64,000 nucleotides of DNA, from positions 4,972,501 through 5,036,500 of the forward strand of contig NZ_BQYI01000001.1 in NCBI RefSeq assembly GCF_027923405.1. The letters run 5' to 3'. Positions 1-64,000 of this stretch are shown here, one piece after another. The stretch's first letter is position 1, and the number at the start of each line of letters is the position of its first letter. Position numbers and translations under genes: made by a program. The stretch comes from Paenibacillus sp. YYML68 (lineage in GTDB: Bacteria; Bacillota; Bacilli; Paenibacillales; NBRC-103111). The notes below the pieces were generated by a model. It did no database searches and was not told the DNA's origin. It worked only from the letters and a program-made list of their open reading frames with translations.

Positions 1-632
1 GCCTTGATGCGACGTTGTAGCTCATAGGCAAACATCATCTGCGCCAGCTTGCTCTGAGCATAGGACGACCAAGGAGAGTAGTTCTTATCGAAATTAAGGT
101 CTTCGAACCGAATTCTCTGATCCCCCATCTTATATCCATTACTACCAACGACAACAATGCGTCCTCTTGATTCTTCCATTCGTTCAAAAAGTAATCCACA
201 CAGGAGGAAGTGAGCCAAGTGGTTAACACCAAGCTGGCTTTCAAAACCATCGACTGTGATCTCCTGTTGAGCCACCTGAGCAATAGCGGCATTGCAGACC
301 AGAGCGTCGATGCGAGGGACCTTCTCCATCACCTCCGCAGCTGCTTCCCGTACAGAAGGAAGAACTGCCAAGTCCATTTGTATAAAAGTCACGTCAGCAT
401 GACTGCCAAATTCTCGTTTAAGAGACGAGATGGTGTCCTTCGACTTATTAGCATTTCGGTTCAACATGACTACTTTTGCACCTTTGGATAGGAAGATCCG
501 TGTTGCCTCTAATCCCGTACCACTTGAAGCACCAGTGATCACATACGTTTTACCTGCCAATGAACCGAGTCGCTCCGGTGTCCATCCTTTAGCTCCAAAC
601 CTTTGCTTATTACCCCTTATATGATTCCCCAT
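1..632 (-). CDS. short-chain dehydrogenase/reductase, C-terminus beyond window
   Basis: An open frame of 210 codons runs from an ATG at 632 to the left edge without a stop, so the 3' end is missing. The start is set by AAGGAG eight bases upstream. The product shows a Rossmann TGxxxGxG-type nucleotide site (GASSGTG, with Thr where Ile is usual), the NAA motif (CNAAIAQ), a catalytic Ser strand (VVVGSN) and the active-site YxxxK (YAQSK). This is a classical NAD(P)-dependent SDR close to the retinol-dehydrogenase/WWOX-like oxidoreductases often annotated in bacilli; the substrate cannot be read. It is divergent from an AraC regulator, a common arrangement in which the regulator controls the reductase (inference). 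Confidence 0.9.
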   Translation of the reverse strand, partial: MGNHIRGNKQRFGAKGWTPERLGSLAGKTYVITGASSGTGLEATRIFLSKGAKVVMLNRNANKSKDTISSLKREFGSHADVTFIQMDLAVLPSVREAAAEVMEKVPRIDALVCNAAIAQVAQQEITVDGFESQLGVNHLAHFLLCGLLFERMEESRGRIVVVGSNGYKMGDQRIRFEDLNFDKNYSPWSSYAQSKLAQMMFAYELQRRIK

Positions 633-797
633 GATTGAAGCTCCTTATCTATATGTCGTTAAAGTATCAACCTTACATTCCGTCTAATGCAATTATAAAT
701 CTCATCCATCAGTATAAACAGGCGTAATCATCGTAAAAACTTGCCTAATCGTATCATTAATGTTACATCGGGTGCTAAAACGTGCTACACTTGCTAC

Positions 798-1736
798 ATG
801 AATAAACAACTAATAAAACAACTTATTGAAAACAGAATTACGGAAGATGGCATGATGGAAACGGGTATCAAGGGGGTGCAACTGTTCCGAGTTAGCAGTT
901 CGCTTCGCTGTGCCCCAGCGGTGTATAGACCTACGGTTGTGGCGATCGTAAGCGGCTCTAAGGAGGCTATATTGGATGGCACGTCCTATGTATATGACAG
1001 TAGTCAATATATGTGTTGCACGATGTCGATGCCTGTGGAAGCAGGTACCCCCGCAGCTTCTCCGGACAATCCTCTCCTAGGCGTCTATATCTCCCTGGAT
1101 ACTAAAGTGATGACCGAGCTAGCAATAAGGATGGAAACTGCCACTGGTGCAATCGGAAAGCCTAAAAATGATTCTCTACCACAAGGATTGGCACTTGCCC
1201 ATTGGGATGATGCATTCACTGAAGCGCTATTGCGCTTACTACAATTAGGAGATAGCCCCACCGATACAGCGGTACTTGGTGACTGCAGGCTTCGAGAGCT
1301 ATACTACACCGTTATGAAAGGAGATGCTGGCGAATCTGCCCTGCGTGCATTCGGAGTCGGTAATGAAATCTCCCGCTCTATTGCGTATCTGTCCTCTCAC
1401 TTAGACAAGACGTTCACCGTCGAAGATATGGCCGCACAAGTCGGGATGAGTCGGGCCGTGTTCCACCGCAAATTCAAGCAGGCTACAACGATGTCACCTA
1501 TCCAGTTTGTCAAATCTATGCGACTTAACAACGCCGCTATGAAGATGGCTGGAGGGATGAATGTGAACGAAGCAGCCATGGAAGTAGGCTATGTGAGCTC
1601 CTCTCAATTCAGCCGTGAGTTCAAACGCATGTATGGGCAGTCTCCCAAACAGTGGAGCAGCTCTAAACAACTTTCGTCAGAAATGATGAGACGGACGGCA
1701 TACTTTTTTGACCAGCTTCAACGTTCATCGCTGTAG
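798..1736 (+). CDS. AraC-family transcriptional regulator (AraC_N type)
   Basis: A 312-residue cytosolic regulator. The N-terminal half resembles the AraC_N cupin-like arm found in regulators next to aldo-keto reductases and SDRs (it contains RPTVVAIVSGSKE and a cluster of short beta strands). The C-terminal ~100 residues carry two helix-turn-helix units (DMAAQVGMSRAVFHRKFK and EAAMEVGYVSSSQFSREFK) and end in the usual SPKQW signature. An in-frame TTG at 741 would add 19 residues, but ATG at 798 gives an N-terminus typical of the family; neither has a strong ribosome site, so the start is uncertain. The 165-bp gap to the divergent SDR gene must hold both promoters. Control of that SDR is inferred from position only. 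Confidence 0.88.
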   Translation: MNKQLIKQLIENRITEDGMMETGIKGVQLFRVSSSLRCAPAVYRPTVVAIVSGSKEAILDGTSYVYDSSQYMCCTMSMPVEAGTPAASPDNPLLGVYISLDTKVMTELAIRMETATGAIGKPKNDSLPQGLALAHWDDAFTEALLRLLQLGDSPTDTAVLGDCRLRELYYTVMKGDAGESALRAFGVGNEISRSIAYLSSHLDKTFTVEDMAAQVGMSRAVFHRKFKQATTMSPIQFVKSMRLNNAAMKMAGGMNVNEAAMEVGYVSSSQFSREFKRMYGQSPKQWSSSKQLSSEMMRRTAYFFDQLQRSSL

Positions 1737-1755
1737 GTAACGTGCATTACGTTAC
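1737..1755. promoter_or_regulatory. perfect palindrome, GTAACGT-N5-ACGTTAC
   Basis: Two perfect 7-base arms lie immediately after the AraC stop codon and about 30 bp upstream of a TATAAT (1784-1789) that precedes the small lipoprotein gene. No T-tract follows, so it fits an operator for a dimeric regulator better than a terminator. The bound protein is unknown. Confidence 0.5.
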
Positions 1756-1866
1756 AATTTCATACCAACTTCTCTGTGGTCCCTATAATCCTCTACATCA
1801 GTCAGAGGTTATGCCTCGCGGTTGTCTTACCAAATCACATAATAGATCCAAAGGAGTTGAGGTCGA

Positions 1867-2250
1867 GTGAGAAAGTCTCTATTGTTTATGACCTTCGTCG
1901 TCCTAGCACTTATCTTGGTCGCAGGGTGCAGTAATTCAGAACAACATATAGCAACATACAAGGCAAGTGGAATTATTGATGCAGTGGAAAAAACGGGAGG
2001 AATAGTTGAGGGTGTTAAGTCCGAATATATCGTTAGACTAACAGACATGCAACAGGAATCTGAGTCGAACAAAAGCGAAGCTGCGAACGGCACGTTTTCA
2101 ATAACGAACAACACCTCCATTTACAAACAATCGGGTGATAAAAAAGAAAAGGCCGATATTTCGGCAGTCGAAAAAGGGAAACGTGCAGAAATGATTTGGC
2201 GTTTCGCAAACGATCATCTTACTGAAGCAGTTGAAATTAACCTAAAATAA
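1867..2250 (+). CDS. small secreted lipoprotein, DUF3221-like
   Basis: GTG start with AAGGAG ten bases upstream. The 127-residue product has a lipoprotein signal ending in the lipobox LVAGC (Cys20), so it should be diacylated and held on the outer face of the membrane. The mature part is about 105 residues of mixed beta strands (GIIDAVEKTGG, YIVRLTD, FSITNNTSIY, AEMIW) and resembles the small OB-like DUF3221 lipoproteins of bacilli; that assignment is tentative. A perfect -10 (TATAAT, 1784-1789) lies upstream, but I see no good -35. A hairpin terminator follows the stop codon directly. It appears monocistronic. Function unknown. Confidence 0.8.
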   Translation: MRKSLLFMTFVVLALILVAGCSNSEQHIATYKASGIIDAVEKTGGIVEGVKSEYIVRLTDMQQESESNKSEAANGTFSITNNTSIYKQSGDKKEKADISAVEKGKRAEMIWRFANDHLTEAVEINLK

Positions 2251-2449
2251 TGGGAAAAGCCAGCGCGGTTGCAGCTGGCTTTCTTATGAACTTGGCACTC
2301 GTATAGTACGTTGTCCTGCCGTCCAAGGTTACGGAAACATCGTGTCCCTCTTGCATCACTTGACTCGATGAATCAGCCCCTACTCCTGTAGTAGTCGTCA
2401 GCACCATGGTCGACAGCACGATACCTGATATGACCTTGAATAAGCTCAT
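2237..2449 (-). CDS. small secreted protein of unknown function
   Basis: The ATG at 2449 is preceded by GGAG about five bases upstream; longer in-frame starts at 2470 and 2494 lack one. The 70-residue product begins with a signal peptide (SLFKVISGIVLSTMVLTTTT, probable cut after VGA) and leaves a short mature peptide with no recognised motif. The frame passes straight through the hairpin that terminates the convergent lipoprotein gene, so its last ~14 residues are encoded by terminator sequence and the two genes overlap by 14 bp. A one-base shift would end the protein at a TAA just before the hairpin, so a recent frameshift is possible. A palindrome covering a perfect TATAAT lies 40-60 bp upstream. 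Confidence 0.55.
   Translation of the reverse strand: MSLFKVISGIVLSTMVLTTTTGVGADSSSQVMQEGHDVSVTLDGRTTYYTSAKFIRKPAATALAFPIILG
2256..2282. terminator. bidirectional hairpin terminator
   Basis: Stem AAAGCCAGC / GCTGGCTTT with a 9-base loop, six bases after the lipoprotein stop. Only a short pyrimidine tract follows on the + strand. Confidence 0.65.
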
Positions 2450-2487
2450 TTTTCTCCAACCTCTCTTCATTTTACATTTGGTTATTA

Positions 2488-2506
2488 ATACCATATTATA
2501 TGGTAT
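2488..2506 (-). promoter_or_regulatory. operator-like palindrome over a -10 box
   Basis: A perfect inverted repeat ATACCATA-TTA-TATGGTAT. Read on the minus strand its centre is TATAAT, the consensus -10, about 40 bp upstream of the ATG at 2449. The overlap suggests a repressor site on the promoter of the small secreted protein. No good -35 is visible at 17 bp. Confidence 0.55.
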
Positions 2507-2600
2507 AGGATTGATCGGTTGACCACACGAGCCTGGATAACGATTTCAATGCATGACGTGGTAAGCTCTGTCCATACATCCGAGCAGGAGGAGAATGATA

Positions 2601-2735
2601 TTGAGTATCCGTTTATCCAACATCGGTAAAACCGGAGCGAAGTGGATCATAATTCTCATTCTAAGCTTGTACGCACTGGTCTGTATCTTCGGAATCCTCT
2701 TCTTTGCAGCTCTGCTATATTGGGATCACATGTAG
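2601..2735 (+). CDS. 44-residue single-span membrane protein
   Basis: A short open frame with AGGAGG at 2586-2591. The in-frame TTG at 2601 sits nine bases from this site, while an ATG at 2595 is only three bases away, so TTG is the better start (44 aa; 46 aa from the ATG). A basic, polar N-terminus of about 14 residues (SIRLSNIGKTGAKW) is followed by some 25 hydrophobic residues (IIILILSLYALVCIFGILFF and onward) and a short tail, WDHM. It should be a single-pass membrane peptide with the N-terminus inside. A hairpin terminator lies 40 bases downstream. I recognise no family; small membrane regulators and type I toxins share this layout, but nothing here separates them. Confidence 0.6.
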   Translation: MSIRLSNIGKTGAKWIIILILSLYALVCIFGILFFAALLYWDHM

Positions 2736-2776
2736 ATGACGTTGCACTTTCCTGAGCAGTCTATCTTCGACAATAA

Positions 2777-2807
2777 AGCCGAGCCCACCCTATCGGTGAG
2801 CTCGGCT
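2777..2807. terminator. bidirectional terminator between convergent genes
   Basis: Stem AGCCGAGC-C-CACC / GGTG-A-GCTCGGCT, about 12 paired bases around a 5-base loop. It lies between the small membrane protein (+) and the secreted hydrolase (-) and can serve both. Confidence 0.75.
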
Positions 2808-2852
2808 CCTATCATACGCCTATAGCTACTTCTTCCTTCACCCGCCTACCCC

Positions 2853-5207
2853 TTAAGGCTTAGGCTTAACCTCCAGCAGCAGAACGCCCTCCGAGCCTAG
2901 GCTGAAGCTTGCGCCCATGCTCTTGCCAGTCAGCATGTTCTTCACCGTGACGTTCTGGTTGTTCGCCATCTTGAGGCTAATATTTGAAGTATTCTTGCCA
3001 ATATTGACAATCGTCATCAAGTAGGTGTTCGTACCGTTCGGTACGACGCGCCAGAAGGCACCCTTGGACGACAGACCGTTAGTCTCGGTCAGCACAACCG
3101 GCGGCAGCTGGCCTTTGGCCGACAGCTCCGTCGTTACTCTGGAGGACATGTTGGTCACCGCGTTGTTCGTCAGCTTAATTAGCTTACCTGTTCCTGCGGT
3201 GAGCGTCTTCGCGCGAGGCTGCTTGTACTCATTGAGCTTCAAGCTTACATCATCGATGATGACGGTGCCGCCGTTGTTCAAGTAGATCTGCAGCGCGTTG
3301 AATTCTGCCTCCGTCACTTCCTCCGTCTTGCGGACGACGATTACATCCCAGTCTGAGTTCGGCTGCTTGAAGATGATATTCTTCGTTGCGAAGCCGAGCG
3401 GCACACCGCTGAAGTACATCGATTCGTACAGATCGAACTGATCGTGCATGTAGTTCGAATCGTTGATTGCGGCTGCCTCGGAGTAGAACAAGCGAACCGG
3501 CTTGCGCTCCCGCTGGAACTTCACAATTTCATTCGAGAAGGCGTTCAGGTCCATCATCGTCTTCGTCAGCTCATGCGCCACGCGAGGCTGCTGGGCGACG
3601 GACGCTGCGTACGATTCGCCAAGTCCGCCTGTTGCGTTCTGAAGTCGGTCCTCAATGGCGCCATCTGCATTACGTCCCCAGAACCAAGTCAGTCCCGCGT
3701 TCATGCCGTGGAGCGTCGTCTGCCAATACGTCGAGCGCACATATTCCGGCTTCATGTACAGATCCCGATACTGCGTCGTGGAGAGCAGATGCACCTCAGA
3801 GTTGATGTGAGGCTTATTCGGGCTGACCGAATCCATGAAGTCATACGTCACAGCCATCTCTTCCCAATAATACGCGTACTTCGACTCCCAGCTCTCCGGT
3901 CCTGAGCTGTTCATATTGCGCTTGCGAATCTTCGCATCGTCACCGATGATCTCGGTCATCTCGGTCAATGCCTCGAAGTCGATACCGTGATCGCGCGCAC
4001 TCTCGACGAACAGGTCCGGCATAATCTTCAGATGCGTCCGGGCCGCCGGGTCGTACTTCTTAATCTCATCATGCAGGAACGTCAGCCACTCGGTGCCACG
4101 GTCCATATTGAAGCGCGACCAGTCATACCAGATCGGGGTATTCTTGTACGACGTATCCAGTGGAATCGCCAGATTCACTTGGTTGAAGCCGGTGTAGCTC
4201 GTTCCCCACAGCGAGTTCAGCTTGGCAATCGTGCCGTGCTTCGTCTCGAGCCACGTTCTGAATTTGCTCATCGTGTACGTCGATACGTTCGCAATCGCTG
4301 CCCAATGACCCTTGGCCGTGAACCAATGCGGCTCATTGGCGAGAATGTAGCCGAGCTTCGTGTAGTTTTTGCCTGCGGTGGTCGGGATCGTTCCCTTGAG
4401 GACGTCCTTCCAGATCTCTCTAACCTGCGGGTGGTCAATATCGTACTTGGTGAAGAAGCTCTGCCCCTTCAAGATCTCCGGGCCGTACTTGGTCGCTGCC
4501 CATTGCGGCAGCGGGTCGTGCCACAGCATCATATAACCAGCTGAATTCGTCGGGCGGTTCTGCAGGTCGGCCATCTTCGTCTGGTCAATCGTCCCCGCTT
4601 CGTCGAGTGCGAAGATCGGACTGATCGCCTTCGGATGGTCGACATTGCCCAGGTGATCGTTGTACAGCGTCGGGTCAGAGGTCGGAATGTGAAGCGGCTT
4701 GGAGAAGTAATCGTAGAGGAAGACCGGCTTGCCGTTCGACATAAATTGATCGTTCTGTACCGTAATGTTCGACCAGTTCACCTTCGGAACTGCGCGTCGC
4801 GTCACCGTACCGTTGATGACTTGCGTCAGCTCCGACTTCGCGGTATCGAGCATCTGGATCACTTCTCTCCGCTCGAAGTTCGGCAGATCGTTCGCCAGCT
4901 GCTGCGCAGTGGCCTGATACTTCTGGACACGCTCGAATTGCACCTTGTTCTTCGTTACATTCGCCGCATCCCAGTCTGCATACTTCAGGAACTCGCTCGC
5001 CATCCAGGCTGCGCTTTCCTCTCTTGTCGTATCATGTCCACTTCCTTTCGCCTGTGTAATTAATGCATTCAGCTCACCCAGCTTCCTTGTAGCCTCCTGC
5101 TTCGGTGTCTCAGCAGCCAGCGCGATCGATGCTCCATCCGCAGCAGCCAAGCTTAGGGCCAGTCCGACGCATAGTGTCAGATGAGCAAGCTTTTGTTTCT
5201 TTCCCAT
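2853..5207 (-). CDS. secreted GH42-like clan GH-A glycoside hydrolase
   Basis: A 784-residue exported enzyme with a signal peptide cut near ALAA (residues 29-32) and no membrane anchor or SLH domain. An N-terminal helical segment of ~110 residues is followed by a TIM barrel. The putative acid/base is Glu292 (LANEPHW) and the nucleophile Glu471 (INSEVHL), the NEP and E arrangement of clan GH-A. Around residues 315-340 the sequence runs like GH42 (TWLETKHGTIAKLNSLWGTS). The part after ~560 resembles the GH42 trimerisation domain, followed by a small beta domain. It could belong to another clan-A family such as the agarase-type enzymes, so the substrate (a galactoside is likely) is not settled. 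The catalytic half of the 2143-aa neighbour is a close paralogue. It has its own promoter with a cre-like site. Confidence 0.85.
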   Translation of the reverse strand: MGKKQKLAHLTLCVGLALSLAAADGASIALAAETPKQEATRKLGELNALITQAKGSGHDTTREESAAWMASEFLKYADWDAANVTKNKVQFERVQKYQATAQQLANDLPNFERREVIQMLDTAKSELTQVINGTVTRRAVPKVNWSNITVQNDQFMSNGKPVFLYDYFSKPLHIPTSDPTLYNDHLGNVDHPKAISPIFALDEAGTIDQTKMADLQNRPTNSAGYMMLWHDPLPQWAATKYGPEILKGQSFFTKYDIDHPQVREIWKDVLKGTIPTTAGKNYTKLGYILANEPHWFTAKGHWAAIANVSTYTMSKFRTWLETKHGTIAKLNSLWGTSYTGFNQVNLAIPLDTSYKNTPIWYDWSRFNMDRGTEWLTFLHDEIKKYDPAARTHLKIMPDLFVESARDHGIDFEALTEMTEIIGDDAKIRKRNMNSSGPESWESKYAYYWEEMAVTYDFMDSVSPNKPHINSEVHLLSTTQYRDLYMKPEYVRSTYWQTTLHGMNAGLTWFWGRNADGAIEDRLQNATGGLGESYAASVAQQPRVAHELTKTMMDLNAFSNEIVKFQRERKPVRLFYSEAAAINDSNYMHDQFDLYESMYFSGVPLGFATKNIIFKQPNSDWDVIVVRKTEEVTEAEFNALQIYLNNGGTVIIDDVSLKLNEYKQPRAKTLTAGTGKLIKLTNNAVTNMSSRVTTELSAKGQLPPVVLTETNGLSSKGAFWRVVPNGTNTYLMTIVNIGKNTSNISLKMANNQNVTVKNMLTGKSMGASFSLGSEGVLLLEVKPKP

Positions 5208-5236
5208 TCATGCACCTCCGTTTTATATTTAAAATG

Positions 5237-5277
5237 TGTTACGCTTTCATAATATTTCACAGTTTATTGAAAGTCAA
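5237..5277 (-). promoter_or_regulatory. sigma-A promoter with cre-like site for the secreted hydrolase
   Basis: On the minus strand TTGACT (5277-5272), exactly 17 bases, then TATTAT (5254-5249). Immediately downstream, at the expected start of transcription, is a cre-like TGAAAGCGTAACA motif (reverse of 5237-5249). Catabolite repression by CcpA through a start-site roadblock is the natural reading. Confidence 0.75.
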
Positions 5278-5316
5278 GAAAAATATGTATGTTATTTCAT
5301 CGTTGTCGCTCTTGTG

Positions 5317-5330
5317 TGCAATCGCTTACA
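5317..5330. promoter_or_regulatory. cre-like box
   Basis: TGCAATCGCTTACA fits the relaxed catabolite-response consensus TGNNANCGNTNNCA at every fixed position. It lies 40 bp upstream of the -35 of the secreted hydrolase promoter. Confidence 0.5.
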
Positions 5331-5344
5331 AATTGGTGCATAAA

Positions 5345-5382
5345 GAAGCTCGCTTGCTCGACACTACTCGACAAGCGGCTTC
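5345..5382 (-). terminator. terminator of the enolase-superfamily gene
   Basis: Minus-strand stem GAAGC-CGCTTG-TCGA / TCGA-CAAGCG-GCTTC with two single-base bulges and a 6-base loop, followed by CTTTAT. It starts 13 bases after the stop codon. Confidence 0.7.
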
Positions 5383-5394
5383 CTTCCTTCACAG

Positions 5395-6543
5395 CTACAT
5401 ACTTACGCCATACGCTGCAATGACACTGCGGTCCACCTCGACACCGATCCCCGGTCCCTGTGGAATGGCAACCATGCCGTCCTTCATCGTGATCGCATGC
5501 TGAATCAAGGCCGCCCGGAACGGATGGGACGACTGGTCATACTCCAGCATCGGCTCCTCCGGATACAGCGCCAGCGGCGCAGGCGCGAGCGTCGCGATGA
5601 ACTGCAGCGACGCCGCAAGACCGACGCCAGAGCCCCATACGTGCGGAATCATCATCGTGTTCCACGCCTGGGCGAGCGTCGCGATCTTCTTGCACTCCGT
5701 GAAGCCGCCAGACGAGCACAGGTCCGGCTGCACAATGTCCAGCGCACCTTGAGCGATCCAGCTCCGGTAGCCGGTCTTGCCGAACAGATTTTCCCCTGAA
5801 GCAATATAGGTCTCCGTCAGATGACGAATCGCCAAGTAACCCTCGATGTCCTCCGGCGCCAGCAGCTCCTCGAGGAAATACAGCTTCGCATCCCGGCTCT
5901 CGATCATCAAGCGTCTCGCCAGAGCCGCGTTATACGCGCCGTTCGCATCAGCCATGAGTCGAATGTCCGGACCGATCGCCTCGCGCACCGCTCGAATAAG
6001 CGCAAGGTCCTCCTCCAGCCCGAAGCCGATCTTCAGCTTCATCGCACGCAGACCGTTCGCCTTATGACGCAGCGCCTCCTCGACGCCATCCTGCGGGTAC
6101 ACCCCGTTCGCCGTACGGTAGAAGCCTGTCGCATACGGCATCACCTCGGTCCGGTAGTTGCCGCCGAGCAGCTTGCTGACCGGCAGTCCACAGCTCTTGC
6201 CCTTAATGTCCCATAACGCAATATCGACGCCGCTGATCGCATTGACCGCTGCACCGCCTTGACCGTAAGGGCGCGTCTTGTTATACATCTCTTCCCACAG
6301 CACATCGGAATCGAACGGATCGCGGCCGATCAGCATCGGTGCGAACGCATGCCGAATGAATGCCGCTGCGATCTCTGGCGGCTGCAGTCCGTGGCACAGA
6401 CATTCGCCCCAGCCTGTCACACCCTCGTCTGTCTCCAGCTCCACGAGTACGGCAGAGCGCTGATGCACCCAGCCTTGGGAGAAGTAGAACGGCTCGTCCA
6501 GCGGAGTTTTGAGCACATGTACATGTACTTGTGTAATTTTCAT
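5395..6543 (-). CDS. mandelate racemase/muconate lactonizing enzyme family (sugar-acid dehydratase or cycloisomerase)
   Basis: A 382-residue cytosolic enolase-superfamily enzyme. The ATG at 6543 has AAGGAGG seven bases upstream; an upstream ATG at 6579 lacks this. The N-terminal capping domain (1-125) is followed by the modified barrel. Catalytic signatures are K169xK171 (KLKIG), metal ligands Asp199 (MADANG), Glu225 (FLEE) and Glu251 (SGENL), Asp274 (QPDLC) and His301 (IPHVWGSG), the Lys/His general-base pattern of the mandelate racemase subgroup. Family members dehydrate or cycloisomerise sugar acids such as galactonate, rhamnonate or 3,6-anhydrogalactonate; the specificity residues cannot be assigned here. 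It sits between two polysaccharide hydrolases and has its own strong promoter and terminator. Confidence 0.88.
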   Translation of the reverse strand: MKITQVHVHVLKTPLDEPFYFSQGWVHQRSAVLVELETDEGVTGWGECLCHGLQPPEIAAAFIRHAFAPMLIGRDPFDSDVLWEEMYNKTRPYGQGGAAVNAISGVDIALWDIKGKSCGLPVSKLLGGNYRTEVMPYATGFYRTANGVYPQDGVEEALRHKANGLRAMKLKIGFGLEEDLALIRAVREAIGPDIRLMADANGAYNAALARRLMIESRDAKLYFLEELLAPEDIEGYLAIRHLTETYIASGENLFGKTGYRSWIAQGALDIVQPDLCSSGGFTECKKIATLAQAWNTMMIPHVWGSGVGLAASLQFIATLAPAPLALYPEEPMLEYDQSSHPFRAALIQHAITMKDGMVAIPQGPGIGVEVDRSVIAAYGVSM

Positions 6544-6577
6544 GCGATAAGCCTCCTTGAATTTCGTACATGACATC

Positions 6578-6607
6578 ACTATATCGCCGACAAGATTTGT
6601 ATGTCAA
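6578..6607 (-). promoter_or_regulatory. strong sigma-A promoter
   Basis: Consensus -35 TTGACA (6607-6602), 18-base spacer, -10 TATAGT (6583-6578), giving a leader of about 28 bases before the ATG at 6543. Confidence 0.8.
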
Positions 6608-6632
6608 ATGTAAATATATATTTAGATTGTAG

Positions 6633-6689
6633 AAAAAACAGGCTGGAGCCCACCATTCTGTTCCATAATGGTCATGATGCGCCAGCCTG
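6633..6689 (-). terminator. intrinsic terminator of the giant SLH enzyme gene
   Basis: Minus-strand stem CAGGCTGG / CCAGCCTG with an inner ACCATT/AATGGT pairing, followed by six T residues (6638-6633). It lies 20 bases past the stop at 6711. Confidence 0.85.
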
Positions 6690-6710
6690 CCTCTCCTTAT
6701 ACTCCGCTTA

Positions 6711-9700
6711 CTAGAGCCCCAGTAAGCGATACATGAACACTGCAGCCTGCGCACGAGTCGCCGACTCCTGCGGGCCGAAGCTGCCGTCCTCGCGTCCTTC
6801 AAGCAAGCCGGACGCCTGCATCGCCTTCACGCTGGCAGCTGCGTAGCTGGCAATCCCACTCTCGTCCTTGAAGGCTGCGGAGGAGGACTCCGTAGCCGCC
6901 GCAATTGTAATCTGCTGCGATTCAAGCAGACGATGCACCATGACCGCCATATCTTGTCTCGTGATCGTATCTTGAATACCGAAGCTGCCGTCCTCCTTGC
7001 CAGTTACGATGCCTAACGCCTGAGCTGCGCTCAGCGCATCGCTGTACCAAGCACCCTGCTCGGCATCCTTGAAGGACGCAGCTGGATGACCGCCTGTCAG
7101 CTCATACGTATTCATCAGCATCTGAATGAATTGTGCCCGCGTCACCTGCTCCTCAGGCATGAACGTGTCAGCGCTGGTGCCCTGAACGACCTCGCGCGCA
7201 GCCAGTGCCTCGATGCTCTCCTGTGCCCAAGCTACCGAAGCAAGATCCTTGAAGCTGACACTCGCGTTAGCCGCCGTATAGTAGCTGAAGTGCTTCACAT
7301 CGAACACAAGCTTCCCTGTCTTCTCGTCATAGCGGCTGTTCTTCACAGCCTCCAGCTCGCCCTGCTCCGTGATGTAATAGCCGACGATGTGCTTGGCCTT
7401 GTCGCCTGCCTTCAGCGTGTAAGGCAGCTGCAGCTCCACCGTCTGCCCGTTGCCGAAGGTGCTAATGGTCTGACCATCTACAGCAAGGGTGAAGTCAAAT
7501 ACCGGATTGTCCTTCACCGTTGCTCTGGCCTTGTCGCTCGCAAGCTCCACGGACACCTTCTTCACCGTCAAGTCTACGTTCTCTGACTTCGAGCTGATCG
7601 CCGCCTGCAGTAAGGCAGGCGGGATCGAGACAACAGCGAAGCCGGTATCCACAGCAAGCTTCTTCACCTGGCTGTCGCCTGCTGCAAGCACGCTCAGAGC
7701 AGGGAGCTGCAGCTGTACTTCCTTGGCAGCTGCAGGCACCTCCAGCTGAATACGTACAACCTTGTCTGACGCTTCCTTCATTGCGCTCTGCAGCATACTG
7801 GATGCAATCTTCGAGGATGCGACACCATCCTTTGTCGTGCTGGCTGTTACTTTGACTGGTGGGGACGGCTGTGTATTCTTATCTTTATCCTTGTCTTTGT
7901 TGTTATCCTTGTCTTTATCTTTATCCTTGTCCTTATCTTTATCTTTATCCTTGTCCTTATCCTTATCCTTGTCCTTATCTTTATCGTTATCACCATCGCC
8001 GCCACTTCCGCTGCCGTCACCGCCACCATTGCCCGGTGTCACTGGGTCCGATGCGTTCGCGGTCACAGTAACGGTCGTCTCCGCATAGAGCATCGGATTG
8101 TCATCGCTAGTCACGCGAATCTTGGCCGTTCCGGCCTTGTTCGCCGTTACGAGTCCGCTCGCCGATACCGACGCCACTCCCGAGACGCTCTCGCTGTACA
8201 CGGACCACGTCACAGACTTATTCGTAGCTGTATCCGGCAGCACAGTCACCGTCAGCTGCCCCGTCAGACCCGCGGTCAAGCTCAACGTACTCTTATCGAC
8301 CGTTACGCTCTGCACCGCAATCTTCTGCGGCTGCGGCACTGCCTTGAGCTCCAGCAGCATCACGCCCTCCGGCTTCAGCGTCAAGCTCGAGCCGAGGCTC
8401 TGGCCTGTCATCATATCCGTCACCGTGAACTCACGTTGGTCCGCCAGCGCCATATTCAGCGAAGCCTCGTTCTTGCCAATGTTGACTACGGTCATCACAT
8501 AGCGGTCTGCACCGTCTGGCACTACACGCCACATTGCACCACGCTGACTCAGCCCGTTCGACTCATTCACGACGACTGGAGACAAGCTGCCCTTCTGTGC
8601 GAGTACGCTGAACGCTTGCTCAGCCATGCTGCTAACAGATGGATCCGTCGGCTGCATCAGCACGCCGCTTCCACTTGCAAGCGCAGCGGTACGCGATTTC
8701 TTGTACTCATTCAGCTTCAGGCTGACGTTATCCGTAATGACTGTTCCGCCTGCATTCAGGTACGACTGCACGGCTGCGAATTCGGCGTCTTTCACTTCCT
8801 CCGTCTTGCGCATGACCACAACGTCCCAATTCGAGTGCGGCTGCTTCTCGAGCATGCTCGCCGTCACGAAGCCGACCGGCACGCCGTTGAAGAACAGCGA
8901 CTCGTACAGCTCGAATTGATCTTCCATATAATGCGTATCGTTAATCGCCGCTGTCTCCGAGTAGAAGATGCGGACGGGCTTGCGCTGCTCCTGGAATTTC
9001 ACGATTTCTTCCGAGTACGCATTCAGATCCATCATCGTCTTGCTCAGCTCATTCGCCACACGAGGCTGCTGAGCGACCGTTCCTGGGTACGACTCGAGCA
9101 AGCCTTGCACCGAGGTCGTCATCAGTCGGTTCTCAACGGAGCCGTCCGGATTACGTCCCCAGTACCAGGTGAAGCCTGCATCCATACCGAGCAATGTCGC
9201 GAGCCAGTACGTATTGCGCACATATTCCGGCTTCATGTACAAGTCACGGTAAGCAACCGTCGACAGGAAGTGAACCTCCGAGTTGACATGCGCCTTGTTC
9301 GGGCTGACCGACGACATGAAGTCGTACGACATTGCCAATTCCTTCCACATGTACGAGTAGTTCTTGTTCCAGTCCTCCGGATGTCCGGTAGCCTTGAAGT
9401 TCTCCTTGCGCGTCTTCGCATCGTCGCCAATCATGTCGACCATCTCGGTCAGCTTCTCGAAGTCGATGCCGTGCGTCCGGTTATCCTCTACGAACAAGTC
9501 CGGCATAATCTTAATATGCGTCTTCGCCTCTGGATCGTTCGCCTTCACCTGCTCATGCAGGAAGCGCAGCCACTCCGTACCCCGCTCCATATTGAACAAG
9601 CTGACGTCGTAGCCGATCGGCGTTCCCTTGTACTTCTTATCCATCGGGATCACACTCCGCGAAGCTTCGTCGAAGCTCGCATACGTCGTGCCCCACAGCG

Positions 9701-12700
9701 TATTCATCGCATCGAGCGTCTTGTGACGGGCCTCCAGCCACTTCGCGAACTGCCCCAGCGCAATATCCGAGATGCCCTCCTGACCGTTCGCCTTCTTCGG
9801 CGTCGCCCAGTGGCCCTTCTCCAGGAACCAGTGCGGTTCATTCGCCAGCAAGTACCCGAGCTCTGTATAAGGCTTGCCTGTCGTAATCGGTCCCGTCTGC
9901 TTCAGCACATTGCTCCAGATCGACCGAATTTCCGGATGATTAATGTCATACTTCGTGAAGGTCGTAATGCCATCCCGCATCGTATCTCCGTTAGCGCTCA
10001 CTGCCCAAGCCGGAGCCGGATCGTGCCACAAAATGGTGTAGCCCATATTGTTCGACGGACGATTCTGCAGATCGCCGTATTTATCTGCCGTCGGCGTGCC
10101 GTTCGCATCGATCACAAAGCTAGGGTTAATCGATCTTGGCAGATCGATCTTGCCGAGGTAATCGTTATACAGCGTCGGGTCATTCTTCGGAACATCGAGC
10201 GGCTTGGAGAAGTAATCGTGCAGGAACACCGGCTTGCCCTCGCTGTAGAAGTTCGTACCCTTCAGCTCGATGCCGTCCCAATCGACGAGTCGCACCGGTC
10301 GGCGTACAACAGTACCGTCGAGCACAGCTGTCAGCTCGGCAATCGACGTGTCGAGCAGCGCGATTACTTCCTTACGCTGGAATTCCGGCAGCTCCTGTGC
10401 CAGCTCCTCCGGCGACTTGCCGCCTGGGCTGTAGGTCGGAATAACGGCGAACATCTTCTTGTTGACGTCTACATTGTTCGCATCCCAGTCCGCATACTTA
10501 TCGAATTCCTTAGCGAACCAGACTGCGCCCTTCTCCCGCTCTGCATCGAGCTGACGTGCCTGGGCTTGAGCGATCAAGCCCTCGAGCTGTGTAAGCTTGG
10601 ACTGGATCAGCGCCTTCAGCTCTGCAGCAGACAGCGCTCCGTACTTCAGAATGGCCTTCGCCACGATCGCGCCGTTCATCAGATCAACCTCGATCGTCGC
10701 TGTCCGATCGTCGGCCGCCTTCACCGTGACCGATACCTTCTTCTGCTCCTTCGACTTGACCGTCATCGAGATGCGATCGTCCTGAATGACAGCAGTCAGC
10801 GCCGTGTCATCCGAGGAAGCAGCTGCTACGCCGACAATACCAAGCTTCGCTTCCGTATTCACAATGCTCGCATCGGTGAATGTACCGTTCGACTGCACCG
10901 CAATCTCCTTCGGAATCGAGCCGATCACCGCCAGCTCAGCACCCGATTGAACGGTCAGATCCGTCGTCAGCGACGTAATCAACGGCTTCAGCACCGTTGC
11001 CTTGCCCTTCGTAATCTCCATCCGGTTCTTCGCGTACATCGTCACGCTGGAGTCCGGCTCGACTCTGAGCATGCCCGTCTGGCCGATCGTCTCGCCCTTG
11101 CCCTTGATGTACATCGCGCTGCCAGGCTCGAATACCGCCGAGCCGACACCTGCGGAGCCGACGATTCCATTACCGATAATGAAGCCTTCATCGCGGAAAT
11201 CCTGCAGCTGTCCCTTTACCGTCACGACCGCATGCACCGTCATTTGAGCGGTGAACTTCAGTCGAACGTTGGAAGGTACCGTTATATTTTTCGTGACAGT
11301 GACAGGCTTGAATACTTCAACGACGTTGAGGGTCACTCCGCCTACCTTCTCATCAGCCAATCGCTTCGCCACTGGATCTGTGCTGCTGCCGAATCCGTTC
11401 AGCGCCTCCATCAGCTGGTCGGCTGTCGTAATCTGTCCCGCCACAATGAGACCCGGCTGCTTCGCATCATTGAACGTCTGCGCTGCCGCCTCAAGCGACG
11501 TAACCGCTGTCTTATAATTGTCCTCAGTAGCCGAGCTGCTATTCTTCACACCAAGAGCCGACTGAATCGCTTGTGCGAACGTATCGCGTACAGCAGCCGT
11601 CACCCACAGCTGATCAGAGGTCAGCTCTGCACCGTTCACGCTCACAAGTGTCGAAGCTACATTCGCCTCAGCCAGCTTGATGAGCTCATTGAGCTTCGTC
11701 AGATGAACACTAACCGGCGTATAATCGATTCCCGCTCCAACATTCGAAGCCGTTGCGTTGAACACCGCCTCAGGTGCGACTGTAATGCGCTTAATGACTT
11801 CCGTCGTGACCGCCTTGGCCAGAGTGACCGTACCCGTTGCTACGCGCAGATGATGATTCGCCAGCACCTCAACACTAGAATCCGCACCCAGCTTGAATGT
11901 GCCGTTAGCCCCTACGACCTCGACACCTTGCTGGTAGTAGCTGCTTCCCGTATGGAACACGACCGCACCCGTTCCGTTACCCGCAAGCCCTGCGCCACGC
12001 TTATCTGGAGTACGGCTATCCTGCACGACGCCCTGTACCGTAATCGTCGCGTTCACCGTCATATCAGCGAAGCTCTGCAGCTTCACACCGCTAGGGATGG
12101 CAAATGGCTTCGTGATCACGATATTCTCATACAGCTCCGCCGTATTCCCGTTCACCTTCACCAGCGTATCGTTGACCGTGATCGACTTCAACAAGGCCGC
12201 AAGATCCTGCACGGTCTTGACCTCCGCAGGCGCCCCGGCATTCGTCCCGTCCTGCTTCGCTGCATCGAACGTCTGCACGGCCGCCGCAAGCGCAGTCACT
12301 GCATCCGACACTTGAGTAGCTGTCGCTGCTGCATCATCCTTCACCGTCGTCGCCGACCCGATCGCCGCCGTGAAGGCATCCATCGCCGTCGACGTCACCC
12401 ACTTCTGGGTGGTCAGCACATCCGAGCCGTCTACGCTGACCACGACTGCATCCTTGTTCGCTGTCGCATCGGCAATCGCTTGAATGAGCGCGGTCTTGTC
12501 TGTCGGCTGCTGACCTGAGCCAGAGCCTGTAGGCCATGTTACGGTTACGCCGTCAGCGATCGTTCCATTCACCTGTAGCGCCGCTCCTTGAGCAACCGTA
12601 ATCTGCTTGAACATATCAGCGGTCACCGTCTTGTACGTTGCCACTGTCACCGTTCCCGAGCTTACCTGCAGATGGCTATTCGCCAGTAACGTTACGCTAG

Positions 12701-13142
12701 AGTCTGGACTGAGCTGCAGCACGCCAGCCGCCCCGACTACCTCAGTACCTTGCTGGAAGTAGGCACTTCCCGTATGCAGCACGACCGAGCCTGTACCCGT
12801 ACCGACGACACCGTCCTTACGGAAATCGAGCGCTCGGCTGTCCTGCAGCTTGCCGTGTACCGTAATCTGATCGTTCATGTTCATCTTCACGAACAGCTGC
12901 AGCTTCACGCCGCTTGGCACGTTGAATGGCTCGTTGATCGTCACTGCGGTGCTGACCTGCGCGGTTGTGTTGCTATCCGCCGTCTTAATCTTGGTCGCAT
13001 CCCCGCCTGCATCCATCTTCGTCTTGAGGAAATCCACCAGCTGCTGCGCATTCGTGATGACAGCCGCTTGCGACGGAGCAGCAGGTACGGCCAGCGCGAC
13101 AACAAGACTGATGCTAAGGAATAAGGATAATAATCTTTTCAT
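6711..13142 (-). CDS. 2143-aa SLH-anchored multimodular GH42-like hydrolase
   Basis: A giant exported cell-surface enzyme; the ATG has AGGAGGG eight bases upstream. Modules in order: signal peptide (1-27, ending SQA); three beta-helix-like repeats of about 180 residues, each with a VPSGVKL/VPSNVRL strand, an HTGS-type turn and a GxxSS-type turn (roughly 30-215, 305-485, 570-780); FIVAR-like helical linkers between them (LWVTAAVRDTFAQAIQSA type); a clan GH-A catalytic domain (~950-1460) with acid/base Glu near 1100 (LANEPHWF) and nucleophile Glu1289 (VNSEVHF); a GH42-type middle domain; a Big_2 Ig-like domain (~1606-1690); a Lys-Asp repeat (~1718-1755); a beta domain (~1770-1960); and three SLH domains (~1965-2143, each with a TRAQ or TRQD motif) for binding secondary wall polymer. 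The catalytic part is paralogous to the 784-aa enzyme. A near-consensus cre box lies 76 bp upstream. The substrate is unproven. Confidence 0.88.
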   Translation of the reverse strand: MKRLLSLFLSISLVVALAVPAAPSQAAVITNAQQLVDFLKTKMDAGGDATKIKTADSNTTAQVSTAVTINEPFNVPSGVKLQLFVKMNMNDQITVHGKLQDSRALDFRKDGVVGTGTGSVVLHTGSAYFQQGTEVVGAAGVLQLSPDSSVTLLANSHLQVSSGTVTVATYKTVTADMFKQITVAQGAALQVNGTIADGVTVTWPTGSGSGQQPTDKTALIQAIADATANKDAVVVSVDGSDVLTTQKWVTSTAMDAFTAAIGSATTVKDDAAATATQVSDAVTALAAAVQTFDAAKQDGTNAGAPAEVKTVQDLAALLKSITVNDTLVKVNGNTAELYENIVITKPFAIPSGVKLQSFADMTVNATITVQGVVQDSRTPDKRGAGLAGNGTGAVVFHTGSSYYQQGVEVVGANGTFKLGADSSVEVLANHHLRVATGTVTLAKAVTTEVIKRITVAPEAVFNATASNVGAGIDYTPVSVHLTKLNELIKLAEANVASTLVSVNGAELTSDQLWVTAAVRDTFAQAIQSALGVKNSSSATEDNYKTAVTSLEAAAQTFNDAKQPGLIVAGQITTADQLMEALNGFGSSTDPVAKRLADEKVGGVTLNVVEVFKPVTVTKNITVPSNVRLKFTAQMTVHAVVTVKGQLQDFRDEGFIIGNGIVGSAGVGSAVFEPGSAMYIKGKGETIGQTGMLRVEPDSSVTMYAKNRMEITKGKATVLKPLITSLTTDLTVQSGAELAVIGSIPKEIAVQSNGTFTDASIVNTEAKLGIVGVAAASSDDTALTAVIQDDRISMTVKSKEQKKVSVTVKAADDRTATIEVDLMNGAIVAKAILKYGALSAAELKALIQSKLTQLEGLIAQAQARQLDAEREKGAVWFAKEFDKYADWDANNVDVNKKMFAVIPTYSPGGKSPEELAQELPEFQRKEVIALLDTSIAELTAVLDGTVVRRPVRLVDWDGIELKGTNFYSEGKPVFLHDYFSKPLDVPKNDPTLYNDYLGKIDLPRSINPSFVIDANGTPTADKYGDLQNRPSNNMGYTILWHDPAPAWAVSANGDTMRDGITTFTKYDINHPEIRSIWSNVLKQTGPITTGKPYTELGYLLANEPHWFLEKGHWATPKKANGQEGISDIALGQFAKWLEARHKTLDAMNTLWGTTYASFDEASRSVIPMDKKYKGTPIGYDVSLFNMERGTEWLRFLHEQVKANDPEAKTHIKIMPDLFVEDNRTHGIDFEKLTEMVDMIGDDAKTRKENFKATGHPEDWNKNYSYMWKELAMSYDFMSSVSPNKAHVNSEVHFLSTVAYRDLYMKPEYVRNTYWLATLLGMDAGFTWYWGRNPDGSVENRLMTTSVQGLLESYPGTVAQQPRVANELSKTMMDLNAYSEEIVKFQEQRKPVRIFYSETAAINDTHYMEDQFELYESLFFNGVPVGFVTASMLEKQPHSNWDVVVMRKTEEVKDAEFAAVQSYLNAGGTVITDNVSLKLNEYKKSRTAALASGSGVLMQPTDPSVSSMAEQAFSVLAQKGSLSPVVVNESNGLSQRGAMWRVVPDGADRYVMTVVNIGKNEASLNMALADQREFTVTDMMTGQSLGSSLTLKPEGVMLLELKAVPQPQKIAVQSVTVDKSTLSLTAGLTGQLTVTVLPDTATNKSVTWSVYSESVSGVASVSASGLVTANKAGTAKIRVTSDDNPMLYAETTVTVTANASDPVTPGNGGGDGSGSGGDGDNDKDKDKDKDKDKDKDKDKDKDKDKDKDNNKDKDKDKNTQPSPPVKVTASTTKDGVASSKIASSMLQSAMKEASDKVVRIQLEVPAAAKEVQLQLPALSVLAAGDSQVKKLAVDTGFAVVSIPPALLQAAISSKSENVDLTVKKVSVELASDKARATVKDNPVFDFTLAVDGQTISTFGNGQTVELQLPYTLKAGDKAKHIVGYYITEQGELEAVKNSRYDEKTGKLVFDVKHFSYYTAANASVSFKDLASVAWAQESIEALAAREVVQGTSADTFMPEEQVTRAQFIQMLMNTYELTGGHPAASFKDAEQGAWYSDALSAAQALGIVTGKEDGSFGIQDTITRQDMAVMVHRLLESQQITIAAATESSSAAFKDESGIASYAAASVKAMQASGLLEGREDGSFGPQESATRAQAAVFMYRLLGL
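7880..7990 (-). repeat. in-frame 6-bp repeat encoding poly(Lys-Asp)
   Basis: About 18 imperfect hexamer units (AARGAY on the coding strand) encode alternating Lys-Asp, interrupted once by Asn-Asn. Synonymous variation between units shows it is not freshly expanded. It links the catalytic/Ig part to the wall-binding part. Slippage in 6-bp steps would alter linker length without breaking the frame. Confidence 0.9.
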
Positions 13143-13217
13143 TGTGCCCTCCTGTATACATGTAATCGAATTGAAGCTGTTCTAGCTTACATAACCTAGG
13201 TAGCTGCCACCATATTA

Positions 13218-13231
13218 TGGGAGCGCTTACA
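13218..13231 (-). promoter_or_regulatory. cre box (CcpA site)
   Basis: TGTAAGCGCTCCCA on the minus strand matches the cre consensus TGWAARCGYTWNCA at 13 of 14 positions. It lies 76 bp upstream of the giant enzyme start, next to a TAATAT. Glucose repression of the surface hydrolase is expected. Confidence 0.7.
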
Positions 13232-13240
13232 CCTGCTCGG

Positions 13241-13324
13241 TTAAAAAAAAGGTCCCACTAGCCGAATATTCAATTGGCTTGCTTGGAATGCTGACAACAA
13301 GCCGCTTCTGCACACTCTACACAT
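13241..13324 (-). CDS. candidate 27-codon leader peptide
   Basis: ATG at 13324 follows GGAGGGG by five bases, a better ribosome site than most genes here. The peptide begins MCRVCRSGLL, has a CxxC pair, and ends in FF encoded by a run of eight T. An imperfect stem (GGCTTGTTG with CAAGCAAGCC) forms inside the frame and precedes the T run, so transcription attenuation coupled to translation is conceivable. No relative is known to me, and chance cannot be excluded for a frame this short. Confidence 0.3.
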   Translation of the reverse strand: MCRVCRSGLLSAFQASQLNIRLVGPFF

Positions 13325-13409
13325 TAATACCCCTCCATTTATTTTTATATTTAGATGATTATTTTACTTGTAATTAAACATAGCTTGTTTAAATGGAAAA
13401 GTCAATGAC

Positions 13410-13461
13410 AAAAAAACGAGCACGGCTGCAAGCTTTATGCTTGCAGTCGGCTCGTTTTTTT
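13410..13461. terminator. strong bidirectional terminator
   Basis: Stem CGAGC-(ACGG)-CTGCAAGC / GCTTGCAG-(TCG)-GCTCG, flanked by A and T runs of seven. It terminates the GH78-like gene (stop at 13490). Its core resembles the terminator at 50721-50778. Confidence 0.85.
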
Positions 13462-13489
13462 CACCTACCACATTGCTGGCTCCTCCTGC

Positions 13490-15685
13490 CTATTCAACGA
13501 CGAGACGAACACCCTCGGGCACCTGAAGCTGTACCACCTGTTGTCGATCATACTGCAACGTAATTCGCCCTGCCGCTGTCTCGAATTCCAATCGCAGCGC
13601 ATCCAACGATGCAGGGAGCTTCGGACGGAACGCCACCTCGGTCCAGCCCGGAGAGAGCGGGGACAATCCGACCATATCCTCGATCAGAATCAAGATTGGA
13701 GCGCTTGCCCACGGATGGCATAAGCTCGTATTCCACTTGTGCTCCTTGGACCACGCCTCAAAGCAGGTAGTCGCACCTTCCTTGATCATCGTAGCCCAGG
13801 AATGCTCGTCAGATGAAGTAATGAGCTCATAAGCTAATTCGTGCTCTCCCGCAGAGGTTAGAGCCTTCAAGACGAAGTAGGCCATATATACGCCGCAGAC
13901 GAGACGCTTGCTGCGAATGAGCTCTACGATCGGCTTCGTTCTATCGGCAGGCACAAGTCCAAACAGAAGCGCTAACGCATTCGAGTGCAAGGACGAATGT
14001 CGGGAGCCCTCGGCATCCACGAACAGTCCTCTCGTGCGGTCATAGAATGCGTCGGTGTAGGCTTGACGCAAGCGGGTCAGCTCCTGACCGTCTACACGTT
14101 CCCCGACGATACTGCCGATCTCCGCTGCAGTTACACGAGCTCCGTAGTAGAAGGCATTCAGTACGTTGTGACAGCCTTCACCGACTGGTTTGGTCAATTC
14201 GAAGTCGTAGCCGTCCCGCAGCTGCTCAGGCCAATCGACCAAATTCCATTTATCCGTAACGTTCGCGAGCAGACCGTCCGACCGTTCATAAGCAGCGAAG
14301 TGGTCCAGCATCGCTCTGACATGCGGATACATCTGTCGAAGGAAGTCGATATCTCCACTCAGCTTATAATATTTCAACAGCTGCATCGGCCATTGCATAG
14401 AGAAATCGGCAATCTCTTGCATGTAATGTCCCGGTGCAACAGCCACTAGACCTGGGCAAACCTTGGAGGAGAGAATGACATAGTCTAGCAATGCCTTTCG
14501 ATATAACCGAAGATCACCGCTCAAGTATGCCTGTGTTGGAGCTATAATCGTGTTATCTCCCAGATATTGCCCCTTCTCACGCGAGGGACAGTCGACATAG
14601 CCCTCCTGAGATCCATACTTGACTCCGTTACGGCAGATCGACCAGATGCTGTTCAAGAGCGGGTCGGAGGACTCGAAGACGCAAGCCTCCTCTTGCATAG
14701 GATAATGTCGTACGACCGCGACTAGACTAGCCAGCTCAAGCTTCACGCTCGGCTCATACAACAACACCTCTACATAGCGGAAGGCCTTATAGTCGAAGAA
14801 CTCCAGCTCATCAACGCCGCCCGATAAGGTGCATACCTCCTGATACCGGCAATTGCAACGCATCTCATAGCGAACCGCTCCATCGTCGAGAAGCTCTTCC
14901 CCGTATCGGAGCTCTATCCGATCTCCCGACCGGCCCTGCGCCTGAAGCTTCACTTGGCCTGTAACCTCTTCCCCGAAGTCGATTCGATAATGACCGGCCG
15001 CTACCTCTTCTATTCGTGCAGGAAGCTTCTCATATACGGCAACAGGCGGTGTGGGCTGTAGATATAGCACATGGTCATCGTGGGAATGTACGGTCGCTGG
15101 TGTCCACCCCGAATCATCATAATTGATCCCCTTCCAGCCCGTCTGCTTCAGCCGCAGATCGAGGGGCTCCGCATACTGGGTGTTATAGCCGATCACATCC
15201 CCGCGCCCATATTCCTTGGTATGATAGCATCTCCATGTCGCATCGGTCTGCAGGAGCAAGTGGTGATCGGCGTGCAGCTCTGCGATCATCCCTTGCCGAT
15301 GATCGGCACTGTTATAGGATCTGCATATCAATCCATGATAATAGACATGCACCGCGATGACGTTCTCACCTGGCTGAAGCAGGTCGGTTACATCATAGCT
15401 ATTATAATAGTAGTGATCGGAAGTGGATTGAGCGGGACCTTGACCGACCGAGCTTCCGTTGATGTACAGCTTGTAATAGTCATCCGCGGTAATATCCAGC
15501 ACAGCGCGCGTCACGCTGTGATCTAGCTTGAACGATCTGCGGAAGAGCATGTGGCGGTTTGTCAGCTCCTCTCTATGCTCGATTACAGCAGATTTATCCA
15601 TTTCTTTATGATAGAGCGTATCAGGAGCCTTCAGCCCCTCGAAGGCGTTGTCCATGATCCAGCGTGCTGACCACATCTTCCTCAT
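13490..15685 (-). CDS. GH78-like alpha-L-rhamnosidase family protein
   Basis: A 731-residue cytosolic protein. The open frame extends upstream to 16009 but only by overlapping the regulator gene; the ATG at 15685 follows GAGGAG by about nine bases and begins MRKMWSARW, a normal family N-terminus. Residues 40-160 form the jelly-roll carbohydrate-binding part (LYINGSSVGQGPAQ, the ligand-binding N-domain motif). A beta domain follows, then the (alpha/alpha)6 barrel with CPSREKGQYLGD near residue 365, the site matching DCPQRDERLGWTGD of true GH78 enzymes. Here RDERLGW is changed to REKGQYL, so the catalytic acids may differ and specificity may not be plain rhamnosidase. There is no signal peptide, so it acts on imported oligomers. 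It is 22 bp downstream of an AraC gene that probably controls it. Confidence 0.82.
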   Translation of the reverse strand: MRKMWSARWIMDNAFEGLKAPDTLYHKEMDKSAVIEHREELTNRHMLFRRSFKLDHSVTRAVLDITADDYYKLYINGSSVGQGPAQSTSDHYYYNSYDVTDLLQPGENVIAVHVYYHGLICRSYNSADHRQGMIAELHADHHLLLQTDATWRCYHTKEYGRGDVIGYNTQYAEPLDLRLKQTGWKGINYDDSGWTPATVHSHDDHVLYLQPTPPVAVYEKLPARIEEVAAGHYRIDFGEEVTGQVKLQAQGRSGDRIELRYGEELLDDGAVRYEMRCNCRYQEVCTLSGGVDELEFFDYKAFRYVEVLLYEPSVKLELASLVAVVRHYPMQEEACVFESSDPLLNSIWSICRNGVKYGSQEGYVDCPSREKGQYLGDNTIIAPTQAYLSGDLRLYRKALLDYVILSSKVCPGLVAVAPGHYMQEIADFSMQWPMQLLKYYKLSGDIDFLRQMYPHVRAMLDHFAAYERSDGLLANVTDKWNLVDWPEQLRDGYDFELTKPVGEGCHNVLNAFYYGARVTAAEIGSIVGERVDGQELTRLRQAYTDAFYDRTRGLFVDAEGSRHSSLHSNALALLFGLVPADRTKPIVELIRSKRLVCGVYMAYFVLKALTSAGEHELAYELITSSDEHSWATMIKEGATTCFEAWSKEHKWNTSLCHPWASAPILILIEDMVGLSPLSPGWTEVAFRPKLPASLDALRLEFETAAGRITLQYDRQQVVQLQVPEGVRLVVE

Positions 15686-15707
15686 CGTACCCCACTCCTC
15701 TGTTCGT

Positions 15708-16562
15708 TTAGAATATGATGTCCTTCCGAATCCCTTGAACCTCTCTTTGCTTCCACTGTCCGGGACTGATTCCTTCCAGCTGCTTGAACACTCGGTTGAA
15801 GTGATGAATATTTTTGAACCCGATTTGTAGGGCCATTTCTTTAAGCGTGATCTCGGTATACGCCATGAATTGCTTGGCCTTCCCAATCCGCACTTCCTGA
15901 ATATATCTCGAGATGGTGCATCCGTACCTTTGCTTGAACATGTGTCCCACGTAATTGTTGCTGAACCCAATATGCTTGGCGATATCGGCCACACGAAGCT
16001 CCTCTGCATAATGATTGGTGATATAAGCCCTGGTCTGCTCCGCCACTGTCACAGCCTCGCCTGGTAAGGGTGCTACGTCAGCTTCAGAAGTCTGAATGGG
16101 GTATGACACCTTCATACCGTATGAATGTCTGTGCAGCACATACAAGATGTTCAATAAATACACACAGGCCATCTCGCGAAAAAACGCCTCTCTACGCAGC
16201 CCCTCCTGCTTGATCTGCTCCAGCAGCAGCACAATTTCCTTAGACACCTGAGCATGCCACACTTGAATGGACTTCAGCCATGCGTCTACCCGACAGCTGC
16301 GGGTGCGAAACTTCATATCCAGCGTCTTAATCGCTGCGTCACTTCGTGAAGTAAAGCCATGAGCCACAGAAGGTGTAATGAAGGCACAGTCCCCTGTACG
16401 TAACACACGTCGCTCGTCCCCACATGTGAAGACAACCTCTCCATCGATAATATAGATGAGTTGATAATAATCATGAGCATGCAGCAATAGACTGTTGCCC
16501 CTGCCATAGTCATATCTGGACGCCCAGATCATTTCCACATCGAACTCATGCAAGGTATACAC
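15708..16562 (-). CDS. AraC-family regulator, cupin sensor
   Basis: A 284-residue cytosolic regulator. The N-terminal cupin (about 20-90) has the LLHAHDYYQLIYIIDG motif with His28 and His30, typical of sugar-sensing AraC arms. The C-terminal pair of helix-turn-helix units (VADIAKHIGFSNNYVGHMFK and KEMALQIGFKNIHHFNRVFK) ends with SPGQW. It starts with GTG at 16562 and a weak ribosome site; an ATG five bases further upstream is out of frame. Directly upstream, in the opposite direction, is a beta-propeller gene. The 121-bp gap between them is AT-rich and probably holds both promoters. It likely controls itself, the GH78-like gene and the propeller gene (inference from layout). Confidence 0.87.
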   Translation of the reverse strand: MYTLHEFDVEMIWASRYDYGRGNSLLLHAHDYYQLIYIIDGEVVFTCGDERRVLRTGDCAFITPSVAHGFTSRSDAAIKTLDMKFRTRSCRVDAWLKSIQVWHAQVSKEIVLLLEQIKQEGLRREAFFREMACVYLLNILYVLHRHSYGMKVSYPIQTSEADVAPLPGEAVTVAEQTRAYITNHYAEELRVADIAKHIGFSNNYVGHMFKQRYGCTISRYIQEVRIGKAKQFMAYTEITLKEMALQIGFKNIHHFNRVFKQLEGISPGQWKQREVQGIRKDIIF

Positions 16563-16683
16563 CTCATTTCACCAAGCTGTACCCTTCAAGCAGATAAACG
16601 TTCCCATGCTCCAGACAAATACTTTATGCGCGAACTGCGTTACTATTTATATAGAGATATACGATATAGAGGAGTGACTTACT

Positions 16684-17949
16684 ATGGAAATCAGCAAGCA
16701 ATTCCCACGATACACAGACTATGAGCCCCGTGTTCCAGTATGGTGCATAACACCCCATACACCCGGATGCTTCCATCGCTTCTTCGATACATCACCCGTC
16801 AGTCCATCCGGCCGCTACGTCGCGCTGCTGCAGCTCCCGCAGGAGCATCGACTCCCGGAGCCCGGAGAAGCTGCCAGCATTGTTCTTGTCGATCTGCATA
16901 CCGCGGAGGAACGAATTATCGCCCATACGTGCGGTTGGGAGACACAATTAGGCGCTAATCTGAACTGGGGACCCGACGATCATTCGATCTATTATAACGA
17001 TGTCGATACAACGACATGGGAGGCCCAATGCGTACAGCTCAACCCGCATACCGGAGAGAAGCGGATCATGAACGGCAGTATATACAGAATATCTCCAGAT
17101 GGTAGAACGATTATAGCCTCCTGTCCAAAAAGGATGCGTCGTACTCAGTATGGCTATGGAGTCGTTGTACCGGAGGAACACATCCCGCGTAACTACGGCT
17201 TTCGTGAAGACGACGGCTTGTATGCAATCGATACGGCGACCGGCGAACGCAGACTGCTCGTATCGATCAAGGATGTATTCGACCGCGCTACACCTGCCAT
17301 TGATCGATCGTTGTACGAGCATGGCGAATGCTACGGCTTCCATTGCAAGTTCAACCCGCAGGGCGATCGCATTCTCTTCACCATGAGATGGTTTCACACG
17401 GACCGCGAACAACCTTGGAACATGATTACAGAGGGCTTGAAGTTCTGGGTCGTCACCATGAATACCGATGGGAGCGATATTCGTGTCGCTGTAGGTCCGG
17501 AGCAATGGAGTAAGGGCGGACACCACATTAACTGGTTCCCAGACGGACATAGACTCTCCATGAATCTGTGCCTTGATGGCGACAAGCAGCTGTATCTGGT
17601 TCAAGTCAATGCCGATGGAACACAGCTGAGCAAGATCATCGATGGGATTCCAGGCTCCGGCCACCCAACCGTTCATCCGAATGGTAAGCATATCGTGACT
17701 GATACCTACGAGCAGGAGAAGGTAGCCTTCGGTGACGGCACGGTTCCTCTACGATTCATCGACCTGCAATCAGGGAGCGAAGAGACGATTGTGCGAGTCA
17801 ATGTGGCCAACCCCGGAACGCAGGCTACCTATGCGCTGCGCGTTGACCCTCACCCTGCCTGGACACCAGACGATAAGCATCTCGTATTCAATGGCTACGT
17901 AGGGGGAACCCGCCGCGTATTCATCGCTGACTTATCCGGTCTCGTATAA
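16684..17949 (+). CDS. oligogalacturonate-lyase-like beta-propeller protein
   Basis: A 421-residue protein starting at an ATG ten bases after GAGGAG. It has no signal peptide. The whole chain is made of TolB/PD40-like blades (VSPSGRYVALL, WGPDDHSIYYND, FNPQGDRILFTM, WFPDGHRLSMNL, WTPDDKHLVFNG), with conserved His residues (HCKF, GHHINW, GHPTVHP, DPHPAW) that in PL22 oligogalacturonate lyases bind the catalytic metal. Length and blade pattern fit PL22 (about 390-420 residues), so a cytosolic lyase on short uronides is plausible; a non-catalytic sugar-binding propeller is the alternative. It is the only + strand gene between 3 kb and 48 kb and is divergent from the AraC/GH78-like pair. Confidence 0.75.
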   Translation: MEISKQFPRYTDYEPRVPVWCITPHTPGCFHRFFDTSPVSPSGRYVALLQLPQEHRLPEPGEAASIVLVDLHTAEERIIAHTCGWETQLGANLNWGPDDHSIYYNDVDTTTWEAQCVQLNPHTGEKRIMNGSIYRISPDGRTIIASCPKRMRRTQYGYGVVVPEEHIPRNYGFREDDGLYAIDTATGERRLLVSIKDVFDRATPAIDRSLYEHGECYGFHCKFNPQGDRILFTMRWFHTDREQPWNMITEGLKFWVVTMNTDGSDIRVAVGPEQWSKGGHHINWFPDGHRLSMNLCLDGDKQLYLVQVNADGTQLSKIIDGIPGSGHPTVHPNGKHIVTDTYEQEKVAFGDGTVPLRFIDLQSGSEETIVRVNVANPGTQATYALRVDPHPAWTPDDKHLVFNGYVGGTRRVFIADLSGLV

Positions 17950-17979
17950 GAGAAGCAGGTGGTACGTAAGCCTCCTACA

Positions 17980-18013
17980 ATACAAGCTGCCCCGTAGAAG
18001 GGGCAGCTTGTAT
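17980..18013. terminator. perfect 14-bp hairpin between convergent genes
   Basis: ATACAAGCTGCCCC / GGGGCAGCTTGTAT with a 6-base loop. It has no long T tract on either strand but is very stable and lies between the propeller gene (+) and the Gfo/Idh/MocA gene (-). Confidence 0.75.
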
Positions 18014-18050
18014 GCTTCAATCTCGGACCATGGGTGTTCCGTGGCGTTAG

Positions 18051-19079
18051 CTAGTTATTTGCAGCGGCATTCAGATGAACAACCTGATTCGTAGACGCCG
18101 ACTCATAACAGGCATACACCGCTCTGACGGAGGCCAAATAATCAGTGCCGCTCGTTTCGAAGGGGCTTCCCTCCTGCAGAGCATCGACAAAGTGCTGCTG
18201 TGTGGCAATCGTACAGCCGCCCTTCCAGCCTTTAGTCGGAATGACGTACTCATGCTTTCTCTCGATCCCGCCACGAGGTGTGTAGTAGATCGATCCGTCT
18301 CCTTCCAGGCGCAGCTTACCCTCGGTTCCCTCCATCGTCATGTATCCATAGGTCGGGCAACGCACCTGCTCCATATATGTGACTCGATTAGCATCATAGA
18401 GTCCGACCGCTCCACCTCTAAAATTCATATGGATGACTGCCAGATCCTCCCCCTGAATAACAGGATTCAGAGTCCGCACTTGACAATACAGACTGTCAAT
18501 CTCTCCGAGCAGGTAACGGTACGTATCGATGTAATGAACACCTGTTTCGAAGATGAGAAATTGCTTCATCTCCTTGAAGTACGGCTGTACAGGGTATGGA
18601 TTGTCTCCCCAGCCGTCTCCCGGCCGCATCGCCATGTAGGCGGAATAGACATGGCCCAGCATTCCGGCATCCATCATCGCCTTCATCTCCCGGTACCAAG
18701 CCTGCCAACGCCAATTCTCGTTAATCATCAAGGGTACGCCGCGTTGCTCACAGTACGCGACAAGTGCCTCACCCTCCTGCAAGGTAGGGGCAAGCGGCTT
18801 CTGACACAGGACGGGAAGCCCCAGGTCAGCTGTTAATCGGGTGTAATGGTAATGAGAATCCGGTGGTGTACATATGTCCACGAAATCGGGCTGCATCTCT
18901 CGGATCGCCGTATCCCAATCATCGAACGCCCGTATGCCGTATAGATCTGCGAGCTGCTGGGCATTCTCCATCGTAAGACTCAGCACAGCTGTAATTCGCG
19001 CGCCCTGTACCTCCTGCCATGCCTCAAGCTGAATATGGGCGAAGTGCCCCGCTCCAACGATGATGCCTGTAAGTGGCAT
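18051..19079 (-). CDS. Gfo/Idh/MocA-family oxidoreductase
   Basis: A 342-residue NAD(P)-dependent dehydrogenase. The Rossmann start is IIVGAGHFAHI (GxGxxA type), followed by DICTPPDSH, and QKPLA where most members have EKP; the Lys (about residue 95) is the usual catalytic residue. The C-terminal alpha/beta domain holds GVHYIDTYRYLLGE, where the His and Asp complete the active site. Substrates in this family are sugars, inositols and sugar acids. It is last in a tight run of four genes (4 bp after the upstream gene), with a dehydrogenase, an amidohydrolase and a FAH-family enzyme, so oxidation of a sugar acid or unsaturated uronate product is likely. It ends at the convergent hairpin. Confidence 0.87.
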   Translation of the reverse strand: MPLTGIIVGAGHFAHIQLEAWQEVQGARITAVLSLTMENAQQLADLYGIRAFDDWDTAIREMQPDFVDICTPPDSHYHYTRLTADLGLPVLCQKPLAPTLQEGEALVAYCEQRGVPLMINENWRWQAWYREMKAMMDAGMLGHVYSAYMAMRPGDGWGDNPYPVQPYFKEMKQFLIFETGVHYIDTYRYLLGEIDSLYCQVRTLNPVIQGEDLAVIHMNFRGGAVGLYDANRVTYMEQVRCPTYGYMTMEGTEGKLRLEGDGSIYYTPRGGIERKHEYVIPTKGWKGGCTIATQQHFVDALQEGSPFETSGTDYLASVRAVYACYESASTNQVVHLNAAANN

Positions 19080-19083
19080 ATCG

Positions 19084-20181
19084 CTACACCCCGCTTTGCA
19101 AGGCGGCAGCTACCGCATCGCCTACCTGGGTCGTAGAGGAGGTACCGCCAATGTCAGCCGTGCGAATGTCCTTCTGACGTAATACCGTTCTGACCGCAGC
19201 ATCAATACCTCGGGCCGCTTCCTTCAACACCGGATCGTGATGACGATCAGCCAGCCAGTCCAGCATCATCGAGCCCGACAATATCGTAGCGATCGGATTG
19301 GCTACATTCCTTCCCGCAATCGTGGGAGCCGAGCCATGAGAAGGCTGGAACAACGCGTGCTCATCACCGATATCCCCCGAGGGTGCCATACCGAGACCTC
19401 CGATCGTGGCCGAGGAGAGGTCGGAGATGATGTCAGCGAACATATTCTCCGCAACGACCACATCGTAGTGGTGAGGGCTTAGCACCTGATACAGCGTCAT
19501 CGCGTCCACATAAGCATAGTCTTTGGATATTGCAGGATACTGCTCCGCCACCTCATCATACACACTCCGGAAATAGGCATACGAGCTGAGAACATTCGCC
19601 TTGTCGACACAGGTGACGATCGACTTGCCATCGGTCGGTCGTCCCGAACGCTTCTGGGCGAGCTCGAAGGCGAACCTCGTAATCTTGGTCACGCCCGTCC
19701 TCGTCATAATAATCGTATCGGTTGCGACCTCGCCGCGAACGTTGCAGCCTCCTGTGCGGGAGGCGTAGAGCCCTTCTACATTTTCACGAACGATGACATA
19801 ATCGATGCCCTTGGAGACATCGCGCAGAGGGCTGGTGACCCCTTCATACAGCGTAACCGGTCGAACACCTGCGTACAGGTCAAGGCCGAACCGGAGACGG
19901 AAGATGACATCTCCATTCACCTCGCGACCGTCCGGATGTCTCGCCTCCGGCAGACCTATTGCCCCCATCAGTATAGCGTCAGCTTGCTTGCACACCTCAT
20001 ACTGATCGTCAGGCATCGTGACTCCGGTACGCAGGAATCTCTCGGCACCGCAGTCCAACGATTCATAGTTGAGCGTAAAGCCGTATTGACTCTGTGCTGC
20101 GTCCAATACCTTCAGCGCCTCTGCCGTTACCTCTGGTCCAATGCCATCGCCCGGTAGTACGGCAATATGGTAGTTGCTCAT
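19084..20181 (-). CDS. tartrate/isopropylmalate/isocitrate-type dehydrogenase
   Basis: A 365-residue member of the beta-decarboxylating dehydrogenase family. It shows LPGDGIGPEV at residues 9-18, LRFGLDLYAGVRPV (the substrate-binding arginines), VRENVEGLY, a catalytic Tyr-Lys pair (DKANVLSS carries the Lys), DAMTLYQ with metal-binding Asp, AENMFADIISDL and HGSAPTIAG. The E-G-L-Y context and the neighbouring genes fit tartrate dehydrogenase or another 2-hydroxyacid enzyme better than LeuB or Icd, since no leucine or TCA genes are nearby. Reaction: NAD-linked oxidation and decarboxylation of a malate-like acid. It lies in the four-gene sugar-acid operon, 13 bp after the amidohydrolase. Confidence 0.85.
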   Translation of the reverse strand: MSNYHIAVLPGDGIGPEVTAEALKVLDAAQSQYGFTLNYESLDCGAERFLRTGVTMPDDQYEVCKQADAILMGAIGLPEARHPDGREVNGDVIFRLRFGLDLYAGVRPVTLYEGVTSPLRDVSKGIDYVIVRENVEGLYASRTGGCNVRGEVATDTIIMTRTGVTKITRFAFELAQKRSGRPTDGKSIVTCVDKANVLSSYAYFRSVYDEVAEQYPAISKDYAYVDAMTLYQVLSPHHYDVVVAENMFADIISDLSSATIGGLGMAPSGDIGDEHALFQPSHGSAPTIAGRNVANPIATILSGSMMLDWLADRHHDPVLKEAARGIDAAVRTVLRQKDIRTADIGGTSSTTQVGDAVAAALQSGV

Positions 20182-20194
20182 TAAGGTTGACCCC

Positions 20195-20950
20195 CTAGAT
20201 GTTAAATATTCGTTGCGGATTCGTCACAAGAATACGCTCGAGGTCGGCATCCGACAGCCCGATCGATTGATACTTCACTAATTCGACCGGCAGGTTGCTG
20301 AGATGATCGGAGCCCATAATGATGCGTTCAGCACCTATGGCGCTGATCATCTTCACAACGGTGTAGGTCGGACACCAGGAAGGCTCGAGTATGATGTTGT
20401 CGCAATACTTCGCTGCCACGACTGCTTCATCCGTATACACGGCAAAGCCGGCATGGGCCAGCACGAAGGTAACGTCCGGGTACCTCTTGGCCGCGTCGAT
20501 CAGAAGCGAAGGCAAGGAGAACGGATTGCCGATGCCGGTATGCACCAGAACAGGGACCCGGTATGCGGATGCCGTCTCATAGATTTTCTCGCAGCCTGCG
20601 GAGAGTGGAGAGATGTTGTGTCCGAGCGGATGCAGCTTCAGTGCAACGAAGCCATACTGCTCCATGCAGACAGCGGCCTCCGCCCGATACGCCTCCTCAC
20701 TCAGCCAAGGATCGATGCTGGCCATCCCATATATGCGGCCGGGGTATTGCAGGCTCATCTCGTGAATCGCCTTATGAACGTCGGGTATCGATTCCAGTGT
20801 CGGCTGCGGCATGACCAGACTGGTATGAATTCCGTAGCCGTCCATCGCTTGAATGATCGCTTCGGGTGTTGTACCTACGCCGGAGAAGCGCGAAACGCCC
20901 AAATGCACATGAGTGTCAATCACTCCCGGACGCTTGCTGTGTATGGTCAT
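20195..20950 (-). CDS. amidohydrolase-2 family metal-dependent hydrolase
   Basis: A 251-residue TIM-barrel hydrolase starting at an ATG nine bases after GAGGAG. It has the HxH metal motif (DTHVHLG, residues 12-18), a KLHP strand (LKLHPLGH), an HTG strand (VLVHTGIGN), a LAHAG strand, and a C-terminal metal Asp in IMGSDHLSN. This is the amidohydrolase_2 pattern of sugar lactonases (L-fucono/rhamnono-lactonase type) and of decarboxylases. With a FAH-family hydrolase 16 bp upstream and two dehydrogenases downstream, a lactonase role in a non-phosphorylative sugar-acid pathway is attractive, but the motifs alone do not choose between lactonase and decarboxylase. Confidence 0.8.
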   Translation of the reverse strand: MTIHSKRPGVIDTHVHLGVSRFSGVGTTPEAIIQAMDGYGIHTSLVMPQPTLESIPDVHKAIHEMSLQYPGRIYGMASIDPWLSEEAYRAEAAVCMEQYGFVALKLHPLGHNISPLSAGCEKIYETASAYRVPVLVHTGIGNPFSLPSLLIDAAKRYPDVTFVLAHAGFAVYTDEAVVAAKYCDNIILEPSWCPTYTVVKMISAIGAERIIMGSDHLSNLPVELVKYQSIGLSDADLERILVTNPQRIFNI

Positions 20951-20965
20951 ATCCGAAGTCTCCTC

Positions 20966-21751
20966 TCAACTAAGCCGATCGTCTGTACCAAGAGCTGCTT
21001 GATTCACAAGCTCACCGATGCCCTCTACGCTGCACTTGATCGTATCCCCACGTCTGAACAGGTCCGCTCCTGCAGGCGCTCCAGAGAGAATGACATCCCC
21101 CGGATGCAGCGGCATCAGCTTCGTCAAGTAAGCAATGATGTCCGGAATCGATTCAATCATCCGCTCTGTACCGCTGCATTGCTTCAATTCGCCGTTCAGC
21201 TCGGAACGGATGACAGTACGCGTCAGGTCCAGCTCCGTCTCGATGTAAGGACCAAGCGGCGTGAAGGTCGGGAATACTTTGGACAAGGTCCAGTTCCCAT
21301 TGGGATGAAAATACGAGGTCGCAGTGACGTCATTCGCGATCGTATAGCCGAACACGTAATCCAGCGCTTGCTCGGCTGTAACCCGGTAAGCCGATTTACC
21401 GATAACGACTGCGATCTCGGCTTCAAACTTAATTTCCGTAAGATCATCAGGAATGATCAACTGCTCGTTCGGTCCTACTACGGTCGAAGGCGGCTTGAAG
21501 AAGAAGGTGGGCATCTGCTGCCCAGCCTCCGGCTTAGCCTCACCTTGTGCTACATAGTTCAAGCCGATCCCGATGATCTGATTAGGTATGAGGGGAGCAC
21601 CCAGCTTCACATGCTCCAGTGGATAGACGTCATCCGTGGGCAGCCACTGTCCCAGTATGCTTCCCTCTACGACCCGCAGCTTTCCTTCTTCTTCAAGTAT
21701 TCCGAATTTCCACTGGCTTTCGTTGCCAACGCGAAAACGGGCGAATTTCAT
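20966..21751 (-). CDS. fumarylacetoacetate hydrolase (FAH) family protein
   Basis: A 261-residue enzyme with AAGGAG before the ATG. After a ~70-residue N-terminal lid comes the FAH fold: IGIGLNYVAQGEA, metal ligands in KFEAEIAVVIGK (two Glu two apart) and the Asp of TIANDVTA, and the C-terminal GDVILSGAPAGAD and GDTIKCSVEGIGEL signatures. Members cleave or decarboxylate 2-oxo acids, including 2,4-diketo-3-deoxy-rhamnonate/fuconate. It is the first gene of a four-gene run ending at 18051. Together with the enolase-superfamily gene at 5395, these are the enzyme types of the L-rhamnose/L-fucose diketo-hydrolase route (inference). Confidence 0.85.
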   Translation of the reverse strand: MKFARFRVGNESQWKFGILEEEGKLRVVEGSILGQWLPTDDVYPLEHVKLGAPLIPNQIIGIGLNYVAQGEAKPEAGQQMPTFFFKPPSTVVGPNEQLIIPDDLTEIKFEAEIAVVIGKSAYRVTAEQALDYVFGYTIANDVTATSYFHPNGNWTLSKVFPTFTPLGPYIETELDLTRTVIRSELNGELKQCSGTERMIESIPDIIAYLTKLMPLHPGDVILSGAPAGADLFRRGDTIKCSVEGIGELVNQAALGTDDRLS

Positions 21752-21793
21752 ATACGATTGCTCCTTATCCGTTGGGCACGCTATACACCCAGC

Positions 21794-24061
21794 TTATTTC
21801 ATGCGCTGTTGAATGAATGCGGCATCTCTTGTTAGGAGCTGTGACGCAGCAGGTTCAATGCCTTTGCCGTTCTGGGCAGCCACTTGATGAATGAACGAAC
21901 CGAGGATATTGCCAGATGTCTTCTGCTGCCCCCTATCCAGAGCTGCTTGAGCAGATGTGAGCTTACTCATTAGACTGTTCATAAGGCTCGCTTCGATATG
22001 TCCCTGATCCGCTTCACGTTGAACATGCTTCATTAAGGTCGGGATATCGGTTGTTAGATGAAACGGTATCGTTGCCGTAGACTCATTGCCTGCATGGTCG
22101 ACTGCAGTAAGATGCAAGGAATGCTCGCCAAGAGGCAGCGTCCACAGTGGCAATGGTTCATCATGCTCGAATGGCACCTCATTCACTGTAGCTGTGACAT
22201 TGGCCACACCACTCATCGCGTCCGACGCCTGGATCGTTAACACCTCAGAGCTAAGCACAGTTTCGTTGGGCGCTATAGAAGCATGAATCACAGGCGGTTC
22301 CTGATCTACTGTCTCCAGGGAAAGCACCATGACAGAATCAGAGGTCGTGTTTACTGTCATTTCGTAGTAGCTTCCCTTGTCAACGAGCGCCCCTGTGTAG
22401 TTTTTCAGAGTCAAGGAATCCTTCATCATGGCTACATACGCATCATAATTGCTCGTAATCACCTGATTGGCTTCCGCGGTTTCTCCCCCCATACGAACAG
22501 GGTCGGAGATCACACCTGGCTTTTGCGCCTTGGGCTGAAGCGTTCCCGCGTTGTGCATATCGGTTTTCAACCGCTGATACACATCCGTCTCATCGGATAA
22601 GAGTGTATACGTAATCTTCGATTGATCGGACAAGCCCGGAGCAATATGCTTCGGAATATATACGGTGACATCTCCTGTAACCTTATTCGTTCTGTTCATA
22701 TTGAAGGAGGACACCATCAGCAGATTCATTCCGCTATTTGCACCGAAGAAGCCTACTGCCTTATACTTCTGGGTTGCCGTATCGGTATGCTCAGGAATGC
22801 GCGTATGCAGCTCATAGGTCTGCGCCCCATTGGCATAGTCGAATATACTGAACAGCCAATATAGCGACGACAGGAAGGTGTACTTATTATTGTCAATATA
22901 TACATCCTCGGTAGTGTTCCAATGATAGACCTGCTTCAGCCCCATCTCTAACAGGTTCATCAAAAAGTGAAAGTTGCCCGCTGCCCCTCTTGCTCCTTGC
23001 TCTCTAGTCGCAAGTCCAAATTCATTACTCCAGAACCAACCGTATTCATGTATTTCTAAGGGCAGATTACTCCCGTTTGCTGCGGCATCCTTTACCATCT
23101 GCACGGAATTTTTCAACTTCATCGCTTCGAGATCCGGGTCTTTGCTGGCCCCGCCCGCATATGTAGAAGCTGCGATCCAGTCGAACTTAAGACCCTTCTC
23201 CTTCGCGTAGGCGGCTACACTGGACATATGTCCACCAAAGTCCCCAAAGCCGTTATATGCACCAAAGCCAGCGCCTGGAAGCACTTTCATAACTCCCTTT
23301 GCTGTAGCTTCATAGAAGGCAAGGTACTGTTCAAGTGTCCCGGTAAATCTCTTATGATCATTCCCTTCTGTTGCGACTCGGAATGACCAAGTATTCACCA
23401 GCTCATAGCCATATAATCGCACGAGCTCCCGACACATCGCTTCGATGAAGTCTTCCCACTCCTGCAAATCCTTAGGAGGCGCATTCTGCCCGTACTGAGC
23501 GACACCTGGAGCTTCCGGGAAGGCATACGGTACGTTGTCAATCACGATACGTGGCTGGGTATAGCCGCTTTGAATATACGGATCGATCCTAATTTTCACA
23601 TAGTTTTGGTCGTCCGGTACCCCTTCACCGAATCTGTACCGTATGTTTCCGGCTTCATCCCTGTAGGCCAGGTCATACTGCGACACCCCTTCAACACCTA
23701 GGTTTGTGCCGTAATAATTTTTCCCAGCCGGGTTCCATCCTCCCAAGAATCGTACAATGTTCAGATGATCGCCAAATATCGCTTCCATCTCGTATGGCCG
23801 GTTGATATATCTGAAGGTCACATCATCATCACTTGCAAACGTCTTGAATTCCCGAAGAGGGGCGCCAAGGTTCTCGCCAAGCGCCGGGTGATATCTCCAA
23901 AACGGGCTCAGTGTACCCAAATGGTGCTTGACTTCTGCGGGATGATTGTTGGAGGCTCCTTGCTCGGAGGCTACCGCAACTGACCAAGACCCCACTCCTG
24001 AACACAGCAGCGTGAAAGCTAGTAGTAGAGCACATGCTACCCTTACTAATCTCAACCTCAT
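21794..24061 (-). CDS. secreted GH39-like clan GH-A hydrolase with FIMAH-like tail
   Basis: A 755-residue exported protein with a signal peptide (cut near AVASEQ, residues 28-33). The catalytic barrel (about 45-480) has a putative acid/base Glu232 in WSFRVATEGND, equivalent to the NEP of GH39 but with Thr in place of the conserved Asn, and nucleophile Glu339 in LEIHEYGW. A beta sandwich follows, then an Ig-like domain (about 585-670: QEPPVIHASIAPNET to STATIPFHL), and a C-terminal helical domain of ~80 residues (GHIEASLMNSLMSKLTSAQA, KTSGNILGSFIHQV) that fits the FIMAH module of Paenibacillus exoenzymes. Beta-xylosidase or a related exo-activity is possible. It has its own promoter of the shared class and sits at the head of the sugar-acid genes, 42 bp from the FAH gene. 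Confidence 0.78.
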   Translation of the reverse strand: MRLRLVRVACALLLAFTLLCSGVGSWSVAVASEQGASNNHPAEVKHHLGTLSPFWRYHPALGENLGAPLREFKTFASDDDVTFRYINRPYEMEAIFGDHLNIVRFLGGWNPAGKNYYGTNLGVEGVSQYDLAYRDEAGNIRYRFGEGVPDDQNYVKIRIDPYIQSGYTQPRIVIDNVPYAFPEAPGVAQYGQNAPPKDLQEWEDFIEAMCRELVRLYGYELVNTWSFRVATEGNDHKRFTGTLEQYLAFYEATAKGVMKVLPGAGFGAYNGFGDFGGHMSSVAAYAKEKGLKFDWIAASTYAGGASKDPDLEAMKLKNSVQMVKDAAANGSNLPLEIHEYGWFWSNEFGLATREQGARGAAGNFHFLMNLLEMGLKQVYHWNTTEDVYIDNNKYTFLSSLYWLFSIFDYANGAQTYELHTRIPEHTDTATQKYKAVGFFGANSGMNLLMVSSFNMNRTNKVTGDVTVYIPKHIAPGLSDQSKITYTLLSDETDVYQRLKTDMHNAGTLQPKAQKPGVISDPVRMGGETAEANQVITSNYDAYVAMMKDSLTLKNYTGALVDKGSYYEMTVNTTSDSVMVLSLETVDQEPPVIHASIAPNETVLSSEVLTIQASDAMSGVANVTATVNEVPFEHDEPLPLWTLPLGEHSLHLTAVDHAGNESTATIPFHLTTDIPTLMKHVQREADQGHIEASLMNSLMSKLTSAQAALDRGQQKTSGNILGSFIHQVAAQNGKGIEPAASQLLTRDAAFIQQRMK

Positions 24062-24118
24062 ACACCGTCCTTCATCTATCGTCTATTTAGCTAAGCTCTT
24101 GCCCCCAGCTATGGCTTA

Positions 24119-24155
24119 ACTATACTGACAGGCGCCCCATTCCGTAAATATCCGC
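24119..24155 (-). promoter_or_regulatory. shared-class promoter of the GH39-like gene
   Basis: Minus strand GCGGATATTTACG (24155-24143), 18 bases, TATAGT (24124-24119); the -35 would be TTTACG. The same 13-mer at the same spacing lies upstream of the permease gene at 47238-48152. Leader length is about 50 bases. Confidence 0.75.
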
Positions 24156-24210
24156 TTTCGTTGCCGTAATCGAATGATTCAGCGCGCTACATAATCAGCC
24201 TTCCGCATAG

Positions 24211-24241
24211 CAAAACCCGCATCCTTGGACAGATACGGGTT
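24211..24241 (-). terminator. terminator of the GH88 transcript
   Basis: Minus-strand stem AACCCGTATC / GATGCGGGTT (one G-T pair), 8-base loop, followed by TTTTG. It separates GH88 from the GH39-like gene. Confidence 0.75.
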
Positions 24242-24282
24242 ATAATCGTATACGCGGGGCGTTCTCGCGAGCAGAGCGATCC

Positions 24283-25404
24283 TTACCAGAACAGCTCTGT
24301 ATTCCCCCTTAATTTAGACAAGGCTTCTGTGAAGAAATAATCGCCATAAATAATCGGCGTGTTGATCCCGATGCCTGCAGGGTAATGGGAGGTGCCCTTC
24401 ACGAGCAATGCTTCCTCCTCCGAATCCCATGCTCCATAATGCTCATAGAGCGACTTCACGATCCGCTCCGCCCACTCGAGGTACGTCCGCTTCTCCGATT
24501 CATCCACAAGCCTGCTGATCTCGATCAGCCCGCTCGCCGCGCAAGCCGCCGCTGTCGAGTCTCTCGGCATATCAGCCTCTATCGGCGCACGCAAATCCCA
24601 GTAAGGGACACAATCCTCTGGCAGACTGGCGATGAAGTAGTGCGCAGCCTTCTTCGCCGCCTGCAAATATCTGAGCTCGCCTGTATACCGATAGGACAAG
24701 GCGAAGCCATGAATCGCCCAGGATGCACCTCTGGACCAAGCTGAGTCTGGCGAATACCCCTGTCCGCCCATCGCGCCAACTCGTTCCCCCGTGTCCGGGT
24801 CAAAGCAGACGATATGATGCACAGAGCCGTCATCACGAAGATGCTCCTTCAGTACGGTATCTGCGTGGGCGATCGCGATGTGCTTGAACCTCGGGTCACC
24901 TGTCGTTTCAGATGCCCAATATAGAATAGGAAGATTCATCATGCAATCGATAATGACCCATCCTCTGTTGTCTCTGCCACCACCCTGCTTACTATTCCAA
25001 GCACGGATGAAGTTGCCTTTGATATTGAAGCGACCTGCCATATGGCTTGCCGCAATAAGCGCTCTTCGCTTGGATTCCTCATGATGAAGCAGCTTGTATT
25101 GCGCTACAGACGTTAAGCTCCACACGAAGCCTACATCATGATGCAGGTCATAGAAGCCATTCAATACGTGATCCAGGTCATTTTCGATAGCGATGGCAAT
25201 ATCCTTCAGCTGCTCATCCTTCGTCTCTCTATAGATGAGCCACAGCATCCCCGGCCAGAAGCCCTTGGTCCAGAAGCTGTTGTTGTTATCATAGACTCCG
25301 TTGCTGGAGAGGTGCGGATACGACACACCTATTCGCTTACTCGTCCTGCCCACCTTCTCCACGACCTGATTCCAGGCCTGGTCCATCCAATCCTTATGAC
25401 TCAT
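24283..25404 (-). CDS. GH88 unsaturated glucuronyl hydrolase
   Basis: A 373-residue cytosolic (alpha/alpha)6-barrel enzyme, the normal family length. Asp90 in LHHDVGF and Asp153 in VIIDCMMNLP match the two catalytic Asp residues of unsaturated glucuronyl hydrolases (88 and 149 in the Bacillus sp. GL1 enzyme, from memory). WSRGASWAIHGFALSY is also diagnostic. Reaction: hydration of the 4,5 double bond in the terminal unsaturated uronate left by a polysaccharide lyase, releasing it as a keto-acid. It is the last gene of the importer transcript, so oligomers brought in by the two permeases upstream meet this enzyme first. The presence of GH88 itself implies a lyase-generated substrate. Confidence 0.93.
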   Translation of the reverse strand: MSHKDWMDQAWNQVVEKVGRTSKRIGVSYPHLSSNGVYDNNNSFWTKGFWPGMLWLIYRETKDEQLKDIAIAIENDLDHVLNGFYDLHHDVGFVWSLTSVAQYKLLHHEESKRRALIAASHMAGRFNIKGNFIRAWNSKQGGGRDNRGWVIIDCMMNLPILYWASETTGDPRFKHIAIAHADTVLKEHLRDDGSVHHIVCFDPDTGERVGAMGGQGYSPDSAWSRGASWAIHGFALSYRYTGELRYLQAAKKAAHYFIASLPEDCVPYWDLRAPIEADMPRDSTAAACAASGLIEISRLVDESEKRTYLEWAERIVKSLYEHYGAWDSEEEALLVKGTSHYPAGIGINTPIIYGDYFFTEALSKLRGNTELFW

Positions 25405-25436
25405 GTATGCCTCTCTCCTTCATCCGCACCGATTTA

Positions 25437-26318
25437 CTATCCTTTCAAAGAACCAACCATGACACCCTTTACGAAAAATCTTTGCAAGTATGGATATACC
25501 ATCAAGATCGGCAGGGTGGAAACCATGATGGTCGCATATTTGATCGTTTCACCAATCTGGAACAGGTCCGAGTTGGAGCCATTGGAGGACATGCTTTCTG
25601 TCGAATTGGAGATCAATATTTCCCGAATGACCAGCTGCAATGGATACAGATCTCTGTCCTTAATGAAAATAGAGGAATAGAACCAGCCGTTCCATTTGTC
25701 TACCGCGTAATACAGTGTCATAACGGCCATAATGGGTAACGATAACGGAAGAATGATGCGGAACAGGATGACCCAATGGCTTGCACCGTCCATCTTCGCC
25801 GCTTCCTCAAGACTGTCCGGTATCGATTGGAACGAAGTACGCATAATAATTAGATTGAACGTATTGATAGCAAACGGAATGATCGGCGCCCACAGCGTAT
25901 CCAGCAGACCTACACCCTTTACAACGAGATAGAAGGGAACCAGACCGCCGTTAAAGAACATCGTGATGACGATGAAGATCATGAAGGGCTTATTCAGCAT
26001 CACATTTTTACGTGACAACACATAAGCTCCAAGCGCTGTCATGAACAAGTTCAAAATAATACCGAACACAATGATAAACAACGTATTTCGGTAACCGGTC
26101 AAGATCGCTTTATTCGCGAATACACTTTTGTACGCCTCGAAGTTAATGCCCACAGGTCTCCACAAAATCCCTTGGTGGGCTACGATATACGACGCGTCGC
26201 TGATCGAAGCGAACGCTACATACACAAGAGGGTACAACGTAATGACGACCAGCATCGACAATACGACATAGATACATGCATCGAACAGACGCTCTAGCTT
26301 AGAGGTTTTTATTTTCAA
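25437..26318 (-). CDS. carbohydrate ABC transporter permease, LplC/YtcP type
   Basis: A CUT1 inner-membrane permease with six predicted helices. The best start is TTG at 26318, seven bases after GGAGGG, giving 293 residues; an upstream in-frame start at 26339 overlaps the preceding gene by 7 bp. The cytoplasmic EAA loop is EEAAKMDGASHWVILFRIIL. The C-terminus ends in the KGVMVGSLKG signature of the YtcP/LplC subfamily. It forms a heterodimer with the product of the next gene upstream. As in other CUT1 systems of this type no ATPase gene is present; a shared MsmX/UgpC-like ATPase elsewhere is expected. Confidence 0.92.
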   Translation of the reverse strand: MKIKTSKLERLFDACIYVVLSMLVVITLYPLVYVAFASISDASYIVAHQGILWRPVGINFEAYKSVFANKAILTGYRNTLFIIVFGIILNLFMTALGAYVLSRKNVMLNKPFMIFIVITMFFNGGLVPFYLVVKGVGLLDTLWAPIIPFAINTFNLIIMRTSFQSIPDSLEEAAKMDGASHWVILFRIILPLSLPIMAVMTLYYAVDKWNGWFYSSIFIKDRDLYPLQLVIREILISNSTESMSSNGSNSDLFQIGETIKYATIMVSTLPILMVYPYLQRFFVKGVMVGSLKG

Positions 26319-26332
26319 GGCGCTTCCCTCCC

Positions 26333-27295
26333 CTACCACAGACTATTTTCGCTGAATTTCTTACTCAGACGGTTGGCTACTACTAAGAGGATCAGATTGA
26401 TCACTGAATTGAAGAGTCCGACCGCTGCACTGAAGCTCCAGCCGAATTCGAGCAAGCCCTTCCGATAGACGAATGAAGAGATGACGTCGGCTGTATCATA
26501 GATGGCAGGGTTATAGAGCAAAATAATTTTCTCAAAGCCTACACCGAGCAGATGCCCGACGCGCAGAATAAGCATAACGACGATGGTCGGGATAATTCCA
26601 GGTATAGCGACACTCCATATTTGCCTGAACCTGCCTGCACCGTCGATGCGAGCAGCCTCGAATTGCTCCTGGTCCACATTCATCAGAGCAGCTAAGTAAA
26701 TAATGGATTCCCAGCCTACCTTCTGCCAGATCTCCGATACAATATAGATGGTTCGGAACAGCTCCGGCTTCTGAAGCATCGCCTGTCCGTCTCCGCCCAA
26801 TTGCGTAACGAAGCTGTTAATTAATCCGCCGCTGTTCGTAAAGTCCTTGATCATCCCGCATATGACGATAAGTGATATAAAGTGGGGCATATACGTAACG
26901 GACTGAACGATCGACCGAAACCGCTTATGTCTCACTTCATTAATTAATATCGCAAGTATAATAGGGGCTGGAAACTCAAAGCAGATCGAATATAAGCTGA
27001 GCACCAGCGTGTTCTTCAGAATACGCCAGAAGTAGTAGCTCTCGAAGAACGATTGAAATTGAGCCAAACCAACCCATTCACTCCCGAATACCCCTTTAAT
27101 CGGAGAATACTCCTTGAAGGCAATAATGGCTCCGTACATAGGGCCGTACTGGAATATGATGTAGTAAGCAAGCACCGGGAGCATCATTACATACAGATAC
27201 TTGTTTAGTACCAAATCCTTCATTAATCGCTTCATATACAACTGCCTGCTCGTCATGGGATTACCAGCGCTTTGTGGGGAAGCTACCTGCCTCAT
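26333..27295 (-). CDS. carbohydrate ABC transporter permease, LplB type
   Basis: A 320-residue CUT1 permease with six helices. It has the LplB-family start of the membrane part (YYIIFQYGPMYGAIIAFKEY), a GSEWVGLAQFQSFF periplasmic-side motif, the EAA loop (FEAARIDGAGRFRQIWSVAI), and the SKKFSENSLW C-terminus. GAGGGGTG precedes the ATG. The partner permease follows with a 14-bp gap (from its TTG). A stable hairpin separates it from the binding-protein gene upstream, the usual device for making more binding protein than permease. Confidence 0.92.
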   Translation of the reverse strand: MRQVASPQSAGNPMTSRQLYMKRLMKDLVLNKYLYVMMLPVLAYYIIFQYGPMYGAIIAFKEYSPIKGVFGSEWVGLAQFQSFFESYYFWRILKNTLVLSLYSICFEFPAPIILAILINEVRHKRFRSIVQSVTYMPHFISLIVICGMIKDFTNSGGLINSFVTQLGGDGQAMLQKPELFRTIYIVSEIWQKVGWESIIYLAALMNVDQEQFEAARIDGAGRFRQIWSVAIPGIIPTIVVMLILRVGHLLGVGFEKIILLYNPAIYDTADVISSFVYRKGLLEFGWSFSAAVGLFNSVINLILLVVANRLSKKFSENSLW

Positions 27296-27337
27296 ACAAT
27301 CACCCCTCTTTTACTTGATGGCTCTTTCTCATAATCA

Positions 27338-27375
27338 GGTGGCGGCCTAGGCTGTCATCACGCTAAGCCGCCACC
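27338..27375 (-). terminator. intercistronic hairpin between binding protein and permeases
   Basis: GGTGGCGGC / GCCGCCACC with a 20-base loop and no T tract. It is better read as an mRNA-stabilising or attenuating stem than as a full stop. Confidence 0.6.
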
Positions 27376-27383
27376 CGTGTACA

Positions 27384-29015
27384 TTAGCGCTTATTGTAGC
27401 GCTCCAGTGCTGCGTTTTGGATCTCAAGCGCTCTTTCGAACTTCAACGTTTTAAGCTTCTCCATGTAGCTGTCGTAGCTCGATACAGGCTCGCTTCCGAG
27501 AATGATCTTCAAGGTCATTTCATTGACCAGCGTCTCTACATCGGTCATAATTTTCGCGAATTCCGTGCTTTCCTCAGGCGTCGGCGAGATCGGTGGCAGC
27601 TTCGTCTTGGCCGCTTCGGTCTTCCAGACCTTAACCGAATCCTTCTGGGCCGGCAGTACATTATATTGCTCGCTATAACGCTTATCTTGCACGAACGGAC
27701 CGAAGTAATTGCCACGAATATGCAAGGACATCGCTTGAGCAGGAGCCAATTTATCCGGATTTTTCATCAGCAGATCCGTATAGGTCGGGTATCCATTCTC
27801 CATCTTGTAGCTGACGCCTTCAACGCCGAAGTTGAAGAACATTCGCCCTGCATCGCTGTAGCCGTAATCCAGCATTTTAACCGCAAGCTCCGCATTTTTG
27901 GACGTAGACGTAATCGCTGCAGTACCATTAAGTCCGAACGGGTTATCCCGATGCCCGAACTTAGGCGTGTCTCCTTTTTTCAATACAGGATACGGAGCCG
28001 GCACGAGTACGGCCTTAGGGTCCTTGGCCTTGAGCAGAGGTGTCCATTTACCAAGCTGTGCCCCCGCATTACCGATCGATGCACCTGTTGCGCCGCTCGT
28101 AATATTCGCATCTAACGTTTTGTTGTCTGTGGTGGCGATGTTCTTATCGAGAAGCCCCTCGGCATACCATTTGCTGAACGTCGCAAGGAACTCCTTGTAC
28201 TGCGGCTGGGCAGGACCGTACTTCACCTGACCGTTATCCAGGTAGAACCCTTGGTTAATGCCGAATGCTCCGATGAAGGCCCCGTTCCCCAGATTGTACA
28301 ATCTGCCATCACTGAAGAAGGAGAATGGTGCAGCAGCGCCCTTCTTTTCCTTGAACGCTTTCAAGACGGTATACCATTCATCAATCGTTGTCGGCATCTC
28401 GAGGCCCAGCTCATCCAGCCAGTCCTTGCGCACGATCGGCCCCTGGAATACTAATAAGGACTCATCTCCGCGAATAAATGGAAACCCATAATAGCTTCCT
28501 TTATCCGTCTTGACCATGCGGTCGATTTCCGGATTTTCCTTCAAATACTTCTTTAAATTCGGAGCATGCTTATCAATCAAATCGTTCAGCTTCAAAATAT
28601 ATCCATCCTGCATCGCTTTCTCAGGACCGCCCGGGAAGTTCATCCAGGAAAACTCAATAACATCCGGCAGCTCTCCAGAGGCGAGCATGACGTTGAGAGC
28701 CTCTCTCTCTTGGCCCATCGCAGGAGAGACGAACTTCAGATTCACACCGGTCTGTTTTTGCCATTCCTGGAAGAAGGGCACCTCATCTAAGGAGGATTTG
28801 ATTCCAGCGAGATTGCTGTTGATGGCAGCCCAGTACACGAGCTTTTTATCCGTTTGGATCGGATAGGTTGTCGGACCGCTTGGGGTTGAGGACTCCTGAC
28901 CTGGAGTCGCCTCCTCGTTTCCCTTTGAACACGCCACCGTCAAGCTGCTTAGAATCATCACTGCTGCGATTCCTGTAACCAACGCTTTTTTCTGTTTCTT
29001 TTTCACTGTACCCAT
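27384..29015 (-). CDS. extracellular sugar-binding lipoprotein of the first importer
   Basis: A solute-binding protein of about 543 residues, of the large LipO-like type that accompanies LplB/LplC permeases. The frame is open up to 29162 but the signal begins at MGTVKKKQKKALVTG; the ATG at 29015 has GGGAGG only three bases away and a GTG at 29006 is twelve bases away, so the exact start is unclear. The lipobox is LTVAC. The mature chain has the two-lobed pattern of family-1 binding proteins (KLVYWAAINSN, YYGFPFIRGDES, RKDWLDELGLEMP, FGHRDNPFGLNGTAAITS). It captures oligosaccharides at the membrane for the adjacent permeases. It has its own promoter and lies just after the terminator of the lyase gene. 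Confidence 0.9.
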   Translation of the reverse strand: MGTVKKKQKKALVTGIAAVMILSSLTVACSKGNEEATPGQESSTPSGPTTYPIQTDKKLVYWAAINSNLAGIKSSLDEVPFFQEWQKQTGVNLKFVSPAMGQEREALNVMLASGELPDVIEFSWMNFPGGPEKAMQDGYILKLNDLIDKHAPNLKKYLKENPEIDRMVKTDKGSYYGFPFIRGDESLLVFQGPIVRKDWLDELGLEMPTTIDEWYTVLKAFKEKKGAAAPFSFFSDGRLYNLGNGAFIGAFGINQGFYLDNGQVKYGPAQPQYKEFLATFSKWYAEGLLDKNIATTDNKTLDANITSGATGASIGNAGAQLGKWTPLLKAKDPKAVLVPAPYPVLKKGDTPKFGHRDNPFGLNGTAAITSTSKNAELAVKMLDYGYSDAGRMFFNFGVEGVSYKMENGYPTYTDLLMKNPDKLAPAQAMSLHIRGNYFGPFVQDKRYSEQYNVLPAQKDSVKVWKTEAAKTKLPPISPTPEESTEFAKIMTDVETLVNEMTLKIILGSEPVSSYDSYMEKLKTLKFERALEIQNAALERYNKR

Positions 29016-29062
29016 CAACCTCCCGTTTATACGATCAGAGTGTTTAACGACTCCACACCGCA

Positions 29063-29092
29063 AGTATAAGGGACGATATTTACGAGCGTATA
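29063..29092 (-). promoter_or_regulatory. promoter of the first binding-protein gene
   Basis: Minus strand TATACG (29092-29087), 18 bases, TATACT (29068-29063). The -35-like hexamer and 18-base spacing match the shared promoter class, but the upstream GCGGAT part is degenerate here. Confidence 0.5.
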
Positions 29093-29160
29093 TGGACAGT
29101 TTGGGGAATCCGATGTGCAAAATCTGAAATGAAGCATGCAATTCCCGAGTCTCCATCAGC

Positions 29161-29215
29161 AAAAAACGCTCACGACATTGACGGTAAGAAATATACCGAC
29201 AAAAATGCGTGAGCG
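29161..29215 (-). terminator. terminator of the lyase gene
   Basis: Minus-strand outer stem CGCTCACG / CGTGAGCG enclosing a second hairpin CGGTA / TACCG, followed by six T (29166-29161). Confidence 0.85.
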
Positions 29216-29240
29216 CCTATATCTTAGATCAATTTACCCA

Positions 29241-30662
29241 TTAATTCCCTGTCTGAAAATCATACTCATGAATCTCGCTTGTCGCTCCTGCCGTTGCAGG
29301 CTTCTCTTGAACAAATGCCGAGATAATCCCGTCCTGCTTCCAACGCAGATAATCAACAGATGGTGCTACACTATCCATGCTGACATTGTTATAAATGACT
29401 CCCCAGTCTGACCAGTTGGTAGCCTCCGTAGCCGCAGCAATTCGGAAGCGGTCTCCTTGACTGAAAATCATGTAGGCGTTGTAGTTGTTATCGACTAATA
29501 TGGAGGACCGACTGCCTAACGGCACAGAGCCCATCACATTTTTATGCCACACTTTATCCGTCCCGCGCCAGTAGTGTGTGTACTTAGCATCGGCTCTTGC
29601 AGAGCTCCAGTCCGCATAATTCGGATTGCCCTCAGGAGCATGAGACGTTATGACATGCACGCGACCCTTATTATCGACATACGTGTACCCATGATTCAGC
29701 AAGCCGTGATTCTGGTTGATCGTCCACACCTTCAATCCGGAGGTCGTAATGCTCATCGGATTGCTGCCTACTGTCGCGACAGTAGCTCCGCTGTTGTTTT
29801 TCCACGTAACACCATAATCTTCGCTGTACGCGAACATAATATCGTGGTTGCTCATCGCATCAGGTGTCTCACGCCAAGCCCACGTTAAGTATAGCTTGTT
29901 GTTGTAATATTGTGGACGGTCGAGATACGCGTTACGGTCTGTAGATCCATTGTAAGTACCCGACTTGGAGATGATGACGCCATTCTTCGTCCACGCGTGA
30001 GTCGTGTTCCCATTGTACGTGTACAGAATCGTATCCCCGTTACCCGAGCCGCCATCTCTGCGGATGAATTGAAGGTTACCGTTCGGCACGTCAATGAATC
30101 GAGGATACGTGACCTTCGTTTCCGTCTGCCCTGGGATTAATTGAGACTTGACGGGACCGAACAAATTGGTGCTCCAGGCCACCGTATCCGGATTGTTCGC
30201 TACCCCCTGCTGAGACACTCTGTAGTGCAAATCGTTAGCATGATGGTCAAAGGCCAAGTGAATGGTACCATCCGCTCTGCTTATGCCGATCACCGCCGTA
30301 TTATGTGTATCCGTGGATGTAAACTCGTAATCCGTGAATGTAATGACACTCCACCCCGACTTGGGAGAGAGCTTGCGTCTTGCCACATTGACGTAGCTTT
30401 TTCCATTACTCTCCTTGCTGTAATACACCGCATACTGATAGTTATTATGGCTTACCATCATATCCTGCGCATGTATGGCACTGTTTGGATTTAATCCGAA
30501 TTTGCCTGTTGCAAAATTGTGTCCCTGGGAATCAATAATTTGATCATTGATTTTGGTCACACTTACGCCCGTTACAGCGTGTGCCGTGTCACTTGAATAG
30601 AGAAAGACAGACAAGACCATGGCCATCACCAGCACAATAGCTATCCCATTTTTCATCATCAC
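29241..30662 (-). CDS. secreted BNR_4 propeller polysaccharide lyase, PL24/PL25 (ulvan lyase)-like
   Basis: A 473-residue exported protein. GTG at 30662 lies eight bases after GGAGG; the signal peptide is cut after AHA (residue 29). The rest is a BNR_4-type seven-bladed propeller with motifs THNTAVIGIS, DGTIHLAFDHH, TYPRF and RRDGGSGNGD. His120, His140, Tyr186 and Arg201 have spacings of 20, 46 and 61 from the first pair, almost the spacing of the catalytic His/His/Tyr/Arg set reported for PL25 ulvan lyase (recalled as 123/143/188/204). PL24 enzymes share the fold. A lyase cutting next to glucuronate or iduronate is therefore likely, and GH88, GH78 and sulfatases nearby fit a rhamnose-uronate polymer. 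Close homologues acting on other uronans are possible. Confidence 0.8.
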   Translation of the reverse strand: MMMKNGIAIVLVMAMVLSVFLYSSDTAHAVTGVSVTKINDQIIDSQGHNFATGKFGLNPNSAIHAQDMMVSHNNYQYAVYYSKESNGKSYVNVARRKLSPKSGWSVITFTDYEFTSTDTHNTAVIGISRADGTIHLAFDHHANDLHYRVSQQGVANNPDTVAWSTNLFGPVKSQLIPGQTETKVTYPRFIDVPNGNLQFIRRDGGSGNGDTILYTYNGNTTHAWTKNGVIISKSGTYNGSTDRNAYLDRPQYYNNKLYLTWAWRETPDAMSNHDIMFAYSEDYGVTWKNNSGATVATVGSNPMSITTSGLKVWTINQNHGLLNHGYTYVDNKGRVHVITSHAPEGNPNYADWSSARADAKYTHYWRGTDKVWHKNVMGSVPLGSRSSILVDNNYNAYMIFSQGDRFRIAAATEATNWSDWGVIYNNVSMDSVAPSVDYLRWKQDGIISAFVQEKPATAGATSEIHEYDFQTGN

Positions 30663-30761
30663 TTAGCAAGCCTCCCACATTTTTTTTATCCAGTCCCCAT
30701 ACCACTAGATGCATGATTCAGCTCCTTAATCGTTCACTGCTCCCCTCCTTTACCTAGACCA

Positions 30762-30802
30762 ATTGTAGCAAGCTCACTTAAGTCCCACATTATTGCTACA
30801 AT
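30762..30802 (-). promoter_or_regulatory. dyad operator and promoter of the lyase gene
   Basis: Perfect 10-base inverted arms ATTGTAGCAA (30762-30771) and TTGCTACAAT (30793-30802), centres 31 bp apart, about three helical turns. The proximal arm contains TACAAT on the minus strand, a likely -10, so a bound dimer would cover the promoter. Confidence 0.55.
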
Positions 30803-30901
30803 CCCAGATTATCACTTGTTTGGCTGGGAAATAAATAATCACTTCGACGATTATGCGAGCGCGATCAACGCTCAGATCAATGATTACTGCAGCAACATAG
30901 G

Positions 30902-32284
30902 CTAACTCGTGATCTTCCGCTCGCTGCTGCTGTTCCGGTGTCTGTATTCGCCTGGAGTCATACCGACCACTCGTTTAAACGTGCGAATAAAGTTTTGCGA
31001 ATTATTGTACTGGAGCTCTTCGGCAATTTCGGATATTTTCAGGTATGTCGAGCTTAATAGCTCCTTTGCCTTTTCCATTCGGTATGTAAGGACGTAGTCT
31101 GAGAAATTGCAGCCCATCGCTTCTTTGAACAAATGACTGAACTCCGAATTCGATACCGATAGCCTTCCTGCTACAAGCGGCTGAGATAAATCCTCGTTGT
31201 AATGGTCATGTATATAGTCCAATGCTCGTTGCACGATATCCAAGTGTTGTCGGTTATAACGATCAGACATAACATTCACGACCTTCGGATACACCTCGTT
31301 CTCCAGCCAATGGATCATATGGTGCAAGGAACGGAGCTCCGTCAATTTGCAATACAGATTATATCCGAATAACGAGGCTGCTTTCTTCGAGTCCGCTTCG
31401 TGAGCGATCTTCAATGCTCCGGCAATCAGCTGCATAAAGCCCTGTATCGTGAGCTGATAGTTTAGATGCCCCGTACGCTGCAGCAAATGGTCATAGAGCA
31501 ACTTCAAATGCTCCCGAGCCTGCCCGAGGTTAGCCAGCTTTAGAGCGGCGGTAATATGTTTGTCAGCCTCCATAAAGACATCATAATCGCCGGCATTCGT
31601 ATTCAGTCGCTCGATGAACAACACCTTGCCGCCGCCTTCCACGAGCTGGTATTGCAGAGCCTCCTGCGCTTCTTGATACGAAGCATGGATGTTATGAAGC
31701 CCTTGGTGAGCTCGGCCGACACCAAGAGTAATCATGATGCTCAATGCTTGCTCCACAGCCGCTCGTATTTCCTCCGCAAGCAGGAGCATATTCGATTGAA
31801 TGTGCTCCACGGATTGAGAGGCCGTACCGGACTCGCATACTGCTAATAGCTGAGTACCCTTCACTCGGAATACCCACCCTTCAGCCGTCCGGTGCATGAT
31901 TTCAGAGCTTATATTGATGACAGCATATGTGAATAAATATACGTCCTTGTTCGTCTGTCCTCGAATGCCACGGAGCTCCATACACATCACCGTGTAATAG
32001 GAGCAGGTTGAAGCCATGCCGTAATAGGCTGCCTGCTCTGACAGGTGGTCCAGATCTTGCTCATGATGAAGTAAGCTTTGAATAAAGCTCTGCTTCAGCA
32101 GAGGCATCGAGGACTTGAATTGCTGCTCCAGCGTATCGTTCCTCACCTGCAAGGCGTGAATGTCATGCCCATGCAGCATGAATTCATCCTGTCTGGCGTA
32201 TCGATACGATAGCACGAGCGCCGCGACAAGGCTGACAATAATCATTACACCGGCAGATAGTGATACGGTCATCGAGCTCATCAT
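30902..32284 (-). CDS. membrane-anchored AraC regulator lacking an extracellular sensor
   Basis: A 460-residue regulator. It begins with one transmembrane helix (VMIIVSLVAALVLSY, about 13-27), then a cytoplasmic linker and a GGDEF-like degenerate middle domain (about 80-230, with GVGRAHQGLHNIHASYQEAQ), and ends with a double helix-turn-helix (about 360-455; SNSEFSHLFKEAMG, EIAEELQYNNSQNFIRTFK, GMTPGEYR). Compared with the 795-aa neighbour it lacks the first helix and the ~250-residue extracellular Cache domain. The upstream gene ends only 41 bp away, so there is no room for a lost N-terminus. It may take its signal from that neighbour or from another membrane partner. Confidence 0.85.
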   Translation of the reverse strand: MMSSMTVSLSAGVMIIVSLVAALVLSYRYARQDEFMLHGHDIHALQVRNDTLEQQFKSSMPLLKQSFIQSLLHHEQDLDHLSEQAAYYGMASTCSYYTVMCMELRGIRGQTNKDVYLFTYAVINISSEIMHRTAEGWVFRVKGTQLLAVCESGTASQSVEHIQSNMLLLAEEIRAAVEQALSIMITLGVGRAHQGLHNIHASYQEAQEALQYQLVEGGGKVLFIERLNTNAGDYDVFMEADKHITAALKLANLGQAREHLKLLYDHLLQRTGHLNYQLTIQGFMQLIAGALKIAHEADSKKAASLFGYNLYCKLTELRSLHHMIHWLENEVYPKVVNVMSDRYNRQHLDIVQRALDYIHDHYNEDLSQPLVAGRLSVSNSEFSHLFKEAMGCNFSDYVLTYRMEKAKELLSSTYLKISEIAEELQYNNSQNFIRTFKRVVGMTPGEYRHRNSSSERKITS

Positions 32285-32325
32285 CGGACTAGCTCACAAG
32301 AGGTGGTCTACACCTTGTACTGGCC

Positions 32326-34713
32326 TCATAAGTCATCCTCGCTCCTCCTGTCGCATGACCGCCCAAGCGAATCTCTGTATTTCCCCGGAGTCACTCCCTC
32401 ATACTTCTTGAAGGCTCTTATGAAGGTCGTCGCTTCCGAGTAGCCGACCTGCATCCCTACCTCCTTAATTCCAAGCTGCTGCTCTTCGATCAGCCTTTTC
32501 GCTTGCTGAATTCGGTATTTATTAATATACTCGAGTATCCCTTCTCCCGTACGCTGCTTGAACAGCTTCGACACGTAGGTCGGACTCATCTCTACCACTT
32601 CACCGATCATCGATACATTCAAGTTGATATTGCTGTAATTTCTCTCGATATAGGTGACCACCTCCATGACGAGACCTTGCACAGCCCTCTGACGATTGTC
32701 TGCAATCTGTCCTTCACGTCTTGAGAATGTAGCCCGGCATATCGTATTGACTGTATCAATAAGCTGCTCCTTCATCTCCTGAATCGTTGCACTGTTCATC
32801 ATTTGTTCGATCGTGCTCGTTGCACTCAAGCTTGATTGTTCCTCATCATCCATCTCGTTAATCGTCTTGACTAACGTACTTGCCAGATCGAACATCAGAC
32901 ATTTAACCAAGGGAAGGGATAGTAACGGGTTGCTGCAGTTCTGATCGATAATATCGTTCAGCGTGCTTACAGCCAGCTCCGAGTTGCCTGTCTTCACAGC
33001 ATTAATAAGCTTCTGCTCAACGGATAGCGGATAATGATACGTCTTATGCTGCTCCATGTGAGGCTCCGAGCGGATCTGATCATACGTAATGATCTCTCTG
33101 CGTCCCATCACCAGCTTATAGTCCATTGCGTCTAAGGCGTTCAGATACGCTTGATGGATTCCGGACAGGGAGCGATGTATCGAGCTGATCGATATGGTCA
33201 TATGAATCTGATACGAGCGGTGCAAGAAGGTCTGTGCTTCCTGCGCAATACGCATCAATTCCTCCATTCTCCGATCTTCTGAGGATTGCGAGAAATTCAC
33301 TAGGCACGCTAGCATATCCTCGCTTTCGACCACATATCCAGTATGCTTCTGCCTTACCAATTCCTCCACAACATTCGACACAATAAATTGAAGCATTTGC
33401 TGCTGCTCATACGGCTGCATCCAGTCGATTTTATTGTAGAACTCCTCTGTTTCCTCAATGAGAAATAGCATCACCGCAAAGTCATCGCTTCTGAAGCTTA
33501 TATCATACGTAGTCATGGCGTCTTCCACCTGCACCTTGGAGTCCGGCTTCCCCTTAAGAAGACGGGTGACCGCATGGGAGCGAAGCACATGACGGCTCTG
33601 CTTCATATGGACCAGCATATCGTCCATCGTCCGATACGTCTGGTTCAGGCTCTGTTCAATGAATGCAAACTCGTTGCCTACACGCTGTGACGAAGGATGG
33701 ACCGCATTCTCTGTCACCTTCTGCAGCAGACGACGAATCGGACCGTAGTTGCGTCTCAGAAGCAGCAGCGCCAAGATGATGCCCACGACTAGACTGATCA
33801 CGAAGCTCGCGTAGGTCAGATTACGAACCTTCTCCGCCTTCTCCCACAGCAATCGACTAGGAACCATCGTAATGTATGTGCTCTTAGTCAGAGCTGACTT
33901 CGTGTAGAACACCTCGTAGCTCTGCCCCTCGACCTCCAAGCTGACATAACCGGAGTCTGCAGACAACTGCTCCAGCTTTAGATTGTCTAAGAACGTATTG
34001 GATGTGCTGTCACTCGATAGTAAGATCTCGTGATGGTTATTAACGATGAATACGTTCCCTTCATTCAACAATTGAACCTTCCGAATCGCCTGAACAAATC
34101 GGGACTGGTCGATCATCACCACACTCATACCGATCGACCGACCAGCCTTTGACCCCAAAAAGCTCTGCAAATAAGCGATGGCTGCCTCGCCGTTCGATCT
34201 CTGAACAGCTGTAAAGCCCTGCAACGGACCTTGATTCATCAAGGAGGTCCATTCCTCATAAGAGAATGCTTCGTTCTGATGCTCGAACTGATAAGCCATC
34301 CGCGACTCATTAACAACACCTGGAAATATGACCATCTGAGGAGCTGTGAGGTATATATAGAACTGGTCAATTTCGAAGTACGACGATTTATATCGTGCTA
34401 ATTGCTGCGCAACCAGGAAGGAATCATAGCTGAAGCTCTTCTGGGCTACGTCTTGATGATTGTAGCTCAGCATATTCTGCACATTATGATCCCAAGTGAT
34501 CTGGTAGCTTAACCGCTTCATACTCTCCAGCTGATTATCCACCACTTCCTGCAGCTGCATAAGTAACGACGAGTAAGCCTTCTGTGTTTCGTGAGTAAGC
34601 GATTTGGAAAACTGCTGATACACAAAAAGACTAACTACAATCGGCAGCAAGAGCACGATCAAGTATGAGAAAAACCATGTTAGAATCACACTTTGCTTGC
34701 GCGTTCTTCTCAT
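32326..34713 (-). CDS. transmembrane AraC regulator with Cache sensor
   Basis: A 795-residue one-component regulator with GAGGAG before the ATG. Transmembrane helix 1 (about 10-32) is followed by an extracellular dCache-like domain (to about 275), transmembrane helix 2 (about 280-302, SFVISLVVGIILALLLL), a short HAMP-like linker, a degenerate GGDEF-like segment (ISSIHRSLSGIHQAYLNALD) and a C-terminal AraC double helix-turn-helix (about 690-790; EVVEMSPTYVSKLFKQRTG, KEVGMQVGYSEATTFIRAFK, GVTPGKYR). It senses an extracellular ligand, probably directly or through a binding protein, and activates nearby promoters. It lies between a sulfatase (27 bp upstream) and a second AraC gene (41 bp downstream), so sensor and enzyme genes are co-transcribed. 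Confidence 0.9.
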   Translation of the reverse strand: MRRTRKQSVILTWFFSYLIVLLLPIVVSLFVYQQFSKSLTHETQKAYSSLLMQLQEVVDNQLESMKRLSYQITWDHNVQNMLSYNHQDVAQKSFSYDSFLVAQQLARYKSSYFEIDQFYIYLTAPQMVIFPGVVNESRMAYQFEHQNEAFSYEEWTSLMNQGPLQGFTAVQRSNGEAAIAYLQSFLGSKAGRSIGMSVVMIDQSRFVQAIRKVQLLNEGNVFIVNNHHEILLSSDSTSNTFLDNLKLEQLSADSGYVSLEVEGQSYEVFYTKSALTKSTYITMVPSRLLWEKAEKVRNLTYASFVISLVVGIILALLLLRRNYGPIRRLLQKVTENAVHPSSQRVGNEFAFIEQSLNQTYRTMDDMLVHMKQSRHVLRSHAVTRLLKGKPDSKVQVEDAMTTYDISFRSDDFAVMLFLIEETEEFYNKIDWMQPYEQQQMLQFIVSNVVEELVRQKHTGYVVESEDMLACLVNFSQSSEDRRMEELMRIAQEAQTFLHRSYQIHMTISISSIHRSLSGIHQAYLNALDAMDYKLVMGRREIITYDQIRSEPHMEQHKTYHYPLSVEQKLINAVKTGNSELAVSTLNDIIDQNCSNPLLSLPLVKCLMFDLASTLVKTINEMDDEEQSSLSATSTIEQMMNSATIQEMKEQLIDTVNTICRATFSRREGQIADNRQRAVQGLVMEVVTYIERNYSNINLNVSMIGEVVEMSPTYVSKLFKQRTGEGILEYINKYRIQQAKRLIEEQQLGIKEVGMQVGYSEATTFIRAFKKYEGVTPGKYRDSLGRSCDRRSEDDL

Positions 34714-34739
34714 GAACCAGCCTCTCCTCCTCTAGCAGA

Positions 34740-36332
34740 CTATACGAATTGCAGCGTTGTCTCGGCACTCTCGATATATCCGATGCGAATGGCTCTAGCT
34801 CGTATTTGGGTAGCACCCTCCGGTACACGGATGGGTCCGGTGTACAAGCTCCACCCCGTATCTCCATCATCATGGAGCTTATAGGCGATCGATGCCCCTT
34901 GCGTACTGCAATGCAGTTGAAGTAGTGCGGGTCTAGGAATAGTCCCTTCCTCCAACGCATGTGATGCACTGCTTCCCGCATCGATTCGAATGAACCGCGG
35001 CTTCGCTGTGTGGGGCTGCAGACCGTTCGGCCACATCTGTGCAACCATCTCCGTCTCCGGCACCTCGCCGAAACGATCATAGGCTGCTCGCCATTGCTCC
35101 AGAGCTTCCCTCATTCGATGGAGCTCCTCGGTGTATTCCGGCAGGTGTGCCAGGTTGGCTTGCTCATAGGGATCTAGCTCACAATCGTACAGCTCTTCGA
35201 CGGGACGGCCTGAACCAAAGAAGCGAGCAGCTGTCCCTTCTAATTTCCCTTCCTCCAGCAGCCGCCACAATTCCATCTGAATCGGATGTTGATTGAGATA
35301 TGGAATCCACAGCTGATAAGACAGATTGGGTTCATAGTTACGAATATACTTGTATCTCTTGTCGCGAACGGCCCTCACCATATCGTACGATTCATCGTAC
35401 CGATCACGCGTAGCAAATACGTACGATCTCTTGTTCGGATTGTCGCTAAGAAAATGACGTCCCTGTAGATGAGCAGGAGGACGAGCATCTGCAAGATGCA
35501 ACACGGTCGGGGCCAAATCCACCAAGCTCACCAACTGGTCATCCACTGTACCGGGGAGTATGTGGCCTGGCCAGCGAACAATGAGCGGCACCCGAATACC
35601 GGCGTCATACGTCCACCGCTTCGCCCGGGGAAGACCTTCACCATGATCACTCCACAGCATCACTACCGTATTGTCCGACAAGCCATCCTCCTCCAGCTGC
35701 TGCAGGATCGCACCTACGTAGGCATCCGCTTCGGCTATATTGTCGTAATGACGTGCCACCGCTTCACGAGCCTTTAACGTATCAGGCAAGTACGGAGGGA
35801 GCACGACCTCAGCAGGCTTCGTCTTTAGCTCCTCGTCTTCCTTCGGCCACATCTTGCTCTCATGGGTGACAGTCGTATTAAACACGGCAAAAAACGGCTG
35901 ATCCGCACTCCGATTTCTCCAATGTCCTTCCGGTCCGCATTCGTCCCAAGCCGTTATTGGCGGCTTGAACTGATAATCCGTCTTGACATTGTTCGTACAG
36001 TAGTAGCCCTGTGCCCGCAAATATTCAGTAAACACCTTAACATAAGGAGGCGGCACGATCTCATAAGGCGTAGGAAGCTCCGGTGTGTCCAGATTCGTAT
36101 GAGTCGTTCGCATATGGTGTCCACCAATAGATGTAGCATACATCCCTGTCACGACTGCGCACCGACTCGGCGCACACACCCCCGCTGTTGCAAACGTATT
36201 CGGATAGCGGCACCCTTCTCTAGCAAGCCTGTCAATGTTAGGGGTCCTGGCAACAGGATCCCCGTAGCAACCAAACCGTGGACTCGTATCCTCTAGCGAT
36301 ATCCACAATATGTTTAATCGACCTTGATTCAT
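34740..36332 (-). CDS. type I sulfatase with C-terminal beta domain
   Basis: A 530-residue enzyme; the ATG at 36332 follows GAGG by about nine bases, whereas an upstream start at 36404 lacks support. Cys53 in VCAPSRCAVVTG is the formylglycine site (CxPxR). Metal ligands are in ISLEDTSP (Glu14-Asp15, where DD or DQ is usual) and WSDHGE. The N-terminal pattern resembles heparan-N-sulfatase-like S1 enzymes. About 60 C-terminal residues (LHCSTQGASIAYKLHD to AETTLQFV) fit a chitobiase/hexosaminidase C-terminal (CHB_HEX_C) beta fold. There is no signal peptide, so it desulfates imported oligomers. It needs a formylglycine-forming enzyme encoded elsewhere. Two regulator genes follow directly. Confidence 0.9.
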   Translation of the reverse strand: MNQGRLNILWISLEDTSPRFGCYGDPVARTPNIDRLAREGCRYPNTFATAGVCAPSRCAVVTGMYATSIGGHHMRTTHTNLDTPELPTPYEIVPPPYVKVFTEYLRAQGYYCTNNVKTDYQFKPPITAWDECGPEGHWRNRSADQPFFAVFNTTVTHESKMWPKEDEELKTKPAEVVLPPYLPDTLKAREAVARHYDNIAEADAYVGAILQQLEEDGLSDNTVVMLWSDHGEGLPRAKRWTYDAGIRVPLIVRWPGHILPGTVDDQLVSLVDLAPTVLHLADARPPAHLQGRHFLSDNPNKRSYVFATRDRYDESYDMVRAVRDKRYKYIRNYEPNLSYQLWIPYLNQHPIQMELWRLLEEGKLEGTAARFFGSGRPVEELYDCELDPYEQANLAHLPEYTEELHRMREALEQWRAAYDRFGEVPETEMVAQMWPNGLQPHTAKPRFIRIDAGSSASHALEEGTIPRPALLQLHCSTQGASIAYKLHDDGDTGWSLYTGPIRVPEGATQIRARAIRIGYIESAETTLQFV

Positions 36333-36639
36333 CTCATTGCACCTCAACCTTGTTAGCGAAAATGGTATCACTTCGTGTGCTGCCAACGAACACAGCGTCT
36401 TCATCTACTTCAAAAATTCCTTGTATCCCTCCGCAAAAATACAGCGCTTACATGATTCTCCGTCACTTATAAACGAGCATGGGTAAATCCATCCTCACCT
36501 ACACCGAATTATAGGGACTGATCGTTGGCATGAACATAATCTTCCCCTGATGCTTGGCCTTCTCGCCGCGCAACCTCCTTCTCAGGAGATTGCGCGGCGA
36601 TAGCCAGTACGTCTCTAGCTGCCTTGCCTACTTTGAGCG
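36333..36639. other. 307-bp intergenic region upstream of the sulfatase-regulator operon
   Basis: No gene is visible. It contains a cre-like TGTAAGCGCTGT (minus strand of 36441-36452) about 110 bp upstream of the sulfatase start and the hairpin that ends the binding-protein gene (36563-36600). The 36480-36540 part is AT-rich, but I could not settle on a promoter. Confidence 0.5.
36563..36600 (-). terminator. hairpin after the second binding-protein gene
   Basis: Stem TCGCCGCGCAA / TTGCGCGGCGA (11 bp) with an inner CTCCT/AGGAG pairing. It is very stable but has no T tract. Confidence 0.65.
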
Positions 36640-38265
36640 TTACTTCGTTGCTTTCCAGCGATCATACGCCTTCTGATAAATACCCACATATTCATCAACG
36701 TTCATTTTCTTCAGCGTGGCGATATAAGCATCCCAGTTATCGAAGCTCTCTTTGTCCAGTATAAGCTTCGCTTCCATCTGAGCGATGTAGTTCATGAGAT
36801 CGTTCTTCAGAATGTTCGCACGGTTCTCCTCTTCTTCTGTCAGGAAGAGCAGCGGCATGGCATCCTTCGCATACTGCGTCAATTGCTCGGCTTGCTTGTT
36901 CAAGATATTGTTCACGAGGTCCACTTGCTTGTAGTTCAGCTCCATGCGCTTCAATATTGGGATCATTGCCCCGGCATCCGGTGTATTTCTAGCACGGAAA
37001 TCTTCCTTGTTCATACCTTCAGGCGTGATTCGGTCCCATTGTGTTTTACCTTCATCCAGCCACTTCCAGCTCTTGCCTTCAACTCCTTGGTTACCAAGCA
37101 TAAAGCCCTCTGGTGTATACAAGTAGTCGATCCAGCGGATCATCGCTTCGGGATGCTTATTGTTCTTCGTAATGGCGAACGTTCCCAGATGAATATTCGG
37201 ACGAGGTGTCAGCACCTTCTCCTTATTGATTGGACTTGTCAGAGGCAGGACCAACGGGTATTTCGCATTGTCCTCCGGCTTCTCCACCTTGAACACCGAG
37301 AACGGCGCGGCGTGGAACGTCATACCAATCTTATTATCTTGTCCCTTGGCCTTCAGCTGCTGATCCGTATGTGTGAAGATCTCCGGGTCCAGAAGCTTCT
37401 CTTGATGCAGCGTCTTCATGTACTTCAGGAATTCCTTGTAGCCCTCCGTCATGAACGCAGCACTAACCTTATCCCCCGTCACCTGCAAGCGGGATTGATT
37501 GTTCCGATCCTCCAATGCACCGAACGCCGGCATAATATACGTTCTAGCCATATTCAATGAATCGTTCTTGGCATTGAGGAACGACAACGGAAGCTCATCC
37601 TTCTTCCCGTTCTTGTTCGGGTCCTCATCGCGGAAGCGCTTTAACAAAACAAGAAGCTCATCTGTTGTTTCCGGCACCTTAGGATTCCCCAATGCTTCCA
37701 TCCAATTCGCGTTCAAGTACGTACGGAAGAACATCAGATCACGATTAATGTCTGTGACTTGCGGCAGGGCATAGATATGACCGTCCGGTGCTGTGATGGC
37801 TCTTCGGATCGAAGGATTCTTATCCAGCATGGCTTTCAGATTAGGAGCATGCTGATCAATGAGACCCTCAAGCGGGATCAACAATCCCTGCTTGCCATAG
37901 TTGATTTGATCAAACGATGTCAGCTGTCCAGCAAAAAACACGTCAGGCAAATTATCGCTGGCAAAAGCAAGGTTTTTCTTTTCCGGATATATTTTGGCGT
38001 CGGGCGTATCGAACTCAAAATACACGTTCGTCATTCTGCCCATTTCCTCAAAGAACATCATCTGATCCCAAGGGCCCTGATTCGCTCCCTTCGAGCCCAT
38101 CAGCTTTAAGGTCACCTTCTCATCAACAATAGGGAAGCCCGTAGCGTTGAAGTTCTTTGGGGCTGCTTGATCCCAAGGCTTCGTTTCAGCAGAATCCTTG
38201 GATGAACAAGCCGCGGCCGCACCTGTCATCATCGTGACAGCCAGTAACAACGATATTTTTCTCAT
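36640..38265 (-). CDS. extracellular sugar-binding lipoprotein of the second importer
   Basis: A binding protein of about 541 residues. The ATG at 38265 begins MRKISLLLAV; a GTG four codons upstream is too close to the AAGGGG site. The lipobox is GAAAAC. The chain is of the large LipO-like class (LPDVFFAGQLTSFD, YALPQVTDINRDLMF). Near residues 210-222 it has an EF-hand-like calcium loop (DEDPNKNGKKDE), found in several binding proteins for acidic oligosaccharides such as alginate-binding proteins. No permease genes adjoin it; the unpaired LplB/LplC genes at 46322-48152, whose promoter has the same architecture, are the likely partners. Confidence 0.88.
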   Translation of the reverse strand: MRKISLLLAVTMMTGAAAACSSKDSAETKPWDQAAPKNFNATGFPIVDEKVTLKLMGSKGANQGPWDQMMFFEEMGRMTNVYFEFDTPDAKIYPEKKNLAFASDNLPDVFFAGQLTSFDQINYGKQGLLIPLEGLIDQHAPNLKAMLDKNPSIRRAITAPDGHIYALPQVTDINRDLMFFRTYLNANWMEALGNPKVPETTDELLVLLKRFRDEDPNKNGKKDELPLSFLNAKNDSLNMARTYIMPAFGALEDRNNQSRLQVTGDKVSAAFMTEGYKEFLKYMKTLHQEKLLDPEIFTHTDQQLKAKGQDNKIGMTFHAAPFSVFKVEKPEDNAKYPLVLPLTSPINKEKVLTPRPNIHLGTFAITKNNKHPEAMIRWIDYLYTPEGFMLGNQGVEGKSWKWLDEGKTQWDRITPEGMNKEDFRARNTPDAGAMIPILKRMELNYKQVDLVNNILNKQAEQLTQYAKDAMPLLFLTEEEENRANILKNDLMNYIAQMEAKLILDKESFDNWDAYIATLKKMNVDEYVGIYQKAYDRWKATK

Positions 38266-38320
38266 ATTCGACAACACCCCTTCTATTTAATTTCCCTCTA
38301 GGTAAGCAGGCGACGTCTAT

Positions 38321-38357
38321 ACTATACCCCCAATGAACCGATTAAGAAAATAGCTGC
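38321..38357 (-). promoter_or_regulatory. shared-class promoter of the second binding-protein gene
   Basis: Minus strand GCAGCTATTTTCT (38357-38345), 18 bases, TATAGT (38326-38321). The 13-mer matches GCGGATATTTACG at 9 of 13 positions and at identical spacing. A perfect inverted repeat, GGTAAGCAG (38301-38309) with CTGCTTACC (38354-38362), brackets the promoter. Confidence 0.6.
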
Positions 38358-38476
38358 TTACCAGCCTATACTCTAATCATGCACGGACGCTACGATTCCA
38401 TAGAGCCTGTGCTGTACACGGGAGCAAGACGTCGCATGCTCCTTTCATGCGCAATATCCGTTTGCCGAGCTGGAGG

Positions 38477-39730
38477 CTACAGGGCTACCGTTCTTACCAG
38501 GACCGTCCCATCCACCAGATGAATGACCGCTTTCCATTCCTTGTCCTCCGGGCTCACGAGCACCGCATCCTGCTGCCAATTTTTAATATAGTGAACGGAG
38601 AACGGCTCATCATGACACGTATAGTACAATTGTCCATTGCGGAAGAATTCAACGTAATCGATCTTCTCCGGGTACAGACTCGCTAAGCGAATCCAGCGCT
38701 TCCCCTCATATTCCAGGCCCGGCTCCATACCTTGAAGATAGAATTGCTCTTCCTGCGGAATCGGCGGCAACGCTATGCCCAGCCCCGCTGCCATACGGTG
38801 TGCGAAGAACTGATCCTCTCCGCGAGTAATGCTCCAGTCGGCCGGCACCTCCTGCTTCGTGAAGTTATTATAATATCCCCACGACGAGCCGGTACGGAAG
38901 GCTACCTCCAGCTTACTGATCGCCTGCGAATCTTCATTGCACACCACTGGCTTGCCGGGCGCCCATGCCCTCACTTGACGAATATGGTTGTAATATTCCT
39001 GACGGCTCAGCCAGTTGCCATGGATGAGTATAACGTCACTTTCCTTACATACCTCTTCATTAATATATCTGCCTAGCCCGCTGCACCCCACCGGCATTCC
39101 GCCGGACTCCGAACGGGCGATCTCCAGCAGCGCCACCATACCTTCGCTTGAGGCGATTAGAGGGTGATCTCGCGCAATATTATGCTCATTACATACTTCA
39201 ATTATGACATTCGTATATCCGCCCTCTCTCAGGAACCGGGATGCCGTCCGAACGGCATTCAGCACGACTCGGCCATCCTTCAGCCTCGGGGTCTGTCCGG
39301 TATAGAAGTAGCTGACAATGACCACCATACCAAGCTCATCCGCTGCTCGGATCAGACGGTCCATGCGATCGGCATAAGCCGGGTCCAAGCTCCTACCATC
39401 CTCCGAGAAGGGGTTGTTATCAATGGTGTTGTTGTTCACTGTAAAGCACGGGCCGCCTCCTTGGAAGCTTACGGTGAATGCCCGTAGTCCTGCTGCATAC
39501 CACTGGGGCAGTGCAGCAATGAGATCGTTCGTATTGCGATCCGGATCGAAGCTGCGCCCGAATCGGTTGAAGCGTTCAGGGGCAGCCTTGTCGTCGAAGA
39601 CGCCTTGAATGAACCTCGCGTTCATGAGCAGCCCGTGCACATTCGGCTTACTGCCTTCAATCTCGGAGTAGGTCTTCTTGCCGTTAATGACAAAATGCTC
39701 CCCTTCAATCGTCAGCACCGTTTTTCCCAT
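38477..39730 (-). CDS. cytosolic clan GH-A-like glycoside hydrolase, family unassigned
   Basis: A 417-residue protein; ATG at 39730 lies eight bases after GGAGG. An N-terminal beta hairpin pair (VLTIEGEHFVINGKKTY) leads into a TIM barrel. The putative acid/base is Glu182 in VIIEVCNEHN and the nucleophile Glu266 in PVVCNEDSQ, both at the end of predicted strands 4 and 7 as in clan GH-A. A small beta domain closes the protein (about 340-417). There is no signal peptide. I cannot place it in a numbered family; it looks like the GH5-like or DUF-type hydrolases in Paenibacillus sugar loci. It is the last gene of the operon that starts with the second permease pair, 25 bp after a sulfatase. Confidence 0.78.
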   Translation of the reverse strand: MGKTVLTIEGEHFVINGKKTYSEIEGSKPNVHGLLMNARFIQGVFDDKAAPERFNRFGRSFDPDRNTNDLIAALPQWYAAGLRAFTVSFQGGGPCFTVNNNTIDNNPFSEDGRSLDPAYADRMDRLIRAADELGMVVIVSYFYTGQTPRLKDGRVVLNAVRTASRFLREGGYTNVIIEVCNEHNIARDHPLIASSEGMVALLEIARSESGGMPVGCSGLGRYINEEVCKESDVILIHGNWLSRQEYYNHIRQVRAWAPGKPVVCNEDSQAISKLEVAFRTGSSWGYYNNFTKQEVPADWSITRGEDQFFAHRMAAGLGIALPPIPQEEQFYLQGMEPGLEYEGKRWIRLASLYPEKIDYVEFFRNGQLYYTCHDEPFSVHYIKNWQQDAVLVSPEDKEWKAVIHLVDGTVLVRTVAL

Positions 39731-39755
39731 TTCGCACACCTCCATCTGCGATGAT

Positions 39756-41261
39756 CTAAAATTTTGTTCGAAACAGTGCGCTTTGATTGATTTCAAAGCT
39801 TCGCTCATATCCAGGAATATGTGGAATACTTGCAGGCGGGTCCTGGAACAGCAATAGCGAATCGGGGCCCGGAGGCAGCTGCTGAGGCTCATACCGCTTC
39901 CAATCGTCACCGTCGATCATCGATGTGCAGCCATCCTTCCTCAGCAGCTCAAGCAGCTGGCGCTTCATCAGATCAGCTTGATCCTTGTACATCGGATTAT
40001 TGAAGTAATTGTGTGTTTCTTCCGGATCGACCTGCAGATCGAACAGCCACTCCTTGTTATCCGGTGCTGAGTAGATATATTTATAACGCTCGGTAACAGC
40101 CATATACACACCGAACTCATTGCGATTGTATTGAGCAATCGTCAGCTCCCGCTGCTCCTTGCCCTCGGCAATATCGAGCAAGCTTCGGCCGCTGTAATCC
40201 TCTTGCGGCTCAATCTGTGCCGCTTGCAGGAATGTAGGCAGTACATCCACCAGACTTACAGGGACATTGCAGCGCTCGTTCCCCTTCGTTCGATCTGGAT
40301 CGACCACAAGGAGTGGAATGCGTGCCGCCGAATCCAGGAAGCTGCGCTTGCCCACACTGTTGTAATCCCCCAGCAGCTCGGCATGGTCGGAGGAGAACAC
40401 GATCAGCGTATCCTTCAGCAGCCCATGCTCTTCCATATAGGCGAGCAGACGTCCAATCTGATAATCGATGAAGGAGATCGTGCAATAATAGGCGGCCTTC
40501 ATCGTCCGCATCAGATGATCGTCCACACCTTGATCACGGTATTTATATCGATTCTGGAATCGATTCCAGTAAGTCAGCAGCTCCTCACCGTTCATCGGAC
40601 GCTTAGGGAGCGGCATCTCCGGCCCCCGATACAGCTTGTTCCAAGGAGTAGGCGTCTCGAAGGGCGGGTGTGGCTTAATAAAGCTGCTCATCAGCAGGAA
40701 CGGGCGGTCTTGGTCTCTTCGCTCTAAGAAATCGATACTGCGATCGACGACCCACGTCGTATTGTGCAAATGTGCCGGAAGCTGGGACGGCTGAGGAATA
40801 TAGTACATCTCGCTGCGGATTCCTTGCGGATCATGCACATGCTCATACCCGTTCTGATTGAGGAACCGCTTGAAATCATCCTCGCCTCCTCCCTCCTCGC
40901 TAATATCGCGGGATTCGAAGCCCCAGAGCGCCTCCGCTCCCTGATCCGCAAATGTAAAATGCATTTTGCCAACTCCATGAGTCTGATAGCCGTTCTGTGA
41001 CAAAATCTCCATGAAGCTGCGCCGACCGTCCGGCATTCTCTCATTCGCTGTACAATCAGTACGGTGCGGCAGCTGTCCTGTCATCAAGGCATACCGCGCC
41101 GGTACACATACCGGACACGACGTATACGCTCTTGTGAAGGTAACTCCTGACTCGACTAACCGATTCAACGCAGGTGTCTTGATAATCGGATTGCCATGAG
41201 CCTCAATGGTGTCATATCGCTGCTGATCCGTGAATAGAAACAAAATGTTTTTACGTGACAT
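39756..41261 (-). CDS. type I sulfatase
   Basis: A 501-residue cytosolic sulfatase of normal length. Asp12-Gln13 (LFTDQQR) binds the metal; Cys52 in CPVCVPARYALMTG is the formylglycine site (CxPxR); GVGKMHF supplies the active-site Lys and His; FIKPHPPF and SSDHAELLGD complete the active site. The pattern resembles the choline-sulfatase/iduronate-sulfatase-like S1 group. It differs clearly from the sulfatase at 34740, so two different sulfate positions or sugars are probably served. It lies between GH78 (24 bp upstream) and a clan-A hydrolase in one operon. Confidence 0.92.
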   Translation of the reverse strand: MSRKNILFLFTDQQRYDTIEAHGNPIIKTPALNRLVESGVTFTRAYTSCPVCVPARYALMTGQLPHRTDCTANERMPDGRRSFMEILSQNGYQTHGVGKMHFTFADQGAEALWGFESRDISEEGGGEDDFKRFLNQNGYEHVHDPQGIRSEMYYIPQPSQLPAHLHNTTWVVDRSIDFLERRDQDRPFLLMSSFIKPHPPFETPTPWNKLYRGPEMPLPKRPMNGEELLTYWNRFQNRYKYRDQGVDDHLMRTMKAAYYCTISFIDYQIGRLLAYMEEHGLLKDTLIVFSSDHAELLGDYNSVGKRSFLDSAARIPLLVVDPDRTKGNERCNVPVSLVDVLPTFLQAAQIEPQEDYSGRSLLDIAEGKEQRELTIAQYNRNEFGVYMAVTERYKYIYSAPDNKEWLFDLQVDPEETHNYFNNPMYKDQADLMKRQLLELLRKDGCTSMIDGDDWKRYEPQQLPPGPDSLLLFQDPPASIPHIPGYERSFEINQSALFRTKF

Positions 41262-41285
41262 CGTCGCTCTCCTCCACCTATGCTC

Positions 41286-43940
41286 TTATTTGCATGAATA
41301 CATGAATTGATATTCGCCTGATCCTACTTCCAGCTGCACACCCGCTTCCGTCTGCACGGCCGAGCGGACGCCTTCCGCAGTCATCGCCGGCACGCCGGAT
41401 TCCTCCACCCGATCGAGCACCGCACCTGGCAGTATCACCGTCGCCCCTGTGTTAGGCGGTATCGTCACCTTCACCGAGATCGCGCCATTCTCTTGGCGTT
41501 CCCAGCCTGCTGCCACTACTCCGTACATCGAGCAATAGGAGGCCTGGGCATAATCGATGGCATCCGTAAGCTGCGGTGCAATACGCGACTTCTTGTAGCC
41601 CGGGTATTCTTCGTCCGTGTCGAGGCCAGCTGCAACCCGGTATAACCACTCGCCGATCGATCCGTATGCATAATGGTTGTAGGAGTTCATCGGATCGGTG
41701 CATAACGAGCCATCCGGCTGAATACCGTCCCAATGCTCCCAGATCGTGGTTGCCCCCTTCGTAATCGGGTACAGCCATGAAGGGTACTCCTTCTGCAGAA
41801 CAAGCTTATAAGCAAGCTCCGTATAGCCGTGCTTCGACAGCGCCAGACACAGATAGGGCGTGCCGACGAAGCCTGTTGTCAATCGATTGTGATTCTCCTC
41901 TACGTATCGGGCCAGAATCGACGCAGCTCGCTCCCGGTCGGTATCCTCCAATAGATCGAACATGAGTGCCAGCACGTACGCTGTTTGCGTCGGCGAAGCG
42001 ACCCTTCCGTTCGGAGTGACGAATTCCTTGCGGAATTCCCGGGCCACCTGAGCACTCAGCTCCGTATAGCGAGCCGCGTCCTCCTGCTTGCCCAGCACAT
42101 GGGCTGCCTTCGCTACGAGAGACGAGGAGTACGCATAGAAGGCGGTAGCGATCAAGTCCTTCGGAGTCGCTCCCATACGGGTACCCTTCGGTGCATCCAT
42201 AGCAAGCCAATCGCCAAAGTGGAAGCCTGTATTCCACAAGTATTCGTGATCGCCTTGCGAGCGAATGTATTCGACCCAGCGGACCATACTATCATACTGC
42301 TGCTCCAGCACTCGCCGATCCCCATATCGCTCGTACAGAACCCAAGGGCAGATTACCGCCGCATCCCCCCATGCTGATGAGGAATGCTGTCCCCGCAGAA
42401 TATCAGGAATTACGAAGGGTACCCCTCCATCCGGAAGCTGGTCCGCCGCGAGATCCTTCAGCCATTTGGTAAAGAACGTAGCGACGTTCATATTGAACGC
42501 GGCGGTACGAATGAACACTTGAGCGTCCCCCGTCCAGCCTAATCGTTCATCGCGCTGAGGACAGTCCGTCGGTATGTCGAGAAAGTTCCCCTTCTGTCCC
42601 CATACGATATTGCGCTGCAGCTGATTGACCATTTCATCCGAGCATTCAAAGCTGCCTGTCTGATCCATGTCACTGTATATGACCTGAGCGACGACGCTTG
42701 ACGCGACAAGCTCATGAGGAATACCTTCAACTTGAATATAGCGGAAGCCCTGGAATGAGAAATACGGACAATAACGTTCGACTCCGCCTCCTCTGCAAAT
42801 GTAGGTAATCGTTTGCTTCGCCGTACGCAGATTGCTCGTATAGAAGTTACCAGCCTCATCCAGCACCTCCGCATGACGCAATGTAATCGTATGCCCTTCC
42901 TCCGCCTCGACGGTAAGCTTCACCCAACCAACCAGGTTCTGTCCAAAATCAACGACCGTCTCACCGTTCGGAGTGCGCAGCACGTCAACAGGTGTGAGCT
43001 CCTCCACGACACGAACCGCCTCGCCCTCCTGCGCAATTAACGTGTCGAAGCCGTGCTCCAGCAGTGATACGTCTGTCCACTGGCTATCATCGAACCCGAT
43101 ACGACTCCAGCCATCCTGCTCAAGCCGGGCATCATAGACCTCCCCATGATACAGCTCGGACATGAGCAATGGACCTGCACTAGCCTTCCAGGAACGATCC
43201 GAGACGATCACATCCTCCGTTCCGTCCTCGTACTGCACATGCAGCTGCACGAGAGCAGCCCGCTGGCTGCCATACAGGTCGCTTGAGCCCTTCCAGCCCA
43301 AATTCCCCTTGTACCAGCCGTTACCCAGCATCACACCTAACGCATTCTCACCGCTCGCAAGCAGCCTCGTGACATCGTAGGTCTGGTATTGCAGCCTCTT
43401 GCTGTAGCTCGTCCAGCCGGGAGTAAATAAGGTATCATCGGCCTTCTCTCCGTTCACGAACAGCTGATACACCCCAAGGCTAGTCGCATAGATGCGTGCA
43501 GCGACAATGCCTTCACGCAGTGTGAATGGCTTACGCATATACGGACACGCCTCCGGCTGCTCGCAGCTTGCTGTAATCCATGCAGCCGTCCACTCGCTAG
43601 AGTCCAGCAGCGCGGTCTCCCAATAGACTTCCTCGCTCCAGTCTGACTCGACGTCGTCTTGATCCCATACCTTCACACGAGCCTCGTAACGCGTCCTTGA
43701 TGTGAACGCAGGACCTTCATAGGGAACATGAACGGATTGATTAGACACGATCTTACCCGTATCCCACCATACGTCCCCTCCTGCTGATACAATCAGCCTA
43801 TAGGCAGATTGCTGCGCGGCTCTGTATGGTGCATGCAGCTTCCAGCTCAATCGGGGACTACGCTCATCCATGCCGAGTCGGTGGACCTTGTATTCACAGC
43901 GCAAATCATACGGCTTCATACCGATCTTCACTTCCACCAT
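41286..43940 (-). CDS. GH78 alpha-L-rhamnosidase
   Basis: An 884-residue cytosolic enzyme with the full GH78 architecture: an Ig-like N domain (YDLRCEYKVHRLGMDERSPR), two jelly-roll domains (ATSLGVYQLFVNGEKADDTL, MLGNGWYKGNLGW), the (alpha/alpha)6 barrel from about 420, and a C-terminal beta domain. The catalytic region DCPQRDERLGWTGDAQ near residue 460 contains the canonical acids. TTIWEHWDGIQPDGS near residue 735 is also typical. Unlike the GH78-like protein at 13490 all key residues are conserved. It removes terminal alpha-L-rhamnose from imported oligosaccharides. It is flanked by GH3 (41 bp upstream) and a sulfatase. Confidence 0.95.
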   Translation of the reverse strand: MVEVKIGMKPYDLRCEYKVHRLGMDERSPRLSWKLHAPYRAAQQSAYRLIVSAGGDVWWDTGKIVSNQSVHVPYEGPAFTSRTRYEARVKVWDQDDVESDWSEEVYWETALLDSSEWTAAWITASCEQPEACPYMRKPFTLREGIVAARIYATSLGVYQLFVNGEKADDTLFTPGWTSYSKRLQYQTYDVTRLLASGENALGVMLGNGWYKGNLGWKGSSDLYGSQRAALVQLHVQYEDGTEDVIVSDRSWKASAGPLLMSELYHGEVYDARLEQDGWSRIGFDDSQWTDVSLLEHGFDTLIAQEGEAVRVVEELTPVDVLRTPNGETVVDFGQNLVGWVKLTVEAEEGHTITLRHAEVLDEAGNFYTSNLRTAKQTITYICRGGGVERYCPYFSFQGFRYIQVEGIPHELVASSVVAQVIYSDMDQTGSFECSDEMVNQLQRNIVWGQKGNFLDIPTDCPQRDERLGWTGDAQVFIRTAAFNMNVATFFTKWLKDLAADQLPDGGVPFVIPDILRGQHSSSAWGDAAVICPWVLYERYGDRRVLEQQYDSMVRWVEYIRSQGDHEYLWNTGFHFGDWLAMDAPKGTRMGATPKDLIATAFYAYSSSLVAKAAHVLGKQEDAARYTELSAQVAREFRKEFVTPNGRVASPTQTAYVLALMFDLLEDTDRERAASILARYVEENHNRLTTGFVGTPYLCLALSKHGYTELAYKLVLQKEYPSWLYPITKGATTIWEHWDGIQPDGSLCTDPMNSYNHYAYGSIGEWLYRVAAGLDTDEEYPGYKKSRIAPQLTDAIDYAQASYCSMYGVVAAGWERQENGAISVKVTIPPNTGATVILPGAVLDRVEESGVPAMTAEGVRSAVQTEAGVQLEVGSGEYQFMYSCK

Positions 43941-43980
43941 CTCACACCTCTTTAGGTTGTAATGATTACTACTAAGTAAC

Positions 43981-46272
43981 TCAGCTCACTGGCACTACGT
44001 TCAGCACAACCGATTCATACTGCTTCGAGCTCGTTCCCACCATGATCTTGAACTCCCCAGGCTCTACGATCGTCTCGTACTGTTCATCCGTAAAGCTCAG
44101 CATGGAGGGCTCGATGAGGAAGGACACCGTCTTCGTTTCACCCGGCTGCAGTGTAATTCGCTTGAAGCCCTTCAACTCCTGAATAGGCCTTGTCACCGAG
44201 CTCACCAGATCCGTGATATACAGCTGCACGACTTCGTCCCCGGCTACCTCACCCGTATTGCTTACATCGATAGATACGGTAACCGTCCCCTCCACGGTCA
44301 TCGAGCTCGAGCTCAATTGCAGATGACGATATTCGAAGGTTGTGTAGCTTAAGCCGGAACCGAACACGAACAAGGGCTCATCATGCTCCACGAATAAATA
44401 TTTTTTGAATAATCCGGTCGGTTTTTGTGAATAGTATACCGGCAGCTGGCCGACTGAACGCGGGAATGTGATAGGCAGCTTCCCGCTAGGATTCACATCG
44501 CCGAACAGCACATCCGCTACTGTATGGCCCGTCTCTTCCCCCAGATACCATCCTTCCAATATGGCCGGAACGTTCTGTGCGATGTAGTTAATCGTAAGCG
44601 GACTACCGTTAATAAGAATGACGACAGTCGGTGTTCCTGTCTCCACGATTCGCTTCACGAGCTCATCCTGGGACCCCGGTAGATTCAGGTCAGCCCGATC
44701 CCCCCGATCATCATTGAAAAATATCGCTTCCCGGCTCGTTAATGTGTTGCCGCCCACGCAGACGACCGCTACTTCACTTTCCTTAGCCACCTGCACCGCT
44801 TCCTCAATCCAAGCCACATTCTCATCTAGCGAGCGCAGCTGCGGATTGTTTAAGCGTCGATCCAGCTCCGTCTCCCCGCCATCGTCCTTGCCTTTAATAA
44901 TGTCACAGCCTTTGGCATACACGACCTCCAGCTGCCCCTTCGTTTTGGCTATAATGCCATCGAGAATGCTAATTCCTTTATTCGGCTTCGTGCTGTAGGA
45001 GCCCGTACAGATCGGATGAGCATTCGGCCCAATGACAGCAAGCTTGCGGAGCTTATTGAGTTGAAGTGGCAGCAGGCCGCCTTCATTCTTCAACAACGTA
45101 ATGGACTTGTCTGCGACTTCCTTGGCGAGCTTCTTATGTGAATCACAGTTAATAATCCGCTTCGCATAATCTGCATCCGCATAAGGGTTCTCGAATAGTC
45201 CCAGAAGAAACTTAGCTCGTAATATTCTCGCTACCGCAATATTCAATACTTCTTCCAAGGACGGGTCTTCGGCTACAGCCTCAAGCAAATGGATATAGCA
45301 TCCGCCGCCCGGCAAATCCATGTCGAGTCCAGCCTTCAACGCCTTCACGGCCGCTTCCTTCTGGTTGCTCACAACATGGAACAGAATATCCAGTCTCGAG
45401 CTGTCGAAGTAATCAGATACCACAATCCCGTTAAAGCCCCAATCTTCGCGAAGCGTATCGGTAAGCAGCTTCCTGTTGCCATGACACGGTATCCCGTCAA
45501 TCTCATTATGGGAAGGCATCATGCCAAGAGCACCCGCCTCCTGGACGACCGCTTTGAAGGGAGGCAAGATTTGATCCTGCAGAACACGTAACGGTATGTG
45601 GCTCGGGGCAAAATTACGTCCGCCATCGGACTGGGCATAGCCAGCAAGATGCTTAGGGGCTGCAATCACATGCTCCGCATCCACAGCTGGACCATCTCCC
45701 TGCAAGCCTCGAACGGCAGCGACACCCATTCGCGTAACGAGGAACGTATCCTCGCCATACGTTTCCTCGGTCCGGCCCCAGCGAGGGTCTCTTGCCAGAT
45801 CAAGCACAGGCGTATGCGCTTCATGGCCCCCTCTAGCCCTCGCTTCCTTACTCATCGCGGAGTACACACGTTCAATCAGCTCCGTATCCCACGTACTGGC
45901 CATCGCGATCGGAATAGGGAAGCTTGTTGCATCCTTCGCCAGATGTCCATGCAGACACTCCTCATGCACCATCACAGGTATGCCCAGTCTAGTCTGATTG
46001 ACAAAATAGCTTTGAAGAGCATTGAGCTTTTGGATTCTCGTTTCAATCGAGTCGCCCTTGAACGGAAGCTGAATCGCCCCGGCTCCATGGGTGTAGATGT
46101 CGTCGATACTTCCATCGGCCAGACTTCCGTCCTCATTGAGCTTCACATCAAACGTCTGACCTACTTTTCCGATGGACATCGTTTGTACGACCTTCTCCGC
46201 CAACGTCATCCTTTGCAGCAAATCCTCAACACGGGCGTCCACAGAGAGGGCCGCATTTTTGTAAGACTCCAT
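43981..46272 (-). CDS. GH3 beta-glycosidase (xylosidase/glucosidase type)
   Basis: A 763-residue enzyme; ATG at 46272 lies nine bases after GGAGG, while the earlier ATG at 46305 lacks a site. GH3 signatures are DLARDPRWGRTEETYGED (about 158-175), KH at 207-208 (APKHLAGY), and the nucleophile Asp287 in GIVVSDYFD. The second alpha/beta domain (about 390-610) and a fibronectin-III-like C-terminal domain follow. There is no signal peptide. Bacterial enzymes of this length with SDY are often beta-xylosidases or beta-glucosidases; xylose would suit an ulvan-like substrate, but specificity is not readable. It is third in the operon after the two permeases. Confidence 0.93.
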   Translation of the reverse strand: MESYKNAALSVDARVEDLLQRMTLAEKVVQTMSIGKVGQTFDVKLNEDGSLADGSIDDIYTHGAGAIQLPFKGDSIETRIQKLNALQSYFVNQTRLGIPVMVHEECLHGHLAKDATSFPIPIAMASTWDTELIERVYSAMSKEARARGGHEAHTPVLDLARDPRWGRTEETYGEDTFLVTRMGVAAVRGLQGDGPAVDAEHVIAAPKHLAGYAQSDGGRNFAPSHIPLRVLQDQILPPFKAVVQEAGALGMMPSHNEIDGIPCHGNRKLLTDTLREDWGFNGIVVSDYFDSSRLDILFHVVSNQKEAAVKALKAGLDMDLPGGGCYIHLLEAVAEDPSLEEVLNIAVARILRAKFLLGLFENPYADADYAKRIINCDSHKKLAKEVADKSITLLKNEGGLLPLQLNKLRKLAVIGPNAHPICTGSYSTKPNKGISILDGIIAKTKGQLEVVYAKGCDIIKGKDDGGETELDRRLNNPQLRSLDENVAWIEEAVQVAKESEVAVVCVGGNTLTSREAIFFNDDRGDRADLNLPGSQDELVKRIVETGTPTVVILINGSPLTINYIAQNVPAILEGWYLGEETGHTVADVLFGDVNPSGKLPITFPRSVGQLPVYYSQKPTGLFKKYLFVEHDEPLFVFGSGLSYTTFEYRHLQLSSSSMTVEGTVTVSIDVSNTGEVAGDEVVQLYITDLVSSVTRPIQELKGFKRITLQPGETKTVSFLIEPSMLSFTDEQYETIVEPGEFKIMVGTSSKQYESVVLNVVPVS

Positions 46273-46321
46273 TTCGAATACCTCCATAATATTAATAGCT
46301 TCCAAGGGCGCGTATCAGACA

Positions 46322-47212
46322 TTACCCCTTGAGCGAACCAATCAGAATACCTTTAATGAAGAAGCGCTGAACAAACGGGTATACAATTAGCAGAGGCAAG
46401 GCCGAAATAATAATGACGGCATACTTGATGATATCCGCAATCTTCGCTTGCTCGGCCATAGCAGCCATAGATTCGCCGTCCATCATCATATTGGCGCTCA
46501 TCTCATTCACGATCAGAATTTCTCTCAAAAATAACTGTAATGGGTACAGCGAGCGGCTCTGCAAATACATCATCGCATTAAAATATTGGTTCCAGTGGGC
46601 CACGCCGTAGAACAAGGCCATAACCGCGATAATCGGTCCGGAGATCGGTAGAATGACCCGCAGGAACAAGGAGAGATGGGAGCAGCCATCCACCTCGGCT
46701 GCTTCCTCCAGCTCCCGGGGAATCGTATTCTGGAAGAAGGTCCGGGCGACGATTAAGTTCCAGACGCTGGCTCCTCCTACGATCATTAGCACCCATGGCG
46801 TGTCCAATAGATTCAGGTTCTTAATAACAAGATAGGTCGGAATGAGTCCGCCGTTAAAAAACATAGTCACCAAAAAGATGCCCGTAATGAAGTTGCGACC
46901 GTACAAATCTTTGCGAGCCAGTGCATATGCGCAAGGAATGGTCAATAATAGGTTGAAGCACGTTCCGAGCACCGTATACAGGATCGTATTACGGTAGCCG
47001 GTCCAGATGTCCGGGTTCTCCAGTACTCTTCGATAACCGTCGAACGTAATGTCGATAGGCCACAGCCACATCTGTCCGGTATTGACATAGGCCGGGTTGC
47101 TAATCGATGCACTTACAACATATACAAGCGGATACAAGACGACGAGCGTCACCAAGAGCAGTCCCAAGCGATTGACTGCATCAAACACACGATCCCCCAA
47201 AGAGGTTATCAC
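46322..47212 (-). CDS. carbohydrate ABC transporter permease, LplC/YtcP type
   Basis: A six-helix CUT1 permease. The GTG at 47212 (MITSLGDRVFD) leaves a 25-bp gap to the upstream permease and gives 296 residues; the longest frame (to 47272) would overlap that gene by 35 bp and has an unlikely Lys/Cys-rich N-terminus. The EAA loop is LEEAAEVDGCSHLSLFLRVI and the C-terminus is KGILIGSLKG, as in the first importer. It pairs with the LplB-type product upstream. The binding protein is probably the stand-alone lipoprotein at 36640-38265. Confidence 0.9.
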   Translation of the reverse strand: MITSLGDRVFDAVNRLGLLLVTLVVLYPLVYVVSASISNPAYVNTGQMWLWPIDITFDGYRRVLENPDIWTGYRNTILYTVLGTCFNLLLTIPCAYALARKDLYGRNFITGIFLVTMFFNGGLIPTYLVIKNLNLLDTPWVLMIVGGASVWNLIVARTFFQNTIPRELEEAAEVDGCSHLSLFLRVILPISGPIIAVMALFYGVAHWNQYFNAMMYLQSRSLYPLQLFLREILIVNEMSANMMMDGESMAAMAEQAKIADIIKYAVIIISALPLLIVYPFVQRFFIKGILIGSLKG

Positions 47213-47237
47213 AGCTCCCACTTCCTTCCGTTTACAT

Positions 47238-48152
47238 TTACCACAAGCTAGTTTGGCTGACCTTACGAGCAATCCTGTTGATCGTCACCAGAAGCACCAG
47301 ATTGATGACCGAATTGAATAGCCCCACCGCTGCAGAGAAGCTGTATTGAGCCTGAAGCAAGCCGCTTCGGTACACGTAGGTTTGGATCACCTCAGATGAA
47401 TCCATGTTCAGCTGGTTTTGCAATAAGTAGACCTTCTCGAATCCGATCGACATGAAGCTGCCAATGCTCAGGATGAGGAGAATGATAACCGTCGGCATAA
47501 TTCCCGGTAAGTTAATGTTCCAGACCCGCTGCATTCGGGTTGCCCCGTCGATCGTAGCGGCCTCGTGCAGCTCCGGGTTAATCGCGCTCAGTGCTGCGAT
47601 ATAGATGATCGAATTCCAGCCCAGCTGCTGCCACGTCCCTGACCAAACGTAGATGGACTTGAACCATTCAGGCTCCGTCATGAAGCTAATGGGCTCCCCT
47701 CCAAGCAAGACGATACCCTTATTCAAGATCCCCGTACTCGGATGGGACAGCGATACGATAATGCCCGCTACTACGACTACAGATATAAAGTGCGGCGCAT
47801 ACGTAATAATCTGGACACTCTTTTTGAACATTCCGTTGCGCAATTCATTAATGGCAAGCGCGAACAGAATCGGGAGAGGAAACAAGAGGAGCTCGTATAA
47901 ACTAATTAATACAGTGTTCTGAATAATGGTCCAGAAGGATGGGGAATTGAAGAATCGTAAGAAATGCTCTAAGCCGACCCATTCGCTACCCGTAATTCCT
48001 TTAGAAGGAATAAAGTTTTTGAACGCGATCTGAACGCCATACATAGGTAAATAGTTAAAGATCGTGAAATAAATCAACGTTGGCAGTATAAACAAATACA
48101 GATGCCAATTCCGTTGGATTTGCTTCTTCCAGGTCTGCATGTAAATGCTCAT
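47238..48152 (-). CDS. carbohydrate ABC transporter permease, LplB type
   Basis: A 304-residue six-helix CUT1 permease, first gene of a six-gene operon (permeases, GH3, GH78, sulfatase, clan-A hydrolase). GAGGTGAT precedes the ATG. It has the TIFNYLPMYGVQIAFKNF start, GSEWVGLEHFLRFF, the EAA loop (HEAATIDGATRMQRVWNINL) and a RKVSQTSLW C-terminus. It is clearly homologous to the LplB protein at 26333 but not nearly identical, so the locus has two distinct importers. A promoter of the shared class and a divergent Cache/AraC regulator gene lie upstream. Confidence 0.92.
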   Translation of the reverse strand: MSIYMQTWKKQIQRNWHLYLFILPTLIYFTIFNYLPMYGVQIAFKNFIPSKGITGSEWVGLEHFLRFFNSPSFWTIIQNTVLISLYELLLFPLPILFALAINELRNGMFKKSVQIITYAPHFISVVVVAGIIVSLSHPSTGILNKGIVLLGGEPISFMTEPEWFKSIYVWSGTWQQLGWNSIIYIAALSAINPELHEAATIDGATRMQRVWNINLPGIMPTVIILLILSIGSFMSIGFEKVYLLQNQLNMDSSEVIQTYVYRSGLLQAQYSFSAAVGLFNSVINLVLLVTINRIARKVSQTSLW

Positions 48153-48198
48153 AACACAGGATCACCTCTTGTTGGTTGACGTTACGTAACTTGATCAG

Positions 48199-48235
48199 AC
48201 TGTAGCATCCTGCAGACCATGACGTAAATATCCGC
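48199..48235 (-). promoter_or_regulatory. shared-class promoter of the permease-glycosidase operon
   Basis: Minus strand GCGGATATTTACG (48235-48223), 18 bases, TACAGT (48204-48199). The 13-mer is identical to that upstream of the GH39-like gene, at identical spacing. Confidence 0.75.
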
Positions 48236-48289
48236 CTTATCCTTCATAAACGAATCCTTCGTTATGTTCTACATACGATGTGAATCCAC

Positions 48290-48298
48290 AATATCCGC
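48290..48298 (-). promoter_or_regulatory. second GCGGATATT half-site
   Basis: GCGGATATT in the same orientation, 63 bp (six helical turns) from the copy at 48227-48235 and nearer the divergent regulator gene. It could be a distal AraC site for both genes. Confidence 0.45.
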
Positions 48299-48415
48299 TT
48301 ACTCCGGCATACTCGAATTCGCTTTTCGGGCGTACTCCTTATTTTTTCTCTTTATTGTTCCAGGACAAATAGGTACAATAAGAGATACATTTGCCCTAGG
48401 AAAGGAAGCATCCAG

Positions 48416-50659
48416 ATGAGATGGAACTTGTATACCAAGTACTTACTTGCATTCATTGTTATGTTCAGTATACCGGTAGCCATTCTGGGGGTATTCATAT
48501 ACACCGGTGCCGTAAGCGCGCTTCGAACGGAGATTGAAGAAACGAACCTGAATCGATTGCACCAAGCTGTAGAGCTTATGGACCAGCAATTTCTTGGCTT
48601 GAGAGATACGACCGTACTCATGTCTCTGAACCCAGATCTATCCCGCTACCAGCTTCTCAATGATACCTACGCCTCCATGGAGGTGATTAAGGAAATCCAG
48701 AAATACAAGGCAAGCTCCTCGTACTTTGAAGATATTTTTTATCATCTGTACGGGAGTGACCAGTTCTACTCTTCAGCTGGCTTATTCAGCACTTCATCGT
48801 TAATTCGAGATTATTATAGAAGCAACAAGGAAGCTTCTGCGCACTGGATGAGCAAGCTGGAGGAGAACAAGCTTCCCTTCGTCCGTCCCGCCGATCCCAC
48901 TCACAACACGTCCAAGGAAATTATGACGATTGGGATCCCCTTTCCTGTGCGCTCCGTAAGCCCTTATGGCATCGTGTTGTTTCTATTCGACAGCCAGAGG
49001 CTGTATCAGCTCATGGCACCGATTCTGGGTGACTTCCGCGGCGCTGTATTTGTATTTGATGAGAATCGTAACCTTCTTACCTCCAGAACCAACAGCATGG
49101 TCATTGAAGACCGATTTATGACGGAGCTGCTCGATCAGGCGGCTGACAGCAAGCAGACCTCTGTGGTCAAGGAGCTCGAGTCGACTTCTGTAACGTGGGT
49201 GAAATCAGAAGCAACCGGATGGACGTACATGACCCTTATTCCGACCGATCAGTTTTATCAGCGTGTGCTGAAGCTGACGAATTTGATCTGGTATGTGTTG
49301 TTGTCTCTGGTCTTGATCGGAGTTGCGGTGGCAATATTGCTGTCAAGACGCTTCTACAAGCCCGTGCAGCAGCTAATATCCAGAATCCAGCTTGAGCTCG
49401 AAGCAGCACATCCCAGAATTAACCAGGAGTTTGATTATATTACACATTCCTTTGAAAGCATGTCCCAAAGCCAGCAAACGCTGCTCGATCAGATGGAAAA
49501 TCAGAAGCACCTGATCCAGGATCAGTTTCTAGTCAAGCTCATCAGCGGCTTCTTTACGGCAGAATCGGATGTGCGCGCTTTCATGAAGGAGCACCAGATT
49601 ATGCTGCAAGGTGTCTCGCACTTCGTCCTATGCTTCAGCGCGGAGGATGCAGATGCAGCCTTAACTCAAGAGCTGGCACGCAGCTTATCGGATTACGCCA
49701 ACGAGGATATGTATGCGTACCCTGTTGAATCGTACCAGCGTGGGATGTTCACCTGCATCGTCGGCGTATTGAAGCATCCTCCGGAGCCATCGCTTGCTGT
49801 GGACGAGGCCGCTCGCGAGCTGCATCGAGTGATATACAGCATTGCGGGTACGAAGCCCACCATCAGTATTGGCCGAATGTACGATGGCTTCATGGGAATC
49901 CACCGATCATACATTGAATCACTGGCGGCCAAAGAGTATGAGTTGAAGTTTCCTTCCGGCAGCATCATTCGATATCCCGATATTGTCAACTGGAACGAGC
50001 AGGAGTCGACCCGTTGGTATTCTGCCGACATTAAGCTCACTCTGCTTCAGTCGATTAAACAAGGTGACGAGCAGCTGGCTCTCGAGTCCTTGAAGCAGAT
50101 TATCGCGGAGATTAATGAACAGAAATCACTTCTGATGACCAAATGTATGACATCTGATCTCGTTAATTCCATATTCAAGCTGGTTCATGTACAGGCATTG
50201 CCGCATAAGTCAGAGACGTTCAAGCAGCTTCTGAACCAGCAGTCTATGGATATGTTTGAGTCGGAAATTAAAAGCTGCATTGTAACACTGTGCCAGCTTT
50301 CTAAGCAGCGGAAGGATGAGGAGTTCTCTGAGCTAGGTCAGCGAATGATGTCGTATATTCATGATCACTTCTTGTTATACGAGTTTAATTTAAGCCAGAT
50401 GGCAGATGAGCTCTCGCTTTCTTCATCCTTCATCAGCCGTTCGATTAAGGATTTAACCGGATCTACCTTTACGGAATATGTGTTTGATCTTCGAATGGAG
50501 CATGTGAAGCAAGAGCTGCTGCATACCGATAAGTCCGTGAAGGACATTATAACCGGAGCTGGTTACGTGAATGTGTCCTACTTCATCGATCGATTCAAGA
50601 AGAAGGAAGGCATGACGCCGGGGGAGTATCGCAAGACAGGAAGACAAGCGGAGAGGTGA
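48416..50659 (+). CDS. transmembrane AraC regulator with Cache sensor
   Basis: A 747-residue one-component regulator; AGGA lies nine bases before the ATG. Transmembrane helix 1 (about 8-30, FIVMFSIPVAILGVFIY), an extracellular dCache-like domain, transmembrane helix 2 (about 290-308), a degenerate middle domain (ISIGRMYDGFMGIHRSYIES) and the C-terminal AraC DNA-binding domain (about 645-742; LSLSSSFISRSIKDLTG, SYFIDRFKKKEGMTPGEYR). It is divergent from the permease-glycosidase operon, whose control region has two GCGGATATT sites, so it is the best candidate activator of that operon. Its own transcript ends at a strong hairpin. Confidence 0.92.
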   Translation: MRWNLYTKYLLAFIVMFSIPVAILGVFIYTGAVSALRTEIEETNLNRLHQAVELMDQQFLGLRDTTVLMSLNPDLSRYQLLNDTYASMEVIKEIQKYKASSSYFEDIFYHLYGSDQFYSSAGLFSTSSLIRDYYRSNKEASAHWMSKLEENKLPFVRPADPTHNTSKEIMTIGIPFPVRSVSPYGIVLFLFDSQRLYQLMAPILGDFRGAVFVFDENRNLLTSRTNSMVIEDRFMTELLDQAADSKQTSVVKELESTSVTWVKSEATGWTYMTLIPTDQFYQRVLKLTNLIWYVLLSLVLIGVAVAILLSRRFYKPVQQLISRIQLELEAAHPRINQEFDYITHSFESMSQSQQTLLDQMENQKHLIQDQFLVKLISGFFTAESDVRAFMKEHQIMLQGVSHFVLCFSAEDADAALTQELARSLSDYANEDMYAYPVESYQRGMFTCIVGVLKHPPEPSLAVDEAARELHRVIYSIAGTKPTISIGRMYDGFMGIHRSYIESLAAKEYELKFPSGSIIRYPDIVNWNEQESTRWYSADIKLTLLQSIKQGDEQLALESLKQIIAEINEQKSLLMTKCMTSDLVNSIFKLVHVQALPHKSETFKQLLNQQSMDMFESEIKSCIVTLCQLSKQRKDEEFSELGQRMMSYIHDHFLLYEFNLSQMADELSLSSSFISRSIKDLTGSTFTEYVFDLRMEHVKQELLHTDKSVKDIITGAGYVNVSYFIDRFKKKEGMTPGEYRKTGRQAER

Positions 50660-50720
50660 ATACGTTATCTCTTGAGGATCGTCCCTTGAATGTCTGAACC
50701 ATCCTCTGCGTGCCAATACA

Positions 50721-50778
50721 ACATAAGGGGCGAGCACGGCCGCTAGCTTCACGCTTGCAGCCTGCTCGCCCCTTATGT
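50721..50778. terminator. strong bidirectional terminator
   Basis: 16-bp perfect stem ACATAAGGGGCGAGCA / TGCTCGCCCCTTATGT with a further inner GGC/GCC pairing, between the + strand regulator and the - strand ECF S-component gene. Confidence 0.85.
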
Positions 50779-50872
50779 GATCATAACAAGTTCATTCCGT
50801 GCGCCTCATAGCAGCTGCGTTCATTCCAGCTGTCAGGCCGAACGTCCGCTACTGCGGAACAGTGACTAGCTC

Positions 50873-51562
50873 TCATCCGCTCAGCAGCCCGTACTTCCGC
50901 CTGAACCGCTCCAGAATACGCAGCCACGGCTTCGCGAACAGCGCGAGGAAGAACACGTTACTTGCAGCATGCGCCAGCTCGAACAGGAGGCTTGCGGCAT
51001 ACACCGCCGCCATCCCTTCCCAATGGCCCTCAGCCGCAAGTCCGGCAACCGTCCAGAAGTTCATGATCCAGCCGAACAGCATGCCCCATACGAAGCCGAA
51101 CAGCAGCAGCGCCCATCGGTTGCCCGACAGTCTGAAGGGTGTGCGGAGCGCACCCGCTGTCCACCCCATCATCCCCCAGGCGAACATCTGCCAAGGCGTC
51201 CACGGCCCTTGCCCGAGAAACATGTTCGAGATGAGCGCGGCGAACGCCCCGATCAGGAAGCCGCTCTCCGCGCCGAACACGAGCGCCGAGACGATAATGA
51301 CGAAGCTCGTCGGCTGCACGCTCGGCAGCGCGGCGAACGGCACGCGGCTGACCGCCGCGATCGCCGCCAGCAGCGCAATGAGCACCACCTCCCGCGCCTG
51401 CAGCTCGCGCAGCTCGAAGCGGATGAAGAACGGCGCCATCGCAGCGAGGATGAGTACGAAACTGATGAGCAAGTATTGATCACTCCCCACGGTCGAGATC
51501 AGCCCGAGTCCGAGCAGGAACACCATTATACAGACGACGAACGCTATACGAGCTCGAGACAT
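50873..51562 (-). CDS. ECF transporter S component, probably cobalamin-specific (CbrT-like)
   Basis: A 229-residue integral membrane protein with about six helices plus a short extra N-terminal pair. The central part has the ECF S-component pattern: AAIAAVSRVPFAALPSVQPTS, a Gly/Ala-rich helix pair, GPWTPWQMFAWGMMGW and a C-terminal Arg-rich end. It fits the family that includes the vitamin B12 S component CbrT. Cobalamin as ligand is inferred from the riboswitch at the head of this cluster and the transcobalamin-like proteins upstream. It overlaps the fused ATPase gene by 19 bp, so the two are translationally coupled. It binds the vitamin and docks on EcfT with the ATPases. Confidence 0.82.
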   Translation of the reverse strand: MSRARIAFVVCIMVFLLGLGLISTVGSDQYLLISFVLILAAMAPFFIRFELRELQAREVVLIALLAAIAAVSRVPFAALPSVQPTSFVIIVSALVFGAESGFLIGAFAALISNMFLGQGPWTPWQMFAWGMMGWTAGALRTPFRLSGNRWALLLFGFVWGMLFGWIMNFWTVAGLAAEGHWEGMAAVYAASLLFELAHAASNVFFLALFAKPWLRILERFRRKYGLLSG

Positions 51563-53448
51563 CGCTTCAGCACCTCCTCATACGTCACACCGTTGGGACA
51601 CAGGTCGCGGGCAGCACGATGAACCGCCGTCGTGTAGAAATGGTTGTCGCGGAAAAAATCGGCCGCCTCCTCCTGCGCCGCGATCTCACCATTGAACAGC
51701 ATCGCACACTCGATCGCATAAGACGCCGCAAATTCAATATCGTGCGTCACCATCACGATGGTGACTCCCTCTTGATTCAGCTCGGTCAGCAGCTGCCCCC
51801 ACGACTGCTTCTGCAGCGGGTCGATCCCCTTCGTCGGCTCGTCCAGCAGCAGCAGCCGCGGTCCGGATAGCAGCACACCAACAAGGGCGGCACGCTGCAG
51901 CTCGCCGCCGCTCAAGTCATGCGGGTGCCGCTCCAGCACGTGCCGCAGCTCGAACCGCTCGAGCAGCTCGTGCAGCCGCGATTCGCGGTTGTCAGCTGGC
52001 GAACGCTCCATCGCACGCTGCAGCTCAGCACCGACCGTGTCCTCGATGAAATACGCCATCGCATTTTGCGCCAAGTAGCCGATGGTCTTGTACTTCGCGT
52101 CCCCGCTCATGCGCCTCAGCGATTGCCCGCCGAGCCGTATGTCGCCAGCCGCAGGCTTCTCGAGTCCCGCCATCAGCCTCAGCAGCGTCGACTTCCCGGA
52201 GCCGTTCCCCCCGACAATGGCGAGGAACGTGCCTTCCGTCACCTGAAGGTCGAGCTGTCGCAGCACGGGCTGTCTGCGGTCCGCGTAGCTGAACGTCAGC
52301 TCGCGGCAGTCGAGCAGCGCTTGCTTGCGGGATGCTTGCTCCAGCTGGCGCGTGTGGGCTGCGGGCGAGGCATCGGGACGCGATAAGCTTGAGGCACGAC
52401 CTGCGTGGTCGGCACGTTCTGTATCAGTACGCGCCATACCCGTGGCACGACTTGCAACGTCGTCTGCAGGCCTTCTAGTGTTACGCGCCGAGTCTGCTGC
52501 AGTCGCTACGTCGGCCGGCTCAACAGGTGCCTCACACAGCGATTGCAGCCACTGCCGTCCCTCCCGCACACTTAACGGAATGTGCGCGTCCGCCGCTTCG
52601 TGCACCTCAGCAGCACCACCAGCAGCAGCCTCTGCGCCCATCCCGTGGAGCGAAGCCGCCCCCTGCTTCCGATGCTCCTGCACAGCCAGATACAATCGAG
52701 CGATACCCGGCATGTACGGCTCATACCGCTGTGAGCCTTCACGGTGAAGCTGTCCGATCCAGCTTCTCGGCGGACCAGCATACGTGATCGTGCCGTCCCT
52801 GCCCAGCACCACCAGCCGATCCGCCATCCCACTCAGCTCCTCCAGCCGATGCTCGGTCAGAATAATCGTCACACCGAGCTCCTCGTTCAGCCGACGGAGC
52901 ATTTGCAGGAAATCTTTGGACGCGACCGGATCGAGCTGAGCCGTCGGCTCATCCAGCAGCAGCACCTCCGGCTGCAGCAGTAACGCCGCGACCAGATTAA
53001 CCGTCTGCTTCTGTCCACCCGACAACGTATGGACCGATTGGTGCAGCCAGCTCTCCATTCCGAAGTAATGGACGAGCTCGGCAATACGGCGGCGCATCGC
53101 ATCCGCGGGCACGCCCATATTTTCAAGCCCAAAGGCAAGCTCCTGCAGCACTCGATCCATCACCAGCTGATTGTCCGGCTGCTGCTGCACGAGGCCGATG
53201 CGACAAGCGAGCTCCGCTGGCTCATGCTCGCCGAGCAGCTTGCCCCGGAAGCGAATCTCCCCCTCAAGCCGACCGACCGGCTGCAGCTCGGCCTTCAACA
53301 GACGGAGCAGCGTCGTCTTGCCGCAGCCCGACGGCCCGGCGAGCACAATGAGCTCACCTCGACGCACAGACAGATTCACGTGCCGCAGCACCGGCTCCGG
53401 CTGATCCGGGTACGTGAATTGAAGCTCATTTATCGCCAGCTGTTCCAT
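51544..53448 (-). CDS. fused duplicated ECF ATPase (EcfA-EcfA')
   Basis: A 634-residue protein from ATG 53448 (AAGGA six bases upstream; longer frames start inside the next gene). ATPase 1: Walker A GPSGCGKTT (about 36-44), LSGGQKQ, LLLDEPTAQLDP. ATPase 2: Walker A GGNGSGKST (about 412), LSGGELQ, LLLDEPTKGIDP. Both have the Q-loop (QQQPDN, AQN) and switch His (TEHRLEEL, THDIEF). A ~100-residue Ala/Arg/Asp-rich, probably disordered linker (about 285-385) joins them. ECF transporters normally use two separate subunits or a homodimer; the fusion fixes a 1:1 heterodimer. It overlaps EcfT by 19 bp and the S component by 19 bp, which shows one module. Confidence 0.92.
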   Translation of the reverse strand: MEQLAINELQFTYPDQPEPVLRHVNLSVRRGELIVLAGPSGCGKTTLLRLLKAELQPVGRLEGEIRFRGKLLGEHEPAELACRIGLVQQQPDNQLVMDRVLQELAFGLENMGVPADAMRRRIAELVHYFGMESWLHQSVHTLSGGQKQTVNLVAALLLQPEVLLLDEPTAQLDPVASKDFLQMLRRLNEELGVTIILTEHRLEELSGMADRLVVLGRDGTITYAGPPRSWIGQLHREGSQRYEPYMPGIARLYLAVQEHRKQGAASLHGMGAEAAAGGAAEVHEAADAHIPLSVREGRQWLQSLCEAPVEPADVATAADSARNTRRPADDVASRATGMARTDTERADHAGRASSLSRPDASPAAHTRQLEQASRKQALLDCRELTFSYADRRQPVLRQLDLQVTEGTFLAIVGGNGSGKSTLLRLMAGLEKPAAGDIRLGGQSLRRMSGDAKYKTIGYLAQNAMAYFIEDTVGAELQRAMERSPADNRESRLHELLERFELRHVLERHPHDLSGGELQRAALVGVLLSGPRLLLLDEPTKGIDPLQKQSWGQLLTELNQEGVTIVMVTHDIEFAASYAIECAMLFNGEIAAQEEAADFFRDNHFYTTAVHRAARDLCPNGVTYEEVLKRCLELV

Positions 53449-54311
53449 AGTCGATCCTTCCCCTCCATCCAGAGCGGCATCCCGATATACGTGATGAACG
53501 CAGCAAATGTACACCATTCCCATCCTCTCAACTGCCACGCCTCCATAGACGGATAGATCGTCAGCTGCCCATAGCCTGCGAGCAATCTTCCGGCCAGGCA
53601 AGTCACAAGCAGGAGCAGCAGCATCGTCAAAGCACGCCAATCCTTCGACCGCATCCGGTACGTGCGGTACGTGCTTCGCGTACGCATGCCGAAGCCTCGC
53701 GCCTTCATCGAGTCAGCCGTCTGCAGCGCATCCTCCAGCGACCAGGTGAGCAGAATCTGCAGCAGCTTCATGCCGTCGCTGGCTCTTTTGCGTAGCGGTC
53801 CCTCGGTAATGCCGATCCCCTTCGTCTGCTGCGTATGACTGATCGCCCGAAGCCTGTCCTTCAACAGAGGAACGAACCGCATCCCCATGACGACGACGAG
53901 CGAGCCCTTCGGCCAGATCGAGGCGAACAAGTAGAGGAACTTATCCGAGCTCATCACCTTGCTGTAGCTGAGGAAGACGAGCATGAGCGATAGCGTAGAC
54001 AGCCCTATCGTTAGTCCGAAGCATACCGCCTCGAGCGTAATCGGCTGCTCCCACATGTAGAACAGAATATGCTCCCCGCGATGGGAGAACAGCGGATTGA
54101 GCACGAACAGCACGACGCCGAGCGCCAGCAGCGGACCGACCGTTCGCAACAGACTCGTGAATGCAGCCAGACGATAGCCGACCGCAACGAGCAGCAGCGC
54201 GGAGGCGGTCAGGAATACCGGATGAAGGAGCAGCATCGACAGCAGCATCACCCCTGTGAAGTAGATGAAGCTCGGCAGCGGATGCAGCGCACGGAAGCCG
54301 GAGTGGTGCAT
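53430..54311 (-). CDS. ECF transporter transmembrane subunit (EcfT)
   Basis: A 293-residue membrane protein with about five to six helices and the long cytoplasmic coupling helices of EcfT between residues 130 and 215. The coupling motif ADSMKARGFG (about 199-208) carries the Ala-Arg-Gly signature that binds the ATPases; an earlier AISHTQQTKGIG forms the other coupling site. The ATG overlaps the stop of the upstream lipoprotein gene by one base. With the fused ATPase and S component downstream it makes a complete dedicated (group I-like) ECF transporter. Confidence 0.92.
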   Translation of the reverse strand: MHHSGFRALHPLPSFIYFTGVMLLSMLLLHPVFLTASALLLVAVGYRLAAFTSLLRTVGPLLALGVVLFVLNPLFSHRGEHILFYMWEQPITLEAVCFGLTIGLSTLSLMLVFLSYSKVMSSDKFLYLFASIWPKGSLVVVMGMRFVPLLKDRLRAISHTQQTKGIGITEGPLRKRASDGMKLLQILLTWSLEDALQTADSMKARGFGMRTRSTYRTYRMRSKDWRALTMLLLLLVTCLAGRLLAGYGQLTIYPSMEAWQLRGWEWCTFAAFITYIGMPLWMEGKDRLWNSWR

Positions 54312-55321
54312 TACGGGTCACCCGCCTCATCGGTCTTGCCGACGTCCTTACCAAGGTCGACCGTATACAGCCACTCGATCCGATCGCCTTGGGCGAGCTT
54401 ATAGGCGCCTGCGCTCATCTTCGGGAATTGACCATTCACCCTATACAGCCAGCCGCTCTTCGCCCCACGGTCCAGCTCATACAGATTCGCGATTCCCTCG
54501 ACGTAGACGGATCTACCGCTTCCCCGCGTCTCCATCTGAATCTTATTCTGCTTCGTCACCCGCCGCAGCACGTCGATCACCGTATCTCCATCCTTCACCT
54601 CAACGGCCGTCACCGGCAGTATCGTCCCCTTCTTCGCGTCACCGTGAATCTCGATGCTCACCCCGGCGCTCGCGACGGATGATGGAGCCCCTGCAGCCGC
54701 CGACTCGTGATTCGATCCGCTCGCATTCGCCTGCGCCGCGGACTCACCCGAGGCTGTCGCAGGCGGGGACGGACTACCTGAAGCTGCGCCGTCCGCTGAC
54801 GGTGAACCAGCGGCTGCAGCTTGGCTAGCTGTAGCCTCGGCTTGCGACGCATGGGGAGCCTGCGAGCCGCCTTGCTTCGCGGCATCACCGCTGGCCCCGC
54901 CGCTTACCGACGACTGGCCCTCTGACGGAGCAGCCCCTCCGCTCTGAGACGGCTGCACGCTCGATGTCTGCTCCCCCGAAGGCTGTGACTGCTGTACACC
55001 GGAGGTCTGCGCAGCTGACCCTTGCCCAGCAGCGTCCTCGGCATTCGCAGATCCGCCTGCTTGCCCTGAATGCGACACTGCACCCGGTCTATCGCTCGCT
55101 GCAGCGCTTCCTTGCTGCCTCGCTCCAGCGCCCTTTGCATCCGAGCCTTGCGACGCCGCCCCTTTCCCGGTCGTCTGCCCATCTTCGCCTGTCGCGCCGA
55201 GTCCACTAGCCCCCGTCGCCGGACCGGACGCCGAAGAACACGCCGACAGCAGCATGAACAGAAGCAGCCCCATCGCTGCGAGCAGCCTACGTGCCCCCCC
55301 GTTCCTCCAGATCGACATCAC
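54311..55321 (-). CDS. DUF4430 lipoprotein with long disordered stalk
   Basis: A 336-residue exported lipoprotein with lipobox LLSAC (Cys28). Residues about 29-215 are almost entirely Ala, Ser, Gly and Gln, a flexible stalk. The C-terminal ~110 residues form one DUF4430 domain (GVSIEIHGDAKKG, DTVIDVLRRV, SGRSVYVEGIANLYEL, AKSGWLYRVNGQFP, LAQGDRIEWLYT), the fold of the C-terminal beta domain of transcobalamin and intrinsic factor. It closely matches the third DUF4430 domain of the SLH protein upstream. A tethered vitamin B12 receptor that passes ligand to the ECF transporter is proposed from this and from the riboswitch. It overlaps EcfT by one base. Confidence 0.85.
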   Translation of the reverse strand: MMSIWRNGGARRLLAAMGLLLFMLLSACSSASGPATGASGLGATGEDGQTTGKGAASQGSDAKGAGARQQGSAAASDRPGAVSHSGQAGGSANAEDAAGQGSAAQTSGVQQSQPSGEQTSSVQPSQSGGAAPSEGQSSVSGGASGDAAKQGGSQAPHASQAEATASQAAAAGSPSADGAASGSPSPPATASGESAAQANASGSNHESAAAGAPSSVASAGVSIEIHGDAKKGTILPVTAVEVKDGDTVIDVLRRVTKQNKIQMETRGSGRSVYVEGIANLYELDRGAKSGWLYRVNGQFPKMSAGAYKLAQGDRIEWLYTVDLGKDVGKTDEAGDP

Positions 55322-55341
55322 CTCATCCCCCTTCTTCTATT

Positions 55342-55378
55342 AAAAATAACACGAAGAGCACTGCACCAGTGCCCTTCG
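55342..55378 (-). terminator. terminator between the surface protein and the ECF genes
   Basis: Minus-strand stem CGAAG-G-GCACTG / CAGTGC-T-CTTCG, 3-base loop, then TGTTATTTTTAA. It should lower transporter expression relative to the surface protein; no separate promoter fits in the remaining ~20 bases. Confidence 0.8.
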
Positions 55379-55393
55379 CCTTCAATCGCTAGC

Positions 55394-58300
55394 CTATGAT
55401 GCTCTCTGCTTCTCCAGAACGCGCACCGCAACAGCAGCCGCCATCTCGCGCGTTACCGCCGCTTGCGGCAAAAACCGATTACGGTCATCGCCCTCCATGT
55501 AACCGCTCGCCTGTACCGCTTGAATCGCGGCGAGCGAACTGGCATTCGCATCCGCTATATCCAAGAACGGTGCGAGGTTCGCTGCGGACAAGGACGTCAG
55601 CCCGTAGGCACGGGCGAGCATAATGGCCATCTCTTCCCTCGTTACTTGACGGTCAGGAGCGAAGCGGCGCTCATCCATCCCCTCGATGAAGCCTTGACGG
55701 TGAGCCTCTGCGACGAGAGGCGCGTACCAGCTGCCAGGCTCCACATCGTCGAACTTCGTCGCCTGACCAGCTGCCACCGGCTGGATTCCCTTCAGCCGAA
55801 GCACGATCGCCACGAACTGCGCTCGTGTCAACGACTGCTGTGGCGCGAAGCGCTGCCCATCCATACCGTTCATAAGCCCGTGCTTCACAGCCTTCTGCAC
55901 GTACCCAGCCGCCCACGGCGAGATGCTCGACGCGTCCGTGAATGCTGCTGACAGCGTGACCTGCTCGCGAGCCGCATAGGTCGCCAGCGCCAGCAATGCC
56001 TGCTCGGTCGCGATGTCGCTCGACGGCTCACCCTTCAAGTGCGCGAAGCCGCCGTCCGCCTGCTGATACGTCAGCAGATGGCTCAGCACCGAGCCGCCTG
56101 CCTTCACGAACCGCTCGTCTTCAGCCGAGATGCCGAGCGAGGACAACGCCAGCACCACCTGAGCCGAGCTCTCGCTTGGCACAGTTCCCTCGAGGCCGAA
56201 GCCGCCATCGGCACGCTGCTGCGTGGAGAGCCAGCCGAGCGCTCGGTCGACAGCCGCCTTCACACCCGGCTTCGATACATGAGGCGCGAGGGAGGTGAGC
56301 GCCATTGCCGTTATATCAATGGAGGAGGAGTCCCCTTCGGCAAGCGGCCAGCCGCCATCTCGGTGCTGGCGCTCCAGCAGCCAGCTCAGTAGCTTCTCCC
56401 GCGTCCACAGGCTGCTCGTCTCCACCTCGTGGCCGACTTCATTCAGCACTGTCAAGGCGAAGATCGGGCCATTCGTGCCTTGCAGCGTCATCTGCTGATG
56501 ATTCACGATCGCATCGATCAGATCGTAGCCCGCGATGTCACGCGGATTACCGCCAGCAGCGTGCACGCCCAGTGCAATCCGCTCATAATCGGTCACGAGC
56601 CGCAGACGCCCTTCCTTCTCCTGCAGCAGCGACTCTACACCTGCGACATAAGCAGCTGGCACCTGCTCGCCTGCCACGGCGAGGCCGTAGGCCTCCCAGT
56701 CAGTCAAGCCGTCCTCCTGCTGCCGCACGTAGCGTACGACCGCCGCAAGCGCCTTGCCCACTTCCTCGGACAGCTTGTTCGTGTCCGCTGTCTTCAGCTT
56801 TGTTTTATCAATAACCGCGAACTTCGTGAAGTGATTCACCGCTCCCGTCACAATACCGGTCTCGGCATCCAGCACAGCAGGAATCGGAACCCATTGTCCC
56901 GTAGACTCGTTCAGCCACACTAGCGCGAGCTGATCGAGCGTCTTCCCGTATAACGGCGCCTTGATCGCGACGTATACCGGCTTCTCGAAGGTCGTGCCGT
57001 CCGGACCGAGCTCGAAGATCGAGGAAAGCACCTCTGGTCTGGAGGCACCTGCCTCCTCCTTGTGAACGGTAAGCGTCGTGTCCTCCTTCAAGGCGCTCGC
57101 CGGAACGATAAGCTGCACCTCTTCCTGTGAATCGATAATAGCAGCCGCCTCGCTGCTCTTGACAGTCTTCTGCAGCTGCACCTCGTTCGAACGGGCCAGC
57201 TGCAGCAGACGGTCGGCCGTCTCCTTCGTCATCGCCTTATCGCCGTTCTTCACGACGACCGTCGCCACCTTCGCGCTCACTGGCGTCTGATGATCGTAGC
57301 GAATGGTCAGCTTCTTCAGCTCTTCATCGAGCTTGGCCGCCGTATCTGCAATATTGACGCCGACGACTGGACCGCTACTCCCTCCACCGGACGAGCAGCC
57401 CGGCAGCTCTGTCGCCTTCACATCATCGCCGCCGTTAACTGTATATTTCCAGTACACGCGATCTCCCTGTGACAACGCGTAGCTGCTGGCACTGTTGGAT
57501 GGATACGAGCAATTGACGGCATACAGCCATCCGCTCTTCGGCCCGTGTGCGAATTCGTTCAAGCCGTCGATCCCGCTCACATACAAGCTTGAGCCGCTGC
57601 CAATCGAGACGACACGGTCAGCGCCCAGCGCCCGCACGAGCACCGAATACGCGGTATCTCCACTTTGCCATGGCGTGCTGCTCGCAGATAATATCGATCC
57701 GCGGGCCGCACCGCCATCCACACTGACAGAGACCGATGGAGCTTGCTCGCCTGAGCCCGAGCCTGTTACGACGTTCGGCGCAACATTCAATTGAGCGCTC
57801 CAGCGGGCGATGAGCGGTGCATCGTGCTCCCGATAACCTGAGATAACGAGCTCGTGCATCCCGGCAGGCAAGCCGCTGAAGGCCGCTATGCCATACGTAT
57901 CAGTCGTCACGGTCGTCTGCCCGATGCGAACCTGAATGCCAGCTGCCTTGGAAGTACCCTGCCAGCTCGCTTGCTCCACCTGAATAGTGAAGCCTTGACC
58001 CGCCTTCGGCACACTCGGAGTGAGCGCATATTGGTGCACGATCTGCGTATCCATGCCGCTGTAGTAGATGAGCACCTCATCGCCACGCTGCAAGGCTGTA
58101 TCCTTCCAGCCTCCTGTAGACGCCCACACACCGGCACGCTTCACGGCGAAGCCCCACCAGTGGAAGCCCGATGCCTCGATGCCATTCACCGAGCTTATGC
58201 CGAAGTACATACCGTCCGTATAAACATGCTCCGTTACCGTATGCTGCAGCGCCTCGTACACGCTCGAAGCACGTTCTTGCTTCGCGACCAACGACCCAGC

Positions 58301-59920
58301 AGGCCCCTCTACGCGCACCTGCACGAGAGATGGCAGCTCCTGCACGCCGCGCACAACAGAAGGGAAGCCGTTCACGAGCGCCCCTGTTACCTCGATGCGC
58401 TCATCTGTCGCCTCATAGCCGCCCGGGAAGTAGGCGATGCCCGCAGCATCCGTCCATACCGTCTGTCCACCGACCTTCACATACACCGCAGCCGGAACAG
58501 ATTGCATGCCGTCTAGCTGCGTCACCTTCACCTGGAACGGCTCCTTGTTCCTCGGCACCTTCGGCTCCAGCTCGATCTTGTCGAGCAGGGCGGAGCCTAA
58601 GTACGGACCGAACATCACCGCCAGCTCATCGCCCGGCTGCAGCTGCGTCGACTTCCAATCCCAGTCTCCGGTCCACGTGCCGTTGCGCTTAATATTGAAG
58701 CCCCAATAATGATAATTGCCGTGGCTAGTGTTCTTCGCCTTGCCGCCAATTGCATACACATCGAAGAACGGCGAATCCATTGTCACGACTGGAAGACTAT
58801 GTCTCGCCGCCAGCTGCTGCAGCGCCTCAAGCGGCGTGCGTGCCGACTCGAAGCCTTCCGCCATCGTCCCTTCACTCGTCTCCACATGAATGAACACGCT
58901 CGCCTTGCCGTTCGTGCTGCCTGTGTAGACCGGCACCGTATACGTGCCGCTCAAGCCGCCTGTCAGCGTATCGTATGCGACCAGGGCGAGCAGCGACTGG
59001 TACGTCGAGAACTTGTCCGAAGCTCCCCCCGCCTGATAGGAAAAGCCTCCATCTCCCGTTGAATAATGCATCAGCGCGGAGATCAAGCTCCCCTCCGGCT
59101 TCGCGAAGCTGCCCTGCCGTCCGTCCTTCTGCTGCTTCGACAGACCGAGCACGGCCATCGCAAGACTGTTGCTGTTGGTGCGGTTTACAGTTAGGTCGCC
59201 GTTATCCAGTTGCCTAGTGGCTAGCCAAGACACCGCCTCCTGAACTACGACTGCTACGTCGGCCCGATCCTTGTACGGGGCGAGCGCCCAGAGCGCTGCA
59301 GCCGTAATATCAATCTGAGCCGTCGTATCGCTCTCATTCAACGCCCAGCCTTGATCCTTAATATGGCGCTGAACGAGCCACCCGACCAGCTTGTCCTTCG
59401 TCCAGACAGCATCGGTCGGAATCGTGTAGCTGCCGCTATCGAGCGCCAGCAAGCCGTAGATGACACCGTTCGCCCCTTGGGCAGCTAGGTCCGTACGATT
59501 GTAGATTGGCTCCAGCAGATTGCGCCCTGCGAACGATTGCGGATCGCCTCCAGCCGCCTTCACACCGAGCGTCAGCTTAGCGTACTCAGTCGGCAGCGTG
59601 GCGCCCGTGAACGACTGCACCCGCTCCTTCGCCGCATCCAGGTAGCCGCTCTCTATTGTCTTGCCCGCCTGACCGAGCGTATAGGCGTACCAGTCATCTG
59701 TCACGGGTCCCTGATTCACGAGCCAAGCCGACGCCTCCTCGATCAGCTGGACAATCGTTACGGTACGTGTCACCTTCGTCGGCTGTGATCCGACTGCTGA
59801 ATCCTCATTCGCTGCCTGTGCGAGCTGCGCAGGCTGCAGCCCACTCGCGAGCTGCGCCAGCAGGAGCATCGCAACCACGAGCCTGATCAACTGCTGCTGC
59901 AGCCTTGACCTCATCTTCAT
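55394..59920 (-). CDS. 1508-aa SLH-anchored transcobalamin-like surface protein
   Basis: ATG at 59920 lies nine bases after GGAGGG. Signal peptide 1-36 (cut after AQA). Domains: alpha/alpha-toroid of the prenyltransferase/squalene-cyclase type (about 50-320; repeats LVGWLVQRHIKDQGW, IDITAAALWALAPY, VSWLATRQLDNG); DUF4430-like domains 1 and 2 with Ig-like inserts (about 339-530 and 532-710; NYHYWGFNIKRNG, FHWWGFAVKRAG); DUF4430 domain 3 (about 729-840; KSGWLYAVN); a ZU5-like beta domain (about 855-1040); a second toroid (about 1044-1325; LLSWLLERQHRDGGWPL, WLSTQQRADGGFG); three SLH domains (about 1329-1508). Human intrinsic factor and transcobalamin consist of exactly one such toroid plus one DUF4430-type domain with B12 held between them. 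A cobalamin riboswitch controls this gene. A wall-bound cobalamin trap is the best reading. Confidence 0.85.
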   Translation of the reverse strand: MKMRSRLQQQLIRLVVAMLLLAQLASGLQPAQLAQAANEDSAVGSQPTKVTRTVTIVQLIEEASAWLVNQGPVTDDWYAYTLGQAGKTIESGYLDAAKERVQSFTGATLPTEYAKLTLGVKAAGGDPQSFAGRNLLEPIYNRTDLAAQGANGVIYGLLALDSGSYTIPTDAVWTKDKLVGWLVQRHIKDQGWALNESDTTAQIDITAAALWALAPYKDRADVAVVVQEAVSWLATRQLDNGDLTVNRTNSNSLAMAVLGLSKQQKDGRQGSFAKPEGSLISALMHYSTGDGGFSYQAGGASDKFSTYQSLLALVAYDTLTGGLSGTYTVPVYTGSTNGKASVFIHVETSEGTMAEGFESARTPLEALQQLAARHSLPVVTMDSPFFDVYAIGGKAKNTSHGNYHYWGFNIKRNGTWTGDWDWKSTQLQPGDELAVMFGPYLGSALLDKIELEPKVPRNKEPFQVKVTQLDGMQSVPAAVYVKVGGQTVWTDAAGIAYFPGGYEATDERIEVTGALVNGFPSVVRGVQELPSLVQVRVEGPAGSLVAKQERASSVYEALQHTVTEHVYTDGMYFGISSVNGIEASGFHWWGFAVKRAGVWASTGGWKDTALQRGDEVLIYYSGMDTQIVHQYALTPSVPKAGQGFTIQVEQASWQGTSKAAGIQVRIGQTTVTTDTYGIAAFSGLPAGMHELVISGYREHDAPLIARWSAQLNVAPNVVTGSGSGEQAPSVSVSVDGGAARGSILSASSTPWQSGDTAYSVLVRALGADRVVSIGSGSSLYVSGIDGLNEFAHGPKSGWLYAVNCSYPSNSASSYALSQGDRVYWKYTVNGGDDVKATELPGCSSGGGSSGPVVGVNIADTAAKLDEELKKLTIRYDHQTPVSAKVATVVVKNGDKAMTKETADRLLQLARSNEVQLQKTVKSSEAAAIIDSQEEVQLIVPASALKEDTTLTVHKEEAGASRPEVLSSIFELGPDGTTFEKPVYVAIKAPLYGKTLDQLALVWLNESTGQWVPIPAVLDAETGIVTGAVNHFTKFAVIDKTKLKTADTNKLSEEVGKALAAVVRYVRQQEDGLTDWEAYGLAVAGEQVPAAYVAGVESLLQEKEGRLRLVTDYERIALGVHAAGGNPRDIAGYDLIDAIVNHQQMTLQGTNGPIFALTVLNEVGHEVETSSLWTREKLLSWLLERQHRDGGWPLAEGDSSSIDITAMALTSLAPHVSKPGVKAAVDRALGWLSTQQRADGGFGLEGTVPSESSAQVVLALSSLGISAEDERFVKAGGSVLSHLLTYQQADGGFAHLKGEPSSDIATEQALLALATYAAREQVTLSAAFTDASSISPWAAGYVQKAVKHGLMNGMDGQRFAPQQSLTRAQFVAIVLRLKGIQPVAAGQATKFDDVEPGSWYAPLVAEAHRQGFIEGMDERRFAPDRQVTREEMAIMLARAYGLTSLSAANLAPFLDIADANASSLAAIQAVQASGYMEGDDRNRFLPQAAVTREMAAAVAVRVLEKQRAS

Positions 59921-60014
59921 GCTTCTCATCCCTCCACTTTCTTCACATGGCTCTGGGGCCATTCCCCTCACCTGTGTTCAGCTTCCTCGCGACAGCCTCC
60001 AACAGGCCGCATAA

Positions 60015-60041
60015 CGAAAAGCACCTTCCGCCAGAAGGTGC
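60015..60041 (-). terminator. expression-platform terminator of the riboswitch
   Basis: Minus-strand stem GCACCTTC / GAAGGTGC, 5-base loop, then TTTTCGTT. It lies 120 bases after the aptamer and 95 bases before the start codon, as expected for B12-induced premature termination. Confidence 0.8.
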
Positions 60042-60159
60042 CGCAACATAAGCAGATATGTACGAAGGCAAACGTATGTGCGTCAAACCAGCCATAACGG
60101 CGCATGCGTGCAGCGCTTGCCCACCGTCTCCCTATATCGCGTAGGTTGCTTGGCGTATC

Positions 60160-60328
60160 GGACAGGCAGGTCTCCTGGCTTGCGAATCGTTGCAATCTCC
60201 ACGCCTTCCCGTTTCGAATGAAACAGTGGCTCATGTGGAGAAGCTCCTCGCTCACAGTGGCGCGACCGCGCCGGTCTTACACCGGCTTCCCTATTAACGA
60301 ATCGGTAGATTCGAACCTGTCTTCACTA
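60160..60328 (-). promoter_or_regulatory. cobalamin (B12) riboswitch
   Basis: Minus strand shows the conserved aptamer parts in order: GGGAAGCCGGTG, the CGCCACTGTG core, GAGCCACTG, GGGAAGGCG, and the 3' B12 box AGCCAGGAGACCTGCC (60178-60163). The 5' ACAGGT near 60312-60320 can pair with the 3' end as P1. It sits about 240 bases upstream of the transcobalamin-like gene and is followed by an intrinsic terminator, so cobalamin should switch the cluster off. Confidence 0.95.
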
Positions 60329-60418
60329 GATTGCTATAGACCAGCCCCATCTTATCATGAAAAGCTAGAGCCGTCTATGCGAAAATCCGTAGCCCTCAGG
60401 CAGCTGACACTATGCCAA

Positions 60419-60448
60419 ACAGGCTTCGCCGCGCACAGCGGAGCCTGT
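60419..60448 (-). terminator. hairpin after the tlpA-like gene
   Basis: Minus-strand ACAGGCT / AGCCTGT with an inner CGC/GCG pairing, followed by TTTGG, 19 bases past the stop. It separates the nos genes from the B12 cluster. Confidence 0.65.
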
Positions 60449-60466
60449 CCCATACGTTCACACCCG

Positions 60467-61009
60467 CTAAGACGACGGCTGCACCTGCCGCAGCAATCGA
60501 ACAATATCGTCTGTCCGGGTCAGCTCACCGTCCAGCCGCTTCACGAGCCTGCCCTCCGCGTCGATCAGGAACGCTGCCGGCAAGCCGAGTACGCCGAAGC
60601 GGTCTACGGCCTCGCCGCTCGGGTCCAGACCGATCGGGAAACTCAGATCGTGCTTGACCGCGAACTGCGCGACACTCCCTCTCGATTCTCCTACATTCAC
60701 GGCAATCACCTCGACGCCCTGCACCCCAGCCTGATACGCCTCGTTCATGAGCGGCATCTCCCTCTCGCAAGGCTCACACCACGTCGCCCAGAACAAGAGC
60801 AGCACTCCCTTGCCCCGATAATCGGACAGCTTCAGCTCGCTGACGCCTTCAAGACGCGCCAAGGCAAAGTCAGGCGCGGGCTGACCGATCCGCACCTTGT
60901 CTGCCGCATTCCCCTCGGTTCCGGACTGCAGCAGCGTATAGACGAGCGCCGCGCCAATAAGCAAGACGAGCACCGCCATGACGCCCTGTCTCCAGACTAC
61001 AGCAGCCAT
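60467..61009 (-). CDS. membrane-anchored TlpA/ResA-type thiol-disulfide oxidoreductase
   Basis: A 180-residue thioredoxin-fold protein with an N-terminal signal anchor (about 8-28, VMAVLVLLIGAALVYTLL) and the fold outside the membrane. The active site is WCEPC (Cys78, Cys81), preceded by PAPDFAL and followed by the cis-Pro LGLPAAFLID. ResA/TlpA proteins reduce extracytoplasmic disulfides in apocytochromes or copper-site cysteines. It is 3 bp downstream of the nosF-like gene, so a role in keeping copper ligands of nitrous oxide reductase or its chaperones reduced is likely. Confidence 0.9.
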   Translation of the reverse strand: MAAVVWRQGVMAVLVLLIGAALVYTLLQSGTEGNAADKVRIGQPAPDFALARLEGVSELKLSDYRGKGVLLLFWATWCEPCEREMPLMNEAYQAGVQGVEVIAVNVGESRGSVAQFAVKHDLSFPIGLDPSGEAVDRFGVLGLPAAFLIDAEGRLVKRLDGELTRTDDIVRLLRQVQPSS

Positions 61010-61012
61010 CGG

Positions 61013-61795
61013 CTATTCGCCCCCCTTGCCGGAGGAGCCCCGAGCATGTCCACCACCGCTCCCGGTCATCGGCTGACGGTACAGCTCCGCGAAAGCCGTC
61101 TCGAGACCGCGAGCGTCCATTGACGCTGCATCGCCCCCGAGTACATCGGTGCGGTCCTGCCTGACCAGTCTTCCCCCCTGCAGGAAGACGGCTTCATCTG
61201 CAGCCAGCTCCGCCACGCGCAGCTGGTGCGTCGAGAAGAGGATCGCATGCCCCTCCTGCTTGGACTGGCGCACCAGCTCGACGAACGCATCCATCCAGTA
61301 CGGATCAAGGCCGTTGGTCGGCTCGTCCATGACGAGCAGCGGAGGCTTGGCCAGCAGCGCCTGCGCGAACAGCAAGCGCTGACGCATCCCCTTCGAGAAC
61401 GAGGTGACCGCCTTGTGCTTCACCTCACTTAAGCCGACGAGCTCGAGCAGCTCTGCCACCCGCTTCTTCGGCACCTTGCGCAGCGCCGCCCAGAACGACA
61501 GCGTCTCGTGAGCTGACAAGCCTTGACCGAACAAGTAATCGTCAGGCATGTATCCGAGCTGGTCGGCATAGCGAGCGCGATTCGCACCCCACTGCAGACC
61601 GTTCAGCTCAATCGTACCGCTCGTCGGCTGCAGCATCCCAGTGATGAGCCGCAGCAGCGTGCTCTTCCCGGCGCCGTTACCACCGCACAACGCAAGGACA
61701 CGTCCGCGCGACAGCGACAGGTCAATCGATTCCAGAACGGCTCGACCGCCCAGCTCCTTGCGGACACCCTTAAGTACGAGAACTGGCTTATCCAC
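61013..61795 (-). CDS. nosF: ABC transporter ATPase, NosF-like
   Basis: A 260-residue ATPase: Walker A GGNGAGKST (residues 38-46), Q-loop region LGYMPDDYL, signature FSKGMRQ (in place of LSGGQ, as is usual in NosF and CcmA), Walker B LLVMDEPTNGLDP, switch FSTHQL. A Gly/Ser/His tail of ~20 residues ends it. It overlaps the permease gene upstream by 8 bp. NosF with NosY and NosD supplies an ABC function for assembling the CuZ [4Cu:2S] centre of nitrous oxide reductase. The symbol rests on gene order D-L-Y-F. Confidence 0.87.
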   Translation of the reverse strand: MDKPVLVLKGVRKELGGRAVLESIDLSLSRGRVLALCGGNGAGKSTLLRLITGMLQPTSGTIELNGLQWGANRARYADQLGYMPDDYLFGQGLSAHETLSFWAALRKVPKKRVAELLELVGLSEVKHKAVTSFSKGMRQRLLFAQALLAKPPLLVMDEPTNGLDPYWMDAFVELVRQSKQEGHAILFSTHQLRVAELAADEAVFLQGGRLVRQDRTDVLGGDAASMDARGLETAFAELYRQPMTGSGGGHARGSSGKGGE

Positions 61796-62606
61796 GTGAA
61801 CGCCCCCTTTCCCAAACCAAGCTCGCGAAGCCTACAGCTAATACGATCCATGATAGACAGACAGCGAGGAAGAACCAGCCGCCGCTTGGCCGCTCCATCC
61901 AGCCGACCCACTTGTAGTATTCAGGTCCGAGCACAGCCCCTCCTCCGAGCTTAACGACGACGAACAAGCGGACGAGCTCAGCCGGATTCAGGAACGTCAA
62001 CGTCACAAGCGCCGGCTTGATGTACAGATAAGGAACGATACCCAATACCGCGATCAGTAGCGTCGGCCAACCGACCACAAGGAAGAACCACACCGCAACA
62101 CCAATCGTCAACGCCTGCCACCGATTGCGAGCGTACGTGCCGATGCCGATCGCAATGGCTAGGAATAGAACGATAAGTCCTGTCGAGAAGGCAATAAACA
62201 GTCCGAACGTACGTACGTCAAGCCCGCTGCCTGCGAGCGCTCCAACAATACCGGACACGCCGTAGCCGAAGGTCACGATCGTGAGCAGCACAACGGTCAG
62301 CCCGATATACTTGCCCCACAGGAAGGCCGCCGTAGACAACGGATACGTCGACAGCAGCTGCCAGCTCCCCTCTTCCTTCTCCGCTGTCAGGGAGAAGGAG
62401 CCGAGCAGCAGCGTCATGAGCGGCAGCAAGTACAGAATGAGACTGAGCATCGAGGCGGTCGAGCTGGAATATCCTTGCATGAAGCTTTGAGCGTTAATGA
62501 GCAGCAGGGATAGGCTGAAGAGCGTGAAGAGCGCCATGAACGAATACGCCCATGGATTGCGCAGACCGAGCTTCACCTCTCTGTGCGCGATATGAAGGAC
62601 GTTCAT
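61788..62606 (-). CDS. nosY: ABC-2-type permease, NosY-like
   Basis: A 272-residue membrane protein with six predicted helices. It starts VLHIAHREVKLGLRNPWAYSF, the typical NosY opening, followed by a Ser-rich extracytoplasmic loop (QSFMQGYSSSTASM), SLTAEKEEGSWQLLSTYPLS in the first cytoplasmic loop, and FLNPAELVRLFVVVKLGG. It pairs with the NosF-like ATPase (8-bp overlap) and starts within the stop of nosL (4-bp ATGA overlap). NosFY act with NosD in sulfur/copper delivery to NosZ. Confidence 0.88.
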   Translation of the reverse strand: MNVLHIAHREVKLGLRNPWAYSFMALFTLFSLSLLLINAQSFMQGYSSSTASMLSLILYLLPLMTLLLGSFSLTAEKEEGSWQLLSTYPLSTAAFLWGKYIGLTVVLLTIVTFGYGVSGIVGALAGSGLDVRTFGLFIAFSTGLIVLFLAIAIGIGTYARNRWQALTIGVAVWFFLVVGWPTLLIAVLGIVPYLYIKPALVTLTFLNPAELVRLFVVVKLGGGAVLGPEYYKWVGWMERPSGGWFFLAVCLSWIVLAVGFASLVWERGRSRG

Positions 62607-63130
62607 TGACCGTGCTTAGCTGGAGCCGCGCCGGATTCCGAGTGACTATGTCCGTGACTGCCGCCCATCCCCTTGCCGCGCTCCCACGTATGCCCGGACA
62701 GCTCCGCCGCGCTCATCAGCATGCCCTTCTTCTGACTGTCGATGAACGACTGCGCCTCCGTCTTGTCCTTGAACGAGTAGATGCCGTACGCCATCGGAGA
62801 CTTGAACGATACGTCGAACGCATACGTCGCCTCGTCGAACTTGATCCATTCCTTCGTGTTATAGTCCCGAACGAATTGCGCAGCGATCTGATCGGTGCCG
62901 TTCTCCTTCTTCCACTCGTTCATGCAGCCGATGTCATCGAACTTGTACGTCTTCCCTTCCTTCGTCGTCAGCTGCACAGCGAATGCATCGTCCTTCACCT
63001 GCATGTTGCAGATGACACACTTATCCGTCGCCTCATTAATCGCCTGCGCCGTATATTCCTTTTGACCACAACCTGCCATTACCACGAGCATCACAATTAC
63101 TGCCAGTATCCATGAGAATTTGGTTTTCAT
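62603..63130 (-). CDS. nosL: copper chaperone lipoprotein NosL
   Basis: A 175-residue lipoprotein; ATG at 63130 follows AGGAGG by nine bases, and the upstream in-frame ATG at 63196 is inside nosD. The lipobox is VMAGC (Cys21). The NosL copper-binding signature CVICNM (Cys38, Cys41, Met43) is present, with FDDIGCMNEW further on. The C-terminus is His/Met-rich (GKGMGGSHGHSHSESG), which would add copper ligands. NosL delivers Cu(I) to apo-NosZ or NosD. It overlaps nosD by 4 bp (ATGA) and nosY by 4 bp. Confidence 0.93.
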   Translation of the reverse strand: MKTKFSWILAVIVMLVVMAGCGQKEYTAQAINEATDKCVICNMQVKDDAFAVQLTTKEGKTYKFDDIGCMNEWKKENGTDQIAAQFVRDYNTKEWIKFDEATYAFDVSFKSPMAYGIYSFKDKTEAQSFIDSQKKGMLMSAAELSGHTWERGKGMGGSHGHSHSESGAAPAKHGQ

Positions 63131-64000
63131 TGTCGTTGTCCTCCTGCATATCGAATTAGTAGAAGGGAGAGCACCAGCATCGCCAGTGACCCCCATAGCA
63201 CTCCCGTAGCTCCAGCAGCAGCCTGCCCCTGTTCACGATCTACGTTGCGGGAATCAGGGCGCATCCGCGGCGCTGTATCCTTCGTCCATTCCTCCAGTCC
63301 AGCACGGTTTAAGCTTTCCATAAACTGCATGCCCGGCGATTGGAAGAACAGCTGGTACGCCGGAATCGCAGTCGTCAGCCGCTGGAAGAACGGATTGATC
63401 ACATAAGCGGTGTCGCTCGTTCCGTCTCGGTCAACATCGATGCCCCGGAACGCCTCCCAGTAGTTGCCCTGGAACGTGTTGTCGCGGCTATCGCTCGCCT
63501 CTGCCTCGATGACATTGCCCATGAACTGGTTGCCTGTAAATTGATTACCCTCCGACTCCAGAAACTGCACGCCAATGAAGTTCCGTATGACCTCATTGTC
63601 CGTAAACACATTACGGTTCGACTGCTCCACATACAAGCCGACACGGTTGCCCTCCGCCTTATTGCCATGAATACGCGACGTATGTACGTCGAAAAACAGC
63701 AGCCCCTGCGAATTAACACTCTCACTCTGCTTGACGAACGTATTGCTCTCCACCACCGCGTCATGAACCCCCATGACCATCGCTCCAGTCACGTTGTAAG
63801 CGCCTTGATTGCCGCTGATGACTGTGCCATCTGTGTACATACAGTGGATGCCATATCGGGAATGCTCTATCTGATTTCCTTCTATTATATTGTTGTGACT
63901 GCTCTCCAGGTAAATGCCGTCGTTCATCTGGCTGATCGCATTATTCAATATTCGACTATCATGCACCTCGAACAGATCGATACCATTGCCACGCTCGGAC
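63127..64000 (-). CDS. nosD: NosD-like beta-helix protein, N-terminus beyond window
   Basis: The frame is open to the right edge, so about the first third is missing (a full NosD has roughly 420 residues; 291 are seen). It consists of right-handed parallel beta-helix rungs with Asn ladders (SHNNIIEGNQIEHSRYGIH, YTDGTVISGNQGAYNV, EQSNRNVFTDNEVIRNFIGV), then a C-terminal extension with a single transmembrane helix (GVLWGSLAMLVLSLLLIRY). NosD is the extracytoplasmic scaffold for copper-sulfur centre assembly on nitrous oxide reductase. The C-terminal anchor suits a Gram-positive. nosZ should lie to the right. Confidence 0.88.
   Translation of the reverse strand, partial: SERGNGIDLFEVHDSRILNNAISQMNDGIYLESSHNNIIEGNQIEHSRYGIHCMYTDGTVISGNQGAYNVTGAMVMGVHDAVVESNTFVKQSESVNSQGLLFFDVHTSRIHGNKAEGNRVGLYVEQSNRNVFTDNEVIRNFIGVQFLESEGNQFTGNQFMGNVIEAEASDSRDNTFQGNYWEAFRGIDVDRDGTSDTAYVINPFFQRLTTAIPAYQLFFQSPGMQFMESLNRAGLEEWTKDTAPRMRPDSRNVDREQGQAAAGATGVLWGSLAMLVLSLLLIRYAGGQRQ

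Follow-up and report, generated by a model that had tools for sequence, protein, structure and literature searches.

A riboswitch-headed operon of Paenibacillus that probably captures vitamin B12 at the cell surface with intrinsic-factor-like domains and imports it

Results

Layout of the operon

The window analysed here is a 64,000-nt stretch of Paenibacillus sp. YYML68 (GCF_027923405.1, NZ_BQYI01000001.1, positions 4,972,501-5,036,500), and all coordinates below refer to it. The locus (50873-60328) lies on the minus strand, as do all features described, and reads in this order: a cobalamin riboswitch, a terminator-like hairpin, the gene of a surface protein, that of a DUF4430 lipoprotein, and the genes of the T component, fused A and A′ ATPases and S component of an ECF transporter. 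This gene set, including the two toroids and three DUF4430-type domains of the surface protein and the stalk of the lipoprotein, had been proposed in a first-pass annotation, and was borne out by cmscan, Pfam, profiles made from relatives and the predicted fold.

The riboswitch aptamer (RF00174, 60148..60334) was detected by cmscan with 124.6 bits (E 7.8e-31; gathering score 31.5), over model positions 1-189 of 189, and was the sole Rfam match at the gathering threshold in the 64-kb window. An intrinsic-terminator-like hairpin, with a 10-pair stem and a T tract, is found at 60020..60042, and would be the expression platform, acting as a transcriptional OFF switch. Its fold z is −3.06; the hairpin count was 1 against 0.7 in shuffles of the same stretch. 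A similar hairpin was present in 45 of 49 riboswitch leaders, whereas five block shuffles gave 20-27 of 49.

The genes had also been described as coupled by overlaps. By their coordinates, overlaps exist between lipoprotein and T (1 nt), T and A (19 nt) and A and S (19 nt), but the junction between the surface protein and lipoprotein genes holds a second terminator-like hairpin (55351..55379, 13-pair stem and T tract), possibly a partial terminator, so that the coupling of these two genes is not tight. The scan that includes this hairpin gave 6 sites for 4.9 expected, which is not a significant count.

The surface protein

The surface protein (1508 aa, 55394..59920) was delineated from its reading frame, Pfam, relatives' profiles and the predicted fold. 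It starts at ATG 59920, 9 nt past GGAGGG; an alternative, longer frame begins at GTG 59971 and encodes 1525 aa. Its domain order is a signal-peptide-like N-terminus (judged by eye), toroid 1, DUF4430-a, an Ig-like module, DUF4430-b, a second Ig-like module, DUF4430-c, a ZU5-like domain, toroid 2 and three SLH domains, the Ig-like modules being assigned from predicted strands only.

Pfam matches on the 1525-aa frame comprised DUF4430 at 771-844, ZU5 at 940-1003, toroid 2 with a best stretch at 1172-1333, and three SLH. The first of these is the canonical domain c (57419..57703, PF14478 52.9 bits), which passes the PF14478 cut-off, as does the lipoprotein domain, its nearest neighbour in profile-profile comparison (2e-45). 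The ZU5-like domain (56963..57154) scored 21.2 bits with PF00791 for a cut-off of 21, and its model matches ankyrin-B ZU5 structures. Toroid 2 (55976..56704) was identified by PF00432 and predicted fold, and the SLH domains (55430..55942) by three stretches of PF00395 (1.4e-31). SLH anchoring is non-covalent. The description of the protein as wall-anchored needs correcting in that its anchoring is by three SLH domains, not by sortase.

No best Pfam stretch covers toroid 1 (58973..59698), and neither DUF4430-a (58604..58897) nor DUF4430-b (58052..58324) has a Pfam DUF4430 match in this protein. They were recognised with relatives' profiles, the toroid profile at 92-333 (5.9e-82) and the DUF4430 profile at 359-456 and 550-640, matches that are partly circular, since the window's own protein was the seed of the profiles. 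The predicted fold agrees. In the alignment of domain a, PF14478 was matched at E≤0.01 by 14 of 19 members, the window's own member being outside the 14, and domain b is tied to the family only through its hhalign match to domain a (1.2e-44).

Comparison with B12 carrier folds

Animal transcobalamin, intrinsic factor and haptocorrin consist of one toroid and one beta domain, and their uptake is receptor-mediated. When the model of the N-terminal half was searched against the PDB with Foldseek, ranks 1-15 were all occupied by these three proteins (E 7.6e-9 to 4.6e-7), with alignments of 426-456 columns on targets of 378-414 residues that spanned both domains. The toroid and DUF4430 folds expected by the first-pass annotation thus do match those of transcobalamin in this half, which supports its assignment, from the model, as a transcobalamin/intrinsic-factor-like domain set. 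TM-scores by target length were 0.37-0.47 for this AF2 model, whose pTM is 0.49, and in its unliganded state the relative orientation of toroid and beta domain differs from the clamp, with an rmsd of 10-12 Å. Neither the sequence profile of the lipoprotein domain nor that of domain a retrieved any transcobalamin or intrinsic factor among PDB sequences at E≤10.

The C-terminal half (DUF4430-c, ZU5 and toroid 2) was closer to terpene cyclases and prenyltransferases, transcobalamin appearing first at rank 18. Among the best VIA and Pfam/PDB-sequence matches for single toroids are squalene-hopene cyclases and drimenyl diphosphate synthase. The toroids could then be enzymes, either terpene cyclases or glycan-active, and their link to the riboswitch incidental. 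The acid motif of class II terpene cyclases is DxDD. It was found in only 1 of the 112 toroids scanned, and inspection by eye of the window's two toroids, which are outside these 112, found none at the corresponding site. Given also the linkage to the riboswitch and to a CbrT-like gene, an enzymatic role appears most improbable.

The lipoprotein and the ECF transporter

The second gene (54311..55318, ATG 55318) encodes a 335-aa lipoprotein with an LSAC lipobox, a stalk of 190 residues, 121 of which are A, S or G, and a C-terminal DUF4430 domain (PF14478, 1.1e-18). It is followed by the T component (53430..54311; CbiQ family, PF02361 8.2e-9), the A-A′ fusion (51544..53448; 634 aa, TIGR04520 342 bits, two Walker A and two LSGG motifs) and the S component (50873..51562; PF07155/PF12822). 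A profile of 22 S components compared with the PDB matched 6fnp, the ECF-CbrT structure, at 1e-22, far ahead of 4hzu (0.0017) and FolT (0.01), which supports, at the sequence level, its identification as a B12-type S component. As the T component belongs to the CbiQ family, the module might instead import cobalt. This is scarcely credible with a CbrT-like S component, and when a CbiM-CbiQ-ATPase operon with its own riboswitch exists elsewhere in the genome.

Regulation and gene neighbourhood in relatives

In related genomes, the riboswitch stood at the operon head in 20 of 23 wide loci; among the other three, the contig of one (L050) stops 2 nt short of the open frame, while two (L044 and L045) were negative at E≤10. 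Among the 79 named genome loci listed, all 54 riboswitch matches at E≤0.1 were on the gene strand, and 66 of the loci had 600 nt or more of upstream sequence; 48 of these had a riboswitch at the head and 18 had none there, 2 of the latter carrying one inside the run. An evenly drawn sample of 61 phylum genomes, Paenibacillus sp. YYML68 included, contained 27 DUF4430 clusters in 21 genomes; 21 of the 27 had RF00174 no more than 6 kb upstream on their own strand, and 16 had a CbrT-like S gene at a distance of up to 10 kb. Homologues of the surface protein therefore lie mostly inside B12 regulons, as the first-pass annotation would have it, and membership of the present operon in the B12 regulon is supported by these sequence linkages.

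Among 104 family genomes, 34 had both DUF4430 and the S component, 69 had neither, none had the S component only, and one had DUF4430 only (Fisher 1.2e-26, for genomes that are not independent); in this last one (G005), the contig of the surface gene ends inside T. The DUF4430-only protein, T, A-A′ and S were all within 12 kb in 42 of 57 loci having at least 7 kb after the toroid gene, and the full set was absent beside it in 15.

These data bear on whether the surface step is obligatory. The surface protein might store or hoard B12 at the wall, or deny it to competitors, lipoprotein and ECF transporter being enough for uptake. The widely varying domain numbers (1-3 toroids and 0-6 DUF4430 across 111 sequences, of which some are partial or were counted twice, once in each of two locus sets) would fit such a role, and the hairpin 3′ of the surface gene could yield more surface protein than transporter. 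A riboswitch-controlled surface gene was also found without a full adjoining ECF set in L056 (contig of L074), L057 (contig of L102) and L071, although in the L056 and L057 genomes an S gene is present on another contig. Against this stand the joint presence of DUF4430 and S component in all but one of the 35 DUF4430 genomes, and the shared operon, which is the commoner arrangement. We therefore regard a storage role as rather unlikely.

B12 biosynthesis in the hosts

The other three riboswitches of the host genome precede cbi/cob biosynthesis genes, the CbiM-CbiQ-ATPase genes and a BtuFCD-like importer. The cbi and cob operons and this importer speak against a pure scavenging reading. In the portion consulted of Burroughs et al. 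2007 (PMC1796856), hosts of comparable operons are described as usually lacking key B12 biosynthesis genes, as a tendency rather than a strict rule. The present host departs from it, but it holds across the family, with CbiD in 11 of 35 DUF4430-positive genomes versus 48 of 69 others (Fisher 3e-4, not phylogeny-corrected).

The same machinery could serve mainly for a ligand other than finished cobalamin, such as cobinamide, other cobamides or a corrinoid precursor, and complement biosynthesis and BtuFCD-like systems. The host's own pathway and importer, and the 11 carriers that kept CbiD, favour this, as does the transport of cobinamide in addition to cobalamin by CbrT, reported in the part consulted of PMC5997447. 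The depletion of CbiD among carriers points the other way, since it is what scavenging of the finished vitamin would lead one to expect. On balance, a main ligand other than cobalamin seems improbable to us, without being far-fetched.

Toroid and beta domain apparently on separate chains

No chain carrying both a toroid and DUF4430 was found in 18 of the 54 scorable loci, where the two lie within one gene run but on separate chains. Six of these (L091, L096, L099, L106, L108 and L113) encode a toroid protein of only 316-354 aa, therefore too small for both domains; one of the six, L106, has no adjoining ECF genes. Two loci, L114 and L123, are doubtful members of this class, because the adjoining DUF4430-SLH gene is cut by a contig end.

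Discussion

The match of the S component to CbrT, the co-occurrence of DUF4430 and S component, and the riboswitch upstream of DUF4430 clusters make a role in B12 uptake well supported. We consider it likely that the operon is a cobalamin (corrinoid) capture-and-uptake system, combining surface capture, handover by the lipoprotein and ECF import; the capture would probably be made with intrinsic-factor-like parts. What we infer on cobalamin binding, ligand handover and the number of sites can be put as follows. When cobalamin is scarce, the riboswitch would let transcription past the terminator, as aptamer and hairpin suggest. Judging from fold and domain order, the SLH-held wall protein would clasp cobalamin with a toroid on one side and a DUF4430-type beta-grasp domain on the other, in the way of intrinsic factor and transcobalamin. 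With its two toroids and three beta domains it may, as the first-pass annotation proposed, offer more than one site. From the recurrent gene order and co-occurrence, the stalked membrane lipoprotein may take the ligand and present it to the CbrT-like S component, and the T and A-A′ module, given its family, would drive import.

ECF transporters are known for substrate binding by the membrane S component alone. A more tentative possibility, which we would not favour but which fits the 18 loci with separate chains, is a clamp assembled in trans as a relay: with the corrinoid held by wall toroids, the lipoprotein would close its beta-grasp domain on one of them, take the ligand and dock it on the CbrT-like S component. 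If so, substrate would be delivered to this ECF transporter by a lipoprotein.

If the capture-and-uptake reading is true, the two-domain device of animals is used by many Gram-positive bacteria for catching B12 and is coupled to an ECF transporter that thereby has extracellular capture proteins, and DUF4430 gains a function. It would add a B12 uptake route in gut and soil communities; the part consulted of PMC6593275 presents the identification of such transport systems in gut genomes as an open problem. It would also support the proposal, in the 2007 passages, that animal B12 carriers were acquired from Gram-positive bacteria (PMC1796856). In the literature, we found no experimental test of such operons.

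As in the animal carriers, a toroid is followed by a beta-grasp domain; unlike them, the Paenibacillus protein is anchored, has several domain copies and is associated with ECF import, and the clamp geometry is absent from its model. The S component is homologous (1e-22) to that of ECF-CbrT of Lactobacillus delbrueckii (PDB 6FNP, PMC5997447). There, according to the part consulted, the ECF module is identical to that of FolT2 and the gene cluster is nrdJ-cbrS-cbrT-pduO, whereas here T, A-A′ and S are dedicated and lie beside surface and lipoprotein genes; the words riboswitch and lipoprotein are absent from that text. By description, Bacteroides also captures B12 at the cell surface, with a surface lipoprotein, but is Gram-negative (PMC6143338, in part).

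The claim of the first-pass annotation that no bacterial relay of this kind was known to be characterised goes too far, since B12-scavenging operons with toroid and SLBB proteins were predicted by Burroughs et al. 2007. In the portion consulted (PMC1796856), bacterial toroid+SLBB surface proteins, with SLBB domains of the transcobalamin-like clade, are proposed to bind B12 as scavengers, and their operons are noted to contain CbiO/CbiQ genes as well as a further, paralogous SLBB protein; the word riboswitch does not occur in that text, and section 7 part 1 and the passages name no S component. Relative to these passages, what is new is the linkage to the riboswitch and to a CbrT-like S component, together with an almost complete co-occurrence, an S-layer form with several toroids, and operons whose toroid and beta domain apparently lie on separate chains. 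The present operon shares with those of 2007 the toroid and SLBB domains, the surface location, the CbiO-like ATPase, the CbiQ-like protein and the second SLBB protein, and goes beyond them, as far as described in that portion, by its two toroids and three beta domains with SLH, its CbrT-like S component, its riboswitch with a terminator-like hairpin, and its occurrence in a host that carries B12 biosynthesis genes.

Layout of the operon

The operon lies on the minus strand and opens with a cobalamin riboswitch (RF00174, 60334-60148, 124.6 bits), the sole Rfam match at gathering threshold in the window, followed by a terminator-like hairpin (60042-60020); the pair would act as an OFF switch. 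Downstream, on the same strand, are the genes for a 1508-aa surface protein (59920-55394), a DUF4430 lipoprotein (55318-54311) and the ECF components T (54311-53430), fused A-A' (53448-51544) and S (51562-50873), their start codons being chosen from the ribosome-binding site or gene overlap. A second terminator-like hairpin (55379-55351, also minus strand) lies between the surface and lipoprotein genes, and could raise the dose of surface protein above that of the transporter. The aptamer, the hairpin, the secretion and anchoring signals, the domain set and a CbrT-like S component are seen in the sequence or in the predicted fold. The description given in the first-pass annotation was correct overall, with three amendments: the surface protein, called wall-anchored there, is anchored by its SLH domains; a ZU5-like module precedes toroid 2; and two of the three DUF4430 domains are divergent.

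Directly upstream, a cluster resembling nitrous-oxide-reductase accessory genes (60467-63966, minus strand) encodes, besides an ABC exporter, proteins similar to the thioredoxin ResA, to NosD and to NosL. The matches to the ResA and NosD families fall under curated cut-offs; the NosL-like protein, a small one, was called by eye, NCBIfam giving no match.

Predicted fold of the surface protein

Domain a, the first of the three DUF4430 domains, gave no Pfam DUF4430 match in the window protein; at its position, 14 of the 19 alignment members matched this family at E<=0.01. In profile-profile alignments domains a and b matched each other at 1e-44, and domain c matched the lipoprotein domain at 2e-45, against 4e-7 to 2e-9 for a or b with c or the lipoprotein domain.

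The fold of the N-terminal toroid was confidently predicted (mean pLDDT 85.9 over the N-terminal half). Residues 59-762 (1525 numbering) were compared with the PDB using Foldseek. Among the best 50 of 1007 rows, ranks 1-15 were transcobalamin, intrinsic factor and haptocorrin (E 7.6e-9 to 4.6e-7; rank 16 at 2.5e-6). These alignments span 426-456 columns on targets of 378-414 residues, so that the toroid and the next beta-grasp domain were matched as one unit. Superposition gave an rmsd of 10-12 Å and target-length TM-scores of 0.37-0.47, with a pTM of 0.49, so that in this unliganded model, built on 19 aligned sequences, the two domains are placed otherwise than in the B12-bound animal proteins, which for such a model counts neither for nor against a clamp. 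Neither animal protein, transcobalamin or intrinsic factor, was among the best 50 entries listed by VIA-align for either model; these lists are full of single toroids and do not show that such a resemblance is lacking. Profiles built from the beta-domain sequences did not reach the two animal proteins. Judged by fold and by the order of the domains, the surface protein would bind B12 and might clamp it.

With the C-terminal half (DUF4430-c, ZU5, toroid 2), terpene cyclases and prenyltransferases came first and transcobalamin at rank 18. The reading of the toroids as terpene cyclases was rejected on the missing DxDD motif and on context. Toroid 2 (56315-55988, minus strand) also matched NCBIfam SCO2321_fam, named after a membrane protein, at 56 bits, far under the cut-off of 300. 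SCO tags denote Streptomyces coelicolor, and this family might be a distant actinobacterial counterpart of toroid 2.

Linkage to riboswitches and co-occurrence

Two sets of loci were searched for riboswitches. In the 23 "wide" loci, carrying homologous surface genes in related genomes, RF00174 lay directly upstream on the same strand in 20; upstream sequence was absent in one (L050), and two (L044, L045) had no riboswitch even at E<=10. The "named" loci, at least 79, were collected with one peptide (toroid) pattern from Bacilli, Clostridia-type genomes and MAGs, two Coriobacteriales and one Propionibacteriaceae. Their 1.33 Mb gave 54 riboswitch-model matches at E<=0.1, 54/54 on the gene strand, a count that favours riboswitches like those of the window genome and its relatives, from which the search model, R1, was built. 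Where 600 nt or more of upstream sequence were available (66 loci; 13/79 had less and were excluded), 48 loci had a riboswitch whose end fell -400 to 1500 nt ahead of the run's first gene; in L083 and L099 it lay within the run. Seven loci with no R1 match were rescanned with Rfam's own model; this added a cobalamin riboswitch in just one of them, L104, where it lies 435 nt ahead of the upstream giant gene. Because the two sets overlap (L043 and L063, for example, are one contig, judged by its length), their counts cannot be taken as independent.

A terminator-like hairpin followed the riboswitch in 45 of 49 leaders (the 48 loci and the window), compared to 20-27 of 49 in five shuffles, which preserve two-base blocks only. 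Two cobalamin riboswitches stand in tandem ahead of the operon in L089 (1591-2305) and in another genome (G132:C1 353438-354663), and ~5 kb apart in L101 (323, 5616).

A less biased test used 61 evenly drawn genomes of the phylum, the window's included, and again Rfam's own model. PF14478 was found in 21 genomes, in 27 clusters; RF00174 lay upstream on the same strand within 6 kb in 21/27 (not every first-look candidate was scored), and a CbrT-like S gene within 10 kb in 16/27, the window's own cluster counting in both. Across the family, sampled by 104 genomes from 22 genera (S called at E<=1e-20), S was present in 34, DUF4430 in 35 and both in 34 (Fisher 1.2e-26, the genomes not being independent). 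The one DUF4430 genome lacking S, G005, is 70%-complete, and its contig stops inside the T gene. Recurrent gene order and co-occurrence are likewise seen directly in the data.

Toroid and DUF4430 on one chain or several

The toroid proteins (111 sequences, some partial or in both locus sets) carry 1-3 toroids and 0-6 DUF4430 domains. Of 54 scorable loci (24/79 were not scorable, and the frame-broken L070 was excluded), 36 have at least one chain that combines toroid and DUF4430, and in 18 the two were found on different chains only. Two of the 18 are doubtful (L114 and L123, neighbouring gene cut), and in the longer chains a divergent DUF4430 could have been missed; the firm cases are six loci with toroid proteins of 316-354 aa. 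These separate chains suggest that a clamp, if one exists, can form between proteins, and that the lipoprotein would be the natural partner carrying the ligand to the membrane.

In the Clostridia-type loci L103, L104 and L124, a toroid-SLH protein of 511-542 aa is preceded by a giant surface protein of ~2000-3000 aa, which combines SLH with toroid and DUF4430-type domains and in L124 runs off the contig.

The ECF transporter and its gene set

A profile from 22 S components reached PDB 6fnp at 1e-22, the next S component scoring 0.0017. This entry, ECF-CbrT, is from L. delbrueckii, where it transports cobalamin and cobinamide (PMC5997447). Cobalt uptake by the ECF module was rejected on the S component and on a separate CbiM operon. 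The ligand would be handed over to the transporter and then imported.

The gene set was counted where 7 kb or more of sequence follow the toroid gene (57 loci; 22/79 with less were excluded). A DUF4430-only protein was nearby in 50, T in 42, A-A' in 45 and S in 42; all four were present in 42 loci, and the set was partly or wholly missing in 15.

In twelve loci (L091, L105, L108, L110, L111, L116, L117, L120, L122, L124, L126 and L134) A-A'-S is a single polypeptide, with the double ATPase extended at its C-terminus by the CbrT-like S; open frames of ~830 aa in G034, G046 and G053 were likewise listed as such fusions. This contrasts with the proposal that S components leave the ECF module during the cycle (PMC12075633). 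In L055 and L070 most operon genes are broken into several frames, and the assembly is possibly error-prone.

B12 biosynthesis in carriers

CbiD was found in 59 of the 104 genomes, in 11/35 DUF4430 carriers versus 48/69 others (Fisher 3e-4, uncorrected for phylogeny), so carriers tend to be without it, a tendency also noted by Burroughs for other genomes (PMC1796856). The genome of the window itself has both DUF4430 and CbiD, and so counts among these 11. Its other three cobalamin riboswitches (G000:C1 1421056, 1464179 and 2765130) precede, in this order, a cbi biosynthesis operon (CbiX, CbiC, CbiD, CbiG, methylases, CbiA-type), a BtuFCD-like importer with CobT, CobU, CbiB and CobS, and CbiM-CbiQ-ATPase genes. 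A B12-type methionine synthase domain is also present. The surface-based uptake operon, a fourth system in this genome, might take cobinamide or foreign cobamides as its ligand.

Comparison with known systems

In the open-licence literature, among the matches listed, no paper on a riboswitch-controlled toroid/DUF4430 B12 system was found (Rodionov 2009, Vitreschak 2003 and Nahvi in Nucleic Acids Res. may list some of the operons), nor any later test of the system predicted in 2007. That prediction, by Burroughs et al., contains the essentials except riboswitch control; the S component is not named in the excerpted text (PMC1796856). Given this prediction and the lack of a later test among those matches, we rate the operon as a well-supported form of the predicted kind rather than as something categorically new.
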